Of a stretch of DNA of 37,470 nt, positions 1 to 37,470 are shown in pieces. Location of the stretch: assembly GCA_030950825.1 (NCBI GenBank), contig JAUZQT010000069.1, positions 1 to 37,470 of the forward strand, read 5' to 3'. The number at the start of each line of letters is the position of its first letter. The first letter of the stretch is position 1. The position numbers and the translations under genes were made by a program. Source of the DNA: Mariprofundaceae bacterium (GTDB lineage Bacteria > Pseudomonadota > Zetaproteobacteria > Mariprofundales > Mariprofundaceae). The notes under the pieces were generated by a model. The model saw nothing but the letters and a program-made list of their open reading frames with translations. It made no database searches and had not been told where the DNA came from.

Positions 1-156
1 GTAACTCGCAATAAATAACCTACCAAAATCGCGCAGGGTTTTTGTTCCGCATCAAGGCGAAAAAAGCAAAGCATAGCTTGCTATGTAAGCTTTTTTGCAA
101 CGCCGATGCTGGGCAAAAAGACAAGCTAGTTTGGTGGGTTATTTATTGCGAGTTAC
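1..156. repeat. Long-palindrome (MITE-like) repeat element, copy 1
   Basis: Termini GTAACTCGCAATAAATAACC (1-20) and GGTTATTTATTGCGAGTTAC (137-156) are perfect reverse complements. The core 31-126 contains nested hairpins (GCATC/GATGC, GGCG/CGCC, AAAAAAGC/GCTTTTTT, CATAG-CTTG-CTATG). The core matches 33415-33512. Confidence 0.85.
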
Positions 157-256
157 CTTACTTCCGCCGACCCAAGGTTCACTTCCTGGCGGATGGCTAA
201 TCCTTACCGGAGCGGGATTTTCACCCACCAGAATAAACGACCTTGCCCGGCCGCAC
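157..256 (-). other. Structured non-coding sequence, possibly the 5' end of a group II intron (remnant)
   Basis: On the minus strand it begins GTGCGGCC and contains GGTGGGTGAAAATCCC, GGATTAGCCATCC and CCGCC-AGG-AAGTGAA-CCT-TGGGTC-GGCGG pairing. It resembles group II domain I 5' regions from memory. No intron-encoded protein is present in the window. Confidence 0.3.
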
Positions 257-301
257 TGTGAATTATTCAGGTTAGGTATGCCGAATAGTTGCGGCGCTGG
301 T

Positions 302-1252
302 TTATTCGTACAGGCTACTGATGGAACGTGCACTATAAATACGCTTGATCGCTTCACCCATAAGGTTTGCAACCGTTAGAATACGCACTTTACCTGTTGC
401 CAAAATATGCTCTGGTTGCTTGATTGTATCACTAATAACAAGCTCAGAAAGGCAAGAGTTTTCCAAGCGTTCTGCCGCAGGGCCTGATAAAACACCGTGG
501 GTGGCATAGCCCGTAACCTTGCTTGCACCATGATCCATCAGGGCTTCAGCTGCACTGCATAAGGTGCCGGCTGTATCCACCATATCATCAATAATAATAC
601 AATGACGACCTTCGACCTCACCAATAATATTCATCACTTTAGCAACATTGGGCGCAGGGCGACGCTTGTCTACAATCGCAATATCAGCATGTAGTTTTTT
701 TGCCAAAGCACGAGCGCGAACAACACCGCCAATATCAGGGGAAACAACCATAATATCATCAATATGATTGCGTGACTCAATATCTTTGGAAAACAGTGGT
801 CCTGCAAAAATATTATCTACAGGAATATTGAAAAAACCTTGAATTTGAGTGGCATGCAGATCCATAGTAAGTACACGCGTCACGCCTGCTGCTTGCAATA
901 AATCGGCAACAAGCTTGGCTGAAATAGGTGTTCGGCCAGCGCTTTTTCGATCTTGGCGCGCATAGCCGTAATAAGGAATGACAGCACATATTTCATGCGC
1001 CGAAGCTCGCTTGGCTGCATCAATGGCCACCAAAAGTTCCATTAAGTTATCATTGGCTGGAGCCGACGTGCTTTGAATAATAAATACATCCAAGCCACGA
1101 ATTGTTTCTTCAAATTGCAAAAATACTTCACCGTCTGAAAAGCGTCGAACGTAAATATCGCCTACGGGCATGTCAATATGTCGGCAAATATCAGCCGTCA
1201 GTTCAGGGTTTGAAGTTCCAGAAAATAGACGTAATTTCTGAGGTTTAGCCAT
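302..1252 (-). CDS. prs: Ribose-phosphate pyrophosphokinase
   Basis: [25 protein letters not shown]..., with [13 protein letters not shown] and the PRPP-binding stretch [14 protein letters not shown]. Confidence 0.97.
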
Positions 1253-1312
1253 GAGAACAATGCTCCGTTGCTACGTGTTAATGAGTGCTCTATAAAAGCA
1301 TGTTCTTGTGAA

Positions 1313-1387
1313 TGGCTGGGGCGGCAGGATTCGAACCTGCGCATGACGGGATCAAAACCCGCTGCCTTACCGCTTGGCTACGCCCCA
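1313..1387 (-). tRNA. tRNA-Gln (anticodon UUG), CCA encoded
   Basis: Minus strand TGGGGCGTAGCCAAGCGGTAAGGCAGCGGGTTTTGATCCCGTCATGCGCAGGTTCGAATCCTGCCGCCCCAGCCA. Acceptor 7 bp pairs, T-arm GGTTCGAATCC, anticodon loop TTTTGAT. Confidence 0.97.
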
Positions 1388-2358
1388 ATATTCTTTATAA
1401 AAGCAGGATGCTTGTGAAGCAACAAGCCTGCATGTGTCCAACTTGCAAGCCCCGCTTGCTGCAAACTTCTTGCAAGCAATGTGGCTTGATTAAGGTCAGA
1501 ACACAAAGCAATGCAGCTTGAGCCGCTTCCACTCATCCAAACCATGTCAGACTTTTTCCGCATGGCATCTAAGAGCAAGTTTATTTCTGGAAGTAATGCA
1601 ATGGCACTTTCTTGCAATGCATTTTCTCCAATAAGAGCCTTACCCTGCGAAGCGGCGCGCAGAGTATCGGCGCCTTGGTTCTGGGTCAATGGTATTTGTG
1701 CGCCAAGTTTTTTTGTAGGTATTTCAGTAGCTGCCTTCATAATATCTACACTCTTTGAAGCGGCTGCATCCCATGCAATCAAATGTGAATCGAAATATTG
1801 GAAAACTTTTTGGGTTGATAAACCTTGAAATGGCTTAGCAAGGCAAATGTACTGGCTGGGCATTGCTTCAGGGTATGCAAGCAGCTGTTCACCCGTCCCT
1901 GTGGCTAAACTTGCTTGGCCAAATAAAAAACATGGGATATCAGCACCAAATGGGCTCGCAAAATCAATCAGTCCCTGCTTAGAAAGGTTGATGCCCCAAA
2001 TCTCATTGGCAGCCAAAAGAGCACTGGCGGCATCCGATGAGCCGCCCCCCAAGCCTGCTTCAGCAGGTAGGTTCTTTTCAATTAAAACATGCATGCCTTG
2101 CTGCACATGATATTGCTCTTTGAATGCTTTCAATATTTGGAATACAAGGTTTTTTTCATTTGATAATGATGCAATGGAGCATGTGACAGATATAATACCC
2201 TTGGAGGGTTTGATGTATAAAAAATCATAGGCATCAACAAAAGCAAAGCTGGTGTCTAAGGAATGCCTACCATCAGCAAGCAAGCCTGTAACCTTTAGAT
2301 GTAAGTTAATTTTGGCAGGGGCACAAAGCTTTCCAGAGACAGGAAGTACAAAGGTCAT
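1378..2358 (-). CDS. ispE: 4-diphosphocytidyl-2-C-methyl-D-erythritol kinase
   Basis: PAKINLHLKVTGLLADGRH and the GHMP motif PAEAGLGGGSSDAASAL; lies between lolB and tRNA-Gln/prs. Confidence 0.95.
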   Translation of the reverse strand: MTFVLPVSGKLCAPAKINLHLKVTGLLADGRHSLDTSFAFVDAYDFLYIKPSKGIISVTCSIASLSNEKNLVFQILKAFKEQYHVQQGMHVLIEKNLPAEAGLGGGSSDAASALLAANEIWGINLSKQGLIDFASPFGADIPCFLFGQASLATGTGEQLLAYPEAMPSQYICLAKPFQGLSTQKVFQYFDSHLIAWDAAASKSVDIMKAATEIPTKKLGAQIPLTQNQGADTLRAASQGKALIGENALQESAIALLPEINLLLDAMRKKSDMVWMSGSGSSCIALCSDLNQATLLARSLQQAGLASWTHAGLLLHKHPAFIKNIGA

Positions 2359-2882
2359 GGTAAAATACGCAAAATAGCTGTGCGACCATGGGTAATGTCA
2401 GTCATCGTTAATTTATGGCCGTTGTTTTGCCAGCGCAAACGAATGCTATTGCCATATATCAGGCCTTTCCATATACCCGTACCTTGGGGCTTGAGCTGCT
2501 TTGGAATCTGCTGCTGAAGAATAGCCGCAATAGTATGAGGCGGCAACACGATGCCGTACTTCATAAGCGCATCTGCTTTGATGTACTTCCAATTTGGCTT
2601 CATTGCTTGGTTATCAAGTATTTGAACATCATTGCCCTGCCATCGTAACTTGATAATTCGTCCTGTTGCAGCATGTGTAAGTCTGGCGCTGCCAGATTGT
2701 GAATCAGCCTGCCAGTCAAGCAGCACTTGCCAACGATGTGCAGATTCAATGATCGACAACTGAGCTTGAAAGCTGAACCAAGGCTTTTGACTGGCACTTT
2801 GATCACTTATACTAGAATATTGCGTTGCACTGCATGCATTGAATAGCAAGAGGCATACACTTAGAGTTACTGTTCGTTTCAT
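2355..2882 (-). CDS. lolB: Outer membrane lipoprotein LolB-like
   Basis: Start MKRTVTLSVCLLLFNACS with a lipobox; WQADSQSGSARLTHAATG...RLRWQNNGHKLTM; upstream of ispE. The ORF track start at 2903 would overlap the preceding gene. Confidence 0.85.
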   Translation of the reverse strand: MKRTVTLSVCLLLFNACSATQYSSISDQSASQKPWFSFQAQLSIIESAHRWQVLLDWQADSQSGSARLTHAATGRIIKLRWQGNDVQILDNQAMKPNWKYIKADALMKYGIVLPPHTIAAILQQQIPKQLKPQGTGIWKGLIYGNSIRLRWQNNGHKLTMTDITHGRTAILRILP

Positions 2883-2892
2883 GATAAACCAA

Positions 2893-4626
2893 CTACATAC
2901 CACGCTTTATTTTGAGGCGCAGCGCGCGCATCTGGTCGGGTTTTAGTGTTAATGCTCGTTTCCATTGCAGGATGGCTTTATCCTGCTCGCCTTGTTGCCA
3001 TAATATATCTCCGAGGTGCTCGTACATAGTAGGGTCATTTTTTACAATTTTAATGGCCTTCCATTGTATATTGGCAGCGCTATCGTAATCACCAAGTTTG
3101 TAATAAATCCAAGCAAGCGAATCAAGGTAGTAGCCATCATCGGGCTGTAGCTTTAGTGCACGTTGAATATACTCCTTGGCTTCATCAAGCTTAATACCTT
3201 GCTCTGCATAGGTATAAGCCAAAAAATTTAGTGCATCTGCATGTTTGGGGTTATTGTGAAGTAACGCTTCTAGTACCTTTTCAAGATCTTTGTAACGTTT
3301 GAAATGCTCAAATGCAATGGCGCGATTCATTTGTAGGCGCGCGGGCATTGTTTTAAGTATTGTGGCACCCTCAGTCTTACTTAACAGCTGTCGGTACTTT
3401 TGTTGCACCAAATACACGGTGGATAAAAGTATCCATGCTTGTGCATTATCGGGGTTGTTTTTTAGAACGCTGTTTATATATTTAAGGCTGGACGCATACT
3501 TTTTGTCAACTATGCCCATGCTCGCCAAACGAAGCTGGGCTTCTGGCCATATTTGATGCTCTGATTGGATTTTTTTGTATAAATCCCCAGCCTGCTTGTT
3601 TTCATGTAGAGCCTCTAGGCTACTGGCTAAATAAAATTGATAGCTTGCATTATCAGGGATTGTTTTCAACGCCTTCTTAAATTGCTTGCTGGAATTTTGA
3701 AAATCCCCCAGCTGATAATAAAGTAAACCCAATGCGGATGCTATGTCACTGCTTCCAGGTAAGGCATTGCTCATATTTTCGTAAACAAGAATCGCTTTTT
3801 CGGGGTGTTTCAGTTGAATAAGTAGGCGTGCCAAATTGTGCTGAACGCGTAGATTTTCAGGATTTTCCTGAATAAACGCACGTAAAATTTTCTCCGCTTG
3901 ATCTGAATGTCCCTGCTGTATTTCAAACTGACTAAGCAAAAGAATCGCAGTATCATTCTTAGGATTTAGCTGCAGCATCTTTTCAAGGCTTTTCCTAGCA
4001 TTCTCAAGCTTTCCTTCACGGCTAAAGACATCTGCCTGAAATTGCCGAAGGGTAGGGTTATCTTGTATGGCGATTGCTATATCAATCGCCATATGCGCAA
4101 GCGCCAATTGATTCGTGTGCGTAAATAATTCAATTTGCAAATACCGTGCCAACATAAACTTAGGATATTGATTAAGCAGGCGAAGAAGAGAGTCTTGTGC
4201 ATGATTGATTTGATTTGAAGCTGCTAGGCTGCGGGCGTACATAAGGTGTAAGTTCTTCTGCTCTTTTGGAGGGAAATTACTCACACTAGCTTGTTGAATA
4301 AGCGGTTGTAAATACGGCAAAGCTTCACTGGCGCGATTGTTATTCAATAATAGCTCGGCAAGCTCAAGCGCTGGTTTAGCCGTATCTTTTACATGACCCT
4401 CAGTATTTTGAGATATTAATATGCTCAACAATTGAATCGCCAACGCCTGTTGACCATCCCGTTTTGCCGCTTGAGCAGTCAGATAGAGGGAGCGCTCACT
4501 GCGATCTTGCATTGTTTCCGCCACTGGTTGTTTATTATTGGGTGGTTTGATGTCATGTTTTTTCAAGGGGACGCAAGCATTAAGAATCAACACAGTAGCA
4601 AGAATCATGCATTGAAACACCTTCAT
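2893..4626 (-). CDS. TPR-repeat lipoprotein
   Basis: MKVFQCMILATVLILNAC lipoprotein signal and many TPR-like repeats (e.g. ALNFLAYTYAEQGIKLDEAKEYIQRALKLQPDD). Confidence 0.9.
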   Translation of the reverse strand: MKVFQCMILATVLILNACVPLKKHDIKPPNNKQPVAETMQDRSERSLYLTAQAAKRDGQQALAIQLLSILISQNTEGHVKDTAKPALELAELLLNNNRASEALPYLQPLIQQASVSNFPPKEQKNLHLMYARSLAASNQINHAQDSLLRLLNQYPKFMLARYLQIELFTHTNQLALAHMAIDIAIAIQDNPTLRQFQADVFSREGKLENARKSLEKMLQLNPKNDTAILLLSQFEIQQGHSDQAEKILRAFIQENPENLRVQHNLARLLIQLKHPEKAILVYENMSNALPGSSDIASALGLLYYQLGDFQNSSKQFKKALKTIPDNASYQFYLASSLEALHENKQAGDLYKKIQSEHQIWPEAQLRLASMGIVDKKYASSLKYINSVLKNNPDNAQAWILLSTVYLVQQKYRQLLSKTEGATILKTMPARLQMNRAIAFEHFKRYKDLEKVLEALLHNNPKHADALNFLAYTYAEQGIKLDEAKEYIQRALKLQPDDGYYLDSLAWIYYKLGDYDSAANIQWKAIKIVKNDPTMYEHLGDILWQQGEQDKAILQWKRALTLKPDQMRALRLKIKRGM

Positions 4627-5129
4627 AGCGGTGCCTTACGGACATGAACAGGATGGAATTTTTTGGATACCTCATTGGGTGCCCAGCATAAAACATCGGC
4701 AACCTGAGCATTATACACACTAACTATAGGGTACAAAAAACCCTCCCACGCACTTTCCAAATCAGTTGGCGAAGGCTTGCTAGGGCAATCTGGGTGAGAG
4801 TGAAAGACTCCAATAATCTCCAACTGGCTACCACGAATGTCTCGATCAATAGCTTGATAGCCAGCTGGATCCAATTGAAAACGTTCTGCGGCGCGCTCTG
4901 TATTAATATTGTTCACCTGTCGAACCTCATGCACCTGCCAGCCTTGTGTATCAATACAGCCCAATAACAAACCACATACTTCATTTGGGTAACCTTCCGC
5001 AGCAATAGCCTGCATCTGATCAAAAGCGTTTTTGTTAAATATGGTGACTTGTGAAGTCAGTGAATCGCCCAATACTGCTAAATATTCTGGGCTGTTAAAG
5101 CGTTCAGGGTCATGTTTTTTTTCAGGCAA
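4623..5129 (-). CDS. JAB/MPN (JAMM) metalloprotease-like protein
   Basis: EVCGLLLG...IIGVFHSHPDCPSKPSPTDLESAW: the E...HxHP(x)nSxxD JAMM motif. 4-nt overlap with the TPR gene. Confidence 0.9.
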   Translation of the reverse strand: MPEKKHDPERFNSPEYLAVLGDSLTSQVTIFNKNAFDQMQAIAAEGYPNEVCGLLLGCIDTQGWQVHEVRQVNNINTERAAERFQLDPAGYQAIDRDIRGSQLEIIGVFHSHPDCPSKPSPTDLESAWEGFLYPIVSVYNAQVADVLCWAPNEVSKKFHPVHVRKAPL

Positions 5130-5241
5130 TGGTCTTACTCCAAGGGTGTAATGGGCAGAAACCCTACTGTCTAATGGGTAGAAGCCAATAGCGTGAGTCG
5201 TTAGTTTGCAGCGATATTATTAAATATAAAAGGAGTTTGAT

Positions 5242-5646
5242 ATGTCTAAAATATTAAATATCGTAATAATGGCATTGCTATTTTCGAGTACGGCATGGGC
5301 AAATGAAGACGGCAAGCAAGGGGTTTATTTTGTGATGCCATCGAATGCATCCACCCATCAAGGAGAGGTTCACCTTGTGATGGCTGTCAATGGTATGGCA
5401 GTACAAAAAGCGGGAGTTCTCAAGGAAGGTACGGGGCACTTTCATGTCATCGTTGATGGTGGTTTTGTCGCAAAGGGAAGTCCAGTCGCAAAAAATGCAA
5501 CGCATATACACTTTGGCAAAGGTCAGGTTGAAGCCAAGCTGGAGCTGCCAGATGGCGAGCATACATTAACATTGCAGTTTGCTGATGGACATCACATCTC
5601 TTACGGAGCGGCATGGAGTCAAACTGTTCGTGTCAATATAAAGTAA
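5242..5646 (+). CDS. DUF4399-type secreted protein
   Basis: Signal peptide (MSKILNIVIMALLFSSTAWA); VYFVMPSNASTHQGEVHLVMAVNGM...GHFHVIVDG...THIHFGKGQ...GEHTLTLQFADGHH. RBS aaggag. Confidence 0.85.
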   Translation: MSKILNIVIMALLFSSTAWANEDGKQGVYFVMPSNASTHQGEVHLVMAVNGMAVQKAGVLKEGTGHFHVIVDGGFVAKGSPVAKNATHIHFGKGQVEAKLELPDGEHTLTLQFADGHHISYGAAWSQTVRVNIK

Positions 5647-5858
5647 TTCAGATGAAATTTTTCAGTCCATGATATGAAGCATTTATTACAGGCTGAAAAA
5701 GCTTCATTGGTTCATTTATTTCATGTTAAACGGGCGGAAAAACAACTTGCTCACGTGTTTTATATCCACAAGCCTATTGCGTGTAATAAATCACATGTTT
5801 ATAGTTGCGCTGAATCGTTTGCCTGTTCGTTTTTTAACAAGCAGGCTTGAGTTATTGA

Positions 5859-5885
5859 AACAAGTCGTCAGTGTGGCGACTTGTT
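5859..5885. promoter_or_regulatory. Perfect 9-bp inverted repeat, candidate operator or hairpin
   Basis: AACAAGTCG-TCAGTGTGG-CGACTTGTT, about 50 bp upstream of the small ORF at 5936; no T-tract follows. Confidence 0.55.
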
Positions 5886-5935
5886 ATGTAATTAAATTAT
5901 GCTAAGGGTTATTTTTTAATGCTGGGAGGCTTATA

Positions 5936-6064
5936 ATGAGTGAATTTTTTGAAGCATCAATCAATTTTTCAAATGCGGATGTTTGGAAGATGTATGCTGT
6001 GATGACGGTTGTTTTTTTTGGTATTGCGCTTATTTTGTTTAAGGCTTCACTAAAAGACGATTAA
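5936..6064 (+). CDS. Small single-TM membrane protein (42 aa), absent from the supplied ORF track
   Basis: ATG...TAA translates to MSEFFEASINFSNADVWKMYAVMTVVFFGIALILFKASLKDD. RBS gggagg lies 7 nt upstream; 39 nt from the cytochrome c gene. Confidence 0.7.
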   Translation: MSEFFEASINFSNADVWKMYAVMTVVFFGIALILFKASLKDD

Positions 6065-6103
6065 TTTGGGTATTGTTATTAACTTAATAAGGGAGGAGTT
6101 GGA

Positions 6104-6862
6104 ATGAAGCGTTTAATGATGTTAAGTGCTGCGGCACTGTTGAGTGTGGCTTGGATGACGCCATCAGCAATGGCAGGCGGTGTTGCTGAAATTGGTGATG
6201 CTGGAAAGGGTCGCGTTATTTTCAATAAAGGACTTGGTGATGATGTCCCAGCCTGTGCTACTTGCCATGGCAAAGGCGGCATGGGTGCCGACGAAATGGG
6301 AACACCGCGTCTTGCATATCAAGTGCAAAAGTATGTCTGGAAACAGCTGGAAGATTTTGCAACAGACAAGCGTATAGACAACGTGATGTACCAAATGAAC
6401 GATATTGCCAAAGCATTGACTGCAGAACAACGCCGTGATGTAGCTGCTTATGTGCATACCTTAAAAACCCCATTCATGGGATCTGACCTAGATCAAATGC
6501 GTAAAGATGACGAAGAAATTGGTGTGGTTCATAAAGGACAAATCATTGTTGAATTTGGCATTCCAAGTCGTGGAATCCCAGCTTGCATGAGTTGTCATGC
6601 ATTTCACGGTCGTGCGGCAGGTAATATATATCCAGCTATTGGTGGTCAACGTTATGTGTACTTAAAACACGAGCTTGAAGCTTTTCGCTTAGGACACAGT
6701 ACGCCATCATCTGAAGATGAAATGGCGCGTGATAATGACCTTATGGGTCAGATGCGTAATGTTGCAACTAAATTAAAGGATGAAGATATTGCCAATGTGG
6801 CGGCATTTTTGACAGTGGCTCGTCCTGCAACTGCGGGCAATCCATCGGCACCACGCCGTTAG
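6104..6862 (+). CDS. Di-heme cytochrome c (c4-like)
   Basis: Signal peptide; two CXXCH motifs (CATCHGKGGMG, CMSCHAFHGRA); RBS gggaggag. Confidence 0.93.
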   Translation: MKRLMMLSAAALLSVAWMTPSAMAGGVAEIGDAGKGRVIFNKGLGDDVPACATCHGKGGMGADEMGTPRLAYQVQKYVWKQLEDFATDKRIDNVMYQMNDIAKALTAEQRRDVAAYVHTLKTPFMGSDLDQMRKDDEEIGVVHKGQIIVEFGIPSRGIPACMSCHAFHGRAAGNIYPAIGGQRYVYLKHELEAFRLGHSTPSSEDEMARDNDLMGQMRNVATKLKDEDIANVAAFLTVARPATAGNPSAPRR

Positions 6863-6894
6863 ATTAAAAAAGATTCATTACTTGTATACTGAGA

Positions 6895-6926
6895 AAGGGG
6901 GGATGCGAAAGCATCTCCCTTTTTTG
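6895..6926 (+). terminator. Intrinsic terminator after the cytochrome c gene
   Basis: GGGGGATGC-GAAA-GCATCTCCC followed by TTTTTT. Confidence 0.9.
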
Positions 6927-7220
6927 TTTCTACCTAGCCTGAATAATTCATAAATCGTTGTGATGATTGCGAAGAACCTTTATTTGCAACGTGTTTTTTC
7001 AATAGTCCAAGTGAATCAAGAGCTTGCGCTATGTATGTGCAAACACTTGCAGGATCTAGGTTCTATATAAACTATTCATATCACCACTGATTGATTCGAA
7101 ATCAAGATAGAAGGTTGATCAGTTATTTATTTACGAGGCCTTAGAGTATCCTTACAGGTGCTTTTGTTTTGCAGCTCGTCTATGATTCGCGGAAATTCCG
7201 AATAAGAAGAGGTATATTCC

Positions 7221-7565
7221 ATGGCTTTTGTTGTCACCCAGCTTTGTAAAGATTGTGTCGATACTGCATGCGTTGCGGTATGTCCCGTTGATTGTTTTTA
7301 TCAACCCAAAGAAGTTACAGAAGAAACGCCAAATATGCTGCTAATCTCACCTGATGAGTGCATTGATTGCGCTGTTTGTGAGCCTGAATGCCCTTGGGAA
7401 GCTATTTATCCAGAAGAAGATGTGCCTGAAGTCTTTGAATCCGATATTGCGTTAAATGAGTTATGCGACACCGAACGTGACAGCTTTGATTTAGCCGAAG
7501 TAGAAGAAGATACCCCACCATCAGCCGAAGCTGTCGCGGCAAACAAGGCAAAATACGGTCTGTAG
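7221..7565 (+). CDS. fdxA: FdxA-like 7Fe/8Fe ferredoxin
   Basis: [27 protein letters not shown]...[16 protein letters not shown]. Confidence 0.93.
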
Positions 7566-7573
7566 AATTTTCA

Positions 7574-7591
7574 TAGCCAAGGTCTTGGCTA
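7574..7591. promoter_or_regulatory. Perfect 8-bp inverted repeat just before the rlmN start
   Basis: TAGCCAAG-GT-CTTGGCTA, followed by ATTTTCAC and then ATG; possibly the fdxA terminator. Confidence 0.6.
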
Positions 7592-7598
7592 TTTTCAC

Positions 7599-8669
7599 AT
7601 GTCAAACGCCCCAGACCTACGCCCTTGCCTTACTGGCATGAATTATCAGGCACTGCTCACCTTATGCCGTGATGCGGGTGTGAAAGATGTGCATGCTGAA
7701 ACGCTGAATGCCTATGTTTTTCGCAGTGGTATCCGTGATTGGCATGCCATGCCTGGGCTTCCCCAGCTATTGCGCGCATACCTTGATCAGCATATTGGCC
7801 TATTCGAGCCAGAGCTTATCGCCAACCAACAAGCGGAAGATGGTACGCGCAAAATTTTATTGCGCATGTCCGATGGCAAAGATGTTGAAAGCGTATTGAT
7901 TCCTGCGTCAGGTAGGCTTACACAATGTGTGTCCACACAAGTCGGCTGTGCGATTGGCTGTAAGTTTTGCCTGACGGCAACTGCTGGACTCACACGAAAC
8001 CTGAGCAGCGCAGAAATCATGGCGCAGGTTTTCACTGCCCGCCACCTAATGGGTGAGCCTGTGCGGAATTTGGTTTTAATGGGCATGGGCGAGCCTTTGC
8101 ACAATTATGATGCGGTATCAAACTTTATTCGCATGGTCACCGATCCCAAAGGTATGGCCTTTTCCCCGCGCCGCGTGACATTATCAACAGCTGGACTGGT
8201 ACCAGCGATTTATCGCATGATTGAAGATGATCTGCCTTGCTCTTTGGCTGTCTCACTCAATGCCACTACCGATGATGTTCGCAGTCATATCATGCCTATT
8301 AATCAGAAATACCCACTGCAAGAGCTTTTGAAGGCCATGCATGCTTATATTGATAAGCATGGGCGTAAACGCATTCTTATCGAATACATTCTTCTTGGTG
8401 GCATCAATGACAGTATTGAAGATGCCAAACGCCTTGCTAAGCTCCTTGATGGTATGGCAAGTACCGTCAATTTATTACCATTTAATCCCTTTTCAGGCAG
8501 TGAATGGAAACGCCCCGAACGCAGGCATGTTGAAACCTTTCGTGTGGAACTAAGTAAAGCAGGCTTTGTGGTTGTGGTGCGAAAATCAAGGGGTAGTGAT
8601 ATTTCGGCTGCTTGCGGGCAGCTGAAAACAGAGATTGCGGCACGTAGAAAACTCGCCGCCAAGGCTTGA
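7599..8669 (+). CDS. rlmN: 23S rRNA (adenine2503-C2)-methyltransferase
   Basis: Radical SAM motif CAIGCKFCLTA; NLVLMGMGEPLHNYD; STAGLVPAI; LLPFNPF. Confidence 0.96.
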   Translation: MSNAPDLRPCLTGMNYQALLTLCRDAGVKDVHAETLNAYVFRSGIRDWHAMPGLPQLLRAYLDQHIGLFEPELIANQQAEDGTRKILLRMSDGKDVESVLIPASGRLTQCVSTQVGCAIGCKFCLTATAGLTRNLSSAEIMAQVFTARHLMGEPVRNLVLMGMGEPLHNYDAVSNFIRMVTDPKGMAFSPRRVTLSTAGLVPAIYRMIEDDLPCSLAVSLNATTDDVRSHIMPINQKYPLQELLKAMHAYIDKHGRKRILIEYILLGGINDSIEDAKRLAKLLDGMASTVNLLPFNPFSGSEWKRPERRHVETFRVELSKAGFVVVVRKSRGSDISAACGQLKTEIAARRKLAAKA

Positions 8670-8709
8670 GGCTGGCAGTCTTCGCGGTATCTTATGCAAG
8701 GGGTGTATT

Positions 8710-9663
8710 GTGACGCAAGCTGTTCCTTCAACTGTTGATCAAAGCTGTGATCTTTGTGGTGGTTCCAACTTTGAAACTATTTCCGAATTTGATCGTCACC
8801 ATAAACCGTTAAAAACAGGTTTATGTCAAGGTTGCGGCTTGCTTATGCACCTACCAATTCCCAGTGAAGCGGAGATTTCAGCATATTACGCCAATGATTA
8901 TCGCCATGACTATCACGGAGAAAACAAGCCATCGGTACGTCGTATTATGCGGGCATGGAACAATGGACAGCGTATCGTTGCGCAAATAAAAGATCATATC
9001 CCAGTAAACTGCCAAGTATTTGAGGTTGGTGCAGGCATCGGCTGTACAGTAAAGTCATTTGAAACATCAGGCTTTAACGCATCTGGCATTGAACCCAATA
9101 CCGATTTCAACAACTATACCCATGATATATTGCATGCCAACGTAGAAAACATCAATTTATACGACCTTGCGGCCAATCATTCACGCGATGTTGTGCTATT
9201 GATTCATGTGATTGAACATTTCGTATCCCCCAAGCGGGCACTCAAACAAATGCGCGGGCTACTTAAAGATGATGCTCTATTGTACATTGAATGCCCCAAT
9301 ATTGGCGCACCATTTGCTACTTTTGATCGGATGTTTCATTTTGCCCATATCTACAATTTCACACACAATACCTTAGTCAGCATGGCACAATCAGCAGGCT
9401 TTGAAGCTGTCAAGACCTTTACGGATGCAGCCAACCCAGATATTCAAATCCTATTCAAAAAAGTCGCCATACCTCCGCACCTCGACTTTGATGCTCAGGA
9501 AGCTGCTCGCAGTTATGGTGCTATTTTTCGCTATAATTGGTTCAGCTACAACCTCCGTGTAGACTATTTATTGCGCCGCATCATCAAGCTTAGCGCCTAT
9601 GCCAAGGAGTATGCGCAGGCAACGCGTTTTGTAAAAACGTTGGAAGAGAAATTTAAAGCATGA
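8710..9663 (+). CDS. Zinc-ribbon class I SAM methyltransferase
   Basis: CDLCGGSNFETI...LCQGCGLLM, VFEVGAGIGCTVKSF (SAM motif I), LIHVIEHFVSPKRAL. The GTG start at 8710 is preferred over the ORF start at 8635, which lies inside rlmN. Confidence 0.85.
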   Translation: MTQAVPSTVDQSCDLCGGSNFETISEFDRHHKPLKTGLCQGCGLLMHLPIPSEAEISAYYANDYRHDYHGENKPSVRRIMRAWNNGQRIVAQIKDHIPVNCQVFEVGAGIGCTVKSFETSGFNASGIEPNTDFNNYTHDILHANVENINLYDLAANHSRDVVLLIHVIEHFVSPKRALKQMRGLLKDDALLYIECPNIGAPFATFDRMFHFAHIYNFTHNTLVSMAQSAGFEAVKTFTDAANPDIQILFKKVAIPPHLDFDAQEAARSYGAIFRYNWFSYNLRVDYLLRRIIKLSAYAKEYAQATRFVKTLEEKFKA

Positions 9664-10577
9664 TTCTTGTTATTGGTGATATTATTGTGGATGATTTTGT
9701 GCTTGGCGATGTGTCTCGTATTTCACCTGAAGCGCCAGTTCCTGTGGTGCATGTTGAAAAGGTTGAGCGTCGTTTGGGTGGCTCTGCCAATGTTATTCGC
9801 AACCTTCATGCGCTTGATCAAAAGTCTGCCATGTTTGGCGTTGTCGGGGATGATGAGCCAGGTATTTGGGTTCACTCGCGTTTAGCAGAGTTAAACGCCG
9901 CCCATGAGGGTGTTATCACCCAACTGGGAGGTCGACCTACCGCCATTAAAACCCGTGTTATCGCGCGCCATCAGCAAGTTGTACGTTTTGACAAAGAATG
10001 GACAACACCACTGAGCAAAGATGTGCAGGTCACTTTATTACACCACTTAAAAAAACAGCTTCATCATGCTCGGTCGGTGATTCTGTCTGACTATGCTAAG
10101 GGCGTGCTAACACCTGACTTTCTTCAAAATATTATCGCCAGTTTGCAAGGGAAAATTATTGCTATTGATCCCAAGCCTGTTCACACAGAAGCTTATGCCA
10201 ATGCAACGTTTATTACGCCTAATTTACACGAAGCTGCAGATATGGCAGTGATGGATGCGATCAATAAAAATGCCCATGTCGAGCTTATTGCTCGTAAGCT
10301 GCATGCAAAACTTCGATTAAAGTATGTTCTCATTACACGTTCTGAGCGCGGCATGACGCTATTTGATGGTGGTATATGCCATCATATCCCAACGGCTGCG
10401 CGAGATGTTTATGATGTGACCGGTGCAGGGGACACTGTAATTGCTGTATTTACGGCATGTTTAAGCCGTGGTAACGACCCTCTACTAGCGGCTCAAACAG
10501 CCAACAAGGCTGCTGGTGTTGTGGTTGGCAAGGTTGGGACAGCTACGGCCAATTGGCAAGAAATTGAAGCGTATTAA
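9660..10577 (+). CDS. hldA: D-glycero-beta-D-manno-heptose-7-phosphate kinase (kinase domain only)
   Basis: PfkB-type: ILVIGDIIVDDFVLGDVSRISPEAPVPVV...RRLGGSANV...DVTGAGDTVIAVF. No nucleotidyltransferase domain. Confidence 0.9.
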   Translation: MILVIGDIIVDDFVLGDVSRISPEAPVPVVHVEKVERRLGGSANVIRNLHALDQKSAMFGVVGDDEPGIWVHSRLAELNAAHEGVITQLGGRPTAIKTRVIARHQQVVRFDKEWTTPLSKDVQVTLLHHLKKQLHHARSVILSDYAKGVLTPDFLQNIIASLQGKIIAIDPKPVHTEAYANATFITPNLHEAADMAVMDAINKNAHVELIARKLHAKLRLKYVLITRSERGMTLFDGGICHHIPTAARDVYDVTGAGDTVIAVFTACLSRGNDPLLAAQTANKAAGVVVGKVGTATANWQEIEAY

Positions 10578-10589
10578 CCCCCATTATTC

Positions 10590-11333
10590 ATGAAAATACC
10601 GAAGAACCATTCGAAAATCGTTGTTGGTATTCCAGCACGTTTTGCGTCCACCCGTTTTCCAGGTAAACCGCTCGCAGATCTAGCTGGAAAACCCATGATT
10701 GTTCATGTCATTGAAAAAGCCATGCAAGCCAATATAGGGCAGGTGTTTGTTGCTACTGATGATGAACGCATTGCTGCAGTAGCGCGTGCTGTGGGTAGTG
10801 ATGTATTTATGAGTCAAGCACCTCACAATAGTGGCAGTGAGCGTCTGGCTGAAGCTGTGCAGGCTATGGATTGTGATATTGTGGTAAACGTGCAAGGGGA
10901 TGAACCTTTGATTGAGCCGCTTGCCATTCAATCTGTTGTGCGGCCTTTTATGGTCGATTCAAGCCTTGAAATGGCAACACTGGCGCACCCTTTATTGAGA
11001 AGTGAAGACTTATACGACCCCAATGTCGTTAAAGTTGTTTGTAATGCCAAGGGTCATGCGATGTATTTCAGCCGTTCAGCCTTACCTTTCCCTCGTCAAG
11101 CCCAAGCAGCACCTGCCCTGCAGCATGTTGGTCTGTATGCCTACACGAAAGATTTTTTATGCAATTATAGCAATCTACAAGAATGCCCCAGTGGCGAAGC
11201 TGAACAGCTTGAGCAGTTACGCGTATTGCATCATGGACACAGTATTGCAGTAAGCATTGGAGATTTTCATTGTTTGGGTATTGATACTTCCGAGGATCTT
11301 GAGCGTGCTAAAAAAATCCTATGTCAGAGCTGA
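10590..11333 (+). CDS. kdsB: 3-deoxy-manno-octulosonate cytidylyltransferase
   Basis: VVGIPARFASTRFPGKPLADLAGKPMIVHV...VVNVQGDEPLIEP. Confidence 0.96.
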   Translation: MKIPKNHSKIVVGIPARFASTRFPGKPLADLAGKPMIVHVIEKAMQANIGQVFVATDDERIAAVARAVGSDVFMSQAPHNSGSERLAEAVQAMDCDIVVNVQGDEPLIEPLAIQSVVRPFMVDSSLEMATLAHPLLRSEDLYDPNVVKVVCNAKGHAMYFSRSALPFPRQAQAAPALQHVGLYAYTKDFLCNYSNLQECPSGEAEQLEQLRVLHHGHSIAVSIGDFHCLGIDTSEDLERAKKILCQS

Positions 11334-11372
11334 TTATTTCCCTGCCGCTTCGAAGTATTCGTCAAAAATAGT

Positions 11373-11389
11373 TACCCACCTTAACCCAC
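11373..11389 (-). promoter_or_regulatory. Putative MraZ-type box, inverted copy (GTGGGTTAAGGTGGGTA on the minus strand)
   Basis: Two TGGGT pentamers at 10-bp period; 16/17 match in inverted orientation to 11645-11661. Confidence 0.5.
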
Positions 11390-11401
11390 TAATGGGGTTA
11401 A

Positions 11402-11445
11402 AATTAAATATTCAAGTTGTTTAATTCCCGTTCCTGAGCCATAGT
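11402..11445. repeat. Decayed or partial copy of the palindromic element arm
   Basis: GTTGTTTAATTCCCGTTCCTGAGC (11416-11439) matches the right arm of copy 2, GTTATTTAATTCCCGTTCCTAAGC (33526-33549). AATTAAATA (11402-11410) matches the left arm. The core is missing. Confidence 0.7.
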
Positions 11446-11641
11446 AAGTATCTTTATTTTCAATATAAGCCTTATAAAACAATTGATGATAATATTTTTT
11501 TGTGAATTTAAATGCATAGATTTTATTAAGTGCTTAATAATGCAATGTATTTTGTTTGATCAGGTTGAGATACGGCTAAAATATTTTAGCGCATAGAGAT
11601 ATATCATTGACAGATATTGATATATTGCCATGGTTGTGAGC

Positions 11642-11661
11642 TGGGTGGGTAAAGGTGGGTA
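11642..11661 (+). promoter_or_regulatory. Putative MraZ operator upstream of mraZ
   Basis: TGGGTGGGTAAAGGTGGGTA: TGGGT at 11646 and 11656 (10-bp period), with an extra TGGGT at 11642. Confidence 0.65.
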
Positions 11662-11693
11662 GTTTCCTTTTCTACAGGAGAGCGGTAGCTGGC

Positions 11694-12131
11694 ATGTTTA
11701 TCGGTAATTATGCAAACACAATGGATAACAAAGGTAGAGTTAATATACCTGCTACGTTTCGTGATGCCTTGCATAAAGACTATGATGATGAGCGCATGGT
11801 TATTGCCCGTGATATTCGCGATGCCTGCCTGCGTTTGTATCCCATGCAAGAATGGCAATTTTTTTTAGATAAATTAAATCTTATCCCTGCATCAAATCCC
11901 ACCTTGCGTCGCATTCAGCGCCGCGTTGTCAGCTCAGCGATTGAGTGCACAGCAGATAGGCAGGGACGTGTGTTGCTACCGCAATCTTTACGCGAACATG
12001 CCAGCCTATCCAAGTGCGTGCAATTTGCGGGATTATCAAATACCGTTGAAATATGGGATACCCTGCTATGGCAGCATGAAATTGAAAATGATGCCATTGA
12101 TTCCAATATGCTTGAACAGCTGGGAATCTGA
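11694..12131 (+). CDS. mraZ: Transcriptional regulator MraZ
   Basis: MFIGNYANTMDNKGRVNIPATFRDAL (canonical start); first gene of the dcw cluster. Confidence 0.95.
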   Translation: MFIGNYANTMDNKGRVNIPATFRDALHKDYDDERMVIARDIRDACLRLYPMQEWQFFLDKLNLIPASNPTLRRIQRRVVSSAIECTADRQGRVLLPQSLREHASLSKCVQFAGLSNTVEIWDTLLWQHEIENDAIDSNMLEQLGI

Positions 12132-13075
12132 TGAAAAACCATGTCCCTGTACTCGCTCACGCATTTATTGAGGGTTTATTAAGCGACCCTGACGGCTACT
12201 ATATTGATGCTACCTTTGGCCGTGGTGGTCATACTCGCATGCTGTTGAATCGCCTTTCAAATGAAGGGCATGTATTGGCTTTGGATCGCGATCCGCAAGC
12301 CATTGAGGCAGCAGATATACTCACCCGTGAAGATCCGCGCTTTCAAATTGTGCACAGTGATTTTGCAGGCCTAGAAAATGCAATTTATCAAGCAGGTAGC
12401 CCTAGTATTTGTGGTATTGGCTTTGATCTTGGTGTGTCTTCTCCTCAAATTGACCAAGCTGAACGCGGTTTTTCATTTCAAGTCGATGGGCCTCTTGATA
12501 TGCGCATGGATCCGAGTGCTGGACAGCCATTATCTGAGCGTTTGAAGAGGCTTTCTGAGAAAGAACTAACACATATTATTCGATCGTTTGGTGATGAACG
12601 TTTCGCAGGTCGTATTGCTCGAACCATATGTGCAGCCGTGCAAAAGAAGGTGCTTTCGACAACCCGTGAGTTGGAAAATATTTGTTTCCATGCCATGCCT
12701 CCCAAGGCACGCCATGGCTCAACGCACCCTGCAACCCGCACCTTTCAAGCCTTACGCATTTGGGTGAATGATGAATATGGGCAAATTGATACGGCAATCA
12801 AAGCAGCGATGCATTGCCTTGCACCGCATGGGCGTTTGGCTGTTATTTCATTTCACTCGGGCGAAGATCGTCGTATTCGTGATTTGATTGAAGCGCAAGT
12901 GCACCCATGCACTTGTCCAAGAGAGTTTCCCATGTGTATTTGCGGGAAGACACCGTCCATGCGCTGGATTCAAAAAAAACCAATTCGTGCCAATGATGAT
13001 GAACTATCAAGCAATCCACGTAGCCGCTCTGCCATGTTGCGAATTGCCGAACGGCTTCCTGAGTCTGCAATATGA
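12131..13075 (+). CDS. rsmH: 16S rRNA (cytosine1402-N4)-methyltransferase
   Basis: MKNHVPVLAHAFIEGL...YIDATFGRGGHTRMLL; SPQIDQAERGFSF. Confidence 0.96.
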   Translation: MKNHVPVLAHAFIEGLLSDPDGYYIDATFGRGGHTRMLLNRLSNEGHVLALDRDPQAIEAADILTREDPRFQIVHSDFAGLENAIYQAGSPSICGIGFDLGVSSPQIDQAERGFSFQVDGPLDMRMDPSAGQPLSERLKRLSEKELTHIIRSFGDERFAGRIARTICAAVQKKVLSTTRELENICFHAMPPKARHGSTHPATRTFQALRIWVNDEYGQIDTAIKAAMHCLAPHGRLAVISFHSGEDRRIRDLIEAQVHPCTCPREFPMCICGKTPSMRWIQKKPIRANDDELSSNPRSRSAMLRIAERLPESAI

Positions 13076-13344
13076 GTGCACAAGTGCGTACACGAATGCA
13101 TTTCGGTATATTGCTACTGATGGTTACCTTATTGGCCGGCGCGCAGGTATGGCTGTCCTATTTGCGTATTGAAGTGTCACAGCAGGGCTATCAATTACAG
13201 CAGAATATCAATAAACAGCATGACGATATTCAAAATTTAGAGTTGGAGTATGCGAGCTTGGCTCGCCCCAATAGGCTGCGTCAGTTAGCTCATAAAGAGC
13301 TGGGTATGCAGGCTCCAACACCCATGCAGGTGTTAGAGCCATGA
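13072..13344 (+). CDS. ftsL: Cell division protein FtsL
   Basis: Short single-TM, coiled-coil protein between rsmH and ftsI. Confidence 0.85.
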   Translation: MSAQVRTRMHFGILLLMVTLLAGAQVWLSYLRIEVSQQGYQLQQNINKQHDDIQNLELEYASLARPNRLRQLAHKELGMQAPTPMQVLEP

Positions 13345-15257
13345 CTGTAAATAAAAAACAGCAGGTTCTTCATGCCCGACGGCGCATGGAAATCATTATT
13401 GGTTCCATGACATTGGGTCTGTTTATGTTGCTTATCCGTGCTGTGGACTTGCATATTTTACAAGGCGACGAACTAAAAGAGCGTGCCTACAAACAACATT
13501 TCCATCAATATGATGTTGTTGCACCGCGTGGTGCTATTCATGATCGGCACGGTCGCATTTTATCCAAAAGTATTGAAGTTCCGTCAATCACTGCTTTGGC
13601 AAGTGAGATCCCTGAAAAAGATTTACCCAAACTAGCACAGGCACTTAAAATATCGCTATCTAAATTGCAAAGTAAAATTAAAAATCGTCATGGATTCACA
13701 TGGCTGGCGAGGCAAGTTTCGCCAGCTATTGCTGAACGTGTTGCAGCACTAAATATTCCTGGCGTACACCAAGAGAGCGAATGGCGGCGGTATCATCCAC
13801 TGGGGCCTGAAACAGGTCACTTTTTAGGTTTTGTAGGTATAGATGGCCAGGGTTTAGAAGGCATTGAACGCAGCATGAACCAACACCTACAAGGGAAATT
13901 GGGAACCCGCCTTATGCAGCGTGATGCACGGGGTCACTCACTTCCTGATGGTGTTTGGCTACAACAACCTAGGATAGGGAAAGCCTTAACTCTGACCATT
14001 GATAGCAACATCCAAAGCATTGCTTATGCAGCATTAAGTGAAGGTATTCGCAAGCAACGGGCCAAAAGTGGTTCGGTAGTTGTGATGAATCCTCACAATG
14101 GCGATATTCTAGCTATGGCGAGTTGGCCTAGCTTCAACCCCAATAGCTTTTCGCGTTATAGGCCAAGCCAGTGGCGCAATCGCGCTATTACCGATATTTT
14201 TGAGCCAGGCTCAACCATGAAGGCTTTTACGGTTGCAAGCGCCTTAGAGTCAAAAAACTGGCAAGCTGATAGCCTTATTTTTTGTGAGCAAGGAAGCTTT
14301 CGAGTTGCCAACTATATTATTCATGATGATCACCCTGAGGGTTGGCTTGATCTAACGGGTATTATTGCCCAATCCAGTAATATTGGTGCGGCTAAACTAG
14401 CAATTAATATTGGTGCCAGGCAATTACAACAGCATTTGTCTTCGTTTGGTTTTGGTGAGAAAACGGGCATTGATCTGGGTGGAGAATCAGCAGGGATTCT
14501 CCTTCCAACAAGGAAATGGGGTATTGTTGAAACTGCCAATATTGCCTTTGGTCAGGGTATTGCGACCACGCCGTTGCAACTTGCTGCGGCTTTTAGCATT
14601 TTAGCCAATCATGGAATCAAACAAGCGCCCCACCTTGTATTGCCAAATGAAACAATACCATCGGAAGCATTGAAAAGAGTACCGTCTGGAGAGCGGGTTA
14701 TTTCGAAGAAAACCAGCGATTCGATAACCCAGATGTTGATCGCTGCGACAGCTAAAAATGCCACAGGTTGGCGCGCTGTGCCTGCGGGATACCATGTTGC
14801 AGGAAAAACAGGAACAGCACAAAAGGCAAACAATTATGGCGGCTATGCCAAAAATAAATATACCGCAGTTTTTGCAGGGTTTGCACCTGCGGAAGCCCCA
14901 GAAATCGTTATTGTAGTGGTGATTGATGAGCCGCAGCAGTCGATTTATGGCGGTACTGTTGCGGCTCCTATATTCCGTAATATTGCAGCAACTACATTAC
15001 CTTATTTGGGGGCACTGCCAGAAACGCAAACAGCAAGCTGGCAAACACAGCGCGTTGCAACATCACTGACGCAACCGCCTATCGCAGGCATGGTCGGAAA
15101 TTTCAGCCATTTATCATTACGGCAGGCCTATCAGCAAGCAGATCAACAGGGTTATACCTTACGCAGCCATGGTTCAGGCTGGGTCACCAAGCAATCCCCT
15201 GCCCCTCTTGTCGCGTTGTCAAACGGTTCAGAAGTCGAGGTTTGGCTCAATGAATAA
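13341..15257 (+). CDS. ftsI: Peptidoglycan transpeptidase FtsI/PBP3 with C-terminal PASTA-like domain
   Basis: STMK, SSN and KTGT penicillin-binding motifs. C-terminus PPIAGMVGNFSHLSLRQAYQQADQQGYTLRSHGSGWVTKQSPAPLVALSNGSEVEVWL. Confidence 0.96.
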   Translation: MTVNKKQQVLHARRRMEIIIGSMTLGLFMLLIRAVDLHILQGDELKERAYKQHFHQYDVVAPRGAIHDRHGRILSKSIEVPSITALASEIPEKDLPKLAQALKISLSKLQSKIKNRHGFTWLARQVSPAIAERVAALNIPGVHQESEWRRYHPLGPETGHFLGFVGIDGQGLEGIERSMNQHLQGKLGTRLMQRDARGHSLPDGVWLQQPRIGKALTLTIDSNIQSIAYAALSEGIRKQRAKSGSVVVMNPHNGDILAMASWPSFNPNSFSRYRPSQWRNRAITDIFEPGSTMKAFTVASALESKNWQADSLIFCEQGSFRVANYIIHDDHPEGWLDLTGIIAQSSNIGAAKLAINIGARQLQQHLSSFGFGEKTGIDLGGESAGILLPTRKWGIVETANIAFGQGIATTPLQLAAAFSILANHGIKQAPHLVLPNETIPSEALKRVPSGERVISKKTSDSITQMLIAATAKNATGWRAVPAGYHVAGKTGTAQKANNYGGYAKNKYTAVFAGFAPAEAPEIVIVVVIDEPQQSIYGGTVAAPIFRNIAATTLPYLGALPETQTASWQTQRVATSLTQPPIAGMVGNFSHLSLRQAYQQADQQGYTLRSHGSGWVTKQSPAPLVALSNGSEVEVWLNE

Positions 15258-16761
15258 GGCGATGCAATATTTAAAGTCCATGAGCCAAGCGAGTGTACAA
15301 AGCTTTTCATCATTGGGTTATCATTTTTCAGGTGCCGATCAGCGTATTGAAAATATTTGTGATGATTCGCGTGCTATTCAGCGAGGTGATACTTTTTTGT
15401 GCCTTCCGCGAACTGCCGAACAAAACCAGCTCTATATTCAGCATGCCATTGCTGCAGGAGCAAGCAGCATTATTTATATCGGTGAGAAAGCTATTGATAG
15501 CCCAATTCCTTGCCTTGTATTGGCCAATATGGATGAAGTGGGCATTTTTTTACGTCGATACTTTCAAACGCTACAAACATCAACGCAGTGCATTGGCATT
15601 ACTGGTACAGATGGAAAAACCAGCGTTGCTTGGATATTACGCGAGGCTTTGGCCAAGCGATACGGAAAAGCTTGGTCTTCAGGTACACTGGGTTGGGTTG
15701 AGGATCATTCGCACATTTATGATTTGGGTAACACCACACCATCCTTGTTGACGCTGCATCATTTATTATCTGCGGCAGATAAACAAAAGATACCCAACTT
15801 GATTATGGAGGTATCATCCCATGGTATTGAGCAACAGCGTATAGCTGGTATCAGCTTTAACGTTGCTGTATGGACAACGCTAGGCCATGATCACTTGCAG
15901 GATCATGGTGGTTTTGATGCCTATGCTGCGTTAAAAGAGCGTTTTATATGCCATGCAGGTAAGCAAGGTGCAACAGTGGTTTACAATCACGATCAATCAA
16001 AGATTCATCAACGCTTGCTGCACGCCAATTTTAAAACACGCAGCTATGGTCATGGCCTGTACCAACAGCAACAGAAAAAACACATGCTGGCATGGGAGCA
16101 AGAGCTTCCTGGCTTGTTGCGTTTGGCAAAAAAAGGCAAAGAAATGGTTGTGGATGACATACCAGTTGGCCGTTTTCATGCTGAAAATAGCACCGCAGCA
16201 GCACAGGTATTGCATAGCCATTTCAAAATAAGTCTGCGAGAAAGTGCACAACTGTTATCAGGTGCTACGGCTCCACCTGGGCGCATGCAGGCTATCGAAG
16301 TTGGGTGCTGGCAGGTGTTTATTGATTATGCCCATACAGCAGAGGCGTTGCAGGCGTGCTTGGAAAGTATGCGTCCCATCACACGCGGTCGATTACTCTT
16401 GGTTTTCGGGTGCGGTGGGGAACGTGACCGAGGAAAACGGCCTGAAATGGGGCGTGTTGCATCCGAGTTCGCCGATGTCATCTGGATCACTTTGGATAAC
16501 CCGCGTGGTGAAAATCCGGAGGTCATTGCCTCTGAAATTGAGGGTGGTATTGCGCATCCCTACCCCTTGGAAGTGCATTTGCAATTGGATCGTGAACAGG
16601 CCATTGCTGCCGCCATTGCAAGCATGGATAGTCATGACACCTTAATTATTGCTGGGAAAGGGCATGAAGCCTATATGGATGTTCAAGGGCAGCGGCTACC
16701 ATGGAGTGACATGGCCTGTGCATATCGTTTTTTGCAACAAAAGAACAGGGCGGTGGCTTGA
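15250..16761 (+). CDS. murE: UDP-MurNAc-tripeptide synthetase
   Basis: GITGTDGKTSVAWIL; VFGCGGERDRGKRPEM; start chosen at MNKAMQYL. Confidence 0.95.
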   Translation: MNKAMQYLKSMSQASVQSFSSLGYHFSGADQRIENICDDSRAIQRGDTFLCLPRTAEQNQLYIQHAIAAGASSIIYIGEKAIDSPIPCLVLANMDEVGIFLRRYFQTLQTSTQCIGITGTDGKTSVAWILREALAKRYGKAWSSGTLGWVEDHSHIYDLGNTTPSLLTLHHLLSAADKQKIPNLIMEVSSHGIEQQRIAGISFNVAVWTTLGHDHLQDHGGFDAYAALKERFICHAGKQGATVVYNHDQSKIHQRLLHANFKTRSYGHGLYQQQQKKHMLAWEQELPGLLRLAKKGKEMVVDDIPVGRFHAENSTAAAQVLHSHFKISLRESAQLLSGATAPPGRMQAIEVGCWQVFIDYAHTAEALQACLESMRPITRGRLLLVFGCGGERDRGKRPEMGRVASEFADVIWITLDNPRGENPEVIASEIEGGIAHPYPLEVHLQLDREQAIAAAIASMDSHDTLIIAGKGHEAYMDVQGQRLPWSDMACAYRFLQQKNRAVA

Positions 16762-18188
16762 TGTATTTAAGTGCGCTAGAGCTTCAACAAGCCACCCAAG
16801 GAAAGTGGCACCATCGTACACCAGGAAACCTAAGGTGCATCAAAACCGATAGCCGCCATTTTGAGCATGGTGATGCTTTTCTTGCATTGCACGGGCCTCA
16901 TTTTGATGGCCATCATTACGCCCATGGGCTTGATGGTAAGGCGTGTGCTTTTATTGGCGATCATCAAGGGGTTAAGGGCTGGTCTGACTTGGCGACACCA
17001 CAATTGGAAGTACAAAACACCCAGTTTGCGCTGGGTGATATTGCCCATGCTTGGCGAAAAAAACTGCGCAATACGACGATTGTTGCCATTACAGGCTCTT
17101 ATGGAAAAACAACGGTGCGCTCCATGCTGGTACATGTATTTGATGCATTGGGGATGAAAACAACTGCAACGAAAGGTAATTTAAATAATTTAATTGGCGT
17201 TCCAATGACCTTGCTTGGCATTCCCGATGATACAGACATTGCATTTATCGAATGCGGCATCAGCGAGATTGGTGAGATGCAGCGCTTATCTGAAATTGTT
17301 CACCCTGATATTGTCATATTCACAGGTATCACAGCTGCGCATAGCGAAGGCTTGGGCGGCTTACGCGGTGTTATATATGAGAAAACACAACTATTGAATC
17401 ACCTGAGTGATCAAGGTTGGTGTGCTTTGGGGCATGGTGTTGGTGAGCAATTACGAGACATTCACCATCATCATTGTATGGGAATATGTGTGGGTTATCA
17501 CATGCTTGGAAGTCAACTAACGTTAAGCTACGGCGATGAACAAGCATCATTATCACTGCCACTTCCTGCCGCACATTGGGGCGAAAACATGGCCTTTGTA
17601 GCCTCCATTGCATTGCAATACACACAGCGTCAACAACGTTGCATCAGCCTGACTGAATTAACGAAAAGTCTAGCAAGTTGGCAGCCCGTTCAAGGGCGCT
17701 TGCAAAGCATTTCAGGTATCAATGGCTGTTTGATTTTGGATGATAGTTATAATGCCAATCCCGTCACCATGCAGGCAGCCCTGCATACCCTAGCTGCCAT
17801 GCCATCACGCCGCATTGCTATTTTGGGCGATATGGCTGAATTGGGCGATGTTGCAATATCGGCGCACAAACAACTTGATGCCTCACAATGCGATCTGCTT
17901 ATTTTGGTAGGGAAAAACATGCATGGGCTTTATCAGCAACAAGCCCCATCCGCATCGTTGATGTGGTTCGCCAATACAGATGATTTTCTGGCATGGGTCA
18001 CACATGACTTTTTCACAGCCCAAGATACCATCCTTATCAAGGCATCGCGTAGTATGAGATTTGATAAAATCGTCAGTGCACTAAACACCGATGAAACTTT
18101 TTCACCCCATGCTATGAAAGGTCTGTCGCAGGCTACCAAAGCCGCACGATTTCATGCCCAAAAACCAGGAAGTGCCCATGCTGTATAA
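16761..18188 (+). CDS. murF: UDP-MurNAc-tripeptide--D-Ala-D-Ala ligase
   Basis: AITGSYGKTTVRSM; LDDSYNANPVTMQAAL; AILGDMAELG. Confidence 0.95.
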   Translation: MYLSALELQQATQGKWHHRTPGNLRCIKTDSRHFEHGDAFLALHGPHFDGHHYAHGLDGKACAFIGDHQGVKGWSDLATPQLEVQNTQFALGDIAHAWRKKLRNTTIVAITGSYGKTTVRSMLVHVFDALGMKTTATKGNLNNLIGVPMTLLGIPDDTDIAFIECGISEIGEMQRLSEIVHPDIVIFTGITAAHSEGLGGLRGVIYEKTQLLNHLSDQGWCALGHGVGEQLRDIHHHHCMGICVGYHMLGSQLTLSYGDEQASLSLPLPAAHWGENMAFVASIALQYTQRQQRCISLTELTKSLASWQPVQGRLQSISGINGCLILDDSYNANPVTMQAALHTLAAMPSRRIAILGDMAELGDVAISAHKQLDASQCDLLILVGKNMHGLYQQQAPSASLMWFANTDDFLAWVTHDFFTAQDTILIKASRSMRFDKIVSALNTDETFSPHAMKGLSQATKAARFHAQKPGSAHAV

Positions 18189-19248
18189 TCTTCTTGTTCC
18201 ACTGGCTGATCAATATTCATTTTTCAACCTTTTTCAATATATTACAGTTCGTACCATTGGCGCATTGGTCACATCGCTGATTATTTGCTGGCTGGTTGGG
18301 CCTGCATTTATCCGTCGAATGCAAGCACTGCAGGGTAAGGGTCAGCCTATACGCCATGATGGCCCACAAAGTCACTTATCCAAACAGGGAACCCCAACCA
18401 TGGGGGGACTATTGATTTTATTCAGTCTAAGTGTTTCCACGCTATTATGGGCTGATTTGGAAAATTACTTTATATGGTTGGCGCTACTGGTGACCTTGGG
18501 TTATGGATTGATTGGTGGCTGGGATGATTACCTTAAGTTAACACTGCGTAACAGCAAAGGCTTGGCAGGCCGCTGGAAATTGTTGCTGCAATTTTTATTC
18601 GGTGGTATTGCCGCTGTTGGCCTGATGCAAATAACAGAGCCTATTGTTGATATTCCATTTTTTGCAGTGCAATGGGATATGGGTTACTGGTATATTATAT
18701 TTGTATTATTGGTACTCATCGGCACATCCAATGCTGTGAACCTAACCGATGGACTGGATGGGTTAGCGGTTACGCCAACCTTTATGACAGCGATGGCTTT
18801 GGCAGTGATCGTTTATCTTGCTGGGCATGCCCATTTTTCAGATTATTTATTGATTCCTTATGTTCCAGGAGCAGGTGAATTAACTATTTTTTGCGGCGCA
18901 ATCATGGGTTCTTGTTTGGGATTCTTATGGTTTAACACATATCCAGCGCAGGTTTTTATGGGTGATGTTGGATCACTTGCCCTTGGTGGTGCCTTAGGTT
19001 TTGTGGCTTGTGCGGTACATCAGCAATTTTTACTGGCTATTGCTGGTGGGCTGTTTGTGCTTGAGGCGGTATCGGTGATTGTGCAAGTTACCAGCTTTAA
19101 ACTAACGGGTAAACGTGTCTTTCGCATGGCTCCTATTCATCATCATTATGAGCTTAAAGGCTGGCCTGAACCCAAAGTGATTGTGCGGTTCTGGATCATC
19201 TCGTTTCTATTGGCCTTGGTAGCACTTGCTACCTTGAAAATTCGCTAA
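18178..19248 (+). CDS. mraY: Phospho-MurNAc-pentapeptide translocase
   Basis: GQPIRHDGPQSHLSKQGTPTMGGL; NLTDGLDGLA; APIHHHYELKGWPE. Confidence 0.97.
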   Translation: MLYNLLVPLADQYSFFNLFQYITVRTIGALVTSLIICWLVGPAFIRRMQALQGKGQPIRHDGPQSHLSKQGTPTMGGLLILFSLSVSTLLWADLENYFIWLALLVTLGYGLIGGWDDYLKLTLRNSKGLAGRWKLLLQFLFGGIAAVGLMQITEPIVDIPFFAVQWDMGYWYIIFVLLVLIGTSNAVNLTDGLDGLAVTPTFMTAMALAVIVYLAGHAHFSDYLLIPYVPGAGELTIFCGAIMGSCLGFLWFNTYPAQVFMGDVGSLALGGALGFVACAVHQQFLLAIAGGLFVLEAVSVIVQVTSFKLTGKRVFRMAPIHHHYELKGWPEPKVIVRFWIISFLLALVALATLKIR

Positions 19249-19252
19249 ACTT

Positions 19253-20650
19253 ATGACCAACACAAGGGCACAAAAACATGCCATCATTGGCATGGGAAAA
19301 ACAGGCATATCCATTGCCCATTTTTTGCTGCGACAAGGTTTTTCCTGTGAGGCTTTTGATGAGAATCTAAAAAAACCTCCTGAAGATTTGCCAATACCCT
19401 TTCATCGAGGCGCTTTAAACAGTAAAGAGTTACAAGCATTTGATCGTATCTGGGTAAGTCCAGGTATTCGCTGGTCTTTGCCTGCGCTACAGAAAACGCG
19501 TCATGCTGGCATTCATATGCAAGGTGATTTAAGCCTATTTCTAGAGTATTGTCATACACCGTTAATCGCTATTACTGGCACCAATGGCAAAACTACAGCA
19601 ACACAAATTATACAAACACTTTTGGAGACCTTGCCAGGTGGTTGCGATATGGGTGGTAATATTGGCACGCCTGTACTTGATCTTATCAGACAAGATAAGC
19701 CGATTCGTCACATTGTATTGGAGCTTTCGAGCTTTCAACTAGAGCGTTGCGACGCAATTCACCCTCGCTGGGCAGTGATGCTAAATATTCAAGCTGACCA
19801 TGCGGATATGCATGACAGTGATGCCGCTTATTTGGCAGCAAAACTGCGCCTATTTACCCATCAAGGCATGGGTGATACAGCCATGCTTCCAATGGATGGG
19901 AAGTGGAATGATTTAAGCCAAAGCTTAACAACGCGGGGTGTTCAAGTGCACCGTTTTGGCCAGATCTCTGAGCAAGACCCTGCTGCAGAAACGCTGGTTG
20001 CTGGTATTTTAAATAGTAAGAAACGACATATTTTATTTTGGCATCAGGATGGGCAACGCCAAAATATTCATTGCCAAGATATTCCAACAAGAGGCCTACA
20101 CCAGCATATTAATTTGGCTGTTGCAGCCCAAGCCGCAGCTGATTTTGGTGTGTCCAGCTATGTTATACGTGAGGCCATCACATCATTTCGAGGCCTAAAG
20201 CACCGCCTCAGGCTGCTTGGAAACGTTGCCAAACATGATTGGTTTGATGATTCCAAAGCAACCAATCCAGCCGCAGCTAAAGCTGCGTTGGCTTCTTTTG
20301 ATCAAAGCATTTGGATTTGTGGCGGTTTGCGCAAAGGGCTCGATTTAACGGTATTATCCAATACCATCCGCGCGCATGTGGCACATGCCATTGTCATTGG
20401 CAAAGACAAAAAAGCCTATATTCAATTGCTTCAAAGCTCAGGGATCCGTTATACAGTAGCCAACAGCATGGAGCGTGCTGTGCTTATTGCCGCCGCACAT
20501 GCAAGCCAATTGCCTGTTTTGTTATCACCGGCTGCTGCCAGTCAAGATCAGTTTGCCAATTATGCTGAACGCGGGCAGGCCTTTGCCAAGGCAATCAATG
20601 CATTGGAAAAACAAGTGTTGAAAAAACAAGCCGTGGAGAAACAGGCATAA
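19253..20650 (+). CDS. murD: UDP-MurNAc-L-Ala--D-Glu ligase
   Basis: AITGTNGKTTATQII; LELSSFQLE; NPAAAKAAL. Confidence 0.96.
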   Translation: MTNTRAQKHAIIGMGKTGISIAHFLLRQGFSCEAFDENLKKPPEDLPIPFHRGALNSKELQAFDRIWVSPGIRWSLPALQKTRHAGIHMQGDLSLFLEYCHTPLIAITGTNGKTTATQIIQTLLETLPGGCDMGGNIGTPVLDLIRQDKPIRHIVLELSSFQLERCDAIHPRWAVMLNIQADHADMHDSDAAYLAAKLRLFTHQGMGDTAMLPMDGKWNDLSQSLTTRGVQVHRFGQISEQDPAAETLVAGILNSKKRHILFWHQDGQRQNIHCQDIPTRGLHQHINLAVAAQAAADFGVSSYVIREAITSFRGLKHRLRLLGNVAKHDWFDDSKATNPAAAKAALASFDQSIWICGGLRKGLDLTVLSNTIRAHVAHAIVIGKDKKAYIQLLQSSGIRYTVANSMERAVLIAAAHASQLPVLLSPAAASQDQFANYAERGQAFAKAINALEKQVLKKQAVEKQA

Positions 20651-21783
20651 TGCGCGCGCCTGTTGATGCCATTCTTGTCGGATGTGTCTTGCTATTGCTT
20701 GCATTGAGTACACTCATGGTGAGTAGCGCTAGTTTAAGCGTCGCAGAAGTGCGTTATGGTGATGCTTTTCAAATTATCCGTCATTGGTTGGTCTATATTC
20801 CTTTTGGACTACTATTGATGTGGGCTGTTTCACTTGTCTCTCCCAACTCTTGGAAAGCCATGAGTCTGCCTATACTGATCGTTGCATTATTGATCATGGT
20901 TAGTGTTCTTATCACAGGCCAAGAACTTAATGGTGCAACCCGTTGGTTTTCTCTGTTTGGTATAAGTTTGCAGCCTGTTGAGCTACTAAAACCAGCTGTT
21001 ATTTTATACATAGCATACTATATGAGTCATTTCCCAGATCGACTCAAACAATTATCCAGTGGCCTGGCACCGATGTTGCTCATGCTTGGAACGGCATTGT
21101 TGTTGCTTCTGTTGCAACCTGATTTTGGTAATGCCTTATTGCTCGCTGCTGTCTGTTTTGCTTTGTGGTTTGTGGGTGGAATACCATTTCGACACTTGAT
21201 AGGTACCAGCATGGTTTTGCTGCCCATTGCGATCATTGCGGTTGTTGTCGCGCCTTATCGTGTTCAGCGGTTATTAAGTTTTACCGATCCATGGGCAGAT
21301 CCTTTTGATACAGGTTACCAGCTGATTCAGTCGATGATCGCCTTTGGTTCAGGTGGTATCACAGGCGTGGGTGTGGGACAGGGCATACAAAAATTATTTT
21401 ATCTTCCTGAATCTTTCACTGATTTTATTGCCGCAGTCATGGGCGAAGAACTTGGACTTATTGGAACCGTTTCCCTGATTCTTATTTTTGCAGTCATCAT
21501 TATGCGTGGGCTGCACATTGCCATGCGTTGTACGCATGCTTTTGAGCGCCTACTGGCCACAGGGTGTACACTGCTTATCGGTATCAGCTTCTTCATCAAC
21601 CTCGCAGCAGTCATGGGAATGATTCCCACCAAAGGCATGCCTATTCCATTTTTCTCTTATGGTGGTAGCGCTCTTTTTGGCAATTGCATTTTGATGGGCT
21701 TATTATTGGGGATTCATAGGCGTTTGCCAGTCACACAGAATAAAAAGGCACGCCAGCATAAAAATATAGAGGTCACAGCATGA
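20650..21783 (+). CDS. ftsW: Peptidoglycan glycosyltransferase FtsW
   Basis: SEDS family: multi-TM, QPDFGNALLL, LPESFTDFIAAVMGEELG, PFFSYGGSAL. Confidence 0.96.
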   Translation: MRAPVDAILVGCVLLLLALSTLMVSSASLSVAEVRYGDAFQIIRHWLVYIPFGLLLMWAVSLVSPNSWKAMSLPILIVALLIMVSVLITGQELNGATRWFSLFGISLQPVELLKPAVILYIAYYMSHFPDRLKQLSSGLAPMLLMLGTALLLLLLQPDFGNALLLAAVCFALWFVGGIPFRHLIGTSMVLLPIAIIAVVVAPYRVQRLLSFTDPWADPFDTGYQLIQSMIAFGSGGITGVGVGQGIQKLFYLPESFTDFIAAVMGEELGLIGTVSLILIFAVIIMRGLHIAMRCTHAFERLLATGCTLLIGISFFINLAAVMGMIPTKGMPIPFFSYGGSALFGNCILMGLLLGIHRRLPVTQNKKARQHKNIEVTA

Positions 21784-22901
21784 ACAGTTGTCGTACACTT
21801 CAACTCTGTATTGCTGGTGGTGGCACCGGTGGGCATGTGATGCCAGCGTTGGCTTTGGCCGATGCCGCACGCCAGCGTTGGCAGTCTTTGCAAGTATCGT
21901 TTATAGGTGCTGAACGCGGCCTTGAAGCTCAGCTGCTTCCTGAGCGTGGTGAAGATGTGCTATTGCTAAAAATGCATGCTGTGCAAGGTGTCGGGCTGCT
22001 GCATAAACTGCGTGTGTTATTATGGGAAATGCCCCGCGCGGTTTATCATATTCGCAGGCATTGGAAAAAACAATCGCCGACCCTGCTTGTGGGTGTGGGT
22101 GGTTATGCCAGTGCAACGGGTGTGATTGCAGCGATTATCAACCGAATTCCTGTGGTTCTCTACGAACAAAATGCGGTGCCTGGTTTGGTTAATCGTACTT
22201 TGGCTCGTTTTTCCAAGTGCATCATGCTGGGTTTTACAGAAGCAGAAATATACTTTAAAGCCAAGCAAACCGTACACACAGGCAATATTGTGCGTACAGC
22301 AATTGCCAATACCCGTTGGAAAAATCACAGCCCGCCTTGCCTGCTGGTGCTCGGCGGCTCACAAGGTGCGCGTTTTCTTAACCAAACTGTTCCGCAAGCA
22401 TGTATTGCGCTGCATGAGCAAGGTAAATCTTTCACGGTTGTGCATGTCTGTGGCGGTGATGAAAGCCAACGTAGAGAGGTTGAGGATTGCTACCAGAAAG
22501 TGGGTATAACAGCTAAAGTCATGTCCTTTTGCACGGATATGCCCAATTTCTATGCATGTGGTAGCTTGATGATTGCACGCGCTGGTGCCATGACTGTTGC
22601 TGAAGCCAATAGCATTGGTTTACCCAGCATTTTTGTGCCATTACCACATGCCGCAGACCAACACCAAACATACAATGCGCGTAGTTTAAGTGATCAAGGT
22701 GCTGCCTTACTGTTTGAACAACAAGATAATAATGCCAACACCATGGCCAAACTCATCAGTGACACATTATTTAATAGCCAACAGTTGCAAGCCATGCATA
22801 AGGCCAGTTGTTTGATTTGCATCCAAGATGCCAAACAGCGTCAACTGGATGTGTTATCCCTGTGGTTGGAAAAAGAAGGGCTGGAGTCAACAAGCTCATG
22901 A
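21780..22901 (+). CDS. murG: Undecaprenyl-PP-MurNAc-pentapeptide GlcNAc transferase
   Basis: IAGGGTGGHVMPALALAD; LVLGGSQGARFLNQ; RAGAMTVAE. Confidence 0.97.
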   Translation: MNSCRTLQLCIAGGGTGGHVMPALALADAARQRWQSLQVSFIGAERGLEAQLLPERGEDVLLLKMHAVQGVGLLHKLRVLLWEMPRAVYHIRRHWKKQSPTLLVGVGGYASATGVIAAIINRIPVVLYEQNAVPGLVNRTLARFSKCIMLGFTEAEIYFKAKQTVHTGNIVRTAIANTRWKNHSPPCLLVLGGSQGARFLNQTVPQACIALHEQGKSFTVVHVCGGDESQRREVEDCYQKVGITAKVMSFCTDMPNFYACGSLMIARAGAMTVAEANSIGLPSIFVPLPHAADQHQTYNARSLSDQGAALLFEQQDNNANTMAKLISDTLFNSQQLQAMHKASCLICIQDAKQRQLDVLSLWLEKEGLESTSS

Positions 22902-24292
22902 AATCCCGTGTTCAACTCATTCACTTCACTGGCATTGGCGGCATTGGTATGAGTGGTATTGCCGAATTATTGCACAACCAAGGCTTTGTTGTGCAAGGCA
23001 GTGACGCAGCGGATAGCCCCAATGTTCAACGTCTTCGCGATTTGGGCATTTCCGTGGCCATCGGTCACGCAGCGGAGCATATTGGCGATGCACAAGTCGT
23101 TGTGGTGACTTCGGCGGTGAATGATGCAAACCCTGAAATTTTGGCCGCCCGTGCATGCAATATTCCAGTTATTCCACGCGCAGAAATGCTTGCTGAATTG
23201 ATGCGCATGAAACAAGGCATTGCCATTGCTGGTAGCCATGGAAAAACCACGATTACTTCCATGATTGCGCACGCTATGGAAGTTGCAGGTTTGGATCCGA
23301 CTTATGTGATAGGCGGGCGTTTGATGGCATCAGGAAGCAATACCCGCCTTGGTGGCAGCCCTTGGCTGGTTGTTGAAGCCGATGAAAGTGATGGTTCCTT
23401 TCTGCATTTATCACCCACCATCACCGTTGTTAGCAATATTGATCCCGAACACCTCGATCACTATGGCGACTTTGAAACATTGATGGCTGCCTTTGTACAA
23501 TTTGTGAATCAGACACCTTTCTATGGTCGTGTGATTTTGCACCAAGAGCACCCTCACGTTGCCAGCCTGCGTGAACATGTGCACAAACCCATTACAACCT
23601 ATGGTTGTAGCCCACAAGCAGATATACACCTGATACAATCAAGCTGTGATAGCTATGCGCAGCAGTTAACCATTGGGATGCATGATGCTCAATCCGATAG
23701 GGTGCAAACACAGCAGCTCTATTTACCGATGCCAGGGCTGCACAATGCTGAAAATGCCCTCGCAGCTATTGCAGTGTTACGCGATCTTGGTATTGATTGG
23801 CCGACTATTCAGCAAGGCTTCAAGAGTTTCTCCGGTATTCAACGCCGTTTTCAGTGTTTTTCAAACAACAATAGCGTATTGGTCGATGACTATGCCCACC
23901 ACCCCAAAGAGGTGATGGCAACATTGGAAGCGGCGCGCACATGCTGGGCAGATCGTCATATTACAGCCATTTTCCAACCCCATCGTTACACGCGCACCCG
24001 TGATTTAATGGAAGAATTTTTAGGCAGCTTTGAACTTGCCAATGAGCTTATTTTGTTGCCCGTTTATGCCGCCAGTGAGGCACCCATTGAAGGGGCAACA
24101 TCCAAGGCTTTGCAACAAGGTTTATTGCGTCGCGGCCACCGCCAAGTTTCACTGGTGGATGATTTGGATGCAGCCTTTGTCAGTGCACTGGCTGCGTTGA
24201 ATGACAATCATATTGTTTTACTGATGGGCGCAGGTTCCATTGGTTTGCTGGGTGCACGTCTGCGTCATGCTTTAGGACAAGAAAGCCAATGA
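22898..24292 (+). CDS. murC: UDP-MurNAc--L-alanine ligase
   Basis: IHFTGIGGIGMSGIAELL; AGSHGKTTITSMIA; start at MKSRVQLIHF. Confidence 0.96.
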   Translation: MKSRVQLIHFTGIGGIGMSGIAELLHNQGFVVQGSDAADSPNVQRLRDLGISVAIGHAAEHIGDAQVVVVTSAVNDANPEILAARACNIPVIPRAEMLAELMRMKQGIAIAGSHGKTTITSMIAHAMEVAGLDPTYVIGGRLMASGSNTRLGGSPWLVVEADESDGSFLHLSPTITVVSNIDPEHLDHYGDFETLMAAFVQFVNQTPFYGRVILHQEHPHVASLREHVHKPITTYGCSPQADIHLIQSSCDSYAQQLTIGMHDAQSDRVQTQQLYLPMPGLHNAENALAAIAVLRDLGIDWPTIQQGFKSFSGIQRRFQCFSNNNSVLVDDYAHHPKEVMATLEAARTCWADRHITAIFQPHRYTRTRDLMEEFLGSFELANELILLPVYAASEAPIEGATSKALQQGLLRRGHRQVSLVDDLDAAFVSALAALNDNHIVLLMGAGSIGLLGARLRHALGQESQ

Positions 24293-25179
24293 GTTGGCAG
24301 CAGCCACTACAGAGCTTCGGTGAGCTTAGCCAGCATGAATCCATGGCTGCGCATACCACGCTTGCCGTGGGTGGTATGGCTACATGGTATTTCAAACCGC
24401 ATCATAAGATTGCCTTGTGTCAGGCGCTGTCATTGATTCCTGACGAAATTAGGATTCTTCCGCTTGGGCGTGGTAGTAATCTGCTTGTATCTGATCAAGG
24501 GTTTAAAGGCATGGTGATTGATTTAGGTATGCTGAATCACGTTGAAATAAAAGGTCGTACTTTAACTGCTCAAGCTGGGAGCCGTATGTCCAAGCTGGCG
24601 CAGACAGCCGCCAAAGCAGGGCTTAGCGGGCTTGAATTTATGGCAACTGTCCCTGGTGATTTGGGTGGCGGCATTGCAATGAATGCAGGAGCATTTGGGC
24701 AACAAGCATCAGATACTTGCCTGCAAGTAGATATTGTTCACCGCCATGGCAATGAAGAAACCTTATCCAAACAACAATTGAATATGGTTTATCGCCATAG
24801 CCAGATTCCTGATCAGGCGATTATCCTTGCCGCCAGTTTTGAATTACTCAAGGGAAAGGCTGAAAATATTCTCCATGCCATGCGCCATATGCGCCAAAAA
24901 CGTTCACAGTCCCAACCTTTGGCACTGCCCAACTGTGGTTCGGTATTTAAAAACCCAGAAGGAGATTACGCCGCACGCTTGATTGAAGCAGTAGGGCTCA
25001 AGGGAAAGTGCATGGGTGACGCTCAAATATCGAATGTGCATGCCAACTTTATTGTGAATCATGGTAGTGCATCCAGTGATGATATACATGCGCTTATTGC
25101 GTTGGTACAACACAGTGTTTTTGAAAAGTTTGCCATCCATTTGGAGCCAGAAGTGCGAATTTTGGAGTCGGTGCAATGA
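24289..25179 (+). CDS. murB: UDP-N-acetylenolpyruvoylglucosamine reductase
   Basis: HTTLAVGGMATW; GRGSNLLVSD; GDLGGGIAMNAGAFG; GSVFKNPEG. Confidence 0.96.
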   Translation: MSWQQPLQSFGELSQHESMAAHTTLAVGGMATWYFKPHHKIALCQALSLIPDEIRILPLGRGSNLLVSDQGFKGMVIDLGMLNHVEIKGRTLTAQAGSRMSKLAQTAAKAGLSGLEFMATVPGDLGGGIAMNAGAFGQQASDTCLQVDIVHRHGNEETLSKQQLNMVYRHSQIPDQAIILAASFELLKGKAENILHAMRHMRQKRSQSQPLALPNCGSVFKNPEGDYAARLIEAVGLKGKCMGDAQISNVHANFIVNHGSASSDDIHALIALVQHSVFEKFAIHLEPEVRILESVQ

Positions 25180-26090
25180 ATGAACGTATACATCATAGCC
25201 GCGCCAAAAAAGTTGCTGTTTTAATGGGTGGAAGATCTGCCGAACGTGATATATCACTGCAATCAGGGCATGCCGTATTGGCAGCACTGAAGTCTGCTGG
25301 GGTCAATAGTATCGCTATTGATTTACAAGCTGACTGGGCAAGCCATATTCACAATGCAGCGGTTGATGTGGCTTTTATTGCACTGCATGGCACATGGGGT
25401 GAAGATGGCTGTATCCAAGGGTTACTTGAAACCATGGATGTTCCCTACACGGGTTCAGGCGTTGCTGCATCGGCACTGTGTATGAACAAAGTGCGAACCA
25501 AACAGCTATTACAGCATGCAGGACTTACAGTACCTGTTGATATTACCATCAACCACGATGGCCCCATTCGCTACCCTGTATTTATCAAGCCTGTTGATGA
25601 AGGTTCGAGTGTGGGGCTTCACCAAGTGAATAATGTGCACGATTGGCAGGCCTTACAATTGGATCAAACACGTCAGTGGATGGCTGAAATGCCAGTTAAG
25701 GGTGTGGAAGTCGCCGTGTCTGTACTCAATGGCACTGCTTTGATGCCTGTTGAGGTAAATCCGATATCTGGCGTGTACGATTTTGCGTCTAAATACACAC
25801 AAGGTGCTACTGAATACTTCTGCCCAGCACGTCTGCCAGCTGAAATGCTACGTTTATGTATGCAGCAAGCGGAACATGCTGTCCAGATAACTGGCTGCAA
25901 AGGTGCGCCACGTGTTGATATGATTGTGGGTGATGGCGGTGTTCCTTCTCTTTTGGAGGTGAATACCATTCCAGGGATGACTGAAACGAGCCTGTTGCCT
26001 AAAGCAGCGGCAGCGGCTGGTATTGATTTTCAACAGCTTTGTTTAAAAATTCTTGGGTCAGCAAGCTTGGAACACGGAGCTTTGCAATGA
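25176..26090 (+). CDS. ddl: D-alanine--D-alanine ligase
   Basis: VAVLMGGRSAERDISLQSG; FIALHGTWGEDG; KPVDEGSSVG; EVNTIPGMT. Confidence 0.96.
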   Translation: MNERIHHSRAKKVAVLMGGRSAERDISLQSGHAVLAALKSAGVNSIAIDLQADWASHIHNAAVDVAFIALHGTWGEDGCIQGLLETMDVPYTGSGVAASALCMNKVRTKQLLQHAGLTVPVDITINHDGPIRYPVFIKPVDEGSSVGLHQVNNVHDWQALQLDQTRQWMAEMPVKGVEVAVSVLNGTALMPVEVNPISGVYDFASKYTQGATEYFCPARLPAEMLRLCMQQAEHAVQITGCKGAPRVDMIVGDGGVPSLLEVNTIPGMTETSLLPKAAAAAGIDFQQLCLKILGSASLEHGALQ

Positions 26091-26917
26091 CACATACCCG
26101 TATTCGCAACAAACAAAAAGAGATGAAGAAAGTAGCTAGGTTCAGATGGTTGTTGCGCTGCAAACAAACGCTCACGGTTGGTGTAGCAGGTCTTCTGTTG
26201 TGTGCAGTCACACTATCTGGTTTGTGGTCACTGAATCAGAGTTTGAGTATTCAGCAATGGAATATATATGCCGCAGCACCATTGAAAGCTGATATTGAGC
26301 AGGCTTTACAGAAAATGGAATCCCTTGATTTCTGGCATTCTCGTCCAGCTTATTTGCGGCAACAGCTATTGAGCCGCATCCCCGATTTGGCAGATATTCA
26401 CATTCAACGGCAGCTACCCAATACATTGATCATTCATGTCACATCACGCAAAGCCATTGCGTTATGGTTCAATAAAGAAGCCTTTAATAAAGGCATCTTA
26501 GCCAAAAATCAGGGAAGCTCAGGCAATACAGCTCGGCAAGGGCAGCTATACCTTGTGGATGAAAGCGGTATAGCTTATCGTCCTCGAAAATATGGAGAAT
26601 CATCCGATCTTCCTGTTTTGCGCATGAAACTGGCATATTTGCAAGCTGCATGCCAATGGCTCGCCACGCTTAAACGGGATCAACCACAATGGTTTGCCCG
26701 CAGCAGTGAGCTGTTTGCCACACATGATGGCTGGAAGTTAAATCTTACAGCAGGGCAACAATGGCATCTGCCTTTCGGGTTAAGGGGATTGCAAAATATT
26801 AACTTGCTTACCAATATCTTAAAGCAGCCACGTTGGCAGGCTGGTCATTGGTGTATTGATACGCGTCTAGAAAACCGCTGGTTTTTACGTCCAGCAACGC
26901 ATGAGGGAATTGTCTAA
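26087..26917 (+). CDS. ftsQ: Cell division protein FtsQ
   Basis: Basic N-terminus, single TM, POTRA-like region with IPDLADIHIQRQLPNTLIIHVTSRKAIALW; between ddl and ftsA. Confidence 0.88.
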   Translation: MTHTRIRNKQKEMKKVARFRWLLRCKQTLTVGVAGLLLCAVTLSGLWSLNQSLSIQQWNIYAAAPLKADIEQALQKMESLDFWHSRPAYLRQQLLSRIPDLADIHIQRQLPNTLIIHVTSRKAIALWFNKEAFNKGILAKNQGSSGNTARQGQLYLVDESGIAYRPRKYGESSDLPVLRMKLAYLQAACQWLATLKRDQPQWFARSSELFATHDGWKLNLTAGQQWHLPFGLRGLQNINLLTNILKQPRWQAGHWCIDTRLENRWFLRPATHEGIV

Positions 26918-28152
26918 TGGCTAAACATGAACAGAATGTCATTGTGGGTCTTGATATAGGCACAAGCAAAATTGCTTGTGTTGTTGCAGAGGCCTCTCCG
27001 GATGGGCGGATTGATGTCATTGGTATTGGCAAACACCCCTCACGTGGGCTTCGTAAAGGTGTTGTGGTAAATATTGAGAGTACTGTTGAATCTATTCGTT
27101 TGGCTGTTGAAGAAGCGGAAATGATGTCTGGATCTGAAATTCACTCAGTTTTTGTGGGTATCGCAGGTAATCATATTCAAGGTTATAATTCACATGGGGT
27201 GGTTGCTACAAAAAATGGCGAAGTGACAAAAGAGGATGTGGGTCGTGCTGTTGATGCCGCCAGTGCCATGGCTATTCCTGCAGATCAAAAGATTTTACAT
27301 ATTTTACCGCAAGAATATATTATTGACCAACAAGATGGCATTCGTGAGCCCATTGGCATGAGTGGCGTGCGATTAGAAGCGCGTGTGCACATGATCACAG
27401 GCGCTGTCTCTTCGGCACACAATATTATTAAGTGCTGTAATCGTTGTAACCTAGATGTGTCAGATATGGTTCTGGAACAAGTTGCATCAAGTGAATCCGT
27501 ACTTAGTCAGGATGAAAAAGATATTGGCGTGATTCTTATTGATATTGGTGGTGGCACAACAGACATTGCAATTTTTATCAATGGTGCTATACATCATACT
27601 GCGGTTATCCCCATTGGCGGCGATCACCTGACCAATGATTTGGTCATTGGTTTGCGCACCTCTGCCCGCGAGGCGGATCTATTAAAAATAAAATATGGCT
27701 CATGCATGGTTGAAATGATTGCACCCGATGAGCAAGTTGAAGTCCCCAGTGTTGGAGGGCGTGAGCCTCGCCCTATGCCACGTCAAATTATGGCACAGAT
27801 TTTGGAGCCACGTGTGCATGAGTTGTTTGAGTTGATCAAAGCTGAATTGCAACGGTCGGGGTATCAAGAGCTTATTGCGGCGGGTCTGGTATTAACAGGT
27901 GGTAGTTCATTATTGGAAGGGATGATTGAACTGGCTGAAGAAACCTTCGATGGCTTGCCTGTTCGTCGCGGCTGTCCAGAAGGTATTGGCGGGCTTGCAG
28001 ATGTTGTTTCAAGCCCCATTTATGCAACGGGTGTGGGTTTATTATTATATGGTCAGCGTTACCGTTTGCAAGCGTCCCATAAATATCCCATGGAAAGTAA
28101 ACGAGGGCTATTACATCGTATGCGACAATGGTTTGGCGATGCTCCCAGTTGA
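26917..28152 (+). CDS. ftsA: Cell division protein FtsA
   Basis: IVGLDIGTSKIACVVAE; VILIDIGGGTTDIAIF; GLVLTGGSSLLEG. Confidence 0.97.
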   Translation: MAKHEQNVIVGLDIGTSKIACVVAEASPDGRIDVIGIGKHPSRGLRKGVVVNIESTVESIRLAVEEAEMMSGSEIHSVFVGIAGNHIQGYNSHGVVATKNGEVTKEDVGRAVDAASAMAIPADQKILHILPQEYIIDQQDGIREPIGMSGVRLEARVHMITGAVSSAHNIIKCCNRCNLDVSDMVLEQVASSESVLSQDEKDIGVILIDIGGGTTDIAIFINGAIHHTAVIPIGGDHLTNDLVIGLRTSAREADLLKIKYGSCMVEMIAPDEQVEVPSVGGREPRPMPRQIMAQILEPRVHELFELIKAELQRSGYQELIAAGLVLTGGSSLLEGMIELAEETFDGLPVRRGCPEGIGGLADVVSSPIYATGVGLLLYGQRYRLQASHKYPMESKRGLLHRMRQWFGDAPS

Positions 28153-28223
28153 AAGTAGGAAACAACTGAGTACGAAGCAATTGAAAAAGAGAAAATTAAT
28201 AGATATATAATGAGGAGAGGAAG

Positions 28224-29423
28224 ATGGCCATTTTTTATGAATTAGATGATACAAAAGGATTAAAGGCAAGTATCAAGGTTATAGGTGTTGGTGGTGGCGG
28301 GGGTAATGCCATCAATAATATGATTAGCCAAAAAATGACAGGTGTTGAATTTATTGTTGCCAATACTGATGCGCAAGCCATTGAACAAAGTCAGGCTGAA
28401 ATTTGTTTGCAGCTTGGCGGTGATAAAACGCGTGGTTTAGGGGCAGGGGCTGATCCTAATTTGGGCAAGGACGCCGCTGAAATTGAACGAGAGCACATCG
28501 GCGAAATGCTGATTGATACGGATATGCTATTCATTACAGCAGGTATGGGGGGCGGAACAGGAACAGGTGCAGCTCCTGTGATTGCTGAAATCGCCAATGA
28601 AATGGGTATCTTGACTGTGGGCGTCGTAACCAAGCCATTTGCCTTTGAAGGCAAGCGTCGCATGCGCCAAGCAGAGGCTGGGATTGAGGCCTTGCGTCAA
28701 TATGTTGATACACTGATTACTATCCCCAATCAGAAACTGGTGGGTGCTGTTGGTAAAACAACCACGATGATGGATGCTTTTCGTCAGGTCGATGATGTTT
28801 TGCTACAGGCTGTGAAGGGAATTTCCGACCTCATTGCTAATTCTGGTTATATTAATGTGGATTTTGCAGATGTGAAGTCAGTGATGAGTGAAAATCGCAG
28901 CATGGCAATGATGGGCGCTGGTACTGCCAGTGGTGAAAACAGAGCCTGTGAAGCTGTCGAAATGGCTATTTCTTCACCACTACTGGAAGATGTCGATATT
29001 CATGGCGCACGCGGTATTTTGGTTAATGTAACAGGCAATGCTGAAATGGGGCTGCATGAAGTCACTGAAGCGGTCAGCATTATTGAAAATATGGTGGATG
29101 AAGATGCCAATATCATTTTTGGTTATGTCAATGACGATAGTATGGGTGATGAATTGCGCGTAACCGTTGTCGCAACAGGGTTAAATCAAGGAAGCAGTGC
29201 TGCTTGCAGTACACCGCGTATTGCCAGCACGACACTTTCTGCGGGTAAGATCAATATTCCCATTCCTGCTGCAGAAATGTCCCATTCAAATGGCAACTCT
29301 GTTGATTATGCCAATTTTGATGCACCAGCCGCGTCGCGGACAGCGGCACAAAAATCCAGCCCTTTGGCATATGATGAAGGTCAACTTTCTATCCCTACCT
29401 GGATTCGCAGGCAAGCCGACTAA
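28224..29423 (+). CDS. ftsZ: Cell division protein FtsZ
   Basis: [37 protein letters not shown]-terminal peptide [12 protein letters not shown]. Confidence 0.98.
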
Positions 29424-29629
29424 TTTTTTTATGCGTATTTTTTATGGAGTCACATGAACACCCGTATCAAAAAGCATATGCAAACTTTTCAATGCTTGTC
29501 AACCATGGCATGATGTCGCTTGATAATCATAAAAAGGGTGCTCTGCATCACCATAGAAACCTTACACAAGTGGTATATTGCAGGGTAGTGGCTATCTCAT
29601 GGTAACATCAAGATGTGCAAGGAGGGTTT

Positions 29630-30538
29630 ATGGTTCCACAAAGAACTTTAAATAACACTATTCGTTGTAGTGGTATTGGTCTGCATTCAGGTAAAAAAAT
29701 TCAACTCGTTTTACACCCCGCTGATGTCAATACGGGCATTGCTTTCACCCGTTCTGACTTGAATATTTCAATTCCTGCCCATGCAGATTTTGTGATAGAT
29801 ACCCGTTTATGTACGACGATTGGTAAAGATGGCGTTAGCATTTCAACAGTTGAACACCTGCTCTCTGCGCTATCTGGTTTGGGCATTGATAACGCACATA
29901 TTGAAGTCAATGGCGCAGAAGTTCCTGTGATGGATGGCTCCGCTGCACCCTTTGTCTTTCTCATTCAATGCGCTGGTATTCGTGAACAGAATGAAAGCAA
30001 AAAAGTAATACGCATTCTCAATCGTGTTGAAGTCAGTGACGGTGATAAGCGTTGTGCCTTGTATCCTGCTTCAGGTTTTAAAGTTTCTTATCTGTTGGAT
30101 TATGATCATCCCCTGTTAAAAAACCGTTCCGTTAGCATTGATTTTTCACATCAGGCTTATACCCGTGAAGTGAGCCGGGCGCGAACCTTTGGTTTTTTGC
30201 ATGAAATCGAAGCCCTGCAAAAATCTGGATTGGCGTTGGGCGGCTCTTTGGAAAATGCCATTGTACTGGATCAATACCGTGTCATGAATGACGGCGGTTT
30301 GCGCTACGAAGATGAATGCGTCCGGCATAAAATTTTAGATACCGTGGGTGATTTATCCTTGGCTGGCCTGCCGATTGTAGGAGCTTTTGAAGGAGCGCGG
30401 ACAGGTCATCAGATGAACCATAGCTTGGTCACAGCACTGCTTGCTGATACGAGCGCATGGCGTATTGAAGATCTTTCGCCAGTAGAAAATCCTACTCAAA
30501 CGGTGTTATCAGGGCAGGTATTTGCTCAGCAAATGTAA
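29630..30538 (+). CDS. lpxC: UDP-3-O-acyl-GlcNAc deacetylase
   Basis: QRTLNNTIRCSGIGLHSGKK; STVEHLLSALSGLGIDNAHIEVNGAEVPVMDGSA; RBS aaggaggg. Confidence 0.97.
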   Translation: MVPQRTLNNTIRCSGIGLHSGKKIQLVLHPADVNTGIAFTRSDLNISIPAHADFVIDTRLCTTIGKDGVSISTVEHLLSALSGLGIDNAHIEVNGAEVPVMDGSAAPFVFLIQCAGIREQNESKKVIRILNRVEVSDGDKRCALYPASGFKVSYLLDYDHPLLKNRSVSIDFSHQAYTREVSRARTFGFLHEIEALQKSGLALGGSLENAIVLDQYRVMNDGGLRYEDECVRHKILDTVGDLSLAGLPIVGAFEGARTGHQMNHSLVTALLADTSAWRIEDLSPVENPTQTVLSGQVFAQQM

Positions 30539-30592
30539 GGCTCATGGAGTGCAGCGAGAAACCGCATAATTTTTAGTTTTTTTGTAAGTATA

Positions 30593-31471
30593 TCATCCGT
30601 AAAGCGTTGCAACATCCTTCGGTTCACACACCAATAAGACATCGCAGCCTGCGGCTTTGGCCGCAGTCACGGCTTTTATGATAGAGCTGCCCGCACCTTG
30701 CATGCAAAGGTCATCACTCCATATTTTTTGACCAAATAAAAAGCGACCACGCAAAATGTCGTGCAACCAAAAATGAGAAAATGTGGCGACCTTGTTTTCC
30801 ACAGCCGTATATACAATATGGGCTGTCATGATATGTGCCAGCCCTTGTGCGGCTAATATTTTAAATATTTCAGCTTCTTCCAATAAAGTATCCAAGCTTG
30901 CATCTACCGTAGGCACGGATACATGAGAATCCGTATTGGCTCGTCCATGCCCTGGAAAGTGTTTGCCTACGGCCTGAATACCAGCTGCATGCAAGCCCTG
31001 CATGCAAGCCGTTGCCAAAGCAGCAACTTGCTGCCTGTCGCTGCCATACGAACGTTGACCAATAATATTGTGCCCCGTATCAAAAAAAAGATCCAGTACT
31101 GGTGTGCAATTGTGTGTGAACCCTAATTTTTTCAGACTAAAAGCAACTTGATAGGCATCATCAAATACAGCTTGTTTGGCAGCGGCTTCATCCAAAGCAA
31201 ACATCCTACCATATTCACCAGCGTGCTTGCGGTTTATAAAGGGTGCCCAAGGCATCCGATGAACACGCCCACCTTCTTCATCAATAGCAGCCCAAGTTTC
31301 TTGCCCTGAGCATTGACGAACATTATCCAGCAAGGCTTTCAGCTGCTCTGGTGATGCGATGTTTCGTGCGAAAATAATAACGCCCAAGGGTGGCTTTTCT
31401 CGCAGCCACTGGCGCTCTTGTTTATTTAAAACCAGCCCTTGTAATCCAATCATATAATGCTGGTACATCAC
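30593..31471 (-). CDS. nagZ: Beta-N-acetylhexosaminidase
   Basis: GVIIFARNIASPEQL; AIDEEGGRVHRM; AVGKHFPGHG. Confidence 0.95.
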   Translation of the reverse strand: MMYQHYMIGLQGLVLNKQERQWLREKPPLGVIIFARNIASPEQLKALLDNVRQCSGQETWAAIDEEGGRVHRMPWAPFINRKHAGEYGRMFALDEAAAKQAVFDDAYQVAFSLKKLGFTHNCTPVLDLFFDTGHNIIGQRSYGSDRQQVAALATACMQGLHAAGIQAVGKHFPGHGRANTDSHVSVPTVDASLDTLLEEAEIFKILAAQGLAHIMTAHIVYTAVENKVATFSHFWLHDILRGRFLFGQKIWSDDLCMQGAGSSIIKAVTAAKAAGCDVLLVCEPKDVATLYG

Positions 31472-32319
31472 TAACCTTGGTAACTATTGGCAGAAACGGC
31501 AATTCTTTCAGCCAGACTGCGCACGGCCATTGAAAGAAAGTTCGTCAAATCGGATCCTTGTTTGTAGTTTGCCGAATGCAAATTTGACACACGCCCATCT
31601 GCTACAAATTGAAAAGCATTGCCCCACTTCTCAGTATGCCGCTGATCATATACTGCAATGGATATGCCGCCGTGTTGCTTGATCAGTGAGAAGCATGGTA
31701 TATCGGTATATCCATCCCCTATAAATACCATTTGATTCAATGGGATACGTAATTGATCACTGGGCACGCGCTGATTGACAGCAAAGGGCTCACCGCGCGA
31801 TTGCTGACCTATAATACCCTTTTGAACTTGAAAGATATAACGTGTTTTGTCGGTAAAACTGATGATTTTTCTCGGTGATACAACCTTTCCTTGTGCGTCA
31901 AAATGAAATTCAGACGCCCAAATATCTGTAAATTCATGGGCAATGGCCATATTTCTCAACACATCACCAATGCCACTACTGATCAGATAAAACTCCAGTG
32001 TGACATGCGGATTGGCTTCTTTCACCACCTGCCTTAAATGCGGGAATACATTTTCAACGCCCTCAAAAAATGGCAGCTGTTTTCCCCAGCCTTCCAACGC
32101 TTGTTGGCTCATTGTTGTGATGTGCCCATCGTCAGAAGCCTTAATCATATGTGTTAGATAGGCTGGTACTGGATCCCAGTCCTTTGCCATCATCTCCCCA
32201 ACTTCTTTCCAAAATCCTTCAATATCATCCAGACCCGCATGTTGAAGAAAACCCGTCGTACTATCAGGGCCAAGCGTTTCGTCAAAATCAAAAATAACTG
32301 CTATTTTTTCCTGCATCAA
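31471..32319 (-). CDS. HAD-superfamily hydrolase
   Basis: VIFDFDETLGPDST (motif I) and MVFIGDGYTDIPCF (motif IV-like). Confidence 0.88.
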   Translation of the reverse strand: MMQEKIAVIFDFDETLGPDSTTGFLQHAGLDDIEGFWKEVGEMMAKDWDPVPAYLTHMIKASDDGHITTMSQQALEGWGKQLPFFEGVENVFPHLRQVVKEANPHVTLEFYLISSGIGDVLRNMAIAHEFTDIWASEFHFDAQGKVVSPRKIISFTDKTRYIFQVQKGIIGQQSRGEPFAVNQRVPSDQLRIPLNQMVFIGDGYTDIPCFSLIKQHGGISIAVYDQRHTEKWGNAFQFVADGRVSNLHSANYKQGSDLTNFLSMAVRSLAERIAVSANSYQG

Positions 32320-32331
32320 TCAGTACCTCGT

Positions 32332-33153
32332 TTATGTGAGTTTATCGGGTATTTGTAATTCATCGGCCGCAACATAGACACAAGCTGGATAGACTGGGCC
32401 TATATCCACAATAATCCATTGCCCGCCACGCTTACCCAGTTCCACATCCAACACATCGCCCTTGCATAAGTATGAAATAATTTCCAAAGGTAGGTTTACA
32501 GGGCCAATGAGTTTGTCTTGGTTGTCAAAGCCCATAAATACATGTTTGGTAGCCATATCAATACGATCAATACGTGCATGTCCCTCTGCAAATTTATCAA
32601 AACGTTTGCCTCTCAAACGCGGAGACACACCGCCGCCCAAGCGCACAAAATATAATAATAAGTGCGCAACTTTACTTGCCCTTGAAGATTCAGGCACGAC
32701 ATCATTCAGAACCTCCACAAATCTTTTATGGGTGCTTTTATTCAGCCATGCCTTGGCAAGTATAAAATCAACCCACGCATGCAGTACAGCTGCAAATGAT
32801 TCCAGTGCCAAGCTATCCATGGCAGGTTCACGCAATAAATACCAACCAAGGAAGTCTTTGATATGTTCGCCATCCAGCTGTGATAATAGTAGCCCACCCA
32901 ACTCGGCAGGGCGTTCCATATCACCATCGAACAATTTTTCAATATAACCTTCGAGTGCGGCTTCCCATTCAGCAGGTGTTGTATCATCCATTTCAATCTC
33001 ATCTTGGAATAAATCGGAATAATGCATCAAATAATCAGCAAACATTTCCAAACAGGTTTCAACATCATCCACTTTTAATGAATCATCGTGATCTAGGCTC
33101 ATTGTAAATTGATCCATGGCTTCTTGTACTTTGATATCTGTATGGGTGCTCAT
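32332..33153 (-). CDS. Protein of unknown function (273 aa)
   Basis: Long ORF 12 nt upstream of the HAD gene; no family recognised. Confidence 0.75.
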   Translation of the reverse strand: MSTHTDIKVQEAMDQFTMSLDHDDSLKVDDVETCLEMFADYLMHYSDLFQDEIEMDDTTPAEWEAALEGYIEKLFDGDMERPAELGGLLLSQLDGEHIKDFLGWYLLREPAMDSLALESFAAVLHAWVDFILAKAWLNKSTHKRFVEVLNDVVPESSRASKVAHLLLYFVRLGGGVSPRLRGKRFDKFAEGHARIDRIDMATKHVFMGFDNQDKLIGPVNLPLEIISYLCKGDVLDVELGKRGGQWIIVDIGPVYPACVYVAADELQIPDKLT

Positions 33154-33382
33154 TTTCTGTTAAAATATCCTCTATTCGTATGCGTTATTTTATTGACGGC
33201 ATTATTTATTTTTGAACTTCTGATGCAAGCATAACTTACTCGCCTTGTCGTAGCTACATCCCAAAGCTATTGTTGCGTAAATTTTAGCATAGGTAACATG
33301 GCGGCAAGCTAGCGAGAATGAATGATTCAGCCTGTAATAGGATGATTCATAATCATGGGGTGAAAAAGTTCACCTACGTTAA

Positions 33383-33544
33383 GGAACGGGAATTAAATAA
33401 CATGTGCATTTGAAGCGCAGTGTTTTTGTTCAGCATGAAGGCGCAAAAAGCGAAGCATAGCCTGCTATGTAAGCTTTTTTTTGCAACGCCCATGCTGGGC
33501 AAAAAGACAAGCATGAATTGCGCAAGTTATTTAATTCCCGTTCC
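33383..33544. repeat. Long-palindrome (MITE-like) repeat element, copy 2
   Basis: GGAACGGGAATTAAATAAC (33383-33401) and GTTATTTAATTCCCGTTCC (33526-33544) are perfect reverse complements; the core is shared with copy 1. Confidence 0.88.
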
Positions 33545-33567
33545 TAAGCACAGTATAGGAGAAAGTG

Positions 33568-34128
33568 ATGCAAATCAATTCAACAAGTATTCGTGTAGGA
33601 CATGTCCTTGAAGTGGATAATATCTTATGGCGTGTGATGAAAACACAGCATGTTACACCGGGCAAGGGTGTGGCTTGCATGCAGGTTGAAATGCGAAACC
33701 TTGAAACAGGCAATAAAACCAATAAGCGTTTCAACTCCACAGAGCGGGTTAAGCGAGCTGTTTTATCGCAGGTAACCATGCAATACCTTTATTCAGATGG
33801 TAGTGACTACCATTTTATGAACACTGAGACATATGATCAAATCACCTTAAATAAAGATCTGTTAGAGGGTGCGCTACCTTATCTTTTACCAGAAATGGAA
33901 GTTACCGTTGAATTTCATGGCGAGCGACCATTGAATGTTCAAATGCCCAAAACTGTGATTCTTGAATTGGTTGAATGCGATGCCGCCATCAAAGGGCAGA
34001 CAGCAACCAGCTCATACAAACCTGGGAAATTGGAAACAGGTGCTTCAATTATGATCCCGCCATTTGTTGAGTCGGGCATTAAAATAAAAGTTAATACCGA
34101 CAGTGGTGAATACGTTGAACGCGCATAG
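33568..34128 (+). CDS. efp: Translation elongation factor P
   Basis: MQINSTSIRVGHVLEVDNILWRVMKTQHVTPGKGVACMQVEMRNLETGNKTNKRF. Confidence 0.97.
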   Translation: MQINSTSIRVGHVLEVDNILWRVMKTQHVTPGKGVACMQVEMRNLETGNKTNKRFNSTERVKRAVLSQVTMQYLYSDGSDYHFMNTETYDQITLNKDLLEGALPYLLPEMEVTVEFHGERPLNVQMPKTVILELVECDAAIKGQTATSSYKPGKLETGASIMIPPFVESGIKIKVNTDSGEYVERA

Positions 34129-34196
34129 TGAGCTGAATAGTTACGTTTACTATGACAGGCTAAAAACCTCATCAGTGCCTTTGTTTGATGTTAAAA

Positions 34197-35801
34197 TCAC
34201 GATGCTTTTTTTAAAATCTGCGCGGCAACCTTCAGTCCATCCACGGCGGCAGAAACAATGCCGCCAGCATAACCTGCACCTTCACCAATGGGGTAAAGGT
34301 TGGGGAGGGATACTGACTGCATATCCTGATCACGGATCATGCGAATCGGTGAACTGGTACGCGACTCCACAGCCAAAATATTGGCATCATCACTAATATA
34401 GCCTTTCATTTTTCTATCAAATGCAGTGAAACCATCACGCAAAGGTTCAGTGAGCCATCGTGGAAAAAGATTATGTAAATCAGCCACCTCCACACTGGGT
34501 TTGAAGCGGCTTGGTGCCAGTTTTCCAGTATTCTTTTTTTGCACAAAATCTGAAATACGCATGGCAGGTGCAGCGTAAGCTATTTGTGCCATCTCAAAAC
34601 AACGGCGCTCAAGTTCACGTTGCAAACGGATCCCACACAAAGCATCACGACCCAAGCCATGGCGATCAATATCATCGGGGGTGACTTGCACCACAATGCC
34701 AGAGTTGGCAAGCGGACTGCGCCGATGGGCATTGCTCATGCCATTGACAGCCATCATGCCTGCTTCTGTTGGTGACGGTACAATCAACCCACCAGGACAC
34801 ATGCAAAAACTGTAAACGCCACGTTTACCAATATATTGATCTGTTACTTGATGAGAAAGCCTGTATTCGGCGGCACCCAAATGTTGGTGTTTGGAAAATT
34901 GACCATACTGACATTCATTAACCCATGCTTGTAAATGTTCAGCACGCACACCGACAGCAAAGTCTTTGGCTTCGATTGCCACTCCCTGTGTATGCAAATG
35001 TTCAATGGTGTCGCGCGCCGAATGGCCAATTGCCAATACAATATGCTCAGCCAATATTTCTTCGCCATCTGCCAAGTGAACACCATTTGCCTGCTGCTTG
35101 CTGTTGAGAATATGATCCACCCGACTATCAAAACGATAATCCACCCCCAGCGTTAAAAGGTGCTCACGCATACGGCGAACAATACGAATCAGCTTATCCG
35201 TTCCCAGGTGAGGGTGTGCATCCAGTAGGATGCTTTTATCTGCGCCAAAACGCACAAATTCGGCCAAAACCCAGCGAACATAGGGGTGTTTGATACGGGT
35301 ATAGAGTTTTCCATCCGTGTAAGTGCCAGCGCCGCCCTCACCAAAACAGACGTTGCTTTCAGGGTTTAATTCACCACGGCTGCGCAAGCGACCAATATCG
35401 CGCAGGCGTTTTTCAACTGGTTTTCCTCGCTCCAATAGCGTCACACGCATACCGCCTTCAGCCAATGCCAATGCCGCAAACAAACCCGCAGGTCCAGCGC
35501 CAACAATGATCGTATGCTCTTTGTTTTTACGCGCCCATAAACCTTGTGGTTTAGCAATATTCAAACTGGAAGTCGTAATTATTTTGGCTTGTGGTGGAAG
35601 CTTTGCTGTTTCATGAACCTTGCATTCAATACTACAGACAAAATGTACGGCATTGCGTTTACGTGCATCAATGGCACGCCGAACAATGGTTATGTCTGTG
35701 ATGTCACGGCTTGTAATGTGCAATAATTTTGCAATACGCAGACGCAGATAGGTATCAGATTCATCCAATTCAACAGGTATATTGGTTAAGCGAATAAACA
35801 T
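34197..35801 (-). CDS. NAD(P)/FAD-dependent oxidoreductase (COG2509-like)
   Basis: HTIIVGAGPAGLFAALALAEGGMRVTLLERGKPVEKR; NVCFGEGGAGTYTDGKLYTR; PIGEGAGYAGGIVSAAVDGLK. Confidence 0.92.
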   Translation of the reverse strand: MFIRLTNIPVELDESDTYLRLRIAKLLHITSRDITDITIVRRAIDARKRNAVHFVCSIECKVHETAKLPPQAKIITTSSLNIAKPQGLWARKNKEHTIIVGAGPAGLFAALALAEGGMRVTLLERGKPVEKRLRDIGRLRSRGELNPESNVCFGEGGAGTYTDGKLYTRIKHPYVRWVLAEFVRFGADKSILLDAHPHLGTDKLIRIVRRMREHLLTLGVDYRFDSRVDHILNSKQQANGVHLADGEEILAEHIVLAIGHSARDTIEHLHTQGVAIEAKDFAVGVRAEHLQAWVNECQYGQFSKHQHLGAAEYRLSHQVTDQYIGKRGVYSFCMCPGGLIVPSPTEAGMMAVNGMSNAHRRSPLANSGIVVQVTPDDIDRHGLGRDALCGIRLQRELERRCFEMAQIAYAAPAMRISDFVQKKNTGKLAPSRFKPSVEVADLHNLFPRWLTEPLRDGFTAFDRKMKGYISDDANILAVESRTSSPIRMIRDQDMQSVSLPNLYPIGEGAGYAGGIVSAAVDGLKVAAQILKKAS

Positions 35802-35996
35802 CGCCCAAGACTAGCGTTGTAAGGCCACAACGAAAGTGAATCTGTATTAGCCGCGTTAATCAACGAAGGATGTTGACCCTTTGACCTGAAGGATAGGCCA
35901 CTACGAATTACTAAATCATTTGGTACTAAAGAGTGGCATGTAGCGGAGAAATTAAGTGCGTTTAGTAAACTATCACCGAACTCCAAAGGAACCTAT
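35802..35996 (+). other. Structured non-coding sequence, possibly a group II intron domain I fragment
   Basis: Hairpin CGTTGT-AAGGCC-ACAACG; CGAAAGTGAATCTGTATTAGCCGCGTTAATCAACG and similar stretches resemble intron domain I by eye only. Confidence 0.25.
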
Positions 35997-36605
35997 CTAC
36001 AACTTACGCAAACGTGCCATAATCCTCTCAATGATGGATGTTTTCTGGGATTGCTTGTCTAAACTCTCGACCGCAACAAAATGGTTCAGGCAGTAACTGG
36101 CGGTAACAATACCAATACGCCGCTTTAACTGTTCATAACTTGATGCCCCCTTGAAATAATTAGCCAAGCTGGCACCATCCTCAGTAAGGGCGAAGCGATA
36201 AAGTATTTGATACTCAGCCTGCACTGCTTTATCGCCATTAAAGCTTAAATAATGGCGAATTCGCACCCGAGGCAAACGTGAAAAAATGCGCATATAGATC
36301 TTCAACCGCTCTTTATTGGGCTCTATTTTATCAAGAACTTGCGAAAATATCTGCCTAGGATTTTGGGCAATAAACAGCACTTCTTCCTCCAGATTCTCCC
36401 AATAGAAAATCAGAAGCGGTTGCTCAATCATGGTGCAGATTGCCTCCACACAGCCCCCCCCGTGTAACAGCCCGTCTGCAATGGTCAGGCTCATGGATGG
36501 CTCACGACTATAAATCTCAATCGAACTTTTACCCATCAGCGCCTTGCGAAGCAGAACGAGATGTTTGATATTTTGAAGACCCTGACTGACACGTGGCATG
36601 ATCAC
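35997..36605 (-). CDS. Protein of unknown function (~200 aa)
   Basis: Long ORF preceded by a ggagagggtg-like RBS; no family recognised. Confidence 0.65.
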   Translation of the reverse strand: MIMPRVSQGLQNIKHLVLLRKALMGKSSIEIYSREPSMSLTIADGLLHGGGCVEAICTMIEQPLLIFYWENLEEEVLFIAQNPRQIFSQVLDKIEPNKERLKIYMRIFSRLPRVRIRHYLSFNGDKAVQAEYQILYRFALTEDGASLANYFKGASSYEQLKRRIGIVTASYCLNHFVAVESLDKQSQKTSIIERIMARLRKL

Positions 36606-36712
36606 CCTCTCCTATCAAGGCGAGAAGCCTATATATTCAGGCAAGAAAAAATGTGAATCCCATCACATCTTTGGCTATTTTTATGTGGCTCAGGGAAGGA
36701 GATATTATACCT

Positions 36713-37335
36713 TTAGCTGTCCTGCTTTCTGATAAAAGCAAAGAATTCCTGAGCACCTTCTGATTTTAGTGGTGTAATGACATCTCAATTGAAATTTCAA
36801 AGCCATTGCGATGCAGTGCGCGGGTGCGTACGGGTTTATACAACCAAGGCCCAATATTATTTTGTTGGTAATGCTGCATGCCCCTTTGCTGTGCTTCCCG
36901 TAAACGAACGGGAATAATTTCAGTAACCTGCTTGCCAGTAATTTGATGCCGAGACCAACCGAACAGTACTTCCGCACTGCGATTCCATTCCAGAATTAGT
37001 CCTTGTTCATCCATACTGATATAGGCATCGTAGCTGCAATCAATGATTTCAAGCAGCCGTACGCTTTTTTTGCGTATTTCCTTCTGCATTTTCTGCTGCC
37101 GCACGAACGTGCGTTGGGCATAAAAGCCAAAGCTAACCATGATGATCGAAATTAACGCGCGCATCCAAAGTTCATTTGAGTCGTGGCTTAATAGATTGTT
37201 GAAAAAACTACCCTCGCCAAAGATGAAGGCGTGCAATAGGGCTTCAATAAACCAGAATAGAAGCGCCACCAAGATACCCAGCCCGCCAAATCCTATCCGG
37301 CTCTTCCAAATTCTAAATGGGTAGGCAAAATTCAT
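36713..37335 (-). pseudogene. Membrane-anchored PAS-domain protein with a C-terminal frameshift
   Basis: Two TM segments, then a PAS domain (RLLEIIDCSYDAYISMDEQGLILEWNRSAEVLFGWSRHQITGKQVTEIIPVRLREAQQRGM...EISIEMSLHH*). A neighbouring frame continues LKSEGAQEFFAFIRKQDS*. Confidence 0.65.
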
Positions 37336-37390
37336 AGGGGGATAAGCAAGCTCAATGACTCACCACAAAACAAGCTGTCGAATGCTAATC

Positions 37391-37444
37391 CTGCAAAGCC
37401 GCACGCCTCCCTCATTCGAGGAAGGGCGACGTGCGGCTCCGCAG
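37391..37444. repeat. Long GC-rich hairpin
   Basis: CTGC-AA-AGCCGCACG...CGTGCGGCT-CC-GCAG with an inner CCTC-ATTC-GAGG stem. Confidence 0.75.
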
Positions 37445-37470
37445 AACAAGCATTCTAGGCAATTTTGAAG

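Follow-up and report, generated by a model that had tools for sequence, protein, structure and literature searches.

A hairpin-shaped, MITE-like element in two copies on a Mariprofundaceae contig, with a covarying core that may tie it to the Correia and ERIC repeats

The window, by which we mean the whole stretch of 37,470 nucleotides analyzed from a Mariprofundaceae bacterium, contains two copies of a hairpin-shaped mobile repeat of ~160 bp, together with a solitary end of the same kind of element (Table 1). An earlier note on this DNA had described palindromes at 1-156 and 33383-33544 whose arms differ between the copies and yet stay complementary within each, and they are as it described them. 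The core common to the two copies (31-126 and 33415-33512) is 91% identical, the outer 20 nucleotides agree at only 14 of 20 positions while the terminal stems are perfect over 20 bp and 19 bp, and the inner change from GCATC/GATGC to GCATG/CATGC is genuine. Each copy folds as a single long hairpin (z = -8.6 for copy 1 and -7.1 for copy 2), with none of 200 shuffles as good. Copy 1 lacks one terminal G because the contig starts inside the element, and the left TTA of its inferred target-site duplication lies beyond the contig edge. Its homologues read TTA/GGTAAC...GTTACC/TTA, which places its right end at C157; the full form, as found in genome G043, is TTA/GGTAACTCG...CGAGTTACC/TTA.

Table 1. 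Positions of the hairpin element and its parts in the window
Feature	Position	Strand	Basis
Copy 1, GGTAACTCG subfamily	1..157	+	Sequence, similarity, fold; full form in G043
TTA, right half of the inferred target-site duplication of copy 1	158..160	.	Sequence; TTA/TAA duplications at 17/20 homologous G043 copies
CAAGGCG, left box of the conserved core of copy 1	53..59	+	Sequence; pan-bacterial alignment A2
Apical hairpin of copy 1, CATAGC-TTG-CTATG	72..85	+	Sequence, alignments
CAACGCC, right box of the conserved core of copy 1	98..104	+	Sequence, alignments
Solitary end (GGAACGGGAATTAAACAAC) of a degraded or partial copy	11416..11434	-	Similarity searches
TAA, left target-site duplication of copy 2	33380..33382	.	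Sequence
Copy 2, GGAACGGG subfamily, between upstream gene and efp	33383..33544	+	Sequence, similarity, fold; same site in congeners without copy
GAAGGCG, left box of the core of copy 2	33437..33443	+	Sequence
CAACGCC, right box of the core of copy 2	33484..33490	+	Sequence
TAA, right target-site duplication of copy 2	33545..33547	.	Sequence

Rfam at its curated score yields one tRNA in the window and no family for the element, and a plasmid search with copy 2 gave no match. A weak, sub-threshold group II intron match falls at window 137-221. Copy 1 and the DNA following it (window 1-258) are identical in another genus (G043:C117). The ~110 bp directly after copy 1 (158-269), nearly identical in the same G043 contig, end in TGAATTATTCAGG, a string found again beside other copies. 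From sequence, this stretch looks like a second repeat adjoining copy 1, or a recent transfer, or cross-binning of metagenome-assembled genomes.

The element is abundant in its own genome, with ~29 places similar to copy 1 (E<1e-4) and ~45 loci found by R1, a covariance model built from 22 copies; in the order, 35 of 78 genomes have matches, several of them with dozens of copies. The loci in the own genome are 156-162 bp long and non-coding, with perfect ends of 19-20 bp, and none of the copies examined there lies inside a called gene. Genomes have subfamilies of their own: GGAACGGG in the own genome, GGTAACTCG in G043 (this subfamily includes copy 1), GGGCCTCGG in G079, GGGCACCTCG in G004, GGCATCG in G027, and GGCTGCGG in G010. 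The idea that copy 1 is aberrant or degraded was set aside, its subfamily being common to G043, another Mariprofundales genome, where it is dominant. The element had been said to reverse the usual MITE pattern of conserved ends and a variable middle; this is so between subfamilies, but within a subfamily the ends are conserved as much as the middle. Many copies with mutually mismatching arms, the finding that the earlier note had named as speaking against its reading, did not turn up among the ~45 loci in the own genome and >100 outside it. Minimal palindromes of 41 bp that consist of the two ends only also occur (G000:C35:11635, C88:13805, C167:3413, and C3:645). Four loci of G000 (L004, L020, L023, and L002) adjoin, at a YTA site, another repeat starting GGAGGCTGTCCGAGAATA, which may be a terminus of a different MITE or insertion sequence.

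Exact 3-bp duplications, nearly always TTA or TAA, flank 17 of 20 copies in G043 and 19 of 30 in G000, compared to null values for mismatched flank pairs of 0.41 and 0.26, respectively, which are high because the target is very uniform. The G004 copies show, by eye, 4-bp duplications (TATA, TGTA, AGCA, and CATA). Copy 2 is missing between a conserved upstream motif and efp in three congeners (G002, G004, and G009), in a comparison where the junction is not alignable base by base. Upstream of efp, ~50 nucleotides (CCTTGTCGTAG...AAAGCTATTGTTGCGTAAATTTTAGCATAG, window ~33246-33295) are 86-88% conserved in four congeners, unlike the rest of the intergenic region, which is not conserved. Three identical 106-bp internal-deletion derivatives, which have lost the apical part of the core and kept both arms, occupy three sites (G000:C62:10627, C78:1260, and C128:5061; L142-L144); since these derivatives have multiplied, the apex is not essential for movement. 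The dispersed near-identical copies, the duplications, the derivatives, the empty site, and the long hairpin fold with covarying arms thus mark the ~160-bp element as mobile, non-autonomous, and MITE-like, and both window copies are insertions of it. A transposase with matching ends, which the earlier note had proposed looking for, was not found beside the solo ends of the own genome, either as a RAYT or as any other kind, in a draft that is 82% complete; the solo ends there adjoin ordinary genes. We rejected the reading of solo GGAACGGG ends as the borders of an autonomous transposon, having seen only partial copies beside ordinary genes in that draft.

The mirrored arm differences are general, as judged from covariation far above chance across the alignment of 22 copies: in 25 of 57 pairs both members have changed, compared to 8.5 in shuffles (0 of 500 reaching the observed value) and 4-9 in slid structures. 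The two strands are not equivalent. The strand running from CAAGGCG to CAACG folds more stably as RNA than its opposite in all 61 pan-bacterial elements and in 78 of 80 elements of the order. Helix columns contain G·U and A·C pairs at 99:24 and 141:11, ratios that are biased because an RNA program selected the structure; when the arms are aligned symmetrically as DNA, the excess is a moderate ~1.7:1 (300:177 and 304:189). We considered and rejected the possibility that the strand bias follows gene direction, since elements lie in either orientation, with 26 of 45 co-directional with the upstream gene and no preference. Insertions lie a median of 25 nucleotides from stops, compared to ~110 nucleotides from starts. 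To us the strand bias points to selection, during the cycle of the element itself, on how one strand folds, with RNA as the simplest form; an alternative is a C-to-T mutational bias on one strand.

The interior of the element recurs far outside its order. The pattern CAAGGCG-N12-CATAG-N3..8-CTATG-N11..15-CAACG, for which our own estimate of chance expectation is ~1 match in 264 Gb, matches at least 115 GTDB stretches belonging to many phyla, the matches listed including Burkholderiales, Methylococcales, Endozoicomonas, Chromobacterium, Mariprofundus, Desulfobulbus, Selenomonas, Campylobacterales, Saprospiraceae, Acidobacteriota, SAR324, Nocardioidaceae, and others. At core positions left free by the pattern, 91.5% of cells are paired, and the core stems of the resulting alignment (A2) hold 321 double-changed cells, where shuffles give 103 and slid structures 92-119. 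Most genomes reached via the pattern carry many copies each, among them SAR324 (146), Methylobacter (115), Selenomonas (99), Aegiribacteria (29), and Saprospiraceae (27). The covariance model R2 was built from A2, an alignment without ERIC or Correia, and its boxes are set by the search pattern. Both window copies match R2, with AAGGCG...CAACG boxes in opposite arms and covarying stems, and across the phylum so do 82 of 299 genomes at E<=1e-6 (with a shortened calibration, as for all covariance-model E-values here), 32 of them outside the own order. Many full-length elements of unrelated phyla are ~153-162 bp long with differing ends; automatic detection of ends and duplications was noisy in this set, and length clustering alone was used. 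At two loci (L159 in the Chromobacterium genome G091 and L175 in the Kosakonia genome G090) two inverted cores ~16 bp apart form larger double palindromes.

Two of the best-known bacterial repeats also match. Our ERIC and Correia query sequences were checked against genomes, where the ERIC query found 93% identity in E. coli and the Correia query a 100% match in two genomes (G141 and G444) of the order holding Chromobacterium. Correia, also called NEMIS or CREE, is a palindromic MITE of Neisseria of 107-155 bp whose interior core, like that of the window element, is found by R2. It differs in its ends (TATAGTGGATTAA, compared to GGTAACTCG and GGAACGGG in the window), in a TA-type target, and in its other stem and apex letters, and no BLAST similarity of Correia to the window copies was seen. 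BLAST alone finds the Correia interior (positions ~27-79 of 107) again, joined to other ends, in ~20 more genomes of that order, Chromobacterium among them, and R2 matches 18 of the 19 loci examined at the expected place (26.6 bits, E 4e-5 for Correia/NEMIS; 39.6 bits, E 7e-9 for the best core relative). ERIC, or IRU, of Enterobacteriaceae and Vibrio is an intergenic hairpin with AAGGCG and CAACG boxes placed as in the window element, and some of its copies share the apex GAGCATAG..CTATGTGAC with core elements, but it is 127 bp long and ends in TATAC. Its invariant columns include the AGGC-GC and CAAC boxes. On ERIC loci most R2 matches lie on ERIC itself, the best at 22 bits (E 8e-4); these are weak and mutually non-independent, since ERICs are homologous. 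The converse model R3, made from 19 ERICs and run over 318 kb, gave only three matches at E<=10, all of them core elements (two Endozoicomonas and one Selenomonas; E 7e-7 to 3e-6). Over the window and four loci of the order R3 gave no match, and so kinship with ERIC would run via intermediates. In the freely readable literature we found no paper that unites ERIC with Correia by sequence, and a systematic survey treats ERIC and NEMIS as separate families (PMC2267715).

The model searches show the interior core, CAAGGCG-stem-apex-stem-CAACGC, to be a module common to Correia/NEMIS, ERIC, and many unnamed elements across bacterial phyla, and we infer from this one structural superfamily. To the account as a whole, that is, mobile MITE-like insertions, a core superfamily, a transposase acting in trans, and a selected single-strand fold, we give a probability of roughly 0.7. 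The ends would be moved in trans by the DDE-type transposase of some insertion sequence, with 3-bp TWA or 4-bp duplications, and lineages would have adapted to different transposases, which could be why the ends differ while the core stays. To persist or spread, the element itself would depend on the fold of the CAAGGCG...CAACG strand, which may be why the arms covary; the selected form would most likely be a hairpin in transcribed RNA, recognized by RNases or some other protein. Compensatory changes would build up in the source copy of each lineage and then be amplified, and the core would be read by a conserved partner. A bolder version, which we put forward tentatively and think somewhat more apt to be wrong than right, would treat the core as the actual selfish unit. 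The core would be a structured RNA, or else a hairpin specific to one strand, that is itself conserved and has a widely conserved protein as its binding partner; it would have acquired the ends of different transposases in different phyla, with ERIC, Correia, and hundreds of unnamed repeats as one ancient superfamily.

The most serious rival is convergence, in which unrelated MITEs would have evolved the AAGGCG/CAACG loop for the same host protein reader, leaving ERIC, Correia, and the window element as analogues. The ends, the duplications, and most stem letters do differ, and the ERIC model is without a match on Mariprofundales elements; we nevertheless hold convergence to be unlikely, because the boxes, the CATAG..CTATG apex, the spacing, and the length co-occur, BLAST aligns the Correia interior to elements with other ends, and the models match reciprocally. 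Less probable again is that the element is a MITE of the usual sort and that template switching or conversion maintains arm complementarity mechanically, without selection on a fold. Long near-perfect palindromes are substrates for arm-to-arm correction, and the mirrored differences between copies fit such a process. Template switching, one of two causes offered in the earlier note, may indeed contribute, but alone it leaves unexplained the strand bias, with G·U pairs outnumbering A·C on one strand, and the specific internal loops and boxes that are unpaired yet conserved across phyla; a length near 153-162 bp in unrelated lineages also argues against it. Selection on a folded single strand, the other cause offered, is supported by the compensatory changes, the conserved internal loops, and that same G·U excess.

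A host-beneficial regulatory RNA, terminator, or mRNA-stability element, kept by the host in many copies, would accord with insertions near gene 3' ends and with reports that ERIC and Correia hairpins affect transcripts, including RNase III cutting of Correia transcripts and ERIC effects on mRNA stability (PMC10969869, PMC2229807). We regard it as very improbable, given the lack of orientation preference relative to genes, the near-identical bursts private to each genome, the few or no copies in many related genomes, and a copy 2 site that is empty in congeners, so that position is not fixed. Still harder to credit is a hairpin of the REP/REPIN or IS200/IS605 type that an HUH (Y1) transposase moves in the form of single-stranded DNA. 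The hairpin, the one-strand bias, and the high copy number would suit it, but target-site duplications are present and HUH (Y1) transposases are not known to make any; there is also no GTAG-type tag and no such gene next to the solo ends.

Judged by these sequence comparisons, the element itself is a MITE, and the new part appears to be the shared covarying core that would tie it to Correia and ERIC. Work on those two over more than three decades has treated each as a separate repeat of its own lineage, for the most part with no transposase known. A covarying core shared by them, and present also in Firmicutes, Bacteroidetes, Acidobacteriota, SAR324, and others, would make one superfamily, which would point to a common partner molecule and render mobilisation and tolerance testable. 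The element also shows that the conserved part of a bacterial mobile element can be its fold rather than its ends.

Other known systems resemble the element in part. RUP, QMITE, and the Polaromonas MITE are short inverted-repeat elements moved in trans, as proposed for the window element, and Polaromonas elements with the core are among the pattern matches. Rickettsia palindromic elements are hairpin repeats of ~100-150 bp with several families per genome (PMC10969869) and, unlike the own-genome copies, often lie in-frame inside genes. REP and REPIN sequences with RAYT are, as here, dispersed hairpins with a conserved motif and a variable stem, but REPs are units of 20-40 bp with GTAG/CGTC tags (PMC3733652) and no target duplication, whereas the present element has ~160 bp and TWA duplications.

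The Rfam family V_AS5 has a weak, sub-threshold match on an Endozoicomonas element and on ERICs, and its overlap with ERIC loci fits an RNA-level role. At four ERIC loci (L269, L270, L275, and L279) the Rfam sRNA families V_AS5 and CssrA match below threshold, which suggests that some catalogued sRNAs may be ERIC transcripts.
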